Assembly: GCF_000332355.1 (NCBI RefSeq)
Contig: NZ_KB235958.1
Coordinates: forward strand, 1,023,175 to 1,087,174
DNA: 64,000 nucleotides
Direction of reading: 5' to 3'
DNA from: Baaleninema simplex PCC 7105
Lineage (GTDB): Bacteria > Cyanobacteriota > Cyanobacteriia > Cyanobacteriales > Geitlerinemataceae
Position numbers and translations under genes: made by a program
In this document: positions 1 to 64,000 of the stretch, piece by piece
How the letters are laid out: every line of letters starts with the position of its first letter
Numbering within the stretch: position 1 is the stretch's first letter
Notes under the pieces: model-generated
Seen by the model: only the letters and a program-made list of their open reading frames with translations
The model's database searches: none
What the model was told of the DNA's origin: nothing

Positions 1-220
1 CGATGCTGGCGACTGCCCGCTGTCGTCCCCGCGTTGTGCCGCTACTTGTGACGGATAAAAAAAGACCGATTTCTGGCCCGACATGCTCTAGCCAATGCCC
101 ACGCACTGCTTTCTCTATCCCTTCCAAGCTCTTGACGGCTTCTGGAGCCGTCTCTTCGTAGAGCAATTCGGCTAACTCCTGAGTGAGTTCTTTGAGGCGG
201 GCTTGCTTAGATGCATCCAT
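1..220 (-). CDS. ISKra4-family transposase, N-terminal part (runs off the window)
   Basis: Reading the minus strand from the ATG at 218-220 gives 73 codons, open to the window edge, beginning MDASKQARLKELTQ. The segment with LLYEETAPEAV, RGHWLEHVGPEIGLFL and RGRQR aligns position for position with the N-terminus of the ISKra4-family transposase at 54969-55157 (LYQNTPKEKV, RDHWLETLGPELALFF, then SGRERK in the next frame). It is therefore the start of a related but not identical transposase. Here the frame stays open through the T-run where the other copy shifts. The catalytic part lies outside the window and no terminal inverted repeat could be placed between 221 and 300, so whether the element is whole is unknown. 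Confidence 0.75.
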   Translation of the reverse strand, partial: MDASKQARLKELTQELAELLYEETAPEAVKSLEGIEKAVRGHWLEHVGPEIGLFLSVTSSGTTRGRQRAVASI

Positions 221-264
221 GGGTCTGACCGGTTTCGTTATGAACTGCCCAAAGCTTAGCTCTT

Positions 265-999
265 ATGCTGCTCTTTAAGGGTAAGCATTTTTGCTTATTG
301 CATAACTGGGATGCACCCGATAGGCGCATAAAAAAAATAGATTTGTCTGGAGTAAACCTGAGCGGAGCGATTTTTCGGGACGCTGTTCGTTCTGGAATTG
401 GGACTCCTCGCTATCGTCTAAATTTACGGAATGCCAACCTTTCAAATACAGACCTAAGAAATGTTGATTTTTATGAAGCCAATCTAGAAGGTGCCGATCT
501 ATCGGGGGCAGACCTCAGAGGAGCCAATCTCGCGAGTTCTAAAACGACTGGAGCTAACTTGAGTCGTGCCAATTTAACGGATGCAAGTATATCTGACGCT
601 CGGTTAGACGAAGTCGATCTACGTGAAGCAAACTTGACGCGAGTTTATGCAGGCGGATGTGACTTTAGTGGAGCCGATATGACCGATGCGATTTTGATTG
701 AAGCAGATTTGAACGAAGCTCCCTTCATGGGGACAAATTTAACGAGAGTCAATCTTCGTGGCGCGAAGTTCGGCTATTACTATTACGAAGAGGATGAAAA
801 TTATCAGGAGATAGGGGAAGAATTGTTCGAGCCTCAGGTACCGTTAATGCGCGAGGCAAACCTGACGGAGGTTGACTTCAGTGTAACAGACTTAGCTGCT
901 GTAACAGATGTAACAAACATATCTTCTGTCTGTGACAGAAAGTGGCAGAATGCTGTTTTCTGCAATACAGTCATGCCAGACGGCACAGTCAGAAATTAG
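265..999 (+). CDS. Pentapeptide-repeat protein
   Basis: The 244-residue product has dozens of A(D/N)LXX pentapeptides (for example [25 protein letters not shown] is one such stretch, paraphrased here by its A-N/D-L pattern) from about residue 30 to 215, which predicts a right-handed quadrilateral beta-helix. There is no signal peptide or membrane segment. A stop at 241-243 limits the start to near the ATG at 265. The C-terminal 30 residues contain two cysteines and no repeat. The gene is convergent with the broken nuclease cassette 1186-4261. Pentapeptide proteins such as Qnr and MfpA are known to imitate DNA; whether this one protects against a nuclease is only a suggestion from its position. 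Function otherwise unknown. Confidence 0.8.
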
Positions 1000-1185
1000 A
1001 GAGGTCGTGTTGAGGGATTGCGACCCTCAACACGAGAACTTGTTGAATTTTTTTATATTTTATGCTGTTAGGCTGACGCAGAGGGAAAATCTTCTACTCT
1101 GTCGGTTCCGCTATACTCCTTGCCTTTGAGTGCATTTCTAACCTCTTCAGGAAGATTGGAAAGTAAGCTCAGTCCAGTCTTCTCT

Positions 1186-4100
1186 TCAATGTATCCAATT
1201 CGACTTTGTGTGCTGCACCCAACTACCACTTTGTCGTGCTGGATCGTTCGGCAAGACTACGCCAATAACTGTTGTGTCTGCGGTGATGTCAACCAGATCT
1301 TGACCGGGTTTGAGAAGAAGGTTAACCTGCCAGATACTTTCAGGAATATTTACCCCATTCGGCACGAGAGGGTTGTTTGGAAAACTGTTATTCAAGCTTC
1401 CAATTCCACCAGCAATCGTATAGATATTCCAATTTTTACTATCGACGAGTCTTTTATTGAATACTTCTAGATTCCTCCACATTCCGTTCTGATTAGTAAA
1501 TCCTTCCTTCATGAGGAAGAAGATTCGAGGTAAAGTAAGTTGCAAGCTGATCTTTTGGAGTTCTGTTTCGCAATTCTCTAGCCATTACATGACCTCGATC
1601 GAAACTACGAGCGGGATCGGTATAATCTGAAGATTTGACCGAGTTAATTCCAGCGTTCCTGAGAAACGGATCGATCCTCCATCTATCAGAAGTTTCTTCT
1701 CGCTTCAAATCTCCAAGCCATGCTTTATTCGTGTGCCAGCTCACCCAATTTGCCCCTTTATCACTCTCATTATAAGAAGCACTGTACTGCGGTCGCTCGA
1801 TTAGGAAATTGTTTTTGTCTTGACCTGCAATCCGATGGTTGAGAGTTGGATTCCCCAGTAATAAGTGTTGGCTCTTGAAGAATACATCATCTAATAAAAC
1901 CTGAGTGCTACCTTCAACATCAAACTCTAATGTAGCAACCTTTCCGCGAAGTTCTTGAGGAATTTCAACGTGAAACGTTTCAAACCCTTGGTTTCCATAG
2001 CCAATACGGTATTTATCAGCTGCATTATAGCTCTTTGCATTGCTAGCAGGTTCTAAAAATATAGTTTCAGTTTTACTTGAAGAGTCTCCTTTGACGGTCA
2101 CCTTAACCTCTCCACCATTGGGTTCAGGAGCATAGAGATCGAAACGCAATACGCCCCAATCGGGAACCACAAAGCGATTGTGTGTAATCTTGTTACCATC
2201 TCCCAGCTTCAGCGCGTAATCCATTTGATACCCATCCGAACTTGGATTGTTCCCCACTTTCTGTAAATGCTCGGCCAACAGGTCATCCCGGACTGCTTCT
2301 GCCTTCAAATCCACCAACTGAGAAGTCGAAACCCGATTCCCCCCATTGTGGAACGACCAACCGGGAACCGCATCAGAAATCAAATTACGGAACCCATCCT
2401 TCGGCTGAAACACCGCATCGAAATTTCCATTAAACAGCGTCGGCACCGCAAAATCTCCCCGCATCGGCGCATCGTAAGTATTATCAAACGCCACCGGAAC
2501 CCGTTCCACATCCGATGACGGACGCAAATCTAACGCCGCACCGCCTCCCAACACCGAATAGAACCAACCCGTACCAATCCCTTCCCAAGGCGCGCTCTCC
2601 TCTCCATGAGCGAACTCCGACCCCAGATGGTCCGGCGAATACCAAGGACTCACATGAGGAAACGCCTCATCATATAAATGGTCGTAGTAACCATCTCCCC
2701 GACGGCGGAATAACGCTCCCTCATCCGACTCGGAATCGAACGGGAAATGAGTCGGGAACAAATCAGCCGTTCCTGCATACCAGTTGGGAACGCGAGTGTG
2801 AGTTCCCCCGAACCCGAAAAGAGGATCGGTTTCGCGAGTAAAGCCAACTCGTCCGTCTTCGTAACCCTCCTCTCCCTGACGAGTTCCCAACTGTATTGAA
2901 ACATCGGGTTCTCCCAGCAACGGCGCGTTGGGGTCGGGATTCCAATTCGCCCATCCTTGACGGGGAAATTTTAGACCAGCGGGATCGATCGTTTCTGTTG
3001 TGGGAAGACGAGGAATATCTCGACCGCCCGGCGTGAACGTCATTCCTTCAAGCTCGGGAACCGTCTGATAGTAATTATCGGCAAAGGTGACGTTCTCCCA
3101 AACTTGTACTTTCGGCTCCCGGAAATCGGAGAAATCTAAGTCCAACAGTCTCAGGCTCGGTTGATTGAAATCATGGGGGTCGAGGGTCGTCATTTGCAAA
3201 TCCCGAACGCTCGAACCGATTTTTCCACCCGCATTGGGGAAATACGTTCCCAATCGCTGTACGATTTCACTGTTGACCACCGTACCGCGACTGAAGCCGA
3301 TGAAGTGTAGGGGAGAGTCGAACAGCGCTCCCTGTTCGGCATCTGAGTTCGGTTTGAGCAAGTTGTCGAGCTGGACTAAGGAAGAAAACAGCGAGTCGCC
3401 GGGGGCTGCATTCAACGACACGACATCGACTGTCGAAGCCACTGTGAGACTGTAATCTTCACCGTCTGTCGTTATGGGAGCCAAAGGATCGTCCGGATCG
3501 ACCTCGTAGCGCCGTTCTCCTGTTATTGGGTTTTCTGTGGTTTTCAACCGTCCCGCCAGGAAAATATTCGGATTGAGTTCCTCAATCGGTTGAGAGCGCA
3601 AGTCCTCCCAATGACTCGGGTTACTCGCCGTTGCCAACATCTGCTCGACATCGAAAACGAAGGTACTTTCGAGTCCCGGATAGGCAGCGTACAAGGCTTT
3701 TCCATCACCGGAGAGCGCCACGCCGTTAACCTGAGCTTCGGGGAGCGATCGCGTCCCCGCCACCAATTGCGGGTTGTCGCTCAGGGCGTCTTTAATAATG
3801 CCGATGTTGCCTTTACCGTTCCAACCGGGGAGTCCGAGACCCAAGGCGCGATAGTTATGACCGGCGACAAAGGCGTAGTGAGTATCTTCGTAAGGAACCA
3901 CAACCACTTCAACGGCTTCGTTGACATCGAAATCGTCGAAGGGACTGCCCAGAGACAGCGGCGTATAGTGAATCGTGGCTTGGAAATCGCTGGGGTCGTT
4001 GTGGGTAATCGACAGCACGCCGTATCCCTTCCCGTCTTCGTTGCGGTTGGTAAAGACCATTTTGTCGGGGTCGGGAGTGGCAGCCAATCCTTCGGGTCGC

Positions 4101-4261
4101 CAGCTCGTTTCGATCGCGGCAATGGATTCGTGCCAGTGTCGGGGATTGGCTTCGCCTTCAAGGGGGCGATCGGCCGGGTCGATATTGAATACGAGAAGCT
4201 GACCGTAAGAGTTGCCGCTATTGGCTTTCGGCGTATCCGTGGTCGCGAACAGGCGAGTTCT
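1186..4261 (-). pseudogene. Displaced 3' cassette of the nuclease megagene (propeller, lipase-like, NUC1 nuclease), truncated and frameshifted
   Basis: This is a diverged copy of the 3' end of the gene at 5457-11165. Homology starts abruptly at 4261, matching the other copy at about 9598, and runs through beta-propeller residues, a GFSRG alpha/beta-hydrolase elbow, a carbohydrate-binding-like segment (LFNGNFD, PGWSFHNGG) and a NUC1-type endonuclease with an intact DRGH motif. About 320 residues present in the other copy between the propeller and the GFSRG region are missing. At 1502-1509 a tandem CCTTCCTT breaks the frame; removing one 4-bp unit joins NLLPHEGF to TNQNGMWRNLE, the order expected in this family. 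The first good ATG is internal (4087). Most likely a silent donor cassette or relic. Confidence 0.85.
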
Positions 4262-4302
4262 ATGTCGTTAGCGATACGTTTTCCACGTATGACCGGTTTT
4301 AC

Positions 4303-5433
4303 TCAGCGAAACAACGGATTGGGGTAAGGTGCATCGACAGGTAGGAGATGTGCTTGACTCAAATCGACTTCAGGCGGAATCTGTGCGTCACCGTAGATAT
4401 AGGTATTTGTGAAGTCAGTATTTTCAAACTGACAGTCTTGAAATGAGACGTTTCGTAAATGTGAATTCTTAAAACTTGCATATCGCAAGCTCGATCCAGA
4501 AAAATCTGTATCTCGTATTAGAGTGGTAATAATTTGACAAAAACAGAGTTGAGCATTCTGTATATTTCCTCTAAAAATATATAGTCCTACTAGAGAAGCA
4601 TGATTTAAATTCGCAAAATTCAGATTGAGATCGTAAAAAGTAATAGGAGAAATTTGAATTGGGTTGACCTCATTCAAGTTAATTTCTTTTTTATCAACGA
4701 GACTCAAATTGGCATAGCTCAAATTAGCATAACTTAAGTTAAGATTACTAAGACCAACACTATTTTCACCAGCTAAACCTTGGATTCGGCTAAAGTCAGC
4801 ATGACTCAAATTAGAGTGTGGCTTCAAAATATAAGATTTTGTAAGTTTGTCTAAGGACACATCTGGTACATAATATAATCGTATCTGTTTACCTTCTTTA
4901 TTTCTGCCAAAATTACGATAATTAGAGTTATTATAGTAACGAAACAAAGAACCTTCAAAATCCACTTCTGTAAAGATGCAATTCTCCTCAATATAGGAAT
5001 CTAAGAAGTTAGAGTATTTAATTATCGTGTTGTTAAAATAACAGTCTTGTAACCATAGCTGCCTTGCCACACAGTAAGATAAGTTTGTTTTGTTGAAATT
5101 GACAAACTTCAGTGTCATATCAGATAAGTGTGAATAACTTAAGTTAGCACTTGAGAAGTCAGTGTAGTAATTTTGAGAGCTGCAAATATATGAAGATCTT
5201 AAATTAGCTTTGTCGAAAGTAGTACCATTTAGGGTTTTACAGTAATCGATACGACATCTTTCTAAGTTTGCACCTGTAAAATCTGCATCTTCTAAGTTTG
5301 ATTCAATAAATTTAATTTCAGGTATATGAAACTCTCGAAAGCTTTCACCACTTACATCTTTTGATATAAAATCTCTTATACCTAAGTTATACTGCTCCAG
5401 TAATTCTAATGCTGAAATCTTGTCCATGTTCAT
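4303..5433 (-). CDS. Pentapeptide-repeat protein, candidate immunity partner of the upstream nuclease
   Basis: The 376-residue protein starts MNMDKISALELLEQYNLG, a short helical cap often seen before pentapeptide domains, then carries irregular A(D/N)LXX and XXFXX repeats (residues about 35-345, with a loop around 165-200). It ends with PLFR. The ATG lies only 23 bp after the stop of the nuclease gene 5457-11165 on the same strand, so the two are probably co-transcribed. The gene is clearly richer in A+T than the megagene body, as are the last 1.1 kb of the nuclease gene, as expected for a toxin/immunity module that is exchanged as a unit. Role as immunity protein is inferred from position only; no family match beyond the repeat is claimed. 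Confidence 0.8.
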   Translation of the reverse strand: MNMDKISALELLEQYNLGIRDFISKDVSGESFREFHIPEIKFIESNLEDADFTGANLERCRIDYCKTLNGTTFDKANLRSSYICSSQNYYTDFSSANLSYSHLSDMTLKFVNFNKTNLSYCVARQLWLQDCYFNNTIIKYSNFLDSYIEENCIFTEVDFEGSLFRYYNNSNYRNFGRNKEGKQIRLYYVPDVSLDKLTKSYILKPHSNLSHADFSRIQGLAGENSVGLSNLNLSYANLSYANLSLVDKKEINLNEVNPIQISPITFYDLNLNFANLNHASLVGLYIFRGNIQNAQLCFCQIITTLIRDTDFSGSSLRYASFKNSHLRNVSFQDCQFENTDFTNTYIYGDAQIPPEVDLSQAHLLPVDAPYPNPLFR

Positions 5434-5456
5434 TTTAAAACGGCTTGATTTTTTAT

Positions 5457-8400
5457 CTATTTAAATGATTTTGGATTTGGTTTTTCTCCTTTTTTGTTTT
5501 TGAATTTTACTTCATATTTTTTCAGATTACTAGCTAATTGATTAGGTAGGCGGTTGAAAAAAATCAAGTTAGTTTGGTCTTCGATAAATTCAACAGTTCG
5601 TGTCCAATCTTGCCAGGTAGTAGTTTCTTGTGGCAAATCTTCTCGAGTATTAGGCATCCGAACAGCAATGACATTTTCAATGTCTTCAGCCTGAATTTCT
5701 GCCAAGTTTAAGCCAGGCTTATTCAGGATCAGAGCGACTTTCCAAAAATACTTGGGAACTCGAATTTCTTTATCTGAAATTTGTTCCTGCTCTCCATAAC
5801 TTCCTGTAATAATATGTACATCTTTTTCGAGATTTGCTTGTTCTTGAAGATATTTTTCAAATTCATCCCATATTCCCTCATTAACAGTCTGATACTGAGG
5901 ATTAATATTTGACAAAATAAATGTTGCCATATAGTCTTTTTCTGTTCGAGTGCGATCAGTTGCAGCAGTTAGATGGCCTTGAGCCCAGCCCCCACGATAG
6001 TCCTCTGTGACTGGATGAGGGGCAAATTCATCAGGTAGCGTTAAATCCATGACAAAGTTGTCTGGTCGTTTTTGCTTCCCCGATAACCAAGATTGATTGA
6101 GCTGAAAGCTAACCCAGTTAGCATTTTTTGCCTCATTATTATAAGAAACAACATACTGTGGCTTTTCAATCAGATAATTATTTTCATGTCCAACAGCCTC
6201 TTTTCTAGATTCAAATCCGTCTAGTATAGGAATCCCTGATTGTGTATGTTTGCTACTAAACAAGACATTGTCCAAATAGATTGACTTATTTCCCTTGACT
6301 TCAATTTTCAACAAACCTGGTTTTCCACGCACCTCACTTGGAACGTTAACAACAAAAGTTTCAAATCCTATTGCACCGTAATCAACCCGATTTAAATTCT
6401 CTTGCACCCATAAAGGTATATCTGTTGAAGTTACTTCAGGCTCTACCTTTAAGTATGATGGGCGAAGATCGACTGCTAAGTCAGTGTTGGCGACTACTTT
6501 CTGTTCATTTATTTTAGGCTGAGGTTTCGTTGCCAAACTAGGCTCAGCAATACTCTCTAGAGTATACTGTTGACCATCAACCTCCAAAGAAATATCTATA
6601 TAATTCCCCGTTTGAAGAAGCAGGCGATTCCGCTCCTCTTCCGTTTCCGCTTTCAGATCGGGAACAAACACATCGAGATGCAGCGAACCCGAATCGGGAA
6701 TCAGGAAGCGATTGTGAGTAATACTATTATTCTGACCCGGATTGAGATGGAGAGCAAAATCGGGTTGCGTTCCCGATCGATCGAAAGAATTCAAATTCGG
6801 AATGTCGCTCCGCTCAACTAGATTGTCTGTCGTTGCACTAAGATTAAGTGGTTTTCCATTATGGAACGACCATCCAGGAATGGCTGTCGAGAACCAGGGC
6901 TTTCGAGAAAGTCGATCGTTTTCATCAACGATCGCTACATCGAAGTTGCCATTAAACAGTGTCGGCACCGCAAAATCGCCCTTCATATACGATTGTGCCG
7001 TATTATCGTCTTTCACACTGGTCTGCCGTCGTATCAAAGGGTTTGGATATTCAGACCATCCCGGCCGACGACCCTGTCCTCCTCCAAGAACCGAGTAGAA
7101 CCAACCGTGACCTGTTCCTTCTTCGGGTTTATTTCCATCCAGGGAAGAATACCAGGGTCGAACTGAAGAGCCTGAAAAATCATCCCCCAGAATTTCTGGG
7201 AGATCCGAATCACCGCGTCGATCGTAAATCGGTTCGGTTCTGGGTAAAGGAGCGCGATCGAGCTGAGAGGGCAACTGTAATTCCTCCAAGGCCAAATCCA
7301 CAGTTCCAGCATACCAAGATAGAGCTTTTAAGTGCGGGCCGCCTACGCGATCGTCTGGCTTAAAGCCACTTAAATCGTTCAGACGATAGTTGAGATCCGC
7401 CCCATCGGGGGTCAGGATATCGATCTCTTGACTCTCATCAACATTGCCGAGCGATCGACCGTTAGGGGTCAGAGTCGTTCCCTGTTCGTCGGCAACAGTT
7501 TGGTAGTAATTGTCAGCAAACGTAATGTTGTCCCAAACTCGTACTTCAGGTTCTTGAAAATCGCTAAAATCTGCGATGGGAGAACCAAGATTTTCTTGCT
7601 TGAAGTCGTGAGGATCGATGGTTGTCATGTGTAGGTCTCCATCTCCCTCTTCTCGAACACCCGCATCGGGATAGTAAGTTCCCAAGCGTTGCACGATCTC
7701 ACTATTGACAACTGTTCCCCGACTGAAACCGATAAAATGCAATGGTGAGTCAAAAACTGCACCTTGTTCTCGAATGAATTTCCCTTGTTCTGGATCGTAT
7801 TGGGCGCTACCGCCAAGTAACCGATCGAGTTCGACTAGGGACGCGAAAATTGCATCGGCTGCTCCCTCAGTAAAGCCAGTATCGGAAATTACCGATTCAC
7901 CACCTGATGACCATTCAGGTAATAGAACCAGTGGCTTAAGTAGTTTTGGACGATCGGGATTACCTCCAATAAATTTTTCAGTAATTATCTGTTTCAAAGC
8001 ATCTAGATAACTTTGCCTAGCATTGAGATAACTTGGTCTATCATTCGCGTTTTTGATATCATTTAGGCTGTCAATTAGCCCCAACTGGATGTTGCCTGAA
8101 CTGTCAGTTGGAACCCAAACCCCCTCTCTTTTATCGTAGCGCAAGATTAAACCGGCGCTGTCAGCACCAGTTGTAACGTTAGCAATCTTGTCAGCCATTT
8201 TGTAGAACGACTGGGGAATTCCAAATGGTACTGGTAGAAGCGTAAAGCCATGTGTCAAGATACTCACACTACTGAAAGGTGTAGAGTAGTCAAGCGAACT
8301 ATAAGTTTGAAGAACTTGCGTCTCGGTTTCTACTTCACCGCTACGGCTAATTGCCTCAACTCCCCAGTGATAGGTTTGTCCTGCCATTAACTGGCGATCG

Positions 8401-11165
8401 TCCGGTAGTGTCAACTGCGTCGCCGTATTGGGTGGAGCGCCTTCTGAGGTAGCCAGTAGCGTCGAACCGTCATAACTGTACCACTGTCCGTCTCGCCAGG
8501 TTGCCGTAAGAATCCGACCGGGATTGAAATCGTCGTAACCGTTCCAATCTCGCGTTAGCAAGTCTCGCTTCTCTGACGAACTGAGGTTCGGCAGCACTGA
8601 ATTATCCGAGAGATCGACAACTTCGTCCCAAGGGAACAACCCTTCTCCTTCCTCAAACGTGCTGACAAATACATGAATTTCCGAAATGTCGTCCTCGTCG
8701 ATTTCTTCAAAATCCCAAGTTAACGTCGGCGTGAGATCGTCGCTAGGTGGTGAATTCAACGACACGACATCGATCGTCGAAGCCACCGTGACGCTGTAAT
8801 CTTCACCCTCAGTACTGAGGGGAGCCAAAGGATCGTCCGGATCGACCTCGTAGCGTTGTTCCCCAGTCGCGGGGTTTTCAATCGTCCTCAACCGTCCCGC
8901 CAGGAAAATATTTGAATTGAGTTCCTCAATCGGTTGAGAGCGCAAGTCCTCCCAATGACTCGGGTTACTCGCCGTTGCCAACATCTGCTCGACATCGAAA
9001 ACGAAGGTACTTTCGAGTCCCGGATAGGCAGCGTACAAGGCTTTTCCGTCACCCGAGAGCGCCACGCCGTTAACCTGAGCTTCGGGGAGCGATCGCGTCC
9101 CCGCCACCAATTGCGGGTTGTCGCTCAGGGCATCTTTAATAATGCCGATGTTGCCTTTACCGTTCCAACCGGGGAGTCCGAGACCCAAGGCGCGATAGTT
9201 GTGACCGGCGACAAAGGCGTAGTGGGTGTCTTCGTAAGGAACCACAACCACTTCAACGGCTTCGTTGACATCGAAATCGTCGAAAGAGCTGCCCAGAGAC
9301 AGCGGCGTGTAGTGAATCGCGGCTTGGAAATCGCTGGGGTCGTTGTGGGTAACCGACAGCACGCCGTATCCCTTTCCGTCTTCGTTGCGGTTGGTAAAGA
9401 CCATTTTGTTGGGGTCGGGGGTGGCGGCCAGTCCTTCGGGTCGCCAGCTCGTTTCAATGGCTGCAATGCGTTCGTGCCAGCGTCGGGGATTGGCTTCGCC
9501 TTCAAGGGGGCGATCGGCCGGGTCGATGTTGAATACGAGAAGCTGACCGTAAGAGTTGCCGCTATTGGCTTTCGGCGTATCCGTGGTGGCAAACAGACGA
9601 GTTCCGTCGGGACTGACGGCGAGGCGGTTGAGTCCTTTATCGCCGCCCTCGAAGTCCAGCGTGTCGATATGCTGGTTGAACGTTTCGGAGTTGGGGTCGA
9701 TATCGATGACGTAAATGGCTCCGAGGCGACCGTCGGCAACGTAGGCGTAGCGATCGCGCGCGCCGATGGCGATATCGGTCAGAAAAGCGTTAACCGGAAG
9801 GTCGATGGCATCGAGAGCCTGAGTTTCCGGCAGCGCATCGACCTGACGCAGTCCCAATAAATCCACTACGGCGACTTTTGCCGAATCTTCTAAGGTCACG
9901 TAAGCTCGAGTGGCATCGCTGGTATTGGCAACAAATTTCGGTCGAGCGTCGATGCCTTCCCCCAGAGGAATCTTCGCTTGCAGCAAGTCTTGAGATCCCG
10001 TGGCAGCGACCACCTCGTGAGGATTGAGAGCATTGAGAACGTTGAGGGTTTTCCCGTTGGCGGTTGGTACTAACGCCAAGCCAATCGCATCGGGAACGGG
10101 GAGCTTGACCGTTTCTGAGGTGAGGGTTTCTTCAGCCGTCCTACCTAAACCTATTTCAGGGGTTTGAGTGGCTTCAATTTCGAGTGTGGCTACAGTTTTT
10201 TCCACAGAAACGCGAGCTTCCCCATAAGGAACTTTATCTGTCACCACTGCTAACCGAGCATCAGTTTCCGTCAACTGGCTCAATTGAGGTAGGATTTCTC
10301 CTTCGTAGGTTTTGTCACCGAGATGGAACTGAACGGTGAGGTTGTCGAGATTTGTCCCAAAGTTTTCTCCAGTTAGGAAAACAACTGGCCCGGCTTCTGG
10401 AGCGTCGGGAGAGACGCTCACCTCGACTTTTGTAATAGCGACCGCGTCGGGATCGGCAGGAGGCGGAATAATATCGGTTAGAGTACCAACTTGGCCGGGA
10501 TTGAGTTCGACACCCGACTCAGTGGTAAACGGCAATCCAACCCTAGGAATTGAGACAACATTAACCCGTGGTCGCGCGGCTTCTTTTAAAATGAGAATCG
10601 CCTCGGCATACTGAAGTACACCATCAGTCACCTGTCCGATTCCCCGGCTCAATCCAACACCTCGAGAAAGGGGATTTGAAGCTGAATTCCCCCCCGAACC
10701 TCCAGTCAATTGTCTTAGAAGACTGTGCGATGTTATGCCATAGGCTGAAGCCACGCCTTGAGCGGTTAAAAACACTGCTGACATTGCACGATCCAACGCC
10801 ACCAAAACTCGCTCGACAGAATACTCAAATGTAGGAACAACTAACGAAAACTCACCGGAACGAACTGCACCCGGCCAAGGTGGCGACTGCGTTAAGATTC
10901 GCTGTCCGTCTTCGCTGACGATACCCGACTCTCGAGCGAACCACATCGGATTGAGAGTCCCCGTCTCGTCGGGTAACTCGCCCTTCCGCAAGAAAAATAC
11001 TTCCGTTCCAGGTTCCAAGTTCGCCCCATCCGGAACGGGGATCGCCAGTTGTGCGGGAACGGCTAACGGCTCGTCACCGACGTCTAACTTAAAGCCCCCC
11101 ACAAAACTGTATTCCTCGGGAACGGGTGTCGAGAGTTCGCTTTCGGCTAGGGGTTCGATACTCAC
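5457..11165 (-). CDS. 3' segment of the split megagene: IPT/TIG, beta-propeller, lipase-like and NUC1 endonuclease domains
   Basis: The open frame codes for 1902 residues. Rough order: ZU5/Ig-like region (1-200), IPT/TIG domain (about 240-340), seven-bladed YVTN-type surface propeller (about 360-780), Ig-like insert, alpha/beta-hydrolase with nucleophile elbow GFSRG (about 1145), carbohydrate-binding-like segment (about 1400-1650) and a DNA/RNA non-specific endonuclease at the C-terminus (about 1690-1870). In the nuclease, QGHLTAATDRT and LSNINPQYQ match the catalytic region of cyanobacterial NucA, but the usual DRGH reads AQGH. GTG/ATG choice at 11165 is arbitrary because the frame continues upstream to the IS4-family end at 11235. 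An immunity-like pentapeptide gene follows 23 bp downstream. Confidence 0.75.
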   Translation of the reverse strand: MSIEPLAESELSTPVPEEYSFVGGFKLDVGDEPLAVPAQLAIPVPDGANLEPGTEVFFLRKGELPDETGTLNPMWFARESGIVSEDGQRILTQSPPWPGAVRSGEFSLVVPTFEYSVERVLVALDRAMSAVFLTAQGVASAYGITSHSLLRQLTGGSGGNSASNPLSRGVGLSRGIGQVTDGVLQYAEAILILKEAARPRVNVVSIPRVGLPFTTESGVELNPGQVGTLTDIIPPPADPDAVAITKVEVSVSPDAPEAGPVVFLTGENFGTNLDNLTVQFHLGDKTYEGEILPQLSQLTETDARLAVVTDKVPYGEARVSVEKTVATLEIEATQTPEIGLGRTAEETLTSETVKLPVPDAIGLALVPTANGKTLNVLNALNPHEVVAATGSQDLLQAKIPLGEGIDARPKFVANTSDATRAYVTLEDSAKVAVVDLLGLRQVDALPETQALDAIDLPVNAFLTDIAIGARDRYAYVADGRLGAIYVIDIDPNSETFNQHIDTLDFEGGDKGLNRLAVSPDGTRLFATTDTPKANSGNSYGQLLVFNIDPADRPLEGEANPRRWHERIAAIETSWRPEGLAATPDPNKMVFTNRNEDGKGYGVLSVTHNDPSDFQAAIHYTPLSLGSSFDDFDVNEAVEVVVVPYEDTHYAFVAGHNYRALGLGLPGWNGKGNIGIIKDALSDNPQLVAGTRSLPEAQVNGVALSGDGKALYAAYPGLESTFVFDVEQMLATASNPSHWEDLRSQPIEELNSNIFLAGRLRTIENPATGEQRYEVDPDDPLAPLSTEGEDYSVTVASTIDVVSLNSPPSDDLTPTLTWDFEEIDEDDISEIHVFVSTFEEGEGLFPWDEVVDLSDNSVLPNLSSSEKRDLLTRDWNGYDDFNPGRILTATWRDGQWYSYDGSTLLATSEGAPPNTATQLTLPDDRQLMAGQTYHWGVEAISRSGEVETETQVLQTYSSLDYSTPFSSVSILTHGFTLLPVPFGIPQSFYKMADKIANVTTGADSAGLILRYDKREGVWVPTDSSGNIQLGLIDSLNDIKNANDRPSYLNARQSYLDALKQIITEKFIGGNPDRPKLLKPLVLLPEWSSGGESVISDTGFTEGAADAIFASLVELDRLLGGSAQYDPEQGKFIREQGAVFDSPLHFIGFSRGTVVNSEIVQRLGTYYPDAGVREEGDGDLHMTTIDPHDFKQENLGSPIADFSDFQEPEVRVWDNITFADNYYQTVADEQGTTLTPNGRSLGNVDESQEIDILTPDGADLNYRLNDLSGFKPDDRVGGPHLKALSWYAGTVDLALEELQLPSQLDRAPLPRTEPIYDRRGDSDLPEILGDDFSGSSVRPWYSSLDGNKPEEGTGHGWFYSVLGGGQGRRPGWSEYPNPLIRRQTSVKDDNTAQSYMKGDFAVPTLFNGNFDVAIVDENDRLSRKPWFSTAIPGWSFHNGKPLNLSATTDNLVERSDIPNLNSFDRSGTQPDFALHLNPGQNNSITHNRFLIPDSGSLHLDVFVPDLKAETEEERNRLLLQTGNYIDISLEVDGQQYTLESIAEPSLATKPQPKINEQKVVANTDLAVDLRPSYLKVEPEVTSTDIPLWVQENLNRVDYGAIGFETFVVNVPSEVRGKPGLLKIEVKGNKSIYLDNVLFSSKHTQSGIPILDGFESRKEAVGHENNYLIEKPQYVVSYNNEAKNANWVSFQLNQSWLSGKQKRPDNFVMDLTLPDEFAPHPVTEDYRGGWAQGHLTAATDRTRTEKDYMATFILSNINPQYQTVNEGIWDEFEKYLQEQANLEKDVHIITGSYGEQEQISDKEIRVPKYFWKVALILNKPGLNLAEIQAEDIENVIAVRMPNTREDLPQETTTWQDWTRTVEFIEDQTNLIFFNRLPNQLASNLKKYEVKFKNKKGEKPNPKSFK

Positions 11166-11234
11166 CGTCGTCGCCTCGGACAGCGCCCCCGGTGCTAACA
11201 GAACCAGAGAGCCGTCCGATCCGGCGATCGCCCC

Positions 11235-12516
11235 CTGACAAGGCTATGATTGTAAGAGAGAGAGAAAGAGCCGACAAAGAGAAAGCCGTAGACTCGTTTA
11301 GGAGAAGCCATGAAATACAACTCAGCTTACCTCAAACAGTGGTCGCAAGAAGTCAGTCGTCATTTTCCGAATCTTTCCTTGCCACAAGTATCAGGGCTAG
11401 CCACCTGGAGCTTTGGCATGATGATGAGTCGCTCTTCAAGTCTGACTCAAGTGTCAGAGTGTATTGCCCAAGTCAACGGGGAAAAATTCACCAACGTACG
11501 TCAAAGACTACAACAGTGGTACAAAGAAAAACGCCAAGCTTACGGTCGTAAATATGCTGAGCTAGATGTAGCCAGTTGTTTCGCGCCGCTGCTGAAGTGG
11601 GTCTTAGAGCTATTAGGAGAGAGCGACGACCTGTTCCTGGCCTTAGATGCGACCCATATCGGTCAAAAATTTATCGTCTTGTCACTCAACGTACTCTATC
11701 GCGGCAGTGGCATTCCCGTGGCCTGGAAAATCGTGAAAGCTTCCCAGAAACACCCCTGGAAGCCCCTGTGGCAAGACTTGCTCCGTCGCTTGAGCGGAGT
11801 GGTTCCCGAGTCGGTCAGGGTTTGGGTTTTGGCCGATCGAGGACTCTATGCTTGTTGGCTGTATGAGGAAATTGTGGCTCTGGGATGGCATCCTTTGTTA
11901 CGTATTAACTCACAAGGCTATTACCAAGTGCGCTCGGGGGAAACTCTCGCCGACTGGCAACCTCTCGAGCAAGTGGTTCGAGTTGGTGAGAGTTTTAGTC
12001 AACCGGTACGCTGCTTTCGCCAAAATCCTCTCGATTGTACCCTGTTAGCCCGATGGGACGAGGATTACAAAGACCCTTGGCTGTTGCTGAGTGACGCCTC
12101 ACCTCAATCGGCTTCGGCTGCCTTTTATGGCTTTCGCTCTTGGACTGAAGCGGCTTATCGCGATCTCAAGAGCGATGGCTTTAATTGGCAACGCACCCGT
12201 TTGACTCATCCTCACCGGGCTGAGTGTCTTTGGCTGGCCATGTCTGTGGCTTTACTTTGGCTCATCACCGAAGGGGCTTGTCGGGAAGACTCCCAAAAGC
12301 CTTCGACTTCCCCTCGGACTGACTCTGACTCGACCGGTCTGGCCGCCGCGACCCTCAGACCGAGAACTCTTTCTTGTTGGCGCCTTGGCTGTATCTCTTT
12401 TGTCGTCCGCCTCTTTCAAGGACTTCCCTTGAGTTGGGGACGCCACCGTACTTCTCCCTATCCTGGGGCTTCTTTGGCTTTCGATACCTCCTAAGTAAAA
12501 GTCATAGCCTTATCAG
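11235..12516 (+). mobile_element. IS4-family insertion sequence, complete, 11-bp target duplication
   Basis: The element is 1282 bp long. Its ends are imperfect inverted repeats: left CTGACAAGGCTATGA, right end read inward CTGATAAGGCTATGA. It is flanked by exact 11-bp direct repeats GCGATCGCCCC (11224-11234 and 12517-12527), a length normal for IS4-family elements. The target contains the HIP1 octamer. It sits in the opposite orientation to the megagene it interrupts. Confidence 0.9.
11310..12494 (+). CDS. IS4-family transposase
   Basis: The 394-residue DDE transposase has the first catalytic Asp in LALDATHIGQ (about residue 115), the second in VLADRGLYAC (about 172) and the Glu in the FRSWTEAAYRDLKSDG segment (about 277), which matches the IS4-type YREK-like signature in reduced form. 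The N-terminal 90 residues look like the usual DNA-binding region. The ATG at 11310 lies 75 bp inside the left inverted repeat and the stop lies 22 bp before the right one, so the gene fills the element. The last 80 residues are rich in Ser, Arg and Pro and may be a frame-drifted tail. Otherwise it looks intact. Confidence 0.88.
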   Translation: MKYNSAYLKQWSQEVSRHFPNLSLPQVSGLATWSFGMMMSRSSSLTQVSECIAQVNGEKFTNVRQRLQQWYKEKRQAYGRKYAELDVASCFAPLLKWVLELLGESDDLFLALDATHIGQKFIVLSLNVLYRGSGIPVAWKIVKASQKHPWKPLWQDLLRRLSGVVPESVRVWVLADRGLYACWLYEEIVALGWHPLLRINSQGYYQVRSGETLADWQPLEQVVRVGESFSQPVRCFRQNPLDCTLLARWDEDYKDPWLLLSDASPQSASAAFYGFRSWTEAAYRDLKSDGFNWQRTRLTHPHRAECLWLAMSVALLWLITEGACREDSQKPSTSPRTDSDSTGLAAATLRPRTLSCWRLGCISFVVRLFQGLPLSWGRHRTSPYPGASLAFDTS

Positions 12517-15104
12517 GCGATCGCCCCTCCCTCTTCCGTCACCACATCCGGGCCGGGAACGGGAATATCCACCAGCAGCGGAATTAAGGTTTCTGCGCCT
12601 CCGTGAACGACGGTCACGTCTGCAATTCCCGTCTGTTTGACGGAAATGCGTCCGTCTTCAGAAATCTCTAAGACCTCTGTATTGCCAGCGTAGTAGCGCG
12701 TTCCCGCATCGCCAAACTTCAGATCGGGAGAGTCTTCTAACCCGGCAATTCCCACTAACAACTGTCGTTGAATGCCCTCCGCTAACGTAATCGCCGGAGG
12801 ATAGACATCGAGACCGTAGGATTCGGCCAGACTCACGTTGAACTCGTCTTCCGTCGTAGGAGGCGGAAGTTCGCCAACGCGCAAAGCCGTCACCGCCTGA
12901 ACCGGCCCTCGCGAAGCCCGCAAGACCGAAACTCCATCGGCGATCGCGGTGACTAAACCCGTTTCGTCGAAAGTGGCAACAGCGATCGCGTCAGAGTCGT
13001 AATCGAGATAGGAATCCGGTAGGACGACATCTTTTTCATCGGCAAAATCGCCGACAACCACGAGTTCGGTGGTTTCGCCCGCATCGAGGACTGTGGCGCG
13101 ATCGACGAAATCCAATCGCACTAACGGCGCGTCGCTCACCTCCAAGGAAATGGTTTGTCGAACGGGGTTATCAAACCCGTCGTCTACCACTAACTCGAAG
13201 CTGGCACTGCCATCGATATCGACATCGGGGATAAATACCGCTGTCTCGCCGTCGCTGGCTAAGGATACCGTTCCGTTCGTGACGTTTTCAACGCTGTAGG
13301 CGAGCGAATCGCCGTCGGGATCTCGCACGAGATCGGACAGCGAAATCTGCTTTTCGAGTCCCTCGTGGGTGAAGAACGTATCCGGCTCGATCTCTGGCGG
13401 ACGGTTCACGGTTCCGTTGCCAGTTTGATAAACTTCAACTCCACCTTCAGAGTTAATTACGCGAACGATCCAGTGGGCGGGGTCTTCACTGTAGACGAAC
13501 TGAGTCGTCTCCATTTGAAGGTCTTCGTAATCGAACGCCTTCGCGCTGACGAGATCTCCGGCGGCATCGTATCGATAGACGGCGTCGTTGGCTCCCGGAA
13601 CGTCTACGGCAGTGATTCGTCCCTCGCGATCGCGATCGAAGGTGATTTGCACGCCCGACTCGCTCGAAACGCCGTTTTCGGTAAAGTACACCTCACCGCC
13701 ACTTTCGCCGATCGCCTTCACGAGATCGCCACTCTGACCGTCGATGACGTACTCGATACCGTCTCCCGTTTCCAGAACGTACTGACCGCCGAAAAAGGGA
13801 TTCGCCGGGTTGTAAGGTTCTCCGATCGCCCAACCGTAGTATTGGTTGCCCACTTTCTGCAAGTTGAAATCGGGAACCGTCAACTGACTCGTCGAGTTCG
13901 GGTCGTCGGGAACGAAGGCTGGATGGTAGATTCCGGGGTCGCGACTGCCAAACTCGCGATCGAACTTCTCGGCGATGTCCGGATCGGGGGATTGCGGAGG
14001 AGCGCTCACCTTCAAGTAAGAATTGATGAAGTCGGGACGTGGCTCGAAGGTAAAGCTTTCGCGTTTTCCGTCGGGCGTCGTGACGTAGACGCGCGTTCCT
14101 TCTTCAAAGGCAATGGTGGGACGACCGAGTTCGTTAAAGACGTCGTCCGGTGGCAAACTGGTCCGCAAGTCCGTATCGAGCATTTCGAGCCGCCAACCGT
14201 ACCCCAGTCGTTCGGTGGCGTCGGCGAGGCGACTGTCGTAAGACCGGGTAATTTTGACTGGCACGCCGTCGAGGGTATCGAACCAGTCTGTATAGGACAG
14301 TTCCAGATGTCCCAGCTTAAATTCTCCGCCGATGTGAACGGTTTCGTCGGTAAAGGCAGAGTTCCCTTCTAAGTCGATGGCGGTGAGTCGCAGGCGATAG
14401 CTGTCGTTGATGAGGGTTGCCGGATCGATCGCGCCGAGAAGTCCGTTTTCAATGGGATTCGGATCGTCGTCGCGGAAAAATTCAACGAACTCCCCTCCCG
14501 AAACGGGGGCAACGGCGAGGGTGTAGTAATCGAGATCGACATCGTCAACGGTTCCGACGAGGTCTGTGGCTTCGGTGATGAGACCTTCACCGAAGTCGGT
14601 GGCCAGAGATACGGTCGGAGCCATGCCGTTTCCAGCATTGTAGACGGGGAAGTCGATGGCGACAGTTGCCTGTTTGCCCGAGCGGTCGGTGGCGATCGCT
14701 TCGATGGTGTAGGTTCCACTTTCGTTAAAGTCGAGGCGAGTTCGTCCGTTGGGATCGAGGGCGATCGCTTCTCCATCGATCGTCAATCCCAGCGAAGAAA
14801 TACCCGTATCGTCGGTGGCGGAAACGATAAAGGCGACGGACTCTCCGACGGTGGCCGATTCCGAACTTTGGAACAGTTCGACTTCGGGTAACGCCGTGTC
14901 TCCGATCGCTTGGAGTTGATAGCGGGACTTAAACGGTAAAAAAGGTAAAATAAAAGCAAAACCCTTGACTGACAAGGATTTAAGGTGGAGAGTGTCCCCA
15001 TGAGAGAGACCACCCCAGCCGCTATGCCACCCTGCTTTGAGAAGTGGTGCAAGCGTTTCGACCCCGACTTCAAAACCCAAGCACAAAAAAAGGGGTTTAG
15101 ACAC
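12513..15104 (-). CDS. Middle segment of the split megagene: Ig-like, Rhs entry and cadherin-like domains
   Basis: The open frame is 863 residues, but the first 60 or so are encoded by the end of the IS701-family element and are not part of the original protein; the native part is 12517-14922, from QLQAIGDTALPEVELF. It carries an Ig-like unit, an Rhs entry domain (HLELSYTDW, VKITRSYDSR, LGYGWRLEM, YVTTPDGKRESF) parallel to residues about 4920-5100 of the intact megaprotein, one or two degenerate YD units (YRYDAAGDL), a cadherin-like unit (FFTHEGLEKQISLSDLVRDP region) and Big-2-like domains. Unlike the intact megaprotein it leaves the Rhs fold after a short stretch. The native frame continues into 5457-11234 once the IS4-family element is removed. 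Confidence 0.75.
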   Translation of the reverse strand: MSKPLFLCLGFEVGVETLAPLLKAGWHSGWGGLSHGDTLHLKSLSVKGFAFILPFLPFKSRYQLQAIGDTALPEVELFQSSESATVGESVAFIVSATDDTGISSLGLTIDGEAIALDPNGRTRLDFNESGTYTIEAIATDRSGKQATVAIDFPVYNAGNGMAPTVSLATDFGEGLITEATDLVGTVDDVDLDYYTLAVAPVSGGEFVEFFRDDDPNPIENGLLGAIDPATLINDSYRLRLTAIDLEGNSAFTDETVHIGGEFKLGHLELSYTDWFDTLDGVPVKITRSYDSRLADATERLGYGWRLEMLDTDLRTSLPPDDVFNELGRPTIAFEEGTRVYVTTPDGKRESFTFEPRPDFINSYLKVSAPPQSPDPDIAEKFDREFGSRDPGIYHPAFVPDDPNSTSQLTVPDFNLQKVGNQYYGWAIGEPYNPANPFFGGQYVLETGDGIEYVIDGQSGDLVKAIGESGGEVYFTENGVSSESGVQITFDRDREGRITAVDVPGANDAVYRYDAAGDLVSAKAFDYEDLQMETTQFVYSEDPAHWIVRVINSEGGVEVYQTGNGTVNRPPEIEPDTFFTHEGLEKQISLSDLVRDPDGDSLAYSVENVTNGTVSLASDGETAVFIPDVDIDGSASFELVVDDGFDNPVRQTISLEVSDAPLVRLDFVDRATVLDAGETTELVVVGDFADEKDVVLPDSYLDYDSDAIAVATFDETGLVTAIADGVSVLRASRGPVQAVTALRVGELPPPTTEDEFNVSLAESYGLDVYPPAITLAEGIQRQLLVGIAGLEDSPDLKFGDAGTRYYAGNTEVLEISEDGRISVKQTGIADVTVVHGGAETLIPLLVDIPVPGPDVVTEEGGAIA

Positions 15105-16282
15105 TATTTGGGAGGATTACTCGGGGAAAGCCAGCGAAAAAACATAACTCAGATGGCAAACGACTCGGTGGGAGTGGTTTACAACCGCTTACATCATTTT
15201 ATAACGGAATCCCCTTGGGAGGAGAAGCGTATTAACGAACGTCGTTTAAAGGTGGTGGACTCCTGCCATCAAACCCGAGTGGGTCGGGGATTTGCCTTGC
15301 TGCTCGATGATACAGGACATCGAAAAAGCGGCAACTTCACCGCAGGTGTGGGAAGACAGTACATCGGAGAAATCGGCAAGCTCGACAACGGAATCGTGGC
15401 GGTAACGACCCATCTCTATGATGGCAAAAAAAATTTGCCTCTGGATGTAGAAATCTATCAGCCAGCCAGTTCCTTACCCTCAGGCAAGAAAGATCCCTCT
15501 TTCAAAAAGAAACCCGAAATCGCCTTAGAATTAATTGACCGGAGTTTAAAGAGAGGGTATCGACCGGGAATCGTCCTCATGGATGCCGGCTATGGTAACA
15601 ACACAAATTTTTTAAAGGGACTCGAATCTCGCCGACTGAAGTATCTAGGAGCCGTCGCCAAAAATCGGAAAATCTGGCTGAATCAATCGGGAGAAAATTG
15701 GCAAAAGATTCGCCTTGATGAATATGCCAAAAGCTTACCAGAAGAGGACTTTACGTCAGTTTCTCTAAATTCAAACAAGCCCAAAACCCTGTGGGTGGCG
15801 ACGGGTACGGCAGAGCTGTCACGTCTACAAGGAGAAAGAACCTTTGCTATCGTCATGAATGCAAGTTCTTATGCGGACGCGACAGAAATTGATTATTTTA
15901 TCACGAATGAAGACTCCGAAAAAGTGACTGCCGAATGGGTCGTGAACACTTACTCAGGGCGAAACTGGGTAGAAGTCTTCTATCGGGAAGCCAAAGGATG
16001 GTTGGGTTGGAGGGAATGCCAGGCGAGAGGTTTGAAGAGTTTACAGCGGCATTTAATTTTGGTATTTTGTGCCTACACTTTTATCCTTTGGCATAAGTTG
16101 ACGGGCGGTTTACGAAGGAAGTGGGCGAACCAACCTTTGGAAACTTTTGTAGATGCTTTAGAGGCTTTTCGGACAGCCATGTCTTTTCGTTTTGTGGCAT
16201 GGCTGAACGAGAATCGAGACCTGTTTGCCGCTCACAAAGCGCGTTTTGGCTTGGTTTGGGCTTGAAATTTGTTTAAGTACCG
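14923..16282 (+). mobile_element. IS701-family insertion sequence, complete, 4-bp target duplication
   Basis: The element is 1360 bp long. Terminal inverted repeats are CGGGACTTAAAC on the left and CGGTACTTAAAC read inward on the right. The flanking ATAG (14919-14922 and 16283-16286) is a 4-bp target duplication, the length known for IS701-family elements. Excision with one ATAG restores the megagene frame, which supports both boundaries. Confidence 0.88.
14985..16265 (+). CDS. IS701-family transposase
   Basis: The product is 426 residues from the GTG at 14985, or 421 from the ATG at 15000, which is the likelier start. Family hallmarks are LLLDDTGHRKSG with the first Asp (about residue 108), the TAGVGRQYIGEIGK segment just after it, VLMDAGYGNN with the second Asp (about 200), and GRNWVEVFYREAKGWLG with the catalytic Glu (about 335). 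The frame is whole and ends 17 bp before the right inverted repeat. It probably encodes an active cut-and-paste enzyme; nothing in the sequence shows recent loss of function. Confidence 0.9.
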   Translation: MESVPMRETTPAAMPPCFEKWCKRFDPDFKTQAQKKGFRHYLGGLLGESQRKNITQMANDSVGVVYNRLHHFITESPWEEKRINERRLKVVDSCHQTRVGRGFALLLDDTGHRKSGNFTAGVGRQYIGEIGKLDNGIVAVTTHLYDGKKNLPLDVEIYQPASSLPSGKKDPSFKKKPEIALELIDRSLKRGYRPGIVLMDAGYGNNTNFLKGLESRRLKYLGAVAKNRKIWLNQSGENWQKIRLDEYAKSLPEEDFTSVSLNSNKPKTLWVATGTAELSRLQGERTFAIVMNASSYADATEIDYFITNEDSEKVTAEWVVNTYSGRNWVEVFYREAKGWLGWRECQARGLKSLQRHLILVFCAYTFILWHKLTGGLRRKWANQPLETFVDALEAFRTAMSFRFVAWLNENRDLFAAHKARFGLVWA

Positions 16283-17221
16283 ATAGGACTGAACGTCGGT
16301 CGCCCCGAAACGATCGGTGACGGTAACTTCGACGGGGAAACTGCCCTCGTCCGTTGCTTGCCACTGCACCCGACCGAAGCGATCGAGACTCATTCCCTCT
16401 GGGGCTTCGGTTAACTGATACGAGAGCGCGTCGCCATCGATATCCAAAGCTTCGACGGTATAGCTGTAATCACCGCCGACGACTGCTGTGGCGATCGGTT
16501 CGGACGTAAACCGAGGGGGTGAGTTATCGACAACGGTTAGAGTAAAGCGCTGTGCGCCCCCCAAACGTCCGTCGTTCGCGCCGACAGCAACGGTATAAGT
16601 TCCCGCTACGGGTTTGTCCCAAAGAACTTCGCCGGTGACAGCATCGACGGCCATTCCCTCGGGAGCTTCGAGGAGTTGGTAGTTTAGGGTATCGCCGTCG
16701 GGATCTTCGGCTTCGAGGGTATAGGTATATTCCGTCCCTACACCGGTCAGTCCTTGGGGGGTCGAGGTAATGCGAGGGGCTTGGTTGACGGCCGTCGGTT
16801 CGACGACGAGGGTGTAACGCTGGCGGTTGAGGTCGTTGTGAGAGTCGCTGGCGATAATTTCGACGGTGTGGGTGCCGAGGGTGGGTGCGTCCCACAGTAC
16901 CTCTCCCGTCAGCTCGTCGACCGTCATGCCTTCGGGTCGTTCGCCCAAACTGAAGCGTAGAGCGTCTCCTTCGGGGTCGGTGGCTTCGACGGCGTAACGG
17001 TAGGGTTGTCCGACTCCGGCGGCGGTGGGGGGGACGGAGGTAATCGCTGGGGGCGTGTTGGTGCCGTTGACTTGGACGGTGAAGCCCTGTCCGCTGAAGC
17101 TACCCCGGCTGTCGGTAACGCGGACGGCAAATTCGCGATCGCCGAGTTGAGTTTCGGTCGGTTGCCAGCTCAAAACGCCCGTCAGCGGGTCGAGGACGGC
17201 TCCGGTGGGGGCGCTTGGCAA
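16232..17221 (-). CDS. 5'-most remaining segment of the split megagene: Ig-like repeats
   Basis: The 329-residue frame holds three to four putative-Ig/cadherin-like repeats of about 90 residues (PPAITSVPPTAAGVG, YRYAVEATDPEGDALRF, EGMTVDELTGEVLWD). From 16700 to 17214 it is nearly identical in DNA to 28580-29103 of the intact megagene, with only scattered substitutions. The native part ends at 16283; the last residues (YLNKFQAQTKPKRAL) come from the IS701-family element. The start in the frame is created by fusion to the IS66 remnant at 17215, so it is not the native N-terminus. Confidence 0.75.
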   Translation of the reverse strand: MPSAPTGAVLDPLTGVLSWQPTETQLGDREFAVRVTDSRGSFSGQGFTVQVNGTNTPPAITSVPPTAAGVGQPYRYAVEATDPEGDALRFSLGERPEGMTVDELTGEVLWDAPTLGTHTVEIIASDSHNDLNRQRYTLVVEPTAVNQAPRITSTPQGLTGVGTEYTYTLEAEDPDGDTLNYQLLEAPEGMAVDAVTGEVLWDKPVAGTYTVAVGANDGRLGGAQRFTLTVVDNSPPRFTSEPIATAVVGGDYSYTVEALDIDGDALSYQLTEAPEGMSLDRFGRVQWQATDEGSFPVEVTVTDRFGATDVQSYRYLNKFQAQTKPKRAL

Positions 17222-17534
17222 TGCTGGCAGGTCTCGGGTTGATACTCGATGATCTCGCTACAGTGACTCGGTTCGTATAACTGTCGTCCAAATCCTTTGT
17301 GTCCTTTTTGCCCTCCCCGTTTACGTCTGCTTCCTTTGTCTTTCTTCTCTTGTTTGGCTTGAGGGGGTTGCTTTGAGGGGGGATGGAGCTGTTTGAGGCG
17401 TTGAGTCCCAGACGTTCTTCGATGGCGGCAATTCGTTGCTCTTGATTCCTCACTAAATTTTTCACGCTTCCTGGAGTCTTTTCCCAGTCCACGCAAGGAA
17501 TCTTGATGTCGCCTATGGTTATGCTCTCTTCCAT
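17215..17534 (-). pseudogene. IS66-family transposase N-terminal remnant, frameshifted
   Basis: From the ATG at 17534 the frame reads to LGLNASNSSIPP, then the match continues in a second frame as KQPPQAKQEKKDKGS, RRKRGGQKGHKG and ETCQHCQ. These are the SSxPPS, GGQxGH and zinc-binding C-x-x-C parts of the IS66 TnpC N-terminus. The frameshift lies near 17370. The rest of the transposase, including all catalytic residues, is missing because the sequence passes directly into the megagene at 17214. This deletion fusion removed the 5' part of the second megagene. Confidence 0.75.
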
Positions 17535-17581
17535 GTCCCTCAGTTTACACCATACCCCCCTGAATGGTTACAATGATTCTG

Positions 17582-18250
17582 CTATAGTTTATCCAAAAAA
17601 CTGACTATTTCAGTATTTTTTAACTTGCGTGCTTTCATTAAAGGAGTATTTCCATAGCTATCCTGAACAGCCAAATTTGCTCCTGCATTTACAAGCAGCC
17701 TGACTAAGTCTAAAGATTGATTTTCTATAGCAAACATAAGTGCTGTTTTTTGTGTATCTTCATCACACAAATTTGGATTTGCTCCAGACTCTAAAAGTTT
17801 TTTGGCTGCCAGGAATTTCCCTTCTTGCACAGCCAACATGAGTGCTGTCATTCCATTTTCACACCAGACTCCACTTTGGCGACAAGTATCCACATCTATA
17901 TCTGTATCAAGCAGAATTTCAATAGCTTGAATGTTTCCTTCAATAGCTGCGCCAATTAAACAAAATTCTCTTGTTTTTTTATCTGTAAATAGAGATAAGT
18001 ACCTGAATGCTCCCCACTGCTCTGTGCTAGCCGCATACATTAATGCTGAATCTCCTTCCATATCAATTAGATTTATATTTGCTCCATTTTCAAGAAGTAG
18101 AGCGATTGCTTCTAAATTTCCATTAGAAGATGCCCTCATGAGGAGGGTTTCTCCACATTCATTTTGGAAATTTACATCATACCCATCAGCAAGAATTTGA
18201 ACAATGTCTTGGATATCAACTTCTGAAATTAGATCGTCAAAGTCTTCCAT
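17582..18250 (-). CDS. Ankyrin-repeat protein, candidate immunity for orphan toxin 3
   Basis: The 222-residue product is almost wholly ankyrin repeats (about six), with signatures such as GETLLMRASSNGNLEAIALL, MTALMLAVQEGKFLAAKKLL and KTALMFAIENQSLDLVRLL. It has no signal peptide, so it should act in the cytoplasm. It lies on the same strand, 176 bp downstream of the orphan Rhs toxin 18427-19710, mirroring the toxin-ankyrin pairs at 19783-22156 and 22166-42299. Ankyrin proteins are known as immunity proteins in polymorphic toxin systems; the specific pairing here is inferred from gene order. The gene is A+T-rich compared with the Rhs core. Confidence 0.8.
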   Translation of the reverse strand: MEDFDDLISEVDIQDIVQILADGYDVNFQNECGETLLMRASSNGNLEAIALLLENGANINLIDMEGDSALMYAASTEQWGAFRYLSLFTDKKTREFCLIGAAIEGNIQAIEILLDTDIDVDTCRQSGVWCENGMTALMLAVQEGKFLAAKKLLESGANPNLCDEDTQKTALMFAIENQSLDLVRLLVNAGANLAVQDSYGNTPLMKARKLKNTEIVSFLDKL

Positions 18251-18426
18251 ATTATGAACCTACTGAAATATCCGATCGGGTTGCACGAAATAGACGATCC
18301 AAAAAGGACATATAGCCAGCCCCACTGATTCGTAAAATTCTGCAACCTGGAAGTCCCTTAAAAAGAGATCCCAACTGTAGAGGTCGTTTACAACTCAAAT
18401 GATTTGGCCATATAAAACAGTAACTT

Positions 18427-19710
18427 CTATCTCGTTCGACTCAAAATAGGTGCAATTGCTGCAAAAACACCATAAGAACTAGAAAGACGCTTAATTCTTG
18501 CAAATTCAGCCTGAGTTGGACGATATAAGGTCACGTATAAAGCAGTTGGGTGGTACTGCCGCCCATTCTCAAAGCTAGCATACTCCATGATAGCTTTGAA
18601 TTGCGATCGGTTGCCAAGAACTGTTTTCCCGGCAAGCTTAACATCCCCAATCAAAAAGGCTTTTGGTTTTTTGTCGGTTGTTCGAGGTCCTCCATCCTTT
18701 ATAATAAAATCTGGCCGTTTACCGTAGAGTTCTTCCGTGAAGAACCACTGGTTTTCATTTTCAGGAAATTGACTTCCACAAGCCCATCCATCATCAAGTG
18801 GCTTTCCCTTTGATGAAATACGAGGTTGTAGCCAAAGATGCTGTGTGAATTGTTGAAATGATTCACCAATCACACTACAAATAGCTCCTCGAAGTACACT
18901 CTCAAATTCAGTACCTGCATCCATAGTGCGACCCATGTTGATGACATTCTGGAATTCGGTAAAGGGTACTAGCTGCTTCATAACAGACACAAGAACATCT
19001 CCGGCAACTCCCTTGGCTCGATCCAATAAATATTCCTTAGCTTGCTGAGCACTATAGTTTCGGATACCTTCCAAAATTTTCCTTACATGAATTGATGCAA
19101 GCAAATCTCCAAGCGGAATCTCCCCAGTCGGATCGCTATAAACCAGAGGATTGTTATAAACAAACTGATAGGGATTACTGCTCTCCGGCACCGTCTCGAT
19201 GACCTCAACCGGGTCGCGACTGACAAAGCGTCCCGTCTCGGGGTCGTAATACCGCGCTCGGAAATGGTACAAATCCGTATTCGACTCCAACCACTGACCC
19301 TGGAAGCGGAAATCTCCCCCTAAACCTTCCGACAACGCCTCCGGCGTCTGCAAATTGCCAAAACTATCGTAGCGGAACTCCGCCACCTCTTGACCGTTGC
19401 CATCTACCAAACCGATGACACTTCCCATCGCATCCGTCAGGTAATACACCGGATTACCCGCCTCGTCCACCCGAGCCAGCGGCATATCCCCCGCATAAGC
19501 AAACGCCGCCTCTACCTCATTCTCTTTAACAATCAAAAACGGCGAGTCGAGTCCTCCCGTCGTCGGAGCCACCACCACGTCCCGTTTCCCTTGCGCGTCC
19601 GTCACCTCAACCCGACGACCCTCGCTGTCGTAAGTATACTCAACAACCGTATTGCCATTAACATCCGAAACGTTGGTCAACTGGTCGTTTTCGTCGTACT
19701 CGAACCGCAA
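18427..19710 (-). CDS. Orphan Rhs C-terminal cassette 3: Rhs core plus PD-(D/E)XK-like toxin
   Basis: The first 190 residues match the Rhs core of the megaprotein almost exactly, including RARYYDPETGRFVSRDP and NPLVYSDPTGE. Homology starts inside a YD repeat near 19759, so there is no native N-terminus; the start at 19710 is a TTG inside the core and translation on its own is doubtful. The C-terminal 240 residues are a different toxin: FESVLRGAIC, RPDFIIK and FLIGDVKL give the E...D...DxK pattern of a PD-(D/E)XK nuclease, followed by FKAIMEYA and YHPTALYVTLY. The layout matches displaced Rhs-CT modules that can recombine into a full-length rhs gene. An ankyrin gene follows. Confidence 0.8.
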   Translation of the reverse strand: MRFEYDENDQLTNVSDVNGNTVVEYTYDSEGRRVEVTDAQGKRDVVVAPTTGGLDSPFLIVKENEVEAAFAYAGDMPLARVDEAGNPVYYLTDAMGSVIGLVDGNGQEVAEFRYDSFGNLQTPEALSEGLGGDFRFQGQWLESNTDLYHFRARYYDPETGRFVSRDPVEVIETVPESSNPYQFVYNNPLVYSDPTGEIPLGDLLASIHVRKILEGIRNYSAQQAKEYLLDRAKGVAGDVLVSVMKQLVPFTEFQNVINMGRTMDAGTEFESVLRGAICSVIGESFQQFTQHLWLQPRISSKGKPLDDGWACGSQFPENENQWFFTEELYGKRPDFIIKDGGPRTTDKKPKAFLIGDVKLAGKTVLGNRSQFKAIMEYASFENGRQYHPTALYVTLYRPTQAEFARIKRLSSSYGVFAAIAPILSRTR

Positions 19711-19759
19711 CGTCTCCCCATCGCGACTGACGGTTTCGACATGACACCCCTCATCGTAG
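19119..19759 (-). repeat. Rhs core homology block, copy 3
   Basis: This block is nearly identical in DNA to 21246-22165 and 23678-24609, though shorter at its 5' side. It covers the last YD repeats and the Rhs core up to the DPxG hinge. It ends sharply where the toxin begins. Confidence 0.85.
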
Positions 19760-19782
19760 CGGTATTCCGTGCGATTTTTCTA

Positions 19783-20307
19783 CTAATTTTTGTGCCGCGA
19801 ATTTAACCTTGACTCTGAGTCTGCTATCTTTCTCAGAATGTCTATATGCTCTGGATCTATGCAATTAACTAGTGGAGCTAGTTCCTCAAAAATATCTATA
19901 TAACCGCCTCTAGCAGCAAATGACAAAGCTGTTTCACCATAACAAGTTTGAATGTTAGGATTGGCACCTGCAAGTACAAGAGTCTTGACAACTTGAATAT
20001 GGCCTTTGCCAGAAGCAGCCATAAGACCTGTTAAAGCTTCATCCCAAAACTCTTCCTCTAAAAATTGATCGATATCAAGATCTATCTCATTTCTGTATTT
20101 GATGAGCATTTCTACAATCTCTAAACGTCCTAATTCACAAGCTAAAACGAATGGAATTTTAGTACAAACGCCCTCTTCCTTTGGAGAAAAAGTTAATTTA
20201 CGATCGATCGCGTATTTTATAAATTTTATATCGTTTTCCTGAATGGCACTATTTAGTTGAGAAAAGTTGGCACTCAAATGAGGGTTAATTGGTTGGCTAT
20301 AGTCCAT
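19783..20307 (-). CDS. Ankyrin-repeat protein, candidate immunity for orphan toxin 2
   Basis: The 174-residue product contains about four ankyrin repeats (VPFVLACELGRLEIVEMLI-like, TGLMAASGKGHIQVVKTLV, ETALSFAARGGYIDIFEEL). No signal peptide. It lies downstream of the orphan toxin 20489-22156 on the same strand. The 181-bp gap is longer than at the main locus because a 101-bp mobile repeat (20339-20439) has landed in it. Its stop codon at 19783-19785 lies right beside the start of Rhs-core homology of the next orphan cassette. It differs clearly in sequence from the ankyrin genes at 17582 and 22166. Confidence 0.78.
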   Translation of the reverse strand: MDYSQPINPHLSANFSQLNSAIQENDIKFIKYAIDRKLTFSPKEEGVCTKIPFVLACELGRLEIVEMLIKYRNEIDLDIDQFLEEEFWDEALTGLMAASGKGHIQVVKTLVLAGANPNIQTCYGETALSFAARGGYIDIFEELAPLVNCIDPEHIDILRKIADSESRLNSRHKN

Positions 20308-20338
20308 AACTTGTAAGGGATTATTTAATACAGCATGA

Positions 20339-20439
20339 TATAGCAGTACGACGCCGTTTGCGGATTGTTGTCAGGATAGATCGTTACGGAATGGGGTTTT
20401 CAGCTAATCTTTTTCCGCAAAACATTTAGGATTGCTATA
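20339..20439. mobile_element. Short non-autonomous IS630-type element (type A), copy 1
   Basis: The element is 101 bp with ends TATAGCAGTACGACG and GGATTGCTATA, and shares the internal ATGGGGTTTTCAGC with copies at 61154-61254 and 61612-61712. TA at both ends fits IS630/Tc1 target duplication, and the ends resemble those of the IS630 element at 54307 (TATAGCAATCCTAAG). It sits between orphan toxin 2 and its ankyrin gene. Confidence 0.8.
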
Positions 20440-20488
20440 TCCTATGATGCCCGATCTCTATTCCTTAAGGGTGTCATTGATTTTTTAA

Positions 20489-22156
20489 TCAAAAGGCAAC
20501 TGGCAATCGAGGACTTGTACGCTCGTAGAATTCTATAATTTCTACCCTAACACCTTTCTTTAATCCCTCCTTTTTAACAAGAGCTTCATGTGTTGAATTT
20601 CCAAATAGAGTTACATACATTGCCATAGGAACATACTGATGTCCCCTCTCTCCTGTTCGAGGATTTAATTTCCAACTTGCATAAGCATAGTTAATGATCG
20701 AACGCCATTGACGTTTTGAAGTGTCAATTACCTCTGTTCTTAGCTTAAAGTCTCCAACTAGATAGCCTGGAGGTTTTCTATCATAAAGAGCTGGTTGTTT
20801 TGTTTTAAATACAAAGTCAACTCTCGGATTTTGATTTCTATCTAAAATAGATATTGTCCCAAGACCACGAGAAAATTGTGTTGGAGAGGGTATGGGTTCA
20901 CCACATCTATATCCATTACTTCCAGGTGTCCCACTTGGCTCGATGTCAACTTCCAGCCATGTACGATTTTTAGCACCTTGTGGTAGTGGAATTGCGCCAC
21001 AGAGACTTGACATCATTAAACCTTCAAATCCTCGTCCTCGCAAGCGTTGGTTACTTAAAAATTCAGTTACAGGATTAAATGGAATCAATTGACTCAAAGC
21101 TTGCTCTAGAACTTGGCCAGCTATTCCACGAGCTTGGTCTATTAATTCTTCTTTGGCTTGATTGAGTGATAGTCGCCGAACGTTATGAAGTATTTTATTG
21201 ATTGTTTGTGCAGCATTCAGCCGATTAATCGTTATATTGCCATCTGGATCGCTATAAACCAGGGGATTGTTATAAACAAACTGATAGGGATTGCTGCTCT
21301 CCGGCACCGTCTCAATCACCTCAACCGGGTCGCGACTGACAAAGCGTCCCGTCTCCGGGTCGTAATACCGCGCTCGGAAATGATACAAGTCCGTATTCGA
21401 CTCCAACCACTGACCCTGGAAGCGGAAATCTCCTCCCAGTTCTGATGGTAAAGCCTCCGGTGTCTGCAAATTGCCAAAACTATCGTAACGGAACTCCGCC
21501 ACCTCTTGACCGTTGCCATTCACCAAACCGATGACACTTCCCATCGCATCCGTGAGGTAATATACCGGATTTCCCGCCTCGTCTACCCGAGCCAGCGGCA
21601 TATCCCCCGCATAAGCAAACGCCGCTTCAACGTCATTCTCTTTGACAATCAAAAACGGCGATTCGAGTCCTCCCCTTGTCGGAGCCACCACCACGTCCCG
21701 TTTCCCTTCCGCGTCCGTCACTTCAACTCGACGACCCTCGCTGTCGTAAGTATACTCAACAACCGGATTGCCATTAACATCCCAAACTTTGGTCAACTGG
21801 TCGTTCTCGTCGTACTCGAACCGCAACGTCTCCCCATCGCGACTGACGGTTTCGACACGACCCCCTGCATCGTAAGTGTACGTCTCGATTCCCTGTGCCG
21901 TATCAATTTCTGTGAGTTGGTGAACGTTCTCGTAGCGGTAAGTTCCCTGAGCTTCCCCACCCGAAACCGTCTGACGGTTGCCATCGGCATCGTAAGTATA
22001 GACCACCTCGTCTAACAAGGTTCCAGTCGCATCGTAGAACGACTCTTTCTCCACCCGCAGCGAGGTATCGTACTCGATTTGGCGATAGGAACCATCCTCA
22101 CGTGTTATCTTCGTCGGTTCGCCACTGGCAGAGCGATCGTAACTCACCGACGACAA
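20489..22156 (-). CDS. Orphan Rhs C-terminal cassette 2: YD repeats, Rhs core and PD-(D/E)XK-like toxin
   Basis: Residues 1-300 repeat the end of the megaprotein (SSVSYDRSASGEPTKITRED onward) with a few changes. The homology begins at 22165, one base into the ankyrin stop codon, so the cassette has no upstream region of its own; the start is a TTG inside former coding sequence. After SDPDGN the C-terminal 245 residues are a distinct toxin with FEGLMMSSLC, RVDFVFK, YLVGDFKL and QWRSIINYAYA, the same E...D...DxK scaffold as the other two toxins but with low residue identity. Followed by an ankyrin gene. It could be expressed after recombination into the intact megagene or by read-through; neither is shown. 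Confidence 0.8.
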   Translation of the reverse strand: MSSVSYDRSASGEPTKITREDGSYRQIEYDTSLRVEKESFYDATGTLLDEVVYTYDADGNRQTVSGGEAQGTYRYENVHQLTEIDTAQGIETYTYDAGGRVETVSRDGETLRFEYDENDQLTKVWDVNGNPVVEYTYDSEGRRVEVTDAEGKRDVVVAPTRGGLESPFLIVKENDVEAAFAYAGDMPLARVDEAGNPVYYLTDAMGSVIGLVNGNGQEVAEFRYDSFGNLQTPEALPSELGGDFRFQGQWLESNTDLYHFRARYYDPETGRFVSRDPVEVIETVPESSNPYQFVYNNPLVYSDPDGNITINRLNAAQTINKILHNVRRLSLNQAKEELIDQARGIAGQVLEQALSQLIPFNPVTEFLSNQRLRGRGFEGLMMSSLCGAIPLPQGAKNRTWLEVDIEPSGTPGSNGYRCGEPIPSPTQFSRGLGTISILDRNQNPRVDFVFKTKQPALYDRKPPGYLVGDFKLRTEVIDTSKRQWRSIINYAYASWKLNPRTGERGHQYVPMAMYVTLFGNSTHEALVKKEGLKKGVRVEIIEFYERTSPRLPVAF

Positions 22157-22165
22157 TACCGTCGT
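21246..22165 (-). repeat. Rhs core homology block, copy 2
   Basis: This 920-bp block matches 23678-24609 with few mismatches. It begins directly at the end of the ankyrin gene 22166-22960 and ends at the DPxG hinge before the toxin. It is the natural substrate for homologous exchange with the main gene. Confidence 0.85.
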
Positions 22166-22960
22166 TTATTCCTCTGTTGCTCCTGCTTCCAATAACTTTT
22201 GGGCTACTTCATCATAATCTTTTTCTCGAGAGATACTAAGGGCAGTACGATTATTATTATTTTTTAAATTCACATTTACACCAATTTCTATTAATGTTTC
22301 TGCCATAGAAAAATTTCCACATTCTATTGCCTCTATTAATGGTGTGTTCCCATTAAAATTTCTGCAATTCATATTAGCATCTATAGATGATAAAAAAATA
22401 ATTCCTGCCAATGAATTATCAATAATTGCACACCAAATTGCTTCCTCAATAAATTCTTGTAGATAGTTTTTGTTGATTAAAGGTAAAAGATATTCGTAAA
22501 TTTCTTTATACCCACTAGAGGCAGCAATGGACAATGGTGGATTTGATTCTTTTCCTGCTGCATTTACATCAGCACCAGCATCAATGAGCCTTTTAACTAG
22601 CTGCAAATTATTTATGCTAACAGCACACATTAAAGGTGTCATGTCCATATCTGGATTAATATTGACATCTGCACCATGCTCGATTAAGAGATCGGCGATA
22701 TCTAGAAATTCATTGTCTATCGCGATCGCTAGTGGACTTCTCATATACCACTGATTTGGGTCGGCATTCTTCACGCTAAGTAAAAGAGTAACTATTTCAA
22801 TGTTGTTTAGTTTTGTTGCTGCTTCTATAGCACTTGATGCACATGAGTTATTAATGTAATTAACTTGAACTCCTTGAGCTATAAGTTCTTCAATTTTTGA
22901 GATGTTTTCAGCCTTGATTGCTTCAATCATCTGTGTATGCAGTGAATGTGTATGTGGCAT
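22166..22960 (-). CDS. Ankyrin-repeat protein, candidate immunity for the main Rhs toxin
   Basis: The 264-residue product has about seven ankyrin repeats (SAIEAATKLNNIEIVTLLL, SPLAIAIDNEFLDIADLLI, TPLMCAVSINNLQLVKRLI, TPLIEAIECGNFSMAETLI). It lacks a signal peptide. Its ATG lies 16 bp after the megagene stop on the same strand, the tightest spacing of the three toxin-ankyrin pairs, and suggests coupled expression. It is A+T-rich and different in sequence from the other two ankyrin genes, as expected if each protects against one toxin. Assignment as immunity protein rests on position and on known use of ankyrin proteins in such systems. Confidence 0.82.
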   Translation of the reverse strand: MPHTHSLHTQMIEAIKAENISKIEELIAQGVQVNYINNSCASSAIEAATKLNNIEIVTLLLSVKNADPNQWYMRSPLAIAIDNEFLDIADLLIEHGADVNINPDMDMTPLMCAVSINNLQLVKRLIDAGADVNAAGKESNPPLSIAASSGYKEIYEYLLPLINKNYLQEFIEEAIWCAIIDNSLAGIIFLSSIDANMNCRNFNGNTPLIEAIECGNFSMAETLIEIGVNVNLKNNNNRTALSISREKDYDEVAQKLLEAGATEE

Positions 22961-22976
22961 GAGTATCGATCGTAAT

Positions 22977-25900
22977 TTATTTCACAGAAAATACAAACAA
23001 AGCTACTCCAGCTTCTACTGCTTCAATTTCTAATTCTTTTGCATAAAGAAGCCCCCTCCTTCCTCCATTTTGGAGTGTAAAGTATGTAACAATTGGAGCA
23101 TATTGATGCTGATTTTGATATTGTGCATGTCGAGTAATTGCTTTCCACTGATTTGTTTGGCTTTTAGCTGAATCTCTGACTGATTTTAAAGAATACTTAA
23201 AATCTCCAATTAGCCATGCTTTTGGAGGTTCTTGAGTTGGAGGTGCAGATTTAAAAATAAAGTCAGGAAATGAATTGATTCTAGTAGATCCTCTCCTTCT
23301 TCCATTTTCAATATTTTTGCAATTATAACCATTTCCATTTGGTTTTCCATCTGCTTTTCCTACAGCTGGCTCAAGCCAAAGTGAATCTGGATAAAAATTT
23401 GTTTCACCAATTATACCACAAATAGCTCCTTGAATAGCAGCTTCAAATCTATTGCCAGCTTGTCGAGCTCCTGCTCTTCCTGAAAATTCACTAAAAGAAG
23501 AATAGATATAACCAAATTGTTGAGGTAGCAGAGAGCTAAAGGCAGATATTGCTAGTTCACCTACAACTCCCCTTGCTTTATCTATCAAATAATCTTTAAT
23601 TTGATTAGCTGTGTAAGCTTGTATCTTATTAAGAACACCTTGAATTTCAAAGGAAGTATTAACTTCAGTAATAGTAAACTCCCCAGTCGGATCGCTATAA
23701 ACCAGAGGATTGTTATAAACAAACTGATAGGGATTACTACTCTCCGGCACCGTCTCGATAACCTCAACCGGGTCGCGACTGACAAAGCGTCCCGTCTCGG
23801 GGTCGTAATACCGCGCTCGGAAATGGTATAAGTCCGTATTCGACTCCAACCACTGACCCTGGAAGCGGAAATCTCCCCCTAACCCTTCCGACAACACTTC
23901 CGGCGTCTGCAAATTGCCAAAACTATCGTAGCGGAACTCCGCCACCTCCTGACCGTTGCCATCCACCAAACCAATGACACTTCCCATCGCATCCGTCAGG
24001 TAATATACCGGATTACCCGCCTCGTCCACCCGAGCCAGCGGCATATCCCCCGCATAAGCAAACGCCGCCTCTACCTGAGCGTTGCGAACAATCAAAAACG
24101 GCGATTCGAGTCTTCCCCTTGTCGGAGCCACCACCACGTCCCGTTTTCCTTGCGCGTCCGTCACTTCAACCCGACGACCCTCGCTGTCGTAAGTATACTC
24201 AACAACCGGATTGCCATTAACATCCGAAACTTTGGTCAACTGGTCGTTTTCGTCGTACTCGAACCGTAACGTCTCCCCATCGCGACTGATGGTTTCGACA
24301 CGACCCCCCTCATCGTAAGTGTACGTCTCGATTCCCTGTGACGTATCGATTTCTGTGAGTTGGTGAACGTTCTCGTAGCGGTAAGTTCCCTGAGCTTCCC
24401 CACCCGAAACCGTCTGACGGTTGCCATCGGCATCGTAAGTATAGACCACCTCGTCTAACAAGGTTCCAGTCGCATCGTAGAACGACTCTTTCTCCACCCG
24501 CAGCGAGGCATCGTACTCGATTTGGCGATAGGAACCGTCTTCGCGCGTTATCTTCGTCGGTTCGCCACTGGCAGAGCGATCGTAACTCACCGACGACAAT
24601 ACCGTCGTTCCATCGACTGCTAAATGAGTCATCGATTCGACGAAATCGGTGTTCTCCTTGTAGGTATAAACCGTCTTCACCCCGTTCGGCAACGTCCGCG
24701 AGGTCAGGCGGTTGACCTCATCGTACTCGTAAGCGGTCGTTCCCTGCGTCGGGTCAGTCACCGCCGTTAGATTTCCCACCCCATCGTATCGATAGCGAGT
24801 TTCGTAAGCTTCTGCATCCGCATCGGCTTTCACCGTCACCGCTTCAACTCGTCCCAAAACATCGTAGTCGTAGCGAATTTCACCGCCGTTGGGATAGTCT
24901 ACGCCAGACAACGCCTGAGTTTCGGCATCGTAGTGATAGGTGGTGGTTCCCGTGGCGTCGGTGAGACTTTGTAACTGTCCGGTGGCTTCGTTCCAGTCGG
25001 AGACGACTTCTTCAATCACTTCGTCATTGAAGGAAACCGTTCGTCGCCGTTCCAATCCCGAGGCTGTATAGTCGTAGTCCACCTCGAAGCCAGAGGGGAG
25101 AACCGCTTTTTCTAAACGGTTGTCTGTCTCGGAATAGGTCAGTTCTCGAGTTCCGCCGTCGAGGTAGGTGACGGCTTTCAAGTCGCCGTCGTCGTTGTAC
25201 TCGTAAGACAGCAGCGTTTCCCCTGTCGGACTTTCGACGGCGTAGCCGTTGTCCTCGTAACGGAATTGGTAGAGGGTATTTCCCCAATCCGTAGCGGTTT
25301 CGAGGCGACCGAGTTCGTCGTAGTCGAACAGACGGTCTCGTTGGTTGCGGTCAGTGAGACTCGTCGGATAGTCTTTCGCTTCGAGGAGGTTGTTGCCGAA
25401 CAGGTAGGTTTGACGTTCGGTCGTGCCGTCGGCGTAACGGGTTTCGAGGGGGAGATACTGGTCGCTGCTGATACTGACGGTTTGACGTTCTAAAGCATCG
25501 GTGATGGTGGTCGTGGTCGGCGTATAGTCGAAGAAGGTCGTGTTTCCTCGCGCGTCCGTGGAGGATTTGACTTTTCCGTCGGGATAGTACGTCGTGGCAG
25601 TCGTATATCGCGTGTCGGCATCGAGATGCACCGTTTGACCGCTGCGACGACCGAGGAGGTGGTCGGGAACGTCGGGGTCGGGGTCGGCAATCCCCTCGGG
25701 GAGACGGTCGTAGTGATATTCCGTCTTCAGTCCCGTGGCTTCGTCCGTCACCGTTTTGACGCGACCGATGGGGTCGTAGGTGTAGGTGGTGACTCGTCCG
25801 CTGGGGTCGGTTTCAGTTTTTAACTGACCGTTTTCGTTGTAGGTGAAGGTAATTTCTCCCTCTCCTGGGGTCAGCCAACCGCCGAGTTTGCCGTCTTCGG

Positions 25901-28900
25901 TAAAGCGGCGTTCGATGCGACCGATGGTCGGTGCTTCGAGGCTCGTCCAATCGCTTCCGGCTCCTTCGTAATCGTACTCGACAATCAGACCATCGCCGTA
26001 GTCGGCTTTGAGTTCCCGTCCCGATTTGTCGTAGAAGATTTCTGAGGTGCCGCTACTGTCGGTAAAGGTTTTCAGCCAACCTTGTTTGGTGTTGGTGCTG
26101 GTCGTCACGTCCCCGTTGGGATCTTTAATCCAAAGAGCATTACCAAAAGAATTGATGAGTCCGTATATCGTTGTCCCAAAGGGGTCGGTTTCGCTGGTGA
26201 CGTTTCCACGACGGTCGTAGGTGAAGGCTTGGATGAGATTGCCCTCGGCATCTTCCATTCGCAGTAAGTTGCCGCGTGCGTCGTATTTTTGTTTGAAGGT
26301 GGCTCCTGTGGGTAGGGTAATGGAGGTCTGGTTGCCGTTTTCGTCGTAACCGTAGTGGGTGTACGACGGCTCGGTTCCCGGAGGATGCGGTTCGCTACGG
26401 CGGAGGAGGTTGCCGTTTTCGTCGTAGCGATAGGTGGTGAGGTTGCCGTTGGGGTCGGTGATGGAGGTGACTCGGGTGGGATTGTTGGGGTCTTCGTATT
26501 TGAGTTGGGTAATGTGACCGAGAGCGTTGACTTGTTGGATGACGTTGCCGCGATCGTCGTATTCGTAGAAGGTGGGGTTGTCGTTGGCGTCTTTGACGAT
26601 TTGGGTGGCGTTATCGGGGTCGTAGCTGAAGCTGATGGAATCTCCCTCGACATCCAACGTCCGTTTCAACCGACCTTTCTCGTCGTACTCCGTCCGCACC
26701 GCCGGACGTCCCAAGGGGTCGATTATCTCGTCGAGATAGTGAGGACGCTCGTCCACACCGTAGCCGAACGTCGTCGTCATCTCCTCGCGGTCCGTCACCG
26801 CGACCAAATCTCCCGCCGCGTCGTACTCGTAACTCACCACTTCCCCGTCGGGGTCGGTAATTTCGGTGATGCGACCTTTTGCATCTCGCGCGAACGTCAC
26901 CGCCACTCCCGTATCGCTAAAGATACCGTCGTCGGTAAACGTCAACTCGTTCCCGTTGAGGTCGGTCGCCGCGACCAAATCTCCCGTCGTCCCGTCAATT
27001 TTGTATTCAATTCCGTCCTTTGTCGTCAGCGTATAGGTTCCCCCAAACATTGACGATGCCGGATTGTAGGGAACGCCACTGACGCTCGTATAAGCGTTTA
27101 AACGGTCGTTCCAGACCAACGAGTGTTGGGATACGGACAGGGTCATGTGAGACCCGTCGTCTGCGACGAACTCGGGTGTACGGAACTGTAGAGTTTTCGG
27201 AATATAAGCCCCTTGACTCAACAGCGATTCGATTTGCGGATCGAGTCGAGGCTCGAAGGTAAACCCAACCCGTTTACCTCCCGGAACCGTCACATACACC
27301 CGGTCTCCATCTTTGAATCCCGGCAACTGTCCCAACAGCTCCTGTTCCGGCGTCGGCTTCGGCAAACTCGTCCGCAAGTCCGTATCGCGGAATTCCAAAC
27401 GCCAACCGTAACCTAACTCGTCCGACCAGTTCGACGTTAAAGAATCGTAAGTCCGCGTCACAGAGATGGGAATCCCCGAAACGGGAATCTCCATGTCCGT
27501 AAACGAGAGTTGGAAATTGCCCAACTTCAACTCCCCGGCTACATCGACGATTTCCTCGACGCTCGAGAGGTTCCCCGCTGTATCGGCGGCGGTCAAGCGC
27601 AGGCGATAGCTGTCGTTGAGCAATGTGGTCGGGTCGAACTCTCCCAAGGTCGAATTCGCGTCCACGTCGGTATCTTCGACGCGCAGGAACTCCACGAACT
27701 CGCCCCCGGTCGCAGGAGCCACTTCTAAACTGTAATAATCCAACGTGCCGTCGGGGTCGTGTGCGGTTCCCAGAACGTCGGTGAAGTGGGTAATCGGGGT
27801 TTCCCACACCGTCGGGTCGAGGGACACTACCGGCGGATTCGTATCGCTGGGGTCGAAGACGGATAGGGCGACTGTTGCCGTGGCGACGTTCCCCGCCGCA
27901 TCTGTGGCCCATCCTTCTAAGGTCGAGGCTTCCGATGCCGTCATAACTGCCGTCCCGTTGGCATCGAGTGCCAGGGGTTCGCCGTTGACGAACAACTGCA
28001 ACCCCGTCACGCCGACGTCGTCTGTGGCGGCCACTTGCCAGCGCACCTCGTCGCCGAGATTGGCTTGATAGGTATCGTCGGCGGTGACGAAGATCGGACT
28101 CAAGGGTAACAGTTCCACCTCTGGGGCAGCGGTATCGGCAGCCACCGTCAGCGTAAAGGCTTGAGTCGTCGTCGCCCCAGACCCGTCGACGATCTCGATT
28201 TCGATGGGATGTTGGCCCAGGTCTTCGAGACCCGGCGTCCAGCGCAGGCGACCTGCATCGTCGAGGGTCATGCCTTTAGCGTGCGACTCGTCGTCGAGGC
28301 GATAGGTCAGCGGCGTTCCGTTGGGGTCGTAAGCCCGAATATCGTAGCGATAGAGGGTCTCGGGAACGGCTAACGTCGGCATATCGTTCGACTGAATCAC
28401 GGGTGGCCGATCGTCAAACGCCACGACGGCAAAGCGTTGGCGAGCGATCGCTCCAGCGGGGTCAGTGGCTTGTAGGTCGAATTCGGTGCGACCGGAAGCC
28501 GTCGCCGTCCAAGACAGTCGGCCTGTAACGGGGTCGAGGGTGGCACCGTCGACGGGGGTGTTTAGCGCGTAGGTTAAGGAATCGCCGTCGGGATCTTCGG
28601 CTTCGAGGGTATAGGTGTATTCCGTCCCCACACCGGTCAGTCCTTGGGGGGTCGAGGTAATGCGAGGGGCTTGGTTGACAGCCGTTGGCTCGACGACGAG
28701 GGTGTAACGCTGGCGGTTGAGGTCGTTTTGAGAGTCGCTGGCGATAATTTCGACGGTGTGGGTGCCGAGGGTGGGTGCGTCCCACAGTACCTCTCCCGTC
28801 AGCTCGTCGACCGTCATGCCTTCAGGTCGTTCGCCCAAACTGAAGCGTAGAGCGTCTCCTTCGGGGTCGGTGGCTTCGACGACGTAACGGTAGGGTTGTC

Positions 28901-31900
28901 CGACTCCGGCGGCGGTGGAGGGGACGGAGGTAATGGCGGGGGGCGTGTTGGTGCCGTTGACTTGGACGGTGAAGCCCTGTCCGCTGAAGCTACCCCGGCT
29001 GTCGGTGACGCGGACGGCAAATTCGCGATCGCCGAGTTGAGTTTCGGTCGGTTGCCAGCTCAAAACGCCCGTCAGCGGGTCGAGGACGGCTCCGGTGGGG
29101 GCGTCGTCTAACTGCCAGATGAGGGCATCGCCGTCGGGGTCGATCGCCTCGAGTCTATAGCGGTAAGGTTGCTCGATCGTGGCGACGAGGGTTGGCTCTG
29201 AGGTGACGACCGGTGCGCTGTTCCCGGTTTGGTGGGTAACGTCGACCGTCCAGGTGACGAGTTCCGTCGCGCCCTGGGCGTCTTCGACTTCGATGGCGAT
29301 GTCGTGGCGGCCGAACTGTTCGGCGGTGGGAATCCAGATCGCCCGGCCGGTGTCGTCGATTTCCAAACCCGTCGGACTCGGTGCGATCGCCCGGTAGGTC
29401 AGGGTATCGCCGTCGGGGTCGCGAACGGGGAGGGCGTAGGTGTAGGGAACGCCCACTTGCGCGCGAGTATTGGGCGCGGGGGACTCGGCGATTTGAGGGG
29501 GTTGGTTGGGCTGCGCTTCGATAACCGTCAGGGGGAAGACCTGCTGGGTTTCGGCACCGCGATCGTCCCGCGCGACGAGGGTGAGTTGGTGTTGCCCCAG
29601 TTCGCTGGAACTGGGCGTCCAGGTCAGCCGACCGGTTTCGTCGAGGGTGACTCGGTTCGAGGAACTGTCCGCCAAGCTGTAAGCGATCGCGTCGCCCTCG
29701 GGGTCGATGGCTCGGAACTCGAACTCGAAGGGTTTGCCCACTTGAGGCGAGGGGACGGCCGCGTCGTCGGTAACGAAGACGGGGGCTTGGTTGGGGGCCT
29801 CTACTGTCAGTTGGAAGGCTTGGATCGATCGCGCACCGCGATCGTCCTGCACCCGCAGTAAGAAATCAAAGGTTCCCGTTTGCTCCGCCTGGGGTTTCCA
29901 GACTACCAAACCAGTTTCGACATCGACGAAGGCGCCTTCAGGGGCTAAAGGAAGGTCGTAGGCGATCGCGTCGGCATCGGGGTCGAGGGCGAGGGCGGAA
30001 TATCGCCATTGCTCCCCAGCCGTCAGGCGGTCTTCGGGGGCAGTCGTTTGGAACTCGGGGGCGGCGTTGGGCGGATCGCCAACGTCCTGCAGGCCGAACA
30101 GATGAGAGAAGGTTTCGCCGCCGGTGACCGTCACGGTATCGACGAACGAACCCGTCGGCGGTGCCGTTTCGTGGCGACCGTTGGGTACCACTTGTCGGAC
30201 GTGGTAGGTTCCCGGCAACAACCCTTCAAAATTGAAGTAATAAGGGTCGCGATCGCCGACGAGCGAAAGGGTCGTGTTCGGTTGGGTTTTCTGCTGGGGT
30301 TCGGTCTCGTCGAGCTGTCCGTCGTTGTCGAGGTCGAGGTAGACCGTCACGTTCTCGAGCAACGGTTCGTTGCTCGAATAGAGAGTCCAGCCTCCAAAGA
30401 TATCGAGTAGGTCATCAGGGCGAGTGATTCGTGAGGCATTGGGATCGATGCGCTGCATCGTATCCAAACTGGCTGTCGTACCGATGGCAAACGCTGACAG
30501 ATTGACGTTTGGCTTCTCGCGAAGAGAGGTGACGGCTTCTTCGTCAATGCCAATAAAGCCATCGGACATAAAGATGACGTTCAGGGTCTCGTCATCCGGT
30601 AAGCTATCGGCGAGTCCTGCCGCCACGGTCATTTCCGAGGTTCCCACTGCCGAAGCACCACCCGATAACGGATTTTGAATCGCTTCTCGGTAATCGGCTA
30701 GATTGTTTCCATTGCGATCGGCAGCAACGTTCGTAAAGGGTTGGAAGCCGGGTGTCTCCACGTCCATATCCGTTAGGGCGTTACTGCCGAAGGCCATAAA
30801 TCCCACCTTTACGTCATCGCCACGGTCTTGAGCGGACATCTGTTCGGCCAGCGCGACGATCGAAGCCCATTCGAGATCTTGAACTGACACGGGTCGATCG
30901 CCGAAGTTTTCCAAGGTCGTATTCGGATCGCCCCAATTCACCGAGCGGCTTCCCATGCTGGGCGACGTATCGACGACGAACAGGATGTTAGGGGACTCTC
31001 CCACGACGAAATTGGAATCGCGGTAGCCGTTCCCGTTGAGGTCGTCGAATACGGCGCCGCGAATCGCTCCGGTCGCTGACTGGACAGTAACTTCAAATTC
31101 CTGAACGTCTCGACCGCCGCGACCGTCGGATACTTCGACTTTAAAGCCGTAAGTTTCACCGGCTCGAGCGTCTTGAGGAAACCATCCGAGCATTCCCGTA
31201 TCTTGCGTGACGACCGCTCCCGATGGTCCGTCGATCAAACGGTAGTTGAGGTCGTCGTCTTCAGCATCGAAAGTTTTGAGCTGGTATTCGTAAAACCGCT
31301 GGTTGAGGCCGAAATCGGTCAGCGGCGTGCTGATAATCTCAGGAGCCGTGTTGAGCGGGTCGGGCATCAAGCGGATCGTATATTCTTGAGCTGCCGTCCC
31401 CCCATTTCCGTCTGCCACTTCGAGAGCGACCGGGAATTCAAACAGCGCTCCGTCGCCACCGGATGCCGTGCGGCCGTCTCCAGGGGTGACGATATCGGGG
31501 CGATCGTCGTCTGCCCAAACTTGGAAACGGTAGTTCAGGGGAGATGCAGAGGTTCCACCCTCGAGATAGAGCGTGTATTCTCCATCTTCAGGCAACACGA
31601 CATCTTCCAGGTCTGTGTTAAAGCGCTGCCTCTCGAGCGATTGGTAATTCGGATCGTAGAGTTCCCAGTACAAGCTCGACGTGCCTTGCAACAGATCGAA
31701 ATACAGGCGCTGGTCGGCTCGACCGTTAATTTTGTAAACATCCCCGTACTGACCTGTGGGTAAGCTGCCTTCGACCGGCATCCGCAGCTTCACTTCCCGA
31801 CCGGCACTCAAATCGAGGAGTTGGAATTGGTAATCGTTGGCGCTGTCGTTTTCGCCAGAAATCACCAGATGATAAACCCCGTCTAACTCGAGAGCATACG

Positions 31901-34900
31901 GATTGGTATCTCTCGAGTAATAGAAGTCATGGGAAAATACCTGCTCGCCGTTGGGAGTGTAGAGTTTGGCATCGACATTCTGTCCGGTCATTCCGTTCAA
32001 CAAAATCCGTTGTCCGATCTGACCGTCAAAGTTGTAAACTCGAGCGGCGCGACCGTCTGTCGTTCCCGAGACGGCCTGACCGATTTGGATACGCTCGGAA
32101 GCATCTTGAGAGAACTCTAAGAGTTGCAATCCATACTCGCCACTCCATGGCGAGACTTTTACAACGTACTCACCCGTTTGGGTTAACGTTACAGGGTTTA
32201 TAGTGTAGAGATCGTTACTGCTGCTTATACTAAAAGTTTCCGTACCGTCGGGGGCTATTAGGGTCGTCCGAATATAGTTGTTGACCAAGCTGTCGAAGTA
32301 GACCTGCATTCCCGCCGACGCCGTAAAACGGTGAGTCCGAGTTTCGCCGCTCGGCAAATTCCCCGCAATTTTCGTACCGAGACCGCTCGTGGCGATCGGC
32401 TCTGTCGAAATGTCCGTCACCTCAAAAGAATACTCGTTCGCTCCCGATCCAGAAGACGCCACAGCCAAGGTATACCGTCCGTCAAGAGGCAATGCTGCCT
32501 CAAAATCTAAACTCGCACTCTGCTTCTTAAACTCAGTAAGGGCGCGATTCCCAGGATCGTAAAGATTCCAATAAGCTTCACTGTCTGCCGAGAGCCAATC
32601 GAAATTTAAAACTTGCCCGGCCGTTCCCTCGATTTGATACAGTTCGACCTCAGAGTCTAACACCGTTCCAGAAACCGACTCACTCAAAGGCAAAGGTGAA
32701 GTGGCACTGAGATCGCTCAAGCGGAAGCTGTAATCTCCTGTGGCGGTATTCTCACCGTCAATTTCCAAGCGATAGAGACCGCTTTCTGTCAAAGTTAGAG
32801 GTTTCGACCAATCCTTATCTGGATCGACGGACGATAAAGCGCTGCCACCGGGGGCTAAGAGCGTTGCCGTTAAAGAAGGATCGGCAGACAATCCGTCAAA
32901 GAACAGCGACTGACCGATACGACCGGTAAATTCATAAATGTGGCGATCGCCTGCTCCCTCCAAGGTTCCTTCTACCACTTGACCGAAAGGAAGCGATAGG
33001 GAATCAAACGTAGCAGCACGAACGGTTAGAGCGTAATCGTTGCGCGTTCCGCCCCATCCGAGCAACGCTAACGTATAGGTTCCTTCATCTGTCAGCTCCT
33101 GCTCGATATCGAGATCGAATCTTTGGAAGAAAACCTCCGTTCCGTCGGGAGCATAGAGGGCGTACCGGTCGGTTGATTCTCCAGTTGCCTCGAAATATAG
33201 ATGCGTTCGAGCGTCGCTTTCAAACTGGTACAGTATCGCTTCTCGTTCGCTGGTTCCGAAGTCGCCTGAAAGTTCGATGTCGAGAGGGAGTTCGGGACTG
33301 GAGGCGAGATCGAACAGTTGGAAGCCATAACCCGTAACAGCATCTTTCTCTCCATCAACGATGAGTTGGTAAGTACCCTCTTCACTCAAAGTAAACAGTT
33401 TTCGACCGGAGTATTTTTGCTGTTCCCAGAGTTTTTTACCCCCTTCGTCGAGTAAAGAAACATTAAGAGTACTCGAACTGAAGAGAGGCTGGTAAAACAG
33501 CGTCTGACCCAGCTTGCCGGTAAATGTATAAGTATGTTGCTCTCCCGGCTCGGTTAGCTCGTTCGTTACGGTCTCACCCAACGTTAGATCGAACGTTGGA
33601 AATTCTGGCGTGACAATTTCTAACCGGTAACTATTGTCAGTACCGTTACGACCGTCGAAAACGAGAACGTACTCTCCGTCTCGAGGAAGCGTTGTCTCAC
33701 TATCTGCACTTAGTGATGGGTGTCGCCAAAACAATGACTGACCCGCCGAATCGTAGAGTCGGTAATAATTTGAAGAATCGCCAGTGAGTCGATCGAAAAA
33801 CAGCGTTCGATCGGCTTCACCAGTCAAGCGGTAGGCATCGGCAGCGCGACGGCTTTCGCCAAAATCGCCCGTTATTTCTGTATCGAGGGCGACAGTCGGC
33901 GCCGCCATCAAGTCGAGAAGACGAAGCGAGTAATCGCCCTGTTGTTCTCGATACCCATCAATTTCGAGGGTGTAGGTTCCCGCTTCGTTGAGGAGAACGG
34001 GATTCGGATCGTTCCCGCTCAACAAAAGCGTTTGAACGTGGCGATCGCTCGGAGAAGTAACGGTCGCTTTGATAGAAAGGCTGTAGGCTAAGTTATCCAG
34101 ATACAGCAGTTGTCCGGGCGCTCCCTCGAAGGTATAGGTATCGCGCTCTCCCACTTCTGAAATCGACCCAACAATCGTTTGCCCGAATTCGTAACTCGAC
34201 TCGACGAAGTCGGGCGTTCCCAAACGCACTTCGTAGTCTGTCGTCGTCCCGCGACCTTCAACAACGAGGCTATAACGACCGTCTTTTGGTAAAACGGCCT
34301 CGAATTCCTCAATATCGCTCGATGTATCTGAAGTGGCGACAGCTTGTCCGGCCGCGTCGTAGATCGAATAGACATCGTCTCCCCGCAAGCGATCGACGTA
34401 GATAACTTGACCGGCTGTCCCGTCAAATCCATAAATGTGAGTTGCAGCGGGATCGGTGTCTACACCCACCTTGGAGGTCGAATCGAAAGTCGAGTCGAGG
34501 GCAATTGGGTGAGCGTCGCCTTCTGCATCAACGTCTAAAATGCGGAAGCGATATTCCCCAGTTTGGTCTGATGAAGCATCGATTTCGAGACGATAGGTGC
34601 CCGTGGTCGGCACTTCAAAAAGTTGGCGATCTGAACCGAGAGATTGTCCGCTCCAAATTCGAGCCCCTTGCGGATCGTATAGAGAACCTCGGGGATCGTA
34701 AGAATTTGTACTTTCGAGACCGTCAAACCACAACCGTTGACCGGATTCAGCTTCAAAGGTATAAACGTTAGCTTGACCGGGTTCGGCAATCTCTCCAGAA
34801 ACAAGACTCCCGAATTCAAACGGCTCGATCGGTAACTGGGGAGGCGTGACGATTTCAAAGCCGTATTGTTGGGTGTTCGAGCGAGTGTTACCTTGAAGCG

Positions 34901-37900
34901 CTAGAATATACTCCCCATTTCCCGGTAATTCAAAATCGCCCAAATCGTAACTCAAACGTTGGTAATCAATTCCACGCCCATCTGGAGCGTACAAATGAAC
35001 ATAGTTGTAATAATCTCCCTCTAATCTTTCGAGATACAGGTGTTGTCCCTTCTCTCCCGTAAATCGATACAGTTGAGTGGCGAGTTGGTTCGATAAGTTT
35101 CCACTCACTTCGCTATCGAAGCTTACAGAAGCTGCCCCAAAGTTATCAAGTAATTGAAAACTCACCTCGGTTGCTGAAGAACGCTTAGACTCAATAACGA
35201 GGTCGTAGTTGCCATCTCGCGTTAAAGTTCTTAGTAGCTCGTCACTGTATAGATTGTAATTCTTGAAAACTTCTGTTCCAGAGGGGTCGTATAGCGTAAC
35301 GTATACGTTAGAACCTCGATCGGACTCAGTCAGTCCGTCGAACCAAATTTTCTGACCGATCTGACCGGTGAAGCGATAACGCTTGGTTTCACCGGCTGCC
35401 AGCGATATAGATCGAGGGGTATTGAGTGCTAAAGGAATAGCAGGAACTGGCGGACTCGGTGTAAAATCATCCTCTACCGTGGCAATTTGAAAGCGATAGG
35501 TTCCCGTCGTATCGTCCTGTCCGTCAATTTCAACTCGGTACTGACCACTTTCAGTTAACGGTAGTCTCTCGGAGTCATCTACCGATTCCGAACCAAAGGA
35601 TCGATTGGAGGGAGAAAAAATCTCGTAGTTCAGGTTTGAATTGCCTTCTAGCAATTCAAACGCAATATGCTGACCGATCGCTCCGGTAAAAGTGTAGATA
35701 TCTCGTTCGCCTTTCTGGGCGATTTCACCATTTGCTGGCGTGTCGAGAGCGATCGAAGCTGTTTCTGGAACCGTTGCGACTCGTTCGATCGAATAGTTTA
35801 ACGGTGTTTCCTCTCCCCCAAGAATGCCGAGGTAATAAGTTCCCGATCCGTGTAAATCGATTTCAAAATTATTCTTAAGTTGGCGACTGGCAATACGTTC
35901 GAGGTTAGAGTTGTAAAGATACCAATAAGAACTATACGAGGTTACACTTTCTAAGCTATCAAAGTAAACGGTCTCGTCTGTTCCTCCTTCAAACTGATAA
36001 AACTGAACAGAGAAACCTGGATCTAGAATTCCATCAAGAGAAGTTTGTGATTCGATTTTTGGAGCTGTACTGACATCTATCAGTTGGAAGCCGTAACGAC
36101 CAGTTTGTTCCAAATCACCATCAACTAATAGTTCGTAAACACCATCTTCAGGTAGGCGAACGAGCAAACGATCTCGATCGTCTTTATAGTCAGAATAATA
36201 TTTCCTAATAATAAGGTCTTCTGATGAGTAAGCTGTTTGACCACTGGGACTCGTTAAGGTTATCTCATGTGAAGATGTACCCTCTAGGGCATCGAGAAAT
36301 AAAATTTGACCTTTATAACCGGTTAAGGTATAAACATCGCGATCGCCTTTTTCTGTGAGATTTCCGTAAACCGGCGTATTGAGAGCGAGCGTCTTCTCAT
36401 AGAGATTGGGAGTGACGATTTCAAACTCATAATCCCATGGAGTCGAGGTTTTACCCACAACAGCTAATGTATAAGTATCTTTTCTGGGAAGGACGTATTC
36501 GGGGTCTTCACTCGGCCAATTCTCAGAACTAATTTTTTGATTTCCCGAATCGTAAAGCTTCCAATTTTCACCAGAAAGAGAACTCGGTAAGTCAACGAAC
36601 AAGCGCTGTTCTGCTTCGCCGTTAAATTGATAGAGATGCGTTTCCTCTCCCGGATCGATCCTTCCTGATTGAAGGGTGTCGAAGGCAATACTCGGGGCAG
36701 CGTTGGCATCGAGTACGCTAAATCTGTAAGAGCCAGTATTCTCCCCTGACGCATCGACTACAATACGATAAGTTCCCGTTTCATCGAATGTTATTGGAAC
36801 GTAGTCTTCAACCCTATTAAATTGGCTCTTTTTGAGATTTTGATCGCTCGGGCTGAAAATTGTAGCTTCAATCTTGCTGTTAGTTGAGAAAAGGCGATCG
36901 AAGAGAATGCGCTGTCCTTTCTCAGCCTCGAACGTATAGATATCCTCTTCGCCTTTTTCACCAATCTCCCCTGTAACAGAATGGGAATTGGCATTGATTC
37001 CTAATTGAAGCGGCTGTTCGATTTCGTCAGGCGTAACGATCTCAAAGGCATATTCAATGCGATCGTTAAGATTTCCCTTACCTTGTAGCACCAACACGTA
37101 TTCGCCATCTTCAGGCAAATACAACTCCATGTCATTGCCAGAGAATTGGGACTCAACCGCGACATTATCCGGTCCGTAAAGAACCCATTTAAAGTTGCCG
37201 CTGTTCGTCGTATTATCGATGAAGAGCTTCTGTTCGGCGTTTCCGGTAAAGCGATAGATTGCATCTTGCGTACCCGTCTCTAATACTCCCTCGATCGGTG
37301 TATCGAAAGGCACGAAGGAAGCGAGATCGAGAGAGAGAACGCTAAATCCATAGCTGCCCGTCCGATCGGTGTTGGTATCGACAACAACGCGATACTCTCC
37401 ATTCTTCAGAAGGGTTAGGAGGCGATCGTCACGTTGAGAATATAAGTCAGTAACCAGAAGTTCTTTTCCATCGGGATCGAACAGTGTGAAACTCCAATCA
37501 CTCGCACTGCCCGTATACTGACGCGGATCGAAGTACACGCGCTGTCCGGCAGTTCCGTTAAAGGTAAACGAATCTTGCTCTCCAGGGACGCCGATCTGCC
37601 CGAGAACAGTGTCCCCGAGAATAAACGACGACGACGGCGTCCAGTTTACGACTCCGGTTTCTGAATCGACGGTCAGTCCGTCCGGCCCGTACGATACGCC
37701 ATAGTCTAAGACATCGCCGTCGGGGTCGATCGCATCGGCATCGTAAACGTAAGGCTGCTGAATGTAAGCTTCGACAACTGGCGTCGAGGTAAAGATGGGG
37801 GGACGGTTGGGAGGGGGTTCGATCGCCTCTAGGATGTAGCTTCCTTCGACAACTCCCCCACGACCGTCTTCAACTCGTACCCGCAACGTGTGGTTGCCCT

Positions 37901-40900
37901 CCACGAGCGCCTCTTCAGCCCAGGTCAGCTCGCCAGTTTCCGAATCGAGGCTCAATCCGGGTGGCCCTTCAACCAATTCGTAACTCAAAACATCCCCATC
38001 GGGGTCTTCCGCCACAACCGAGGCGGTGTAAGACTTCCCAAGCAAAACCTCCGTCTCGGGGTCGCCGGTAATCAGCGGGTCGCGGTTGAGCTGACTCCAA
38101 ACCACCAACTCCCCATCGAACTGCACGCCGTTGGGATTGTAAAACTCCAGCGTCCCCGCCTCGCTCGTTCCCCCCGGACTCAACGCTCCCTCAGAAACCA
38201 AGTCACTAAAGTCGTAATAGGGAACCCCTTCGTCCGTAACCCCATCCGTTCCCCGCAACCGCACCGTGGGGTCGCTAATATTCCTGACCCCCACCCGCAA
38301 CGGTGCGTCGAACCAATAACTCCCCAGATTCTCTAACGCTAAATCGGCAAACAGAATCCCACTGTCGCGGTTGAACGACACCCGGCGGTACTCGAACTCG
38401 ACGCTGGAGGACACGTCCACCCACTCCCCATCAGGGACGGGTTCCTCCGAACGACTCGGTGGCGTCGGCGTAACGGGGTCGGTCTCGACAATTTCTCCCC
38501 CTCGAATTTCAAACGGTCTGAAGCGAACGGAAGTCTCCAAATCGTTATCGTTATTGACCAACCGTACCTGTAACGTCGCCGCCGTTCCCGGTTCGATCTC
38601 CGACAAGTCCACCCGCAGCACTCGACCGTCAAATTCAGCCCCCGCCGCCGAAACCGCCGCTTGACCTTCCGTCAAATTGAACAGCGTATCGCGACCCGAG
38701 GCGATGGTTCTCACTAACGTCTGTCCCGCTTCGTCGACGATCGCCACTTCCAACGCATCCGCCATCGACATCTCGTCGCTGACATCGAAATTCAAATCCG
38801 TCAGTTCCAACGACAGCACCGACGGCGTCTCGGGAACCACAAACTCCCCTTCCCACAAGTTATTAAACAGACCGACATCGCCGTCTCGTTCTTCCAAGAG
38901 AATGTCGGGAACCGCCACCCGCGTCACCGTCTGTTGCTGTTCGGTGGTATTCCCGGCGATATCCGTCACCCCGAACGTCAGTGCGTTTTCACCGACTTCG
39001 AGCGTCACGTCGGAAAACTCAAACTGTCCCGTCGCGTCGGCGGTCACCGTCGTTCCCGTTCCTAAAAGCTGTACCCTGGCGTGAGCTTCCGTTTGTCCCG
39101 TCACAGTGACCGTTCCGGCGTCCGTTTCACCGTTACTATCGACACGGTCGCCAAAATCTAACGTCAACGGAGGCGCCGTCGTATCGAGTACGAAGGTCAG
39201 CTCGAAGACGCCGGACAAATTCCCGTACTCGTCCGCCGCTTGCAACGATACCGTATGACGACCATCGGTTAGGGGTTCGCCGTTGAGTTCGACTAACTTA
39301 TCCGGAGAAATTGCAAAACTGCCATCGTCTTGCAATAAATCGGAAATATCGATCGCTTCGCCGCGTCCGTCGAGGTCGGCCAGGAGATAATCGATTTGAC
39401 TGATGTCGACGATCGCCCCCACGATCGTCGGGTCGGACGTGTTGGCATCACGTCCCGAACGTCCCGTATCGTTGGCGAGCTGTGCGGAAATCACCGGCGG
39501 GTCTTCATCGACGGGTAACGGGTCGAGGCGCGTAACCGTCTGTTCGAGGGTGCTGGAATTCCCCGCCGCGTCCGTCGAAACGACCGTGAGCTGATTCTCT
39601 CCCAAGGTTAAGGTCACGTCGGTCAAGACGAAGTGTCCGTCGTTATCGGCTACCGTCACGCGACCGGTTTCGAGCAGTTCGACCCGCGCTCCAGGGTCGG
39701 TGGAACCGGCTAAGGTTACGGTTTCAAACGCCGTTTGTCCGTCGTCGACGGGAAGCGTATCGAACGCCGGGTCTAAGCCGAAACTGAGTCCCGGCGACGT
39801 GGTATCGAGGGTGAAATCGAGAGGGAAAATGTCAGAGAGGTTGCCGTACTCGTCTGCGGCCTGCAAGTAAAGCGTATGGTTTCCATCGGGAATGGCATTG
39901 CCAAAGATGGCGTCTAAACGGGTTCGGTCTAACACAAACTGACCGTCAGCCGATAAGGCGTCGCGGATGTCGACCAGACGGTCTGTGGCAAATCCCGCGA
40001 CGAATCCCGCAATCGCGCTGCTGTCGGTAATTCTTCCCGACACCGCCGGGTTCGAGGTCAGTCCGTCGCTGGCTGAGGTTCCCGTGTCTTCTGTCAGAGC
40101 CGCAGAAACGACCGGTGGCGTCGTGTCGGGGAGCGTCGCGTTTTCTCGGACGATCGTTTGTACGACGGAGCGAGAATTCCCCGCACCGTCCGTCACCTGC
40201 ATGTCGAGGACGTTTTCGCCTAGATTTAGAGAAACGTCGTGAAAGGTAAACTGTCCGTTGGCGTCGGCAACGACCGTCGTTCCGCCAAAGGTCACGGTCG
40301 CTCCGGCTTCCGTGGTGCCGATTAACGCGACGACATCGGCTTCGGTGATATTATCCCCTTGAGGGGGCGTATCGGAGTCGGGGTCGAGACCGAAGACCAA
40401 CGCCGGTGCGTCGGTGTCGAGGGTAAAGGAGAGGGAGAAGGTCTCCGAGAGGTTGCCCCGGTCGTCGAGGGCTTGGAAGTGAAGCTGTCGGACGCCGTCG
40501 GGAAGCGGACCGAACAGGGTTTCTAACGCCGCGCGATCGAGGCTGAAATTGCCGTCGGCGTCGAGATAGGCGGTGGCGTCGACGGGTTGGGTCTGTCCGT
40601 CGAGGCGCACGACAAATTGCGAAATCTGGCTCTCGTCCGTGACCGTTCCGATAACGGCGGGATTGGAGGTGATGCCGGGGAGGGTTCCCGTGTCCTCTGC
40701 TAACTGTCCGACAATAACCGGTGGTTCGGTGTCGGGGTCGTCTGGGGTCAGTCGGACGAGGGTTTGGCTTTGTTGTCCGCGATTTCCGGCGGGGTCGGTC
40801 ACTTCGATGGCAAAGGTGTTGTCGCCCAGTTCCAGTTCGATGTCGGTGAACTCGAAGTATCCGGTGTCGTCGGCGAAGACTTCTCGGGTCGTTCCGGATA

Positions 40901-42299
40901 GGACGATGCGACTTCCGGCTTCGGTTTGTCCGGCTAGGGTCACGGTCGCTAGTTCGGTGGCGTCGTCTCCTGGTGGTGGCGTGTCGGAGTCGGGTGATAA
41001 GCCGAAAATGGCGGTCGGGGAGGTCAGATCGAGGGTCAGGGACAGTTGGCTGGGGTCGGATAGGTTGCCGTCGAGGTCTTCGGTTTGGAAAACGAGGGTG
41101 TAGTCTCTGTCTTCTAACGGCGCACCGCCGAGGAGTTCGTTAAAGCGATCGCGATCGATCTCGAAACTGCCGTCTGTTTCCACCCAGTCGGTTATCTCGA
41201 CGGGGTCGAATCCTTCGATTTCGACTTGCAGGCGAGACAGGCGATCGATCTGGCTGATATTGCCGGAAACGGCGATTTTTGAGGTGATGCCGTCGCGATC
41301 GGACAGTCCGGTATCTTCAAAGGTGGCGCTGACTTGCGGCAGATCCGGGAGGTCGTCGCCGTCTAAGATGACTCGGCCGAGGTCGCTGTCTCGCCAGTCG
41401 AGCGCCGGATCGATGAGGTCGTCGATGGACGTTGCCGTTCCGGTGGCACCGCGAAAGCGGAACATGACGTCGTTGTAATCGCGGTCGGAGTCTCCGTCGG
41501 CCCGTTGGTCTTCGATGACGAAGGTGCGACCGTCGCCGGTGACGTCGGCGACTTGTCCGACGTGGAAGGCATCGTCGGGGTTGGCGGTGGCCATGGAAAA
41601 CAGCGGTCGCCGACTTCCTCCGAGTTTGGGTTTTTCGTAGACTTCGGCGACGGTGCCGTTGGGTACGAGCATGACGCCAAAGCGATCGCCGGGGGTCATC
41701 TCGACGGTTTTTTCGCCGTTGTACTGACCGCGATTCCAATTTTGGGGTTCTCCGGGGAGTCGTCCGTCGATTTTTGCACCTTCGCGGCGGTCTGAAATGA
41801 CGATATGTCCCAACGTCGAGTCGCTGAGGCTGCGGCGAGCGGCTTCTCGAATCAAGTCGGGGGAGTCGGGAGCGAAGGCTTCCATTCCCGTGAGGCTGAA
41901 GATTGCCAGTTCTCCTTGGTAGTAGCCGCCGTCGAAGATGTAATCGACACTGACTCGTCCGCTGTCTCCGACGAGGAAGGTTCCCGAGTCGAAGTTTAAA
42001 GGTGAGGCGAGGGGGTCGGGAGAATCGTAGGTGACGGTGGGTTTTTCGGCTTCGGTTCCGGTTAGGAAATCTGTGCTTTCTGTTCGAGGGGGTTGGGGAA
42101 AGTCGAACGGTTCTCGAGCTTGGAGTTCGGTGAATTGGCGATCGCTACTCGACCGGTCGTCGTCTCCGCCGCTGGCAGGAGGCAGGGACGGCGGGGTCTC
42201 TAAATCGGCTTCAAACCCGTCGAGTTTGAAAGGATTTTTGAGGGGGTCGTTCGACTCGAGAGGAGCCGAGCCAAACTCGTCAAACGGTTGGGCAGTCAC
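22977..42299 (-). CDS. Giant Rhs polymorphic-toxin protein (DUF4114, Ig-like, PPC, VWA, YD repeats, REase-like toxin)
   Basis: The intact 6440-residue protein starts at a GTG (42297-42299) with AGGA about 10 bases before it. Order: DUF4114-like head (about 80-290, DRDYNDVMFRF), Ig-like repeats (about 320-1150), cadherin/Ig units, 20 PPC-like units (about 1560-3600, each with a GxxGQxLxFD-type strand), a VWA domain (about 3770-3960) with MIDAS DTSPSMGS, more Ig-like repeats (to about 4830), Rhs entry domain (about 4920), YD repeats, and the core RARYYDPETGRFVSRDP (about 6170). The last 238 residues form a toxin with FEAAIQGAIC, PDFIF and WLIGDFK, a PD-(D/E)XK pattern. No signal peptide is seen; export route unknown. 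Likely a cell-surface contact-dependent toxin; an ankyrin gene follows. Confidence 0.85.
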   Translation of the reverse strand: MTAQPFDEFGSAPLESNDPLKNPFKLDGFEADLETPPSLPPASGGDDDRSSSDRQFTELQAREPFDFPQPPRTESTDFLTGTEAEKPTVTYDSPDPLASPLNFDSGTFLVGDSGRVSVDYIFDGGYYQGELAIFSLTGMEAFAPDSPDLIREAARRSLSDSTLGHIVISDRREGAKIDGRLPGEPQNWNRGQYNGEKTVEMTPGDRFGVMLVPNGTVAEVYEKPKLGGSRRPLFSMATANPDDAFHVGQVADVTGDGRTFVIEDQRADGDSDRDYNDVMFRFRGATGTATSIDDLIDPALDWRDSDLGRVILDGDDLPDLPQVSATFEDTGLSDRDGITSKIAVSGNISQIDRLSRLQVEIEGFDPVEITDWVETDGSFEIDRDRFNELLGGAPLEDRDYTLVFQTEDLDGNLSDPSQLSLTLDLTSPTAIFGLSPDSDTPPPGDDATELATVTLAGQTEAGSRIVLSGTTREVFADDTGYFEFTDIELELGDNTFAIEVTDPAGNRGQQSQTLVRLTPDDPDTEPPVIVGQLAEDTGTLPGITSNPAVIGTVTDESQISQFVVRLDGQTQPVDATAYLDADGNFSLDRAALETLFGPLPDGVRQLHFQALDDRGNLSETFSLSFTLDTDAPALVFGLDPDSDTPPQGDNITEADVVALIGTTEAGATVTFGGTTVVADANGQFTFHDVSLNLGENVLDMQVTDGAGNSRSVVQTIVRENATLPDTTPPVVSAALTEDTGTSASDGLTSNPAVSGRITDSSAIAGFVAGFATDRLVDIRDALSADGQFVLDRTRLDAIFGNAIPDGNHTLYLQAADEYGNLSDIFPLDFTLDTTSPGLSFGLDPAFDTLPVDDGQTAFETVTLAGSTDPGARVELLETGRVTVADNDGHFVLTDVTLTLGENQLTVVSTDAAGNSSTLEQTVTRLDPLPVDEDPPVISAQLANDTGRSGRDANTSDPTIVGAIVDISQIDYLLADLDGRGEAIDISDLLQDDGSFAISPDKLVELNGEPLTDGRHTVSLQAADEYGNLSGVFELTFVLDTTAPPLTLDFGDRVDSNGETDAGTVTVTGQTEAHARVQLLGTGTTVTADATGQFEFSDVTLEVGENALTFGVTDIAGNTTEQQQTVTRVAVPDILLEERDGDVGLFNNLWEGEFVVPETPSVLSLELTDLNFDVSDEMSMADALEVAIVDEAGQTLVRTIASGRDTLFNLTEGQAAVSAAGAEFDGRVLRVDLSEIEPGTAATLQVRLVNNDNDLETSVRFRPFEIRGGEIVETDPVTPTPPSRSEEPVPDGEWVDVSSSVEFEYRRVSFNRDSGILFADLALENLGSYWFDAPLRVGVRNISDPTVRLRGTDGVTDEGVPYYDFSDLVSEGALSPGGTSEAGTLEFYNPNGVQFDGELVVWSQLNRDPLITGDPETEVLLGKSYTASVVAEDPDGDVLSYELVEGPPGLSLDSETGELTWAEEALVEGNHTLRVRVEDGRGGVVEGSYILEAIEPPPNRPPIFTSTPVVEAYIQQPYVYDADAIDPDGDVLDYGVSYGPDGLTVDSETGVVNWTPSSSFILGDTVLGQIGVPGEQDSFTFNGTAGQRVYFDPRQYTGSASDWSFTLFDPDGKELLVTDLYSQRDDRLLTLLKNGEYRVVVDTNTDRTGSYGFSVLSLDLASFVPFDTPIEGVLETGTQDAIYRFTGNAEQKLFIDNTTNSGNFKWVLYGPDNVAVESQFSGNDMELYLPEDGEYVLVLQGKGNLNDRIEYAFEIVTPDEIEQPLQLGINANSHSVTGEIGEKGEEDIYTFEAEKGQRILFDRLFSTNSKIEATIFSPSDQNLKKSQFNRVEDYVPITFDETGTYRIVVDASGENTGSYRFSVLDANAAPSIAFDTLQSGRIDPGEETHLYQFNGEAEQRLFVDLPSSLSGENWKLYDSGNQKISSENWPSEDPEYVLPRKDTYTLAVVGKTSTPWDYEFEIVTPNLYEKTLALNTPVYGNLTEKGDRDVYTLTGYKGQILFLDALEGTSSHEITLTSPSGQTAYSSEDLIIRKYYSDYKDDRDRLLVRLPEDGVYELLVDGDLEQTGRYGFQLIDVSTAPKIESQTSLDGILDPGFSVQFYQFEGGTDETVYFDSLESVTSYSSYWYLYNSNLERIASRQLKNNFEIDLHGSGTYYLGILGGEETPLNYSIERVATVPETASIALDTPANGEIAQKGERDIYTFTGAIGQHIAFELLEGNSNLNYEIFSPSNRSFGSESVDDSERLPLTESGQYRVEIDGQDDTTGTYRFQIATVEDDFTPSPPVPAIPLALNTPRSISLAAGETKRYRFTGQIGQKIWFDGLTESDRGSNVYVTLYDPSGTEVFKNYNLYSDELLRTLTRDGNYDLVIESKRSSATEVSFQLLDNFGAASVSFDSEVSGNLSNQLATQLYRFTGEKGQHLYLERLEGDYYNYVHLYAPDGRGIDYQRLSYDLGDFELPGNGEYILALQGNTRSNTQQYGFEIVTPPQLPIEPFEFGSLVSGEIAEPGQANVYTFEAESGQRLWFDGLESTNSYDPRGSLYDPQGARIWSGQSLGSDRQLFEVPTTGTYRLEIDASSDQTGEYRFRILDVDAEGDAHPIALDSTFDSTSKVGVDTDPAATHIYGFDGTAGQVIYVDRLRGDDVYSIYDAAGQAVATSDTSSDIEEFEAVLPKDGRYSLVVEGRGTTTDYEVRLGTPDFVESSYEFGQTIVGSISEVGERDTYTFEGAPGQLLYLDNLAYSLSIKATVTSPSDRHVQTLLLSGNDPNPVLLNEAGTYTLEIDGYREQQGDYSLRLLDLMAAPTVALDTEITGDFGESRRAADAYRLTGEADRTLFFDRLTGDSSNYYRLYDSAGQSLFWRHPSLSADSETTLPRDGEYVLVFDGRNGTDNSYRLEIVTPEFPTFDLTLGETVTNELTEPGEQHTYTFTGKLGQTLFYQPLFSSSTLNVSLLDEGGKKLWEQQKYSGRKLFTLSEEGTYQLIVDGEKDAVTGYGFQLFDLASSPELPLDIELSGDFGTSEREAILYQFESDARTHLYFEATGESTDRYALYAPDGTEVFFQRFDLDIEQELTDEGTYTLALLGWGGTRNDYALTVRAATFDSLSLPFGQVVEGTLEGAGDRHIYEFTGRIGQSLFFDGLSADPSLTATLLAPGGSALSSVDPDKDWSKPLTLTESGLYRLEIDGENTATGDYSFRLSDLSATSPLPLSESVSGTVLDSEVELYQIEGTAGQVLNFDWLSADSEAYWNLYDPGNRALTEFKKQSASLDFEAALPLDGRYTLAVASSGSGANEYSFEVTDISTEPIATSGLGTKIAGNLPSGETRTHRFTASAGMQVYFDSLVNNYIRTTLIAPDGTETFSISSSNDLYTINPVTLTQTGEYVVKVSPWSGEYGLQLLEFSQDASERIQIGQAVSGTTDGRAARVYNFDGQIGQRILLNGMTGQNVDAKLYTPNGEQVFSHDFYYSRDTNPYALELDGVYHLVISGENDSANDYQFQLLDLSAGREVKLRMPVEGSLPTGQYGDVYKINGRADQRLYFDLLQGTSSLYWELYDPNYQSLERQRFNTDLEDVVLPEDGEYTLYLEGGTSASPLNYRFQVWADDDRPDIVTPGDGRTASGGDGALFEFPVALEVADGNGGTAAQEYTIRLMPDPLNTAPEIISTPLTDFGLNQRFYEYQLKTFDAEDDDLNYRLIDGPSGAVVTQDTGMLGWFPQDARAGETYGFKVEVSDGRGGRDVQEFEVTVQSATGAIRGAVFDDLNGNGYRDSNFVVGESPNILFVVDTSPSMGSRSVNWGDPNTTLENFGDRPVSVQDLEWASIVALAEQMSAQDRGDDVKVGFMAFGSNALTDMDVETPGFQPFTNVAADRNGNNLADYREAIQNPLSGGASAVGTSEMTVAAGLADSLPDDETLNVIFMSDGFIGIDEEAVTSLREKPNVNLSAFAIGTTASLDTMQRIDPNASRITRPDDLLDIFGGWTLYSSNEPLLENVTVYLDLDNDGQLDETEPQQKTQPNTTLSLVGDRDPYYFNFEGLLPGTYHVRQVVPNGRHETAPPTGSFVDTVTVTGGETFSHLFGLQDVGDPPNAAPEFQTTAPEDRLTAGEQWRYSALALDPDADAIAYDLPLAPEGAFVDVETGLVVWKPQAEQTGTFDFLLRVQDDRGARSIQAFQLTVEAPNQAPVFVTDDAAVPSPQVGKPFEFEFRAIDPEGDAIAYSLADSSSNRVTLDETGRLTWTPSSSELGQHQLTLVARDDRGAETQQVFPLTVIEAQPNQPPQIAESPAPNTRAQVGVPYTYALPVRDPDGDTLTYRAIAPSPTGLEIDDTGRAIWIPTAEQFGRHDIAIEVEDAQGATELVTWTVDVTHQTGNSAPVVTSEPTLVATIEQPYRYRLEAIDPDGDALIWQLDDAPTGAVLDPLTGVLSWQPTETQLGDREFAVRVTDSRGSFSGQGFTVQVNGTNTPPAITSVPSTAAGVGQPYRYVVEATDPEGDALRFSLGERPEGMTVDELTGEVLWDAPTLGTHTVEIIASDSQNDLNRQRYTLVVEPTAVNQAPRITSTPQGLTGVGTEYTYTLEAEDPDGDSLTYALNTPVDGATLDPVTGRLSWTATASGRTEFDLQATDPAGAIARQRFAVVAFDDRPPVIQSNDMPTLAVPETLYRYDIRAYDPNGTPLTYRLDDESHAKGMTLDDAGRLRWTPGLEDLGQHPIEIEIVDGSGATTTQAFTLTVAADTAAPEVELLPLSPIFVTADDTYQANLGDEVRWQVAATDDVGVTGLQLFVNGEPLALDANGTAVMTASEASTLEGWATDAAGNVATATVALSVFDPSDTNPPVVSLDPTVWETPITHFTDVLGTAHDPDGTLDYYSLEVAPATGGEFVEFLRVEDTDVDANSTLGEFDPTTLLNDSYRLRLTAADTAGNLSSVEEIVDVAGELKLGNFQLSFTDMEIPVSGIPISVTRTYDSLTSNWSDELGYGWRLEFRDTDLRTSLPKPTPEQELLGQLPGFKDGDRVYVTVPGGKRVGFTFEPRLDPQIESLLSQGAYIPKTLQFRTPEFVADDGSHMTLSVSQHSLVWNDRLNAYTSVSGVPYNPASSMFGGTYTLTTKDGIEYKIDGTTGDLVAATDLNGNELTFTDDGIFSDTGVAVTFARDAKGRITEITDPDGEVVSYEYDAAGDLVAVTDREEMTTTFGYGVDERPHYLDEIIDPLGRPAVRTEYDEKGRLKRTLDVEGDSISFSYDPDNATQIVKDANDNPTFYEYDDRGNVIQQVNALGHITQLKYEDPNNPTRVTSITDPNGNLTTYRYDENGNLLRRSEPHPPGTEPSYTHYGYDENGNQTSITLPTGATFKQKYDARGNLLRMEDAEGNLIQAFTYDRRGNVTSETDPFGTTIYGLINSFGNALWIKDPNGDVTTSTNTKQGWLKTFTDSSGTSEIFYDKSGRELKADYGDGLIVEYDYEGAGSDWTSLEAPTIGRIERRFTEDGKLGGWLTPGEGEITFTYNENGQLKTETDPSGRVTTYTYDPIGRVKTVTDEATGLKTEYHYDRLPEGIADPDPDVPDHLLGRRSGQTVHLDADTRYTTATTYYPDGKVKSSTDARGNTTFFDYTPTTTTITDALERQTVSISSDQYLPLETRYADGTTERQTYLFGNNLLEAKDYPTSLTDRNQRDRLFDYDELGRLETATDWGNTLYQFRYEDNGYAVESPTGETLLSYEYNDDGDLKAVTYLDGGTRELTYSETDNRLEKAVLPSGFEVDYDYTASGLERRRTVSFNDEVIEEVVSDWNEATGQLQSLTDATGTTTYHYDAETQALSGVDYPNGGEIRYDYDVLGRVEAVTVKADADAEAYETRYRYDGVGNLTAVTDPTQGTTAYEYDEVNRLTSRTLPNGVKTVYTYKENTDFVESMTHLAVDGTTVLSSVSYDRSASGEPTKITREDGSYRQIEYDASLRVEKESFYDATGTLLDEVVYTYDADGNRQTVSGGEAQGTYRYENVHQLTEIDTSQGIETYTYDEGGRVETISRDGETLRFEYDENDQLTKVSDVNGNPVVEYTYDSEGRRVEVTDAQGKRDVVVAPTRGRLESPFLIVRNAQVEAAFAYAGDMPLARVDEAGNPVYYLTDAMGSVIGLVDGNGQEVAEFRYDSFGNLQTPEVLSEGLGGDFRFQGQWLESNTDLYHFRARYYDPETGRFVSRDPVEVIETVPESSNPYQFVYNNPLVYSDPTGEFTITEVNTSFEIQGVLNKIQAYTANQIKDYLIDKARGVVGELAISAFSSLLPQQFGYIYSSFSEFSGRAGARQAGNRFEAAIQGAICGIIGETNFYPDSLWLEPAVGKADGKPNGNGYNCKNIENGRRRGSTRINSFPDFIFKSAPPTQEPPKAWLIGDFKYSLKSVRDSAKSQTNQWKAITRHAQYQNQHQYAPIVTYFTLQNGGRRGLLYAKELEIEAVEAGVALFVFSVK
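23678..24609 (-). repeat. Rhs core homology block, copy 1 (in the intact megagene)
   Basis: Reference copy of the block repeated at 21246-22165 and 19119-19759. It lies directly before the A+T-rich toxin region and marks the exchange boundary. Confidence 0.85.
28580..29103 (-). repeat. Ig-repeat block shared by the two megagenes
   Basis: This stretch is almost identical in DNA to 16700-17214, with about one or two dozen scattered differences by eye. It shows that the two megagenes are recent paralogs or exchange sequence. Confidence 0.8.
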
Positions 42300-42911
42300 G
42301 ATCTGAGATCCTGTAGATACACCGAATTCCTCTCGTTCGAGCGGCTGAAAGCTCGAGGAATTTGACTCGCAGTATGCCAGAGTTCTCCGAGTGATTTCTA
42401 CAGAAAATATACGGAACTTTCGTACGGGAAGATCGGGAGTTTTAGGGAAGTATCGTGTTTTTCTATCGGTAAAATCTTAGAAATTCTTCGGAGTTTTCTG
42501 TCGAGCGTTCTGTAGTTTTACGGTTCAAATGGCGATAAATTTTAACTTTTTTAACGAGGCGTTCGACCCCTATTTAATTTCTCGGGTTCAATTTTCAAAT
42601 TTTACGGATTTCGCAACAATTCTTTACAAAAAAGGCAGATTTAGCCGAATTTCTGCCCATCTTCTGTGGTTTTACGGAATTTTAGACGGCGAACTCTGTA
42701 TTTTTTACACGGGACAGCAGATGTGAGCGGGAACGCGAATCTGTCCAAGCAATCCATGACAGGACAGGGACGGCAGTTCCTTTACCCCCAGTCAGACTGG
42801 CTCTTGACTAGAAGCCGGTTTGCCCGAGCGGTACGTTACTCTTTTATCCCTCTTCTTTTCCCTCTTCTTTCAAACCGGAATGAGATCCTATTAGAAAAAG
42901 ATCCTGAAGCT

Positions 42912-42941
42912 CCCAACGTGCTTGCATTTGGGAGCTTCTAT
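42912..42941. terminator. Strong hairpin, possible terminator
   Basis: GAAGCTCCCAA pairs perfectly with TTGGGAGCTTC over a loop of about 10 bases. On the minus strand it is followed by GGATCTTTTTC, a weak T-run, so it could end transcription coming from the Nudix gene. It is followed at 42945-42966 by a second inverted repeat, AAGTCTACAA with TTGTAGACTT. Confidence 0.45.
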
Positions 42942-43108
42942 TAGCCAAAAGTCTACAAATTGTAGACTTCAAGTCGAAATATTTCTCAAACCCTCTCCTC
43001 GACAAGCGTTACACGATTGCGATCGAACTTTTCATTCCGAGAGTGACAGAAGAGGGTTATACGGAATCCGAATTTCAAATACTGGTTTTGCCCGACCTGA
43101 CAAATCTC

Positions 43109-43138
43109 TCTCTGTGTCCTCTGTGTCTCTGTGGTGAA
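43109..43138 (+). repeat. TCTGTG-type repeat, further copy
   Basis: CCTCTGTGTCTCTGTGGTGA occurs here as in the two copies near 63430 and 63665. It is a short dispersed, intergenic repeat. Confidence 0.65.
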
Positions 43139-43311
43139 GACTTTTTGAAACCTAGCTTATCGGAAACCGATGGAGTATTAGAGCTTGGCGGCGTGTAGAG
43201 CAAGCTAGGGAAAGCATCGACCAACCGAGTAAAATAGCTTCTTAGAACTCAAATACTCCAGCTACTCTGACGATCGCCCTTGAGAACGCCCGTGCCATCG
43301 TCTTGGAGGCT

Positions 43312-43746
43312 TTAAATTTCCAAACTCGGACGTTTTCCGTAAAAACGATAGTTGCGATAATCCCTCAAAATGCGATCGTGGTCGAAACAGAGATTTGGGG
43401 GAAGTTCCCACAAGGAAAACACCTCTAAATGCTTGGCGTCGTCTCCCGCTTGGGGGATTCCCGTAGCGGTGGCGAGAAACACGACGCTGAGGGTATGTTT
43501 TCGAGGGTCTCGTTGAGGATTCGAGTACACGTGAAACTGTTCGATGAGTTCCACGTCTAACCCCGTTTCTTCCTTGGCTTCGCGAATCGCCGCCGTTTCG
43601 ACGGTTTCCCCGTAATCGACGAAACCGCCGGGAATCGCCCAGCCGTGAGGGGGATTTAGACGTTCGACGAGGACGATCGAACCGGGAGGACGATCGATCG
43701 ATTCGATGAGAATATCGACAGTCGGGACGGGGTTGCGGTAAGTCAT
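43312..43746 (-). CDS. Nudix hydrolase
   Basis: The 144-residue protein has a complete Nudix box: [20 protein letters not shown] followed by ETGL (about residues 41-63), fitting GX5EX7REUXEEXGU, so metal-dependent hydrolysis of a nucleoside diphosphate linked to a group X is expected. The preceding [15 protein letters not shown] and later [13 protein letters not shown] fit the ADP-ribose/NADH pyrophosphatase-like branch, but the substrate cannot be fixed. Length is normal for single-domain members. It begins with ATG at 43746, is divergent from the glucanotransferase gene, and is separated by 1 kb from the megagene downstream, so it is probably transcribed alone. Confidence 0.85.
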
Positions 43747-43850
43747 AAACGGAGAGACGAGGGAAGACTCGAGAGAGCGTCAATGTTGAACTTAAGCCGA
43801 AAACTGAACCGGACTTGAGAAATCCCGTGTTAAATTCAACCTTGTAGCAA

Positions 43851-45371
43851 GTGGCGAGAGTTATGCCGTTTCCGAGATCTAGTGGAATTTTACTGCACCC
43901 GACTTCCCTTCCCAGTCGCTTTGGAATAGGCGATTTGGGAGAGGAAGCCTACCGTTTCGTGGATTTCCTCGCTGGAAGCGGACAGCAGCTCTGGCAAATT
44001 TTACCTCTCGGACCGACGGGATACGGGAATTCTCCCTATTTGTCCTATTCGGCGATGGCGGGCAATCCGCTGCTGATTAGTTTAGAACGGCTGTGTGACG
44101 ACGGGTTGCTTTCACAAGAGGATTTGGCGGAGGTTCCCGAACTTCCGAGCGATCGCGTGGATTACGATCGCGTCGAACAGGTGAAAACTCCGCTGTTACA
44201 AAAGTCGTACCGTAATTTTCGCAGCGTCGCCACCACCGACCAACAGAAGGAATTCGTCGAGTTTTGCAAGGATAAAGCCCACTGGCTCGACGATTACGCT
44301 CTGTTTATTTCCCTTAAAACGCAAGTTTACAACGGAACGAGTTGGAATACGTGGGACGACGAGATCTCGAAACGCGATCCCAAGGCGTTGGAGAAATGGC
44401 GAGAAGAGCTTCACGAAGAAGTCGAATTTCGCAAATACCTGCAATTCGAGTTTTTCCGGCAGTGGTCGGCGTTGAAGGAATACGCCAACGATCGCCAGAT
44501 TCAAATGTTCGGCGATATTCCCTTTTACGTGGCTCACGATAGCGCCGATGTTTGGGCCCATCGAGATATCTTTTGTTTGGACGAGGAAACGGGTAAACCC
44601 TCGTTGATGGCAGGCGTTCCGCCGGATTACTTCAGCGCGACGGGTCAACTCTGGGGAAATCCCATTTACGATTGGGAGGAGTTGAAGAAAACCAATTTCC
44701 GCTGGTGGATGCAACGGTTCCACGCAGTTCTCGATCGCCTGGATTTGATTCGTATCGACCACTTCCGAGGCTTTGAGGCGTATTGGGCCGTTCCTGGCAA
44801 CGAAGAGACGGCGATGAACGGGGAATGGGTCGAAGCTCCGGGGTACGAATTTTTCGATCGCTTGAAAGAGGAATTGGGAGAACTGCCCATCGTCGCCGAA
44901 GATTTGGGCATTATTACGCCGGAAGTGGAAGCATTACGAGACCGTTTCAAATTCCCCGGAATGAAGATTTTACACTTCGCCTTCGATTCCGGTCGCGACA
45001 ATCCCTATTTACCGTTTAATTACGATTCTAAAAACTTCGTGGTCTATACGGGAACCCATGATAACAATACAACCGTGGGGTGGTACGAGGCGCGATCGGA
45101 TGAAGAAAACCAATGGGTTTGGAATTATATCGGCTGTAGTCGCGGCGAAGGATTCCATTGGGATTTGATTCGCTTGGCTATGAGTACTAATGCCAATCAA
45201 GCGGTGTTTCCGTTACAGGATTTGCTGGGACTCGGGGCGGATGCCAGGATGAACGAACCCAGTAAAGCGGAAGGAAACTGGGAATGGCGGTACGACCCGG
45301 AACTGTTGACGGACGAGTTACGCGATCGCTTGTTGTTTTATACCTGTGTTTACGGTCGCAATCCGTCGTAG
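43851..45371 (+). CDS. malQ: 4-alpha-glucanotransferase (amylomaltase, GH77)
   Basis: The 506-residue product (502 from the ATG at 43863, the likelier start; the GTG at 43851 is an alternative) transfers alpha-1,4-glucan segments in glycogen breakdown. GH77 hallmarks are GILLHPTSLPSRFGIGDLG at the N-terminus, the catalytic nucleophile in IRIDHFRGFEAYW (about 302), the acid/base Glu in VAEDLG (about 349) and the stabilising Asp in YTGTHDNNT (about 402). Length is normal for the bacterial family. An inverted repeat follows 55 bp after the stop. Confidence 0.93.
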   Translation: MARVMPFPRSSGILLHPTSLPSRFGIGDLGEEAYRFVDFLAGSGQQLWQILPLGPTGYGNSPYLSYSAMAGNPLLISLERLCDDGLLSQEDLAEVPELPSDRVDYDRVEQVKTPLLQKSYRNFRSVATTDQQKEFVEFCKDKAHWLDDYALFISLKTQVYNGTSWNTWDDEISKRDPKALEKWREELHEEVEFRKYLQFEFFRQWSALKEYANDRQIQMFGDIPFYVAHDSADVWAHRDIFCLDEETGKPSLMAGVPPDYFSATGQLWGNPIYDWEELKKTNFRWWMQRFHAVLDRLDLIRIDHFRGFEAYWAVPGNEETAMNGEWVEAPGYEFFDRLKEELGELPIVAEDLGIITPEVEALRDRFKFPGMKILHFAFDSGRDNPYLPFNYDSKNFVVYTGTHDNNTTVGWYEARSDEENQWVWNYIGCSRGEGFHWDLIRLAMSTNANQAVFPLQDLLGLGADARMNEPSKAEGNWEWRYDPELLTDELRDRLLFYTCVYGRNPS

Positions 45372-45426
45372 TTTGACAAGGGTTTGAGAAAATTTTTGAC
45401 GCCGAGAGGCATCGCCAATAACAACA

Positions 45427-45470
45427 GAAACGGTCAGTTTAGGTTTGACTCTTGAATCTCTGACCGTTTC
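45427..45470 (+). terminator. Hairpin downstream of the glucanotransferase gene
   Basis: GAAACGGTCAG pairs perfectly with CTGACCGTTTC over a 22-base loop, 55 bp after the stop. No T-run follows, so it may be a rho-independent-like or merely structural element. Confidence 0.45.
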
Positions 45471-45535
45471 GTGTTAAAAGCAAGATAATTTAGCGAACGA
45501 GAAACACGCTCGTTCGAGTTTTTCCGATTTGCGTT

Positions 45536-46888
45536 ATGCTGGTTCGCTTGAAGCTCGAAAATCTATATTCCTTCAAGGCGATAGAATTTAGTGCGATCGC
45601 CTCTCGAGAACGCATTCATCCCCATCACGTTTATCCAGCTCGCAATCGTAACGACGTTCGTTTAACTCGCTTTGCTGCTATTTACGGGGCGAATGCCTCT
45701 GGAAAATCAAATTTTGTTAAAGCCCTCGAATTCGCTCGCAATTTTATTTTACACGGACAGCGACCAGGGGAAAAAATTCCCGTGGAACGGTTTCGTCTCG
45801 ATTCCGACTGTTTAAAACGTCCGGCTCGGTTTACGATCGAAATTAAGTCTCGAGGAGTCCTCTACGAGTATGGTTTTGAATGCGATCGCGAACGGGTACA
45901 TCGAGAATGGCTGTACAGCTTTACTCGTCAAAGCGATCGACTGTTATTCGATCGACAAACTCAAGCCAATGGAAACGCAACCCTCAAGTTCGGCGATTTT
46001 ACCAAGTCTCTTAGTTCGGAAGACCGACAATTTCTCGAATTCGTCGGGAAAGGAACTCGCCCTAATCAATTATACCTCCACGAATGCGTCGAACACAACC
46101 TTGAAATTTTTATCGATCCCTATCGCTGGTTTCGTCATACCCTAACCATTATCAACCCCGAAAGTCACCCGCTGTCGATTGAATTAGACTTACAGAAAGA
46201 TGAAAATTTTCAAACCTTTTTTAATGAAATTCTACAAATTGCCGATACGGGAATTAGTCGAATTGAAACAGAAGAAGTTGATTGGGATACTCCTGAAGGT
46301 CAACTGGTTCAAAACATACTGAAAAACCGATCGAACTCAGAATTCGCTGATGTCATTTACTTGCACGGTTCTTACGGGATGAGATTTACAGTCGTCAATC
46401 ACCGTGAGGATTCAAAACTTCTGAAGTTAGTCACGATTCACCGAGACAGTCAAAATCGAGAAGTTCGATTCGATATTTACGAAGAATCTGATGGAACTAA
46501 GCGGCTTCTCGATTTAATTCCCTTACTTCACGAATTAATTGCTTCAGACGGAGAGCGCGTGTTTGTGGTGGACGAACTCGCACGCAGCCTTCATCCTCAG
46601 CTTTCACGGCTTCTGGCTGAATTACATCTCAAGTCTAACAATCAAAATAAGCCGACTCAACTTATCGTCACGACTCACGAAACGAACCTATTAGACTTAG
46701 AACTGTTGCGACGAGACGAGGTATGGTTTATGGAAAAACAGCTTAACGGTGCTACCGATCTTTACTCGCTATATGACTTTAAACCTCGCTACGAAAAAGA
46801 CGTTCTGAATAACTATCTTCAAGGTCGTTACGGTGCAATTCCGTTTTTGGGAAATGCCCGTGCTTTGGGGTTAACGAAAAGTTCCTAA
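45536..46888 (+). CDS. AAA15-family ATPase, RloA/AbiLi-like defence protein
   Basis: The 450-residue protein has an SMC-like/OLD-like ATPase layout: N-terminal VRLKLENLYSFK strand, Walker A GANASGKSN (about residue 50), a middle lid region, and a Walker B/D-loop VFVVDELARSLHP (about 341-353), then TTHE with the H-loop-like His. This is the AAA15 (RloA-like) type found in abortive-infection pairs. It is followed 17 bp later by a RloB-like gene, the partner known from RloAB and AbiL loci, so the pair is probably one operon. The ATPase likely senses phage and controls the nuclease-like partner; that mechanism is inferred from related systems. Confidence 0.82.
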   Translation: MLVRLKLENLYSFKAIEFSAIASRERIHPHHVYPARNRNDVRLTRFAAIYGANASGKSNFVKALEFARNFILHGQRPGEKIPVERFRLDSDCLKRPARFTIEIKSRGVLYEYGFECDRERVHREWLYSFTRQSDRLLFDRQTQANGNATLKFGDFTKSLSSEDRQFLEFVGKGTRPNQLYLHECVEHNLEIFIDPYRWFRHTLTIINPESHPLSIELDLQKDENFQTFFNEILQIADTGISRIETEEVDWDTPEGQLVQNILKNRSNSEFADVIYLHGSYGMRFTVVNHREDSKLLKLVTIHRDSQNREVRFDIYEESDGTKRLLDLIPLLHELIASDGERVFVVDELARSLHPQLSRLLAELHLKSNNQNKPTQLIVTTHETNLLDLELLRRDEVWFMEKQLNGATDLYSLYDFKPRYEKDVLNNYLQGRYGAIPFLGNARALGLTKSS

Positions 46889-46905
46889 CGTTCGTCTCAC
46901 TTCGC

Positions 46906-47514
46906 ATGGCTAAAAAGTCCAAACGCTCCTTCAGTCGCCCTAAACCGAGTCGGGATTTACGAAAAGTCTATTTTATCGCGACAGAGGGAGAGAAAACAGA
47001 AGCGATATACTTTGACTGTTTTAAAGGCAATCCGTATCGTCAAAATGTTATTGTTCGAGTATTACCAACACGCAAAGGTCGTTCGTCTCCCACAAGCGTC
47101 CTGAATCGTTTACAAGAGAAAATTAAAAAAACTCAGCTAAAACCCGGTGACGAACTTTGGCTCATTGTGGATGTTCCTGAATGGGAAAAATCCGAACTTC
47201 AACAGGTGTACCAAGTTTGTCAAAAACAGAGATATTTTTTAGGTGCCAGCAATCCCAGTTTTGAACTTTGGCTGCTTCTACACCAGAGAAATCCTCGTAC
47301 CCCTGCAACGGTGAAGGAATGCGAAAGCGAACTGACTCGTTTATTGGGGAAACGTTACGAGAAAAGTAATTACGACGCTCAAAAACTCTTGGCTTACGTT
47401 AAAGAGGCGATCGCACATGGAAAACGTCTACATACTGACGAACAGGAATTTTGTCCGCAGCAAGTCGGAACTCACGTTTACCGTCTCGTTGAAAAGTTGA
47501 TTGTTAAGACTTGA
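46906..47514 (+). CDS. RloB-like TOPRIM-related protein (AbiLii-like)
   Basis: The 202-residue protein starts with a basic MAKKSKRSFSRPKPSRDLRK leader, then FIATEGEKTE with the expected acidic residue of a TOPRIM-like fold (about residues 24-33), GDELWLIVDVPEW (about 80-92) and SNPSFELWLLLH (about 115), all RloB-family marks. The motif that normally carries two Asp residues (DxD) reads DVP here, with Glu next. The gene follows the RloA-like ATPase by 17 bp. A likely effector nuclease of the pair; the altered motif raises some doubt about activity. No terminator T-run but a strong hairpin lies 33 bp downstream. Confidence 0.82.
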   Translation: MAKKSKRSFSRPKPSRDLRKVYFIATEGEKTEAIYFDCFKGNPYRQNVIVRVLPTRKGRSSPTSVLNRLQEKIKKTQLKPGDELWLIVDVPEWEKSELQQVYQVCQKQRYFLGASNPSFELWLLLHQRNPRTPATVKECESELTRLLGKRYEKSNYDAQKLLAYVKEAIAHGKRLHTDEQEFCPQQVGTHVYRLVEKLIVKT

Positions 47515-47547
47515 GGTTTTCTAAAAGAAGTCGTATAACAGGAGCAT

Positions 47548-47580
47548 AGATCCCCGGTATCTCGGAGATGCCGGGGATCT
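47548..47580. terminator. Long perfect hairpin between convergent genes
   Basis: AGATCCCCGG pairs with CCGGGGATCT, continuing inward through ATCTC and GAGAT with one mismatch, leaving a 1-base loop. It lies between the RloB-like gene and the convergent mannosidase gene and could end transcription from both sides, although no T-run follows. Confidence 0.6.
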
Positions 47581-47635
47581 GGGGAACAAATCCTTCGATG
47601 ACATCAGATTTTCAACCCGAGAATTGAAGGAATTC

Positions 47636-50600
47636 TCAAGGCTGGATTCGGAAACTAGCCACTTGCCAGGGTTCGAGGTTTTCACTTCCCTCGATATCCC
47701 GTTCTAAACCATCGACGCGAGAGGCGATCGCACCGCCCAAAACACTGTCGAATTCGACTTTAGCGGCGTTTCCAATACTGTCGTATCCTCGCAGAATCCA
47801 GCCGCGAGAGGCGTCTTCGGCTTGTTTGAACGCTGTGACGATGAAGTGTTTGGGCTTGACGGTCAACCAAGACATCGACGGGGGAAGATGTCCGCTGGAG
47901 GTTTGGGAATTTCCGAGACGGACGAAAACGGGTTGGTTGAAACGATATCCCCATCGGACGGTTTCGGCGTCTCGCCAATCGCCGGAATGGGGATAGATGG
48001 CGTAGGAAAATCGATGTTCGCCGAAGTCGGCGTCGGGGTCTGGCCAAGTGGAACCCCGTAACAGGGTCAGTCGCAATTGGTTCGGTTTGGCATCGTAGCC
48101 GTGTTTGCAATTGTTGAGGAGACTGACGCCAAATCGATCTCCCGATAGGTCTGCCCATTGCAAGGCGGGAACTTCCCATTTGGCTTTTTCGGCCTCGGTT
48201 TGGGGTCGCGTCGGACGTGCGATCGCCCCGAAGGGTGTTTCGGTGGTAAAACTTTCGGCGTTGAGATTCAAGCCAAAGGCGGTTTTGACGAGGACGTGGG
48301 GTTCTCGCCAATCGACGCGAGTTTCGATTTTGAGGATGGGGGAGTCGATGTCGAGGATGTAGTCGCGGATAAAGCGGGAGTTGCGAAATCGCTGGACGAC
48401 ACGCACTCGCTGACGGATTTCGCTGTATTCTAGACAGGTTATCGATTCTAAGGTAGCGGCTTCGAGAGGCTTTTCTTCATAGTTGGGGTCGATATTCCAC
48501 GCATCCCAATATTGTCCTTTATCTTCAAAGAATTGTAAGCGATCGCCTCCGGAACTGTTCAGGATTTCCTGTTGGGTTTCAATATGAAAAATTGAAGCTA
48601 AATTACCGGTGATTTCGTCAATTTTTACGCGAATTTGTGTGTTTTGAAGTTTTGTGACATAATTGGGTATGTCATAATTCCGCGCCGGAAGTGACGATGG
48701 CTCGATCCAGAGGGTAGTAATTCCCATTTCCGGCAATTTGGGGATATAAACCTGCAATGTGTCGCGAAACGGTATACTTTGCAGCGGCTTTCCGTCGATA
48801 TCGCAAGCTCTCCAGGTTTTACTGGGGTCGGGAACCTGTATAACTACCACTTCAGAGCGATCGCCTCCCGCGACGTTGACACAATATATCGGGACAGCCT
48901 CAGAATGCTGTGGTGGTGGGAGTTTCAGCAGTTGGGTAAGGAAGTTTAGAGAGGTTTCTACCACCTCGGCGACGGTGCGATCGATCTCTTGCGTGGCGCG
49001 ATCGGCGTCTCGGAAAACTTCGGGAATGGCAGAACCGGGGAGAATGTCGTGAAACTGATCGAAGAGCAGGAGTTTCCAAGCGCGATCGAGTTGGGCTTTG
49101 GGATAGGGGACTTTCGCCAATCTCGACGCGACGGAGGCTAACACCTCCGCCTGGTACAAACCGCGTTCGCCGCGACGGTTGGCGAGTTTGCGATCGCCGT
49201 GGGAGGTGTAACAGCCGCGATGGTATTCGAGATAGAGTTCGTCTCGCCAAACGGGGGGTTGAGGGGAGGCGGCGGTGAGGCGATCGAGGAAATCGGTGGC
49301 TTTGGAAAACTGGAGTTGGGGAAATTGGGGCGATCGCTGCCAGCGTCTGGCTACTTCTAGCATATCGCGAGTCGGACCGCCGCCGTGGTCGCCCACTCCC
49401 GGCAACCAGAGGGCTTCGGACAATCCCGTTTTCTCCTGCCAAGTTTGGGCGTAGCGGGCGATTTGCTGGGAGTCGATATCCTGTCCGATGGGAGAACTCA
49501 TCCAACTGAGGATTTCCGACCCGTCGGGAGACTGCCAGCGAAACCACTCGTAGGGGAATTCGGTGGTATCGTTCCAGCGCAATTTCTGAGTGACAAAATA
49601 GTCGATTCCCCCAGCTTTGAGGAGTTGGGGAAGCTGCCAGCAAAAGCCGAAGCTGTCGGGAAGCCACGCCACGCGAGAAATTTCGCCGAATTTCTCTCGG
49701 GTGTACTGCTGTCCGTAGAGAATTTGACGGACGATGGATTCGCCACTGACGAGATTGAATTCCGGTTCGACCCACAATCCGGCTGCAATTTCCCAAACTC
49801 CCGATTTAACGCGGTTTTGAATTTCGGCGAACACGTCGGGGCGGTGGGTTTCGATCCAGTCGTACAATGCTGGAGAGGAATGGCAAAAAATCAGTTCTGA
49901 AAACTCTTGTTGAAGAGACAAGACGGACTCGAAGGTTCGTTGTGCGGCGTCCCAGGTTTCCGATACCGGCCACAACCAAGCCATGTCTAAGTGAGCGTGT
50001 CCGAGGAGAGACACTGTAAGAGAAGATTTGGGAAATTCAGTTTCGAGGATTTGGCGAAGTTGGGAGAGGGAACGATGGAAGCGATCGCGATCGCTCGGTA
50101 ACGCCTCCCAGTCGATGACATCTATATATATAGAGAAATCTCGAACCTCTCGATGGAGAATTTCGCAAACAGCCAGTTCGTCGGCGATAAATCCGGGGTC
50201 GATTTCCTCGGATTCGTATATTAAATCAGAGGTAACTAACGCGCCGTCGTCGTGACCGGGACTGATGAGGCGAATTGCCAGATTTAAACAGTCGCCAGGT
50301 CGAACGGATTCCCTCAGCAACAGCCGTCCGAAACAGTCGAACAAATCTCCTTCTCGAATTAAAGTTCCGTTGACAAAAATTTTGGCGTCTTCCGCCCACC
50401 AGCGCAGAGACAACCGCAACGCCAACCCCGTCACATCGTAATCGTTTAAAAACTCCGGAACGACGAGGGTTTGACTCAGCCACAAAACTCGTTTTCCCCG
50501 ATTCCAAGAAATATGTCGCCGGGAATTCAAGGTGACGGGTTGCCAATTTTGCCAAGTTTCCGGACGTAGTGCCAGTTCTTCTGTAAGATCGGCGTCGCAA

Positions 50601-50674
50601 AATCGCCAATTCTCTAAAATATCGAGGCGACAAAGCTGTTTTAATTTCGCGATCGTCTGTGCGAGTCTTTCCAC
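47636..50674 (-). CDS. Alpha-mannosidase, GH38
   Basis: The 1012-residue enzyme should release alpha-linked mannose. It has the GH38 zinc motif HAHLDMAWLWP (about residues 225-235), the nucleophile region WLPDSFGF (about 338) and a second metal-binding His in GVGDHGGGPT (about 430). The first 200 residues form the beta-sandwich domain seen in long bacterial and fungal members, and the C-terminal half (from about 600) fits the GH38 beta-domains. The GTG start at 50672-50674 is preceded by GGGGAAG at good spacing. No signal peptide, so it is probably cytoplasmic. It is divergent from 50781-52607 with 106 bp between. Confidence 0.9.
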   Translation of the reverse strand: MERLAQTIAKLKQLCRLDILENWRFCDADLTEELALRPETWQNWQPVTLNSRRHISWNRGKRVLWLSQTLVVPEFLNDYDVTGLALRLSLRWWAEDAKIFVNGTLIREGDLFDCFGRLLLRESVRPGDCLNLAIRLISPGHDDGALVTSDLIYESEEIDPGFIADELAVCEILHREVRDFSIYIDVIDWEALPSDRDRFHRSLSQLRQILETEFPKSSLTVSLLGHAHLDMAWLWPVSETWDAAQRTFESVLSLQQEFSELIFCHSSPALYDWIETHRPDVFAEIQNRVKSGVWEIAAGLWVEPEFNLVSGESIVRQILYGQQYTREKFGEISRVAWLPDSFGFCWQLPQLLKAGGIDYFVTQKLRWNDTTEFPYEWFRWQSPDGSEILSWMSSPIGQDIDSQQIARYAQTWQEKTGLSEALWLPGVGDHGGGPTRDMLEVARRWQRSPQFPQLQFSKATDFLDRLTAASPQPPVWRDELYLEYHRGCYTSHGDRKLANRRGERGLYQAEVLASVASRLAKVPYPKAQLDRAWKLLLFDQFHDILPGSAIPEVFRDADRATQEIDRTVAEVVETSLNFLTQLLKLPPPQHSEAVPIYCVNVAGGDRSEVVVIQVPDPSKTWRACDIDGKPLQSIPFRDTLQVYIPKLPEMGITTLWIEPSSLPARNYDIPNYVTKLQNTQIRVKIDEITGNLASIFHIETQQEILNSSGGDRLQFFEDKGQYWDAWNIDPNYEEKPLEAATLESITCLEYSEIRQRVRVVQRFRNSRFIRDYILDIDSPILKIETRVDWREPHVLVKTAFGLNLNAESFTTETPFGAIARPTRPQTEAEKAKWEVPALQWADLSGDRFGVSLLNNCKHGYDAKPNQLRLTLLRGSTWPDPDADFGEHRFSYAIYPHSGDWRDAETVRWGYRFNQPVFVRLGNSQTSSGHLPPSMSWLTVKPKHFIVTAFKQAEDASRGWILRGYDSIGNAAKVEFDSVLGGAIASRVDGLERDIEGSENLEPWQVASFRIQP

Positions 50675-50780
50675 TGACTTCCCCTGTGAAATCTAGGAAG
50701 CATTGTATCGCGAGAACTCGAGTCGAAGACGCAGATTCCGGTAAAATAAAGGGATAACCGAACTACGGGGAGTCGGAATC

Positions 50781-52607
50781 GTGTCTGCTTACACCGGTCC
50801 TTACCAAAGTCGCCTGTTCAACTTTATCGCCGATCGCTCCTTGCGTTTTGGCGACACCGCAGCCAAAGCCTTTCGTCACGCCAAACTCGCCGTACAAAAC
50901 GCCGCGCAAACCTTGCTGTATCCGGTGTACGCGATTTTTCAAACCATAAGACACAGCGATCGCCAAGTGGCATCGGGGTCTACAGCCGAGGCGGAAGCGT
51001 TGCCACAATCCGACACCCCGATTCGCAACGTTTTAGAAACTCTCGATCGCTTAGAAGTTCGCGAAACGCCCGTTTGCGGAATTGCCAGTTCTCGCGAAGA
51101 CCGAAAAATGGTTCTCGTCGTCACAGAAAATCACGTTCTCGAACCTCTCTCCCCGGAAAAACAACAACAACTCGAAGATCGTGTTTTAGCAGAACTGTCT
51201 CGAATTCCGCAGTTGTCGCCGTCGCTGTCTTCGCCACCCGTCAAATCAAAATCTAGAAACAACTTCGATCGCCTGATGGCGTGGGTTCGAGGGAGTGCGA
51301 TCGCCCGTCGTCTCAACTGGTTTAACGAAGCTGCACTTCCGGCGACAACCGTAAATTCAGAATTTACAAACTCCGACACCCGAGCGATCGTTTCATCTCA
51401 GGCAGTGTACGAGATCGATCGTCGTCTCGCCACCTTAGAAAGCGAGTATTTCCTCCCCATCGCCGAATCTCCCGAACCACCGTTGGAGAAGTTGCGTCAT
51501 ATCCTCAAAGCGGCGATCGATTACTTTTTCGGCGGCGATCGATTCCGACACGACGAATTTTGGCTTGAAAAATCCCTAGAATCGCCATCGGGAAATCGAG
51601 GGTTTCTCAATTCCCACATCTCGGAGTTTCGAGACAGCGATCCGTGGCTGGTGAGTTCTCCCGACGTTGCATCTTTACCCGGAACGGGTGCGATCGCATC
51701 TCAAACTTCCCCAATTCCCACATCTAACTCGACAGTTTACGATTCCGCCGTTAACGAGTCTACCGTTTACGAACGAGTGCGTGCTCTCATCGAAGCAGCG
51801 ATCGCCTACTTCTTCAATTTCGACGATCCTTTAAACGTTCCCAGCCAACCACCGCGAAAATCCTTCGCCACCGCCACAACTTCCCCAGTTTCAGATCCGT
51901 GGAATTTTGAAATTCAGGGGTTTGAACCATCGATTTGTGAATCTCTCAATTCCGATTTTTCCCAATTTGAAACGGCTTCCGCTTCCCCGACAGCGTTACC
52001 AGAAGGGAAGCCTTCAAATCCGTTCCGTCAAATTTCAGAAACAATCGATCGTTGGATTTCGACGGGTTCTCTGACAAAACCCTCGTTCCCGAATCGCGAA
52101 ACGACGATTTCGACGACGGAAACAGCAGAATTGACGCCGAAATCCGTAGCATCGCCTCAATCTCCTTCTCGTCAATCTCAAGTTTCCCCATCGAACGGTG
52201 CGAAATCGAGAAGTCTCCCAACGCAACCGTCGAAATTTAAAACTCCCCAATTGAAAGATTCAAACACTCAAACCTCGAACTTTCACAATTCCAAAATTCA
52301 AACCTCCATATCGAGAAATCTCCAAACTCGCCAATCGCATCAAGTTCGGCGTCAAACGGAAACGGGAGCGATCGAATCTCCGCAAACCGCAGTGTCTCGA
52401 GTTCGAGACACTGCAAATTCTTCCAAAGCTAAGGCTTCCAACGCACCAGAATTCCATCCCGACTGGCTCGAGGCGCAAGTGGAGGATTCCGGTTATGTGA
52501 AACACCCGTTAGAAGTGGTGTTAGGATGGCTCGATCGAGTGATGTTGAAAATTGAATTGTGGATTGGGAAACTCTGGAATTGGCTGTTCGATCGATCGTT
52601 GAGATAA
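50781..52607 (+). CDS. Conserved-looking cyanobacterial protein of unknown function
   Basis: I do not recognise a family. The 608-residue protein starts with GTG, preceded by GGGGAG about 10 bases upstream. The first 70 residues (SRLFNFIADRSLRFGDTAAK then AKLAVQNAAQTLLYPVYAIF) form an amphipathic, membrane-associating-looking segment. The middle (about 70-560) is rich in Ser, Pro, Thr and Gln and looks disordered, with two similar motifs, LIEAAIAYFFNFDDP and LKAAIDYFFGGDRF, about 90 residues apart. The last 50 residues (HPLEVVLGWLDRVMLKIELWIGKLWNWLFDRSLR region) are hydrophobic and end in a tryptophan-rich tail. Both ends look like the ordered, conserved parts. A T-rich terminator follows. 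Confidence 0.7.
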   Translation: MSAYTGPYQSRLFNFIADRSLRFGDTAAKAFRHAKLAVQNAAQTLLYPVYAIFQTIRHSDRQVASGSTAEAEALPQSDTPIRNVLETLDRLEVRETPVCGIASSREDRKMVLVVTENHVLEPLSPEKQQQLEDRVLAELSRIPQLSPSLSSPPVKSKSRNNFDRLMAWVRGSAIARRLNWFNEAALPATTVNSEFTNSDTRAIVSSQAVYEIDRRLATLESEYFLPIAESPEPPLEKLRHILKAAIDYFFGGDRFRHDEFWLEKSLESPSGNRGFLNSHISEFRDSDPWLVSSPDVASLPGTGAIASQTSPIPTSNSTVYDSAVNESTVYERVRALIEAAIAYFFNFDDPLNVPSQPPRKSFATATTSPVSDPWNFEIQGFEPSICESLNSDFSQFETASASPTALPEGKPSNPFRQISETIDRWISTGSLTKPSFPNRETTISTTETAELTPKSVASPQSPSRQSQVSPSNGAKSRSLPTQPSKFKTPQLKDSNTQTSNFHNSKIQTSISRNLQTRQSHQVRRQTETGAIESPQTAVSRVRDTANSSKAKASNAPEFHPDWLEAQVEDSGYVKHPLEVVLGWLDRVMLKIELWIGKLWNWLFDRSLR

Positions 52608-52646
52608 GTTAGGTTAGAAAGTTTTAAACCTCTAAAATCCAAGAAG

Positions 52647-52687
52647 CAGCCGAAAATTACTGTTTGCGATCGGCTGTTTTATTTTTT
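52647..52687 (+). terminator. Rho-independent terminator
   Basis: CAGCCGA (52647-52653) pairs with TCGGCTG (52670-52676) and is followed by TTTTATTTTTT, about 40 bp after the stop of 50781-52607. It is the clearest intrinsic terminator in the window. Confidence 0.8.
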
Positions 52688-52786
52688 ATGGCTAAAATTT
52701 CTAACTAGATCGATCGTTTTACGATATTTAATAACTAATATTTGGATTTTATAGTAAGATAGGCTAAACGAGATCGGACAGGTGTG

Positions 52787-53953
52787 ATGGGATACCAGCG
52801 AATTCACAGACCCAGTCAAAACTCCTCTCAACCGCAACCGCGTACCTAGGCGAAGTCTTTAGAGAAGAAGCAAGATCCCCCGAAGTTGCGAGATCCATTT
52901 AATCCTTCAGAAGATTCCGATCCTAACAACTCAGATCGCTACGAGCTTCCCACGAGTGGGTTTAGCATTGTGGACTCACCCATGCCAATACATCCTCCAA
53001 ATCTCGATCGGGAGTCATCGGTGAGTTCGGAGGAAGAAGAGGAGAAGACGACGGAAGAGGAAAACAACATCAGCGATCTGGGAGTTAAAAGCGCACTTCC
53101 GAACAGTTCCCCGACACAGCAAAGTGATGAAGATACATCTCTAGTAGCACAAATCTATGATGAAAGCAGGGCTGAGGATAGAGATTTCTTGCGCCCACTG
53201 GTAGTAGAACTCGCTAACAACGTATACACAATTCCTCCCGAAAAGCTCAATGACGGTGAAAAGCAAATCGTTGAAGAGGCTGCAAGGGATGCCATTCCAA
53301 GGCTTTTGAAGTTTTCTGTGCTTACTGGAATAACTCAACTCGAACCAATTGCTTACATCATTGCGACAGCCGAACATGAATCTTATTTTGGTGCCACCTT
53401 ATACGGTCATAACTATATGTATGAATATTCAGGTGAACGACCGGGGAGTCAGCAAGAGCAAGACTATTTTAACAATGCATATGGAGGAAGAAATGGGAAC
53501 GATCGAGTAAATGACGGCTACAAATATAGAGGTCGAGGTTTTGTCCAAATTACGGGAGAAGCGAATTACGATAAAATGCAGGAAGTTTACAATAGGGCAA
53601 TTAGTAATCCAACCGCTCTCGAACGCCAAGCTAATATCGATCTTAGCCCCATCGACTTAGTTAACAACCCAGATATCGCAGCAGACGATCGTGATGTTGC
53701 CGCTCGAATAGCAGTTTTAGGTATGCAACAGGGTATATTTAGACCGCCGAATAACAACTTGCCATTCTTTTTTCGAGTAAATGCCCCACGTAATGAGCGT
53801 GCGCGCCGCCAGCGGTTTGAAAATGCACGTCAAATTGTCAACCCTGACGATCGAGCTGGATACATTGCAGGAAGGGCAGAAGCATATTATCAGACGTTAA
53901 CTAGATTCTTTGAGAGTGGTTATTTGCCCAGCAGTATTGTTGAATTTTCATAA
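52787..53953 (+). pseudogene. GH19-like lytic enzyme with a 20-residue leader cut by an in-frame TAG
   Basis: From the ATG at 52787 the frame reads MGYQRIHRPSQNSSQPQPRT, stops at TAG (52847-52849), and goes on in the same frame as AKSLEKKQDPPKLRDPFNP into the open frame 52886-53953. A short basic, Gln/Ser/Pro-rich leader of this kind is common at the start of cyanobacterial toxin-like proteins, including DUF4157-type cargo of contractile injection systems; that likeness is my reading, not a search result. Read-through, a recent nonsense mutation or a sequencing error would all explain it. Confidence 0.6.
52886..53953 (+). CDS. GH19 chitinase/endolysin-like protein
   Basis: The 355-residue frame begins at a TTG with no good ribosome-binding site, so the true start is probably the upstream ATG at 52787, beyond a TAG. 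Residues 1-85 are acidic and low-complexity (SSEEEEEKTTEEE). From about 100 the sequence fits the GH19/lysozyme-like fold: TAEHESYFGATLYG with the candidate catalytic Glu (about 161-165), then YKYRGRGFVQITGEANYDKM (about 213-232), the most conserved stretch of GH19 endolysins. It should cleave chitin or peptidoglycan. With no signal peptide it would need a phage-like or injection route to reach its target. It has no lysis neighbours. Confidence 0.78.
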   Translation: MRDPFNPSEDSDPNNSDRYELPTSGFSIVDSPMPIHPPNLDRESSVSSEEEEEKTTEEENNISDLGVKSALPNSSPTQQSDEDTSLVAQIYDESRAEDRDFLRPLVVELANNVYTIPPEKLNDGEKQIVEEAARDAIPRLLKFSVLTGITQLEPIAYIIATAEHESYFGATLYGHNYMYEYSGERPGSQQEQDYFNNAYGGRNGNDRVNDGYKYRGRGFVQITGEANYDKMQEVYNRAISNPTALERQANIDLSPIDLVNNPDIAADDRDVAARIAVLGMQQGIFRPPNNNLPFFFRVNAPRNERARRQRFENARQIVNPDDRAGYIAGRAEAYYQTLTRFFESGYLPSSIVEFS

Positions 53954-54306
53954 AAATAAGACGAGAGCAAGCCTAAATCTGGTGTAAAATACCAATATAC
54001 ATAATACAGGCTCTGGCTCCTGTGATGCTATCCACAAATTCAACGGGATGGCTCTATTTCTCTTTCTTCTATTGCTGTTGGAACTAGAACTTCGAGCGCA
54101 ATCGTTGAATTTTGATTGAGGATAGAGTTTGAAACATCCCTTGAAATCCAGCTTTTCAGAAAGTTCAGAGCCTGCTCAAACAGGGCTTGATTGTGATTTC
54201 AAGAATCATTCATTTCAAAAAAATTAGAATATGAAGATTTTAAAAATTGCGGCTTTGCATGGATTAGATTTTTGGGTTTAGCCTTATTGCTAATATTCGT
54301 AAAATT
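53954..54306. other. Gene-free spacer
   Basis: I see no coding region, repeat or clear hairpin between the GH19-like gene and the IS630 element. Composition becomes A+T-rich toward the IS end. Confidence 0.5.
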
Positions 54307-54968
54307 TATATAGCAATCCTAAGTCATTCATGGAAAGCATTGTGCTCTAATAGAGTAGATTGAACTTAAACTCGAGAAACCTCAATGACCATTATCAATG
54401 AATTGAATGATTTTATTTCCCAAACCAAAGAAGCAAGAGAAGTGAAGAGAGCTTTGGCTGCCAAAATGATTTTATCTGGGAAGTCTTATCACGAAATCAT
54501 GGAAATTCTACAAGTCTCTTCCAGTTTTATTAGCTACTGGAAAAACCAGGCACTTTTTCAGGAAGTTGAGAGTTTAAAACTTCAGTACAAAGGAAGTCAA
54601 GGCTATTTAAATTCTACCCAAAAAACCAAAGTAATTGAATGGATACAGGGGCGAGATTATCTAAGAGTCTCTGATTTAAAGCGTCATTTATATCAAGAAT
54701 ATAATGTCGTGTATGCCTCAGACCAAAGCTATTATGATTTATTAAAAAGCGCTAAAATGAGCTGGAAGAAGGCTCAAAAAAAGAATCCTAAAAAAGATGA
54801 AGAGCTGGTCAAGCAAAAAAAAGAAGAAATTGAGAAAAAATTAAAATCCTGGGAGGAAGACATAAAAGCTGGAAAGCTGGCTGTGGGGAGCATCTAGTTA
54901 AGGCAATGAGTAGAAATACGCATTGACAGAGGTTCGAGAATAGAGAGGAAAGCATTCCCCAGTCGTCA

Positions 54969-55157
54969 ATGACCCCAGAAGAACGTCAAAAACTCAAACA
55001 AGCTGCCGAGACGATCGCCGATATCCTGTACCAAAATACCCCTAAAGAGAAAGTCCAAGACTTCGAGAGCATCGAGCTGAGCCTGCGCGACCACTGGCTC
55101 GAAACCCTTGGCCCGGAACTGGCCCTATTTTTTTGCCCAAAGCAGCCAGACTCGTAG
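54969..55157 (+). CDS. ISKra4-family transposase, first frame
   Basis: The 62-residue frame begins with ATG 83 bp inside the left end and reads MTPEERQKLKQAAETIADIL, LYQNTPKEKV and RDHWLETLGPELALFF, matching the N-terminus of the related copy at 1-220. At the T7 run 55128-55134 it leaves the family match and soon stops. The match resumes one base further on in the frame of 55108-56025. Either a programmed +1 (or -2) slip on the T-run produces the full protein, or the element carries a frameshift mutation. Confidence 0.75.
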   Translation: MTPEERQKLKQAAETIADILYQNTPKEKVQDFESIELSLRDHWLETLGPELALFFCPKQPDS

Positions 55158-56025
55158 CGGACGAGAACGAAAAATTAGGAGCTGTATTGGAGAAGTCTCC
55201 CTAACCAGTAATCAAGCCAAACGCTTAAAGGTTAAGCCCCGCACACGAGTGAGTCCTCATCTAGAACGTTGTTCGTTGCTCCTTTGTGCCAACGAATCCT
55301 TCGCTAACGCTGAAGTCGATATCGAAGTCCTGACTGGGGTCAAGGTTTCTCACGGCACTCAGCATCGCCAAGCCCGCCAAAACGCACTGTCATTGAGCCA
55401 AAGCCAAGACTCGGTGAGGGAAATGAGTGTTGATGGTGGCAAGGTGCGACTACGCACCCCTAAAGGACAAGAAAGTCTCTGGCGCGACTACAAAGCCATT
55501 GCTCTACACGGACAGGTTTGTGCCGCCGTCTTTCAAGACAACGCTCAATTGGCCGACTGGGTACGCCAACAGCCAAGGGCTGAGTCGGTGAGTGTCGTGG
55601 CCGACGGTCATCCCGGTGTCTGGAATTTGGCTCGTGATTGCCTCAAGGAATCCCAACGCCAGGAAATCCTCGACTGGTATCACTTGATAGAAAATCTGCA
55701 TCGGGTTGGGGGTTCAAGCCAACGTTTAGAAGCGGTACGAGAGCATTTGTGGCAGGGTGAGGTCGAAGCCGCGGGGGCCGAGTTCGGCCAGTGGCGTACT
55801 CCAGAAGTGGTCAACTTCCTCAACTATATAGAGCGCCATTCTCATCGCTTACCGAATTATGCCCAACGCCAGGAAAACGGCCAGGTCATTGGTTCGGGGG
55901 AAGTTGAATCGACTATTAAACGCATTGGTTTGAGAATGAAGATTTCCGGAGCGCAGTGGAATCGAGAGAATGTCAATCCCATGTTGCGTTTACGCTGTGC
56001 TTATCTCAATCGCGAGTTGGCTTAA
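55108..56025 (+). CDS. ISKra4-family transposase, main frame
   Basis: The 305-residue frame opens before the T-run and continues the transposase as FFAQSSQTRSGRERK. The DDE residues are visible in SVDGGKVRL (about residue 115), VVADGHPGVWN (about 172) and GSGEVESTIKRI (about 268). Together with the first frame the protein is about 350 residues, shorter than the 400-480 usual for the family; the region between the second Asp and the Glu is compact, so an internal deletion is possible. The stop lies 34 bp before the right inverted repeat. Confidence 0.82.
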   Translation: MARNWPYFFAQSSQTRSGRERKIRSCIGEVSLTSNQAKRLKVKPRTRVSPHLERCSLLLCANESFANAEVDIEVLTGVKVSHGTQHRQARQNALSLSQSQDSVREMSVDGGKVRLRTPKGQESLWRDYKAIALHGQVCAAVFQDNAQLADWVRQQPRAESVSVVADGHPGVWNLARDCLKESQRQEILDWYHLIENLHRVGGSSQRLEAVREHLWQGEVEAAGAEFGQWRTPEVVNFLNYIERHSHRLPNYAQRQENGQVIGSGEVESTIKRIGLRMKISGAQWNRENVNPMLRLRCAYLNRELA

Positions 56026-56742
56026 GTATTTTTACTCATTACTTAAAATAGATGCTCCCTGGCTGTGTTTATGATTGACGAATGCCATCTTCTTTGGGAA
56101 GACCTCTTAAGTTATGTGTGGGGTAAAACAAAAATAAGAGTCGAAATTCCCATTAAAAATGAAAAAAGTCGTCAAACTTATTCTGGAGCATTAGATTATC
56201 AAACTCATGAATTTATTGTTCGAGAATATCCTCAAGCTAATACCGAGAATACCATTGATTTTGTTGAGTATTTACAAGAACAAAGACCCGAACAGAGATT
56301 GGCTATATTTTGGGATGGCGCCAAGTATCATGACTCTAAAGAATTTCGTGAATTCTTAAAGGGATTAAATGGTGAATTAGATGAAGATGAATGGTTGATT
56401 ATCTGCACGAAATTTGCTCCAAATGCTCCCGAGCAAAACCCAGTTGAAGATATTTGGCTACAGACGAAGAACTTTCTTAGACAGTTTTATCATCTCTGTG
56501 ATTCATTTAAAATTGTCAGAGAGTTATTTAAGTTTTTTGCTGATGGTCAAATCTTTGATTTCCCCAAACTTCATCACTATGGAGTTTTGCCACAAGTCAC
56601 TTAGGGTTGCTATATAAGCCAATTTAAAAAGATATTTGTTTTTTTAACATCGATTTTATTTGAAAGATGACATCATTATATTGTAAGCAATAATCATTTG
56701 AAAAAAAATTTAAAATTTTTCAAAAAAAAATAAACTCATTTT

Positions 56743-56772
56743 AGACAATATTTAAAATTTTAAATATTGTCT
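56743..56772. promoter_or_regulatory. Perfect 30-bp palindrome upstream of the LRR genes
   Basis: AGACAATATTTAAAA is followed directly by its reverse complement. It lies 46 bp before the start of the first LRR gene in a very A+T-rich stretch; a second, less perfect palindrome (TTTGAAAAA...TTTTTCAAA) lies at about 56696-56724. It could be an operator or a hairpin terminator for the IS630 side. Confidence 0.45.
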
Positions 56773-56817
56773 GATTAATATTATAGAAGCTCTTACTTAA
56801 AAAAGAGAAAAACAAAA

Positions 56818-58215
56818 ATGAAGAAAGCCTTAACTGTAGCGTTACTATCAGCGATAACGGTCAATTTTTGCGATCGACGAGCCGTCGTTCGAGTTCCACC
56901 TCAAGAGTTTGAGACGTTTGGCGATTGGTGTCGAAACTTAGAGCAGTTGACACCGGAAGCCAGACATACCGTCAAAATCTTATTAAAAAAAGCTGACACA
57001 GAAGATTGCGATCGAGCTGAGGAAATTCTCACCAGCCTGACAGAACTGAGTTTATGGAACAAGCCAATTAAAGATATTACACCGTTAGCGAGTTTCACGA
57101 ATCTGACCGAGTTGACCCTTGAGAGCCTTCAACTCGAGGACATCACCCCCTTAGCCCATCTCACCAATTTGAGAACGCTCAAACTTGAAGAGAATCAAAT
57201 CGAGGACATCACCCCCTTAGCCAATCTCACCCATCTGAACGAGCTGGGACTCTATAAGAATCAAATCAAGGACATCACCCCCTTAGCCAATCTCACCCAT
57301 CTGAATAAGCTTTGGCTAAGCCACAACCAAATCGAGGATATCACCCCCTTAGCCAATCTCACCCATCTGAACGAGTTGGCACTCATCAAAAACCAAATCG
57401 AGGACATCACTCCCTTAGCTAATCTCACCCACCTGAATAAGCTTTGGCTCGTAGAAAATCAAATTGAGGACGTGACCCCCTTAGGGAACTTGACTCACTT
57501 AAGATTGCTCAAACTCGAAGAGAATCAAATCGAGGACGTCACCCCCTTAGCCAACCTTACCAACCTCATCACACTCAACCTTAATAAAAATCAAATCGAG
57601 GAGGTGGCTCCCTTAGCCAACTTAACGAACCTAGAGATCCTGACTATCAAAGAGAATCAAATTAAAGATGTGTCACCGTTAGCCGGCATGACGAACCTAG
57701 GATGGCTCAAACTCGAAGCCAATCAAATCGAGGACATCACAGCCTTAGCCAACCTCACTAATCTGAACAGGCTTAAACTCTCTTTCAATCAAATCGAGGA
57801 CATGACTCCCTTAGCCAACCTTACCAACCTGAAATGGCTGGGACTCAGTGCTAATCGCATTGAGGACGTGACTCCCTTAGCCAATCTCACTAATTTAATC
57901 GAACTCGAACTCAGTAAAAATCAAATCCAGGACGTGACCTTGCTGGCAAACCTCACTGAACTCTATTGGCTCGGACTTGCAGCCAATCAAATCGAGGACA
58001 TCACCCCCTTAACCAACTTAACTCGACTGGATGAGCTATCTCTTTGGGAAAATCAAATCAAAGATGTGTCACCTTTAGCCAGCTTAATCTATTTGGACGA
58101 GCTGTCTCTCTGGGGAAATCCCATTATCGATCGAACCTGTCCCCTTCCCGATGAAAGAGTTTGTCAGTTTGATTGGCCTTATATTCCCACACCCTTACGA
58201 GGAGGACGACCCTAG
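56818..58215 (+). CDS. Leucine-rich-repeat protein 1
   Basis: The 465-residue protein has a hydrophobic N-terminus (KKALTVALLSAITVNFC) that looks like a signal peptide, possibly of a lipoprotein although VNFC is not a good lipobox. An N-terminal cap with Cys pairs (WCRNL, EDCDRAE) precedes 17 internalin-like repeats of 22 residues of the form LANLTNLxxLxLxxNQIEDVTP (about 75-435), and a C-terminal cap with DRTCPLPDERVCQFDWP. Such proteins are usually exposed binding proteins. Two tandem paralogs follow. Poly-A/AG-rich sequence (AAAAGAGAAAAAC) precedes the ATG. Confidence 0.85.
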   Translation: MKKALTVALLSAITVNFCDRRAVVRVPPQEFETFGDWCRNLEQLTPEARHTVKILLKKADTEDCDRAEEILTSLTELSLWNKPIKDITPLASFTNLTELTLESLQLEDITPLAHLTNLRTLKLEENQIEDITPLANLTHLNELGLYKNQIKDITPLANLTHLNKLWLSHNQIEDITPLANLTHLNELALIKNQIEDITPLANLTHLNKLWLVENQIEDVTPLGNLTHLRLLKLEENQIEDVTPLANLTNLITLNLNKNQIEEVAPLANLTNLEILTIKENQIKDVSPLAGMTNLGWLKLEANQIEDITALANLTNLNRLKLSFNQIEDMTPLANLTNLKWLGLSANRIEDVTPLANLTNLIELELSKNQIQDVTLLANLTELYWLGLAANQIEDITPLTNLTRLDELSLWENQIKDVSPLASLIYLDELSLWGNPIIDRTCPLPDERVCQFDWPYIPTPLRGGRP

Positions 58216-58302
58216 GACAAATAAATGGGTTTTAAAGATTCAATTTAAAGATTCAATATTTAACGACGTACAAAAAATTAGTGAAAACGAGATGAAAAAT
58301 CC

Positions 58303-59535
58303 ATGAAGAAAGCATTGAGTCTGGCGTTACTATCAGCAATAACCTTCAAATTTTGTGGTAAACGTGCTGTCATTGAATTTCAGCCAAGCCACCCTGAAGA
58401 GTTGAATAGTTTTGGCGATTGGTGTCGAAATCCAGAGTTATTGACCTCCGAAGCTCGATATACATTTTCACTCTTGCTAAGAGAGACTGAAACCAACGAT
58501 TGCGATCGAGCTGAATCTCAACTCAATAACCTAACAAAACTTAAACTTAATGGGAATCAAATCGAGGATATAACCCCCTTAGCCAAGCTCACACATCTCC
58601 GCGAACTTGAACTCAGCAATAATCGAATCAAGGACGTGACTCCCTTAGCCAACCTCACCAATTTGAACGAGCTTTGGCTGAGTACAAATCGAATCGAGGA
58701 CATCACCCCTTTAGCCAATCTCACTAATTTGAAGAAGCTTGGACTCAGTCGGAATCGACTTAAGTATATTACTCCCTTAGTCAGCTTAACCCATCTCAAC
58801 GAGCTTTGGCTCAAAGACAATCAAATTGAGGATGTGACCCCGTTAGGAAGCTTGATTAACCTAACAGAACTCAAACTCAATGGGAATCAAATTGAGGAGG
58901 TTACACCCTTAACCCACCTCACCAACCTCATCTCACTTAAACTCAATGAGAATCAAATCGAGGAGGTGGCTCCCTTAGCCAACTTAACGAACCTAGAGAC
59001 CTTAACTCTCAAAGAGAATCAAATCAAAGATGTGTCACCGTTAGCCAGCCTGACGAACCTAGCCAAACTAGAACTCGAAGCCAATCAAATCGAAGACGTG
59101 ACTCCCTTAGCCAACCTCACTAATCTGAACGAGCTTAGACTCTCTTTCAATCAAATCGAAGACGTGACTCCCTTAGCTAAGCTTACCAACCTGAAATGGC
59201 TGGGACTCAGTGCCAATCAAATCGAAGACGTGACTCCCTTAGTCCATCTCACTAATTTAATCGAACTCGAACTCAGTAAAAATAAAATTCAGGATGTCAC
59301 CCCACTCGCGAACCTCACTGAACTCATTTGGCTCGGACTTGGAGCCAATCAAATTGAGGACGTGACCCCCTTAGCTCATCCCAATTTAACGGGTTTGAGC
59401 GAGCTATCTCTCTGGGGAAATCCTACGATCGATCGAACCTGTCCTCGTCCCCACGAAAGTCTTTGCCAGTTTGATTGGCCTTATGTTTCTACACCCTTAA
59501 TAAGAAGACGACCCTATAGCAATCCTCCTAGATGA
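58303..59535 (+). CDS. Leucine-rich-repeat protein 2, C-terminus altered by a mobile repeat
   Basis: The 410-residue paralog of 56818-58215 has the same leader (KKALSLALLSAITFKFC), Cys-containing cap and 14 repeats, ending DRTCPRPHESLCQFDWP. Its paralogs end in GRP plus stop; here a type D mobile repeat begins at 59515, within what was CGA CCC TAA, so the protein reads through RRRP into YSNPPR before a stop provided by the repeat. From about 58950 on the DNA is almost identical to the third gene, pointing to recent duplication or gene conversion. The upstream 90 bases are similar to those before gene 3. Confidence 0.85.
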   Translation: MKKALSLALLSAITFKFCGKRAVIEFQPSHPEELNSFGDWCRNPELLTSEARYTFSLLLRETETNDCDRAESQLNNLTKLKLNGNQIEDITPLAKLTHLRELELSNNRIKDVTPLANLTNLNELWLSTNRIEDITPLANLTNLKKLGLSRNRLKYITPLVSLTHLNELWLKDNQIEDVTPLGSLINLTELKLNGNQIEEVTPLTHLTNLISLKLNENQIEEVAPLANLTNLETLTLKENQIKDVSPLASLTNLAKLELEANQIEDVTPLANLTNLNELRLSFNQIEDVTPLAKLTNLKWLGLSANQIEDVTPLVHLTNLIELELSKNKIQDVTPLANLTELIWLGLGANQIEDVTPLAHPNLTGLSELSLWGNPTIDRTCPRPHESLCQFDWPYVSTPLIRRRPYSNPPR

Positions 59536-59610
59536 ATCGTGAAAAGATCGACTCCCTAAACCCTTGCTATAGCTAGATTGAGAATCCACAATTAATTGAG
59601 GACTGCTATA
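59515..59610. mobile_element. Short non-autonomous IS630-type element (type D)
   Basis: The 96-bp element has ends TATAGCAATCCTC and GAGGACTGCTATA. The pre-insertion site can be read from the paralogous spacer as CCCTAAGATAAATAG, so it entered at TA. It replaces the stop codon of LRR gene 2. Confidence 0.75.
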
Positions 59611-59681
59611 AGATAAATAGATTTTAAAGATTCAATATTTAACAATGTACAAAAAATTAGTGAAGACGAGATAAAAAATCC

Positions 59682-60962
59682 ATGAAGAAAGCATTGAGTC
59701 TGGCGTTTATATCAGCAATGACGGTCAACTTTTGTAGTCAACCTCCTGTCGTTCGAATTCAGCCGAACCACCCTCGAAAGTTTGAGAGTTTCGGCGATTG
59801 GTGTCGAAACCCAGAATTATTAACAGTAGAAGCTAGATATACAGTATCCGTGGTGTTAAGAGAGATTGAAGCGGACGATTGCGATCGAGCTGAATCTAAA
59901 CTCAAGTACCTAAGAAAGCTAGAACTCTACAATCGAGAAATTCGAGACGTCACTCCCCTAGCAACTCTTACAAGTCTGCGTGAGTTTAGACTTCCTGGCA
60001 ATCAAATCGAAGATATTACTCCCTTAGCCCATCTCACCAATTTAACAACCCTGGGACTCGGTGGCAATCAAATCGAAGATATTACCCCCTTAACCTATCT
60101 CACCAATTTAACAACCCTTCGACTTGGAGACAATCAAATCGAAGATATTACCCCCTTAGCCCATCTCACCAATTTAACAACCCTTCGACTTGGAGACAAT
60201 CAAATCGAAGATATTACCCCCTTAGCCCATCTCACTAACCTGACAATCCTTGGACTCGGTGGCAATCAAATCGAAGATATTACCCCCTTAGCCCATCTCA
60301 CTAACCTGACAATCCTTGGACTCAGCAGTAATAAAGTTGAAGACATCACAGCCATAGCAAACCTCACCAACCTCATATCACTTGAACTCGAAAAAAATCA
60401 AATTGAAGAGGTGGCTCCCTTAGCCAACTTAACGAATCTAGAGACCTTAACTCTCAAAGAGAATCAAATCAAAGATGTGTCACCGTTAGCCAGCCTGACG
60501 AACCTAGTCAAACTAGAACTCGAAGCCAATCAAATCGAAGACGTGACTCCCTTAGCCAACCTCACTAATCTGAACGAGCTTAGACTCTCTTTCAATCAAA
60601 TCGAAGACGTGACTCCCTTAGCTAAGCTTACCAACCTAAAATGGCTGGGACTCAGTGCCAATCAAATCGAAGACGTGACTCCCTTAGCCCATCTCACTAA
60701 TTTAATCAAACTCGAACTCAGTAAAAATCAAATTCAGGATGTCACCCCACTCGCGAACCTCACTGAACTCATTTGGCTCGGACTTGGAGCCAATCAAATT
60801 GAGGACGTGACCCCCTTAGCTCATCCCAATTTAACGGGTTTGAGCGAGCTATCTCTCTGGGGAAATCCTACGATCGATCGAACCTGTCCTCGTCCCCACG
60901 AAAGTCTTTGCCAGTTTGATTGGCCTTATGTTTCTATACCTTTAAGAAGGGGACGGCCTTAA
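59682..60962 (+). CDS. Leucine-rich-repeat protein 3
   Basis: The 426-residue paralog has the leader KKALSLAFISAMTVNFC, the same Cys caps and 15 repeats. Repeats 3-7 are nearly identical to each other in DNA (LTTLRLGDNQIEDITPLAHL twice in a row), suggesting recent internal expansion by slippage or unequal crossing-over. The last seven repeats match LRR gene 2 almost base for base. It ends in RRGRP and a normal stop. All three LRR genes are co-directional and could share a promoter near 56770. Confidence 0.85.
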   Translation: MKKALSLAFISAMTVNFCSQPPVVRIQPNHPRKFESFGDWCRNPELLTVEARYTVSVVLREIEADDCDRAESKLKYLRKLELYNREIRDVTPLATLTSLREFRLPGNQIEDITPLAHLTNLTTLGLGGNQIEDITPLTYLTNLTTLRLGDNQIEDITPLAHLTNLTTLRLGDNQIEDITPLAHLTNLTILGLGGNQIEDITPLAHLTNLTILGLSSNKVEDITAIANLTNLISLELEKNQIEEVAPLANLTNLETLTLKENQIKDVSPLASLTNLVKLELEANQIEDVTPLANLTNLNELRLSFNQIEDVTPLAKLTNLKWLGLSANQIEDVTPLAHLTNLIKLELSKNQIQDVTPLANLTELIWLGLGANQIEDVTPLAHPNLTGLSELSLWGNPTIDRTCPRPHESLCQFDWPYVSIPLRRGRP

Positions 60963-61153
60963 GATCGATAAACGGGTTTTCAAAATTCAATATTATTAAT
61001 ATTCTCCAGAATTCTGTTGGTTGTTCGGCTCAATAAATTCTTACCTATTGTGTTAAAACTATCGCAAATTGTCTCGATCGCATCACTATAAATACTCTGT
61101 GCTTCACGCAACCATTATTTTAATTGATTTTTGTCGCTTTCTGGGGCTTTGGC

Positions 61154-61254
61154 TATAGCAGTATGACTTCGTTTGCATATCGTTTTCAATATGAATCATT
61201 GCGGTATGGGGTTTTCAGCCGATCTGTTTCCGCAAACCATTTAGGATTGCTATA
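61154..61254. mobile_element. Short IS630-type element (type A), copy 2
   Basis: 101 bp, ends TATAGCAGTATGAC and GGATTGCTATA, same length as the other two type A copies, with internal ATGGGGTTTTCAGCCGATC. Confidence 0.8.
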
Positions 61255-61259
61255 TTTTA

Positions 61260-61381
61260 TATAGTAACCCTAAATCAGTTGTGTAACAAAATTGAGACAA
61301 AAAGGGAATCGGGAACGAGGAACGGGGAATCAGATTTTTTCTGGTGTTTTAATTCTTGACGACTCATTTAGGACTACTATA
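61260..61381. mobile_element. Short IS630-type element (type C), copy 1
   Basis: About 122 bp, ends TATAGTAACCCTAAATC and GGACTACTATA. It contains GTTGTGTAACAAAATTGAGA, also seen in the next copy. It lies directly beside a type A copy. Confidence 0.7.
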
Positions 61382-61613
61382 TGTAGCAGCCTTAAATAAG
61401 TTGTGTAACAAAATCGACACAAAAAGCGAACAGAGAATCGGGTTTTGTTTGGTATTTTAATTTTTAAGGGTCTTCGGAGTTTGTGGTTATAAATGTATAA
61501 CATAATACAAAAAATAGAGGATTCGAGAGTCAAAACCCTTGAAATCTCGTGAAGTTAATTTTTCTGTCACCCTAAACCCCGAAGAGCCATTTTTAACAAC
61601 TCATTTAGGACTA
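61382..61613. mobile_element. Type C element, copy 2, with a type B element inside it
   Basis: The left part begins TGTAGCAGCCTTAAATAAG and continues GTTGTGTAACAAAATCGACA, matching type C copy 1; the right end ATTTAGGACTATA resumes after the type B insert (61468-61588) and one copy of its 8-bp duplication. Confidence 0.65.
61468..61588. mobile_element. Short non-autonomous element (type B), copy 1, 8-bp target duplication
   Basis: 121 bp, ends GGGTCTTCGGAGTTT and GGCTCTTCGGGGTTT (read inward), flanked by ATTTTTAA on both sides (61460-61467, 61589-61596). The 8-bp duplication and GGxTCTTCGG ends suggest an ISL3-type parent, which is inference. Confidence 0.8.
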
Positions 61614-61712
61614 TAGCAGTACGACGTCGTTTGCGAATTGTTTTCAGGATAGATCGTTACGGCATGGGGTTTTCAGCCGATCTGTTTCCGCAAACCATTT
61701 AGGATTGCTATA
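61612..61712. mobile_element. Short IS630-type element (type A), copy 3
   Basis: 101 bp, ends TATAGCAGTACGACG and GGATTGCTATA, nearly identical to the copy at 20339-20439. Confidence 0.8.
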
Positions 61713-61811
61713 CTATAGATTTTTATGAAATTGGTAAATTTACCAAGTCTTCTACAAAAAAGTTTATCTTGAGATTCGCCTATATAGGTTTTCCATTATA
61801 CTATTATCATC

Positions 61812-61932
61812 GGGTCTTCGGAGTTTGTGATTATAAATGTATAACATAATACAAAAAATAGAGGATTCGAGAGTCAAAACCCTTGAAATCTCGTGAATTT
61901 AGTTTTTCTGTCACCCTAAACTCCGAAGAGCC
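61812..61932. mobile_element. Short non-autonomous element (type B), copy 2, 8-bp target duplication
   Basis: 121 bp, nearly identical to 61468-61588, flanked by TTATCATC (61804-61811 and 61933-61940). It ends 35 bp before the decarboxylase start, so it may affect that gene's promoter. Confidence 0.82.
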
Positions 61933-61967
61933 TTATCATCTCAATTTTTGAAGACCAAATTTCGAGA

Positions 61968-63416
61968 TTGAAAAACATTAAAAATCTTGGAATCGTGCAA
62001 CACCAAACCCCATTTATAGATGCCTTAAAACAACAATCCCAACGCTACCACACCGCCTTTTACCTACCAGGACACAAACAGGGAAGGGGAATTTCCAAAC
62101 TCCTTAAAAACTGGTGGGGAAACACTGTTTTCCAAGCCGACTTACCCGAACTTCCCGAACTCGATAACCTCTTCAATCCCGATGGCGTCATTCAAGAGGC
62201 GCAACATCTCGCCGCAGACGCCTTCGGTGCATCTCAAACCTGGTTTCTCGCCAACGGTTCTACCACCGGAATTATCGCCGCTATCCTCGCCACCTGTTCC
62301 CCTGGCGATAAAATCCTTCTCCCCCGCAACGTTCACAAATCGGTGATTTCGGGAACGATTCTCGCGGGAGCGGTTCCGATATTCGTCGAAACCGAATACC
62401 ATCCCCATTGGAATATCGCCCTCAAAACGACTCCAGAAACCCTAGAATTTGCCTTAAACCAACATTCCGACATTCGCGCCGTTTTAATCGTTTCTCCCAC
62501 CTATCACGGCGTTTGTAGCGATATCGAGGCAATTTCTCAACTCTGTCACCGCCGCAACCTCCCCCTGATCGTAGACGAAGCGCACGGCGCACATTTCCAC
62601 TTTCACCCCAATTTCCCCAAATCCGCGATCGCCTCCGACGCCGATCTCGCCATCCAATCGACCCATAAAACCCTCAGTGCGTTGTCTCAGGCGTCGATGT
62701 TGCACTTAAAGGGAAATCGCGTCGAAGCCAAACGGATCGATCGCGCGCTATCCTTAGTTCGATCCACCAGTCCCAACGCCTTACTTCTAGCCAGTCTCGA
62801 CGCCGCCAGACATCAAATCGCCACCGAAGGATTCAACTTACTCCAACACACCTTAACCCTCACCAAACTCGCCAGACAACGACTGTCGCAACTTCCCGAT
62901 TTAGAAATTTTCGAGAGTTCCCCACCCTTCGACACCACTCGCCTCACCGTCAGCATCGCCAACTGGGGATTGACTGGATATACCGCCGACGAATCCCTTC
63001 ACGAACAGTTCGGCGTCACCTGCGAACTCCCCGAACTGCAACATTTGACCTTTGCCATTACCCTGGGAAATACATCTGAAGATATCGATCGCCTCGTGAC
63101 GGGATTCGAGAAACTCCGCCGCCTTCCCCACGACACCGAAACGGTCTCTCACGTGACGTTTCCACCGATTCCATCGCTAGCGTTATCCCCTCGAGAGGCA
63201 CATTTCGCCAAAACGGAAACCGTCGCGTTACACGAGAGTCTCGATCGCGTTTGCGCCGAAATCGTTTGTCCCTATCCCCCCGGAATTCCCGCCTTAATAC
63301 CGGGAGAGCGGATTTCTGCCGCCTCCATATCATACATCGAGCAAATTGTCAACTCCGGCGGAAGCGTCACGGGATTGGCAGCAAAAGCCGAACCCCGTTT
63401 AACCGTAGTGGCGTAG
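61968..63416 (+). CDS. Orn/Lys/Arg decarboxylase family, PLP-dependent
   Basis: The 482-residue protein has the family start TAFYLPGHKQGRG and DLPELPELDNLF (about residues 29-65), the PLP-phosphate loop FLANGSTTG (about 92-100), the cofactor-contact DEAHGAH (about 203) and the PLP lysine in STHKTLSALSQ (about 232). It decarboxylates a basic amino acid, probably arginine or lysine, toward polyamines; substrate cannot be decided here. The length fits the short cyanobacterial form without the N-terminal wing domain. The start is a TTG at 61968. A copy of its last 16 codons lies at 63597-63650. Confidence 0.88.
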   Translation: MKNIKNLGIVQHQTPFIDALKQQSQRYHTAFYLPGHKQGRGISKLLKNWWGNTVFQADLPELPELDNLFNPDGVIQEAQHLAADAFGASQTWFLANGSTTGIIAAILATCSPGDKILLPRNVHKSVISGTILAGAVPIFVETEYHPHWNIALKTTPETLEFALNQHSDIRAVLIVSPTYHGVCSDIEAISQLCHRRNLPLIVDEAHGAHFHFHPNFPKSAIASDADLAIQSTHKTLSALSQASMLHLKGNRVEAKRIDRALSLVRSTSPNALLLASLDAARHQIATEGFNLLQHTLTLTKLARQRLSQLPDLEIFESSPPFDTTRLTVSIANWGLTGYTADESLHEQFGVTCELPELQHLTFAITLGNTSEDIDRLVTGFEKLRRLPHDTETVSHVTFPPIPSLALSPREAHFAKTETVALHESLDRVCAEIVCPYPPGIPALIPGERISAASISYIEQIVNSGGSVTGLAAKAEPRLTVVA

Positions 63417-63450
63417 CCTTCTCTGTGTCCTCTGTGTCTCTGTGGTGAAT
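63369..63450 (+). repeat. Decarboxylase 3' tail plus TCTGTG repeat, copy 1
   Basis: This covers the last codons of the decarboxylase gene, then TCCTCTGTGTCTCTGTGGTG. It is repeated with few differences at 63597-63679. Confidence 0.75.
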
Positions 63451-63596
63451 AAAAATTTAGTCGCTCGCGGCATTTTTAGGCTTGACTTCAGCAAATTTTT
63501 CGGATATTCTAATAGCAGTCTAAAATAATGGGAATATTTAAAAATAATTGATTTTTAAATCAATATCAAACACATATACGATCGCGTAGCAAGCAT

Positions 63597-63679
63597 AACG
63601 GGGTTAGCAGCAGAAACCGAACCCCGTTTAACCGTAGTGGCGTAGCGCTCTCTGTCTCCTCTGTGTCTCTGTGGTGAAT
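63597..63679 (+). repeat. Duplicate of the decarboxylase 3' tail plus TCTGTG repeat, copy 2
   Basis: Matches 63369-63450 (shared CCGAACCCCGTTTAACCGTA and TCTGTGTCTCTGTGGTGAAT). The gene-free spacer 63417-63716 holds this duplicate and otherwise an A+T-rich stretch with nothing recognised. Confidence 0.75.
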
Positions 63680-63716
63680 CTACCAGCTTCCCACACACCA
63701 CATCGAACTCACAATA

Positions 63717-64000
63717 TCAAGACTCGAGCAGTTCCTGCTGCACGTCGCCGTGTTCCGTGACCCAAGCCAGATGGGAAATGCGGCGACTGCGAGCGTACTG
63801 ACGCACTCGATCGCCGTCCGAGAACTCCTCAAGGAGCAGCTCCACCCGCACCAACTCCGAAGCTTGGCGCAACTCGCGAGCGCAGGAAAAAGCGGCCGCT
63901 TGTGCGCGGGGCGTCGAAGGCACCACCAACCAATCGCTAGCAGGCGTGTTGGTCGGGAGCCGATCGCCCGTCAACAGCGTTTGTTGTAAATCTTCGAGGT
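63717..64000 (-). CDS. hisZ: ATP phosphoribosyltransferase regulatory subunit, C-terminal part (runs off the window)
   Basis: The minus-strand frame is open to the window edge and reads LEDLQQTLLTGDRLPTNTPA, then SDWLVVPSTP, AAAFSCARELRQ, VRVELLLEE, QYARSRRISHLAWV. This is the anticodon-binding-like C-terminal end of the HisRS-related family, most like HisZ, which activates HisG in the first step of histidine synthesis. HisS is the main alternative; the cyanobacterial HisZ end with ...HLAWVxEHG fits better. About 94 residues are inside the window, ending with QQELLES. Confidence 0.7.
   Translation of the reverse strand, partial: LEDLQQTLLTGDRLPTNTPASDWLVVPSTPRAQAAAFSCARELRQASELVRVELLLEEFSDGDRVRQYARSRRISHLAWVTEHGDVQQELLES

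Follow-up and report, generated by a model that had tools for sequence, protein, structure and literature searches.

In the cyanobacterium Baaleninema simplex PCC 7105, an Orn/Lys/Arg decarboxylase-type gene (ORF 61968-63416, of which a later codon may be the true start) is preceded by three leucine-rich-repeat genes, and the gap that separates it from the third of them (59682-60962) harbors a pile-up of six short mobile elements embedded in the remains of an ISL3-family insertion sequence, and we consider it very probable that the best explanation for this arrangement is a stack of successive transposition events in the non-coding DNA between the two genes. The gap allows the succession of events to be read for two kinds of mini-transposons that share one genome, namely an IS630-type set (types A and C) for which no intact partner was found, and an ISL3-type set (type B) that comprises many identical copies and probably still has a living partner. 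Positions given without a prefix refer to the window, i.e., the 64,000-nucleotide stretch of DNA that was analysed (C4:1023175-1087174 of a genome of 6.15 Mb in 8 contigs, which is possibly incomplete), and the coordinates of the features are collected in Table 1. Upstream of the gap, the three leucine-rich-repeat genes are arranged in tandem (56818-60962); the third of them, with its stop at 60962, is internalin-like, scoring below the NCBIfam cut-offs (it is the sole one of the three that was compared with NCBIfam).

Table 1. Elements of the pile-up, pieces of the ISL3 remnant, and the IS630 copy in the window.
Feature	Position	Strand	Remarks
A1, IS630-type MITE, 97 bp	61156-61252	+	TA on both flanks (61154-61155, 61253-61254)
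C1, IS630-type MITE, 118 bp	61262-61379	+	TA on both flanks (61260-61261, 61380-61381)
C2, IS630-type MITE hosting B1 and A2, outer length 332 bp	61384-61715	+	TG on the left, TA on the right
B1, ISL3-type MITE in C2, 121 bp	61468-61588	+	Duplication ATTTTTAA at 61460-61467 and 61589-61596
A2, IS630-type MITE in the right terminal repeat of C2, 97 bp	61614-61710	+	TA/TA
B2, ISL3-type MITE in the left end of the ISL3 remnant, 121 bp	61812-61932	+	Duplication TTATCATC at 61804-61811 and 61933-61940
ISL3 remnant, C-terminal piece of the transposase (about residues 311-364)	60992-61149	-	Protein match; 129/158 bases identical to intact ISL3
ISL3 remnant, left-end piece up to B2	61733-61811	-	65/77 identical to intact ISL3
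ISL3 remnant, left terminal repeat past B2	61941-61956	-	Ends GAAGACC like intact ISL3
IS630 copy with terminal repeats like A and C, relative of the presumed parent	54309-56614	+	Split by an ISKra4 element (about 54886-56059, by eye)

The stretch 61154-61940 contains two elements each of types A, C and B, whose ends and target duplications can be recognised. This confirms the proposal of the first-pass annotation that six such elements crowd into less than 800 bp. Their designation as non-autonomous is likewise supported, in that they are short and devoid of a transposase gene, and a type B copy flanked by a perfect duplication does indeed reside inside a type C copy, namely B1 in C2 with ATTTTTAA on both sides. 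The nesting goes further, however, than the single B in C that had been described: A2 was overlooked as a second guest of C2, and the statement that the elements lie in places end to end does not apply to A2. Also overlooked was the ISL3 remnant which surrounds the entire pile-up.

Assignment of this remnant to the ISL3 family is based on homology both to the transposase gene and to the left end of an intact element. The resident ISL3 transposase, when used as protein query, matches C4:1084166-1084327, corresponding to 60992-61153 of the window, on the minus strand (E 4.5e-12, 56%, one stop), and the left-end piece up to B2, when joined across B2 to 61956, is identical to the left end of intact ISL3 at 78 of 95 positions. 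The identity between the remnant and intact ISL3 elsewhere in the genome is about 82%. Since remnant pieces are present on both sides, a single dead ISL3 copy spans all six elements; about 880 bp of its middle are absent, their place being occupied by A1, C1 and C2. In the DNA alignment to intact ISL3, the right end of the remnant near the leucine-rich-repeat gene is unrecognisable or lost (a looser gapped alignment, which we disregard, extends as far as 60956 and enters that gene's stop codon), and the remnant's own 8-bp duplication is unreadable because the left end alone is recognised. Elsewhere in the genome, the further ISL3 copies at C4:393588-394973 and C4:2846722-2848024 each contain a B element, and one at C5:493141-494318 has an A element in its left end and a C element adjoining.

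The order of insertions can be read most clearly from C2. Once B1 and one copy of its duplication, as well as A2 and one of its flanking TA, are taken away, the remaining C2 sequence can be aligned over its full length with 30 other C copies, which include C1 and of which at least three are incomplete at the right end. The sequence ATTTTTGA, which corresponds to the target of B1, is present in 26 of these 30 copies, and the uninterrupted A2 site (GACTGCTATA or GACTACTATA) in 15, the others being changed or cut short there. Hence, as its flanks rejoin to an ordinary C copy and the empty sites exist in other C copies, C2 is older than both B1 and A2. The empty site of B2 is found instead in intact ISL3, where the target TTATCATC corresponds to TTATCACC. 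At C4:2171253, too, a B element has inserted into a C copy: it is flanked by a 7-bp duplication, and the C sequence continues to its left and right.

Based on the homology and the paralogous empty sites, one may propose that an ISL3-family insertion sequence first entered the gap on the minus strand and then decayed, as the homology shows, and that the IS630-type elements A1, C1 and C2, which now fill the stretch between the ISL3 pieces, arrived before or after the ISL3 deletion. In later steps, each shown by a paralogous empty site, B1 jumped into C2 with formation of an 8-bp duplication, A2 into a TA of the right end of C2, and B2 into the left end of the ISL3 remnant. Among the observations that speak against this explanation are the unrecognisable right end and duplication of the remnant, the poor match of the right end of B to that of the resident ISL3, the six B copies lacking a duplication (both described below), and the left flank of C2: A1, A2 and C1 exhibit the TA/TA duplication of IS630-type MITEs, whereas C2 has TG instead of TA on its left side.

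It had been suggested in the first-pass annotation that the region between the leucine-rich-repeat cluster and the decarboxylase acts as a landing site. We do not find that the gap is special in this sense: it consists of ISL3 remains and is non-coding, and no special landing site is needed because the spacing of the elements genome-wide fits insertion confined to non-coding DNA. First, 17 neighbouring pairs less than 1 kb apart are present in the genome, five of them from the pile-up, when compared with 17.8 expected for an assumed 20% target and 3.7 for a uniform genome. Second, among 74 copies (15 A, 30 B and 29 C) only one has stop-free frames of at least 100 codons on both sides, as compared with 23-35% of random points at the same loci. 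The pile-up itself is still an outlier. No other cluster of A, B and C elements in the genome is as large, the next having three members, and six elements in 800 bp are exceptional: such a cluster never arose in 5000 random placements when 153 elements were distributed over 6.15, 1.2 or 0.6 Mb; 200 elements in 0.6 Mb produced it 7 times in 5000, and 300 elements 3 times in 5000 for 1.2 Mb and 89 times in 5000 for 0.6 Mb (the 1.2- and 0.6-Mb non-coding targets being assumed sizes).

These figures could be taken to indicate that transposases are genuinely drawn to the gap by a property of the local DNA (its sequence, replication or transcription), which would make it an insertion hot spot, all the more as 14 of the 153 elements (six of them from this window) are located less than 1 kb from an ISL3 protein match, where 2.1 are expected genome-wide (P 3.5e-8). 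The same 14 elements, however, are consistent with the 10.8 expected for an assumed 1.2-Mb non-coding target (P 0.19), just as the pair count agrees with the mean for the assumed 20% target. Moreover, two of the six elements are nested in a third, one B element probably stems from the other by a short hop, and two types of transposase with differing target sequences are involved, so that we regard a hot spot as highly unlikely. Even more speculative is the idea that dead insertion sequences are preferred targets of mini-elements moved by their living kin, which appears to us most improbable; if true, B might be deposited near ISL3-like ends because the ISL3 transposase recognises these, and the corpses would draw further insertions and grow into pile-ups. 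The most economical reading is thus insertion into any tolerated non-coding DNA, combined with nesting and one short hop, and the case illustrates how a dead transposon, when unrecognised, can pass for an insertion hot spot.

Inspection of the genome-wide copies of B provides a consistent picture of its mode of insertion. The right half of B is found at 76 places with at most 3 mismatches (42 forward, 34 reverse; 0 for the reversed-pattern control). Among the 44 full copies with flanks, 43 are 121 bp long, 32 have a perfect 8-bp duplication, six have a perfect 7-bp duplication, and the remaining six lack a duplication of 7-9 bp, one of them being off by a single base of eight. The duplications that the first-pass annotation expected of copies elsewhere are therefore seen, perfect and 7 or 8 bp long, in 38 of the 44. 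In a comparison of 45 copies (one, 123 bp long, could not be compared), 21, 10 and 6 fall into three exact sequence classes. As RNA, one B copy attains a fold of -39.7 kcal/mol (z -5.65), and such a strong fold is expected in view of the inverted repeats of B. A possible role of B as an in-frame protein-inserting palindrome (121 + 8 = 129 bp, a multiple of three) was rejected, since every frame of the consensus contains a stop (by eye) and since the six copies with 7-bp duplications are at variance with it. Likewise, partial matches at C4:1816907-1817150 do not represent a B element with an odd insertion, as the intervening stretch is a run of N; three B copies are located within 1 kb in this region (C4:1816480-1817380), one of them split by this run in the assembly. 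Two of the B copies that have no duplication possess flanks which pair with those of other B copies: the left flank of the copy at C4:1180066 is the right flank of the copy at C4:1161970 (TGAGTCT), and its right 40 bp are those of the copy at C4:1790264, which suggests rearrangement or copying between B elements.

It was proposed at the outset that B requires a transposase different from that of A and C, and this is supported by the ends and duplications, which point to the ISL3 type (8 bp) for B versus the IS630 type (TA) for A and C. B possesses ISL3-like terminal inverted repeats, with the right end being weaker than the left, and, judging from these ends and the length of the duplication, an ISL3 transposase probably moves B in trans, the resident one being the most likely candidate. 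The intact resident ISL3 comprises 1254 bp and is flanked by its own perfect 8-bp duplication ATCATCGC; its transposase scores 340.9 bits for ISL3 in NCBIfam (cut-off 180) and exhibits three ISL3 domains in Pfam, and four ISL3 copies encode an intact transposase identical to the query. Starts of the GG[GC]TCTTC or GGCTCTCC type are also encountered at the ends of foreign ISL3 elements. The left end of B agrees with that of the resident ISL3 in 16 of 16 and 22 of 24 bases, and the right end in 10 of 16 and 16 of 24, which makes the pairing of the two likely, yet not certain.

The agreement of merely 16 of 24 bases at the right end is also what one might observe if B had been moved by another ISL3 that has since been lost from the genome, and G207, a genome of the same family, contains a B-like copy (75%; the single full-length foreign B among the matches scored), yet no ISL3 transposase match. 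Three points argue for the resident element: (i) its left end agrees with B in 22 of 24 bases, (ii) among the 34 public ISL3 relatives found, all in cyanobacterial records (the host's own possibly being left out), the best single end at the 24 foreign loci inspected agrees in 20 of 24, and (iii) the members of the largest B classes are identical, and the ISL3 that was found intact is the resident one. A lost mover thus deserves to be kept in mind as the less likely alternative, and the resident ISL3 remains our preferred partner for B. In the phylum, B is matched in 8 of 386 genomes including the host (the scoring being limited to two candidates per genome). G241, G286 and four others yielded short matches to B, for which an ISL3-like partner was not identified, and the locus in G286 (L158) comprises no transposase ORF.

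B1 and B2 are each 7 positions off the commonest class, with five changes in common, and differ from one another at 4 positions, so that each is the sole nearest neighbour of the other among the copies compared. We infer from this pattern that both stem from a branch older than the main burst of B. Their own distinct 8-bp duplications and distinct flanks identify both as insertions, and, as they are each other's closest relatives, one probably derives from the other through a short hop. Gene conversion might also have rendered them mutual nearest neighbours, but the different perfect 8-bp duplications and flanks, with which a later conversion would still be compatible, make this unlikely. The short hop between B1 and B2 does not reflect a general habit of B: local hopping of that kind was ruled out, as in the other comparable close pairs (C4:760772/761514, C4:1816525/1817224 and C5:691529/692387) the neighbour is not the unique nearest relative.

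Type A is found at 19 places genome-wide, and the expectation that copies elsewhere share the proposed ends and duplications is borne out in part: TA is present on both sides, at 97 bp, in 13 of the 19, while at five places only one end is recognised and one has GA on the left. The left part of C occurs at 58 places with at most 3 mismatches (the DNA search with C returned 218 candidates, of which 40 were scored). The C copies contain a variable number of GGGAACG-like heptamers, which constitute a small internal tandem repeat, and this heptamer stretch yields short matches in other genomes of the family, too. In the 13 other genomes of the family, A is represented by one copy (95% identical, in G386) and C by short matches covering only the end or the internal heptamers.

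A and C have the end motif TATAG[CT]A[AG][CT]CCTAAAT in common, and the ends TATAGCAATCCTAAGT and TATAGCAACCCTAAGT of the IS630 copy in the window are one mismatch from it, from which we infer that A and C moved with the help of an IS630 transposase. The gene of this copy is split by an ISKra4-family element (ORF 55108-56025; NCBIfam ISKra4, 261.7 bits), which represents a second nested insertion in the window. An intact IS630 partner for A and C was not found among 14 DDE_3 places (at most 2 mismatches, flanks of about 1.5 kb): the broken copy in the window is the only one of these with an A/C-like end of its own, and the second such end near a DDE_3 place (locus L149) belongs to an A copy. 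Furthermore, the DNA of the window IS630 does not recur elsewhere in the genome at E <= 0.001 (40 of 59 candidates scored). The search for parents by their ends, as advised in the first-pass annotation, has hence yielded an intact ISL3 with matching left end for B, and for A and C an IS630 with matching ends as a broken copy only. Since this sole IS630 copy found with matching ends is broken, A and C are probably immobile now. An intact autonomous partner is, however, not required for MITE status.

When compared with known systems, A and C are ordinary IS630-type MITEs, a type that is represented in cyanobacteria by, for example, Nezha. Going by descriptions, they share with IS630-type (TA) MITEs the TA duplication, the IS630 terminal repeats and a length too short for a transposase, and differ from others of this type in that the sole matching IS630 copy found is here broken by ISKra4 and, in the case of C, by the variable run of heptamers.

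For B, the closest counterpart by description is a MITE of Microcystis aeruginosa PCC 7806. According to the portion of that report considered here, it is an ISL3-type MITE of 187 nt without transposase, present in over thirty identical copies, which has imperfect terminal repeats starting GGCTCTTCG and 8-nt target duplications, is mainly intergenic and folds into a stem-loop, and the ISL3 copies of Microcystis have ends that match the MITE and 8-nt duplications as well (PMC11448079). B resembles this element, as there described, in lacking a transposase and in its terminal repeats, 8-nt duplications, many identical copies and fold; it is shorter (121 bp versus 187), and, unlike the Microcystis MITE in that portion of the report, B has in addition inserted into IS630-type MITEs and into an ISL3 remnant. 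No description of MITEs nested in an ISL3 remnant was found in a limited literature search. An ISL3 partner, ISMac21, is also named for a MITE of Methanosarcina acetivorans, in the excerpt of a table where its row reads 179, 6, 22, 7 and the legend begins with length and copy number (PMC3852290); as far as this excerpt allows the two to be likened by description, an ISL3 partner is common to both, the latter MITE being archaeal. ISL3-type MITEs are already known, and B adds another to that kind. For specialists, the pile-up is a clean and useful example that holds no surprise, that is, a tidy fossil record of jumping of a kind already known.
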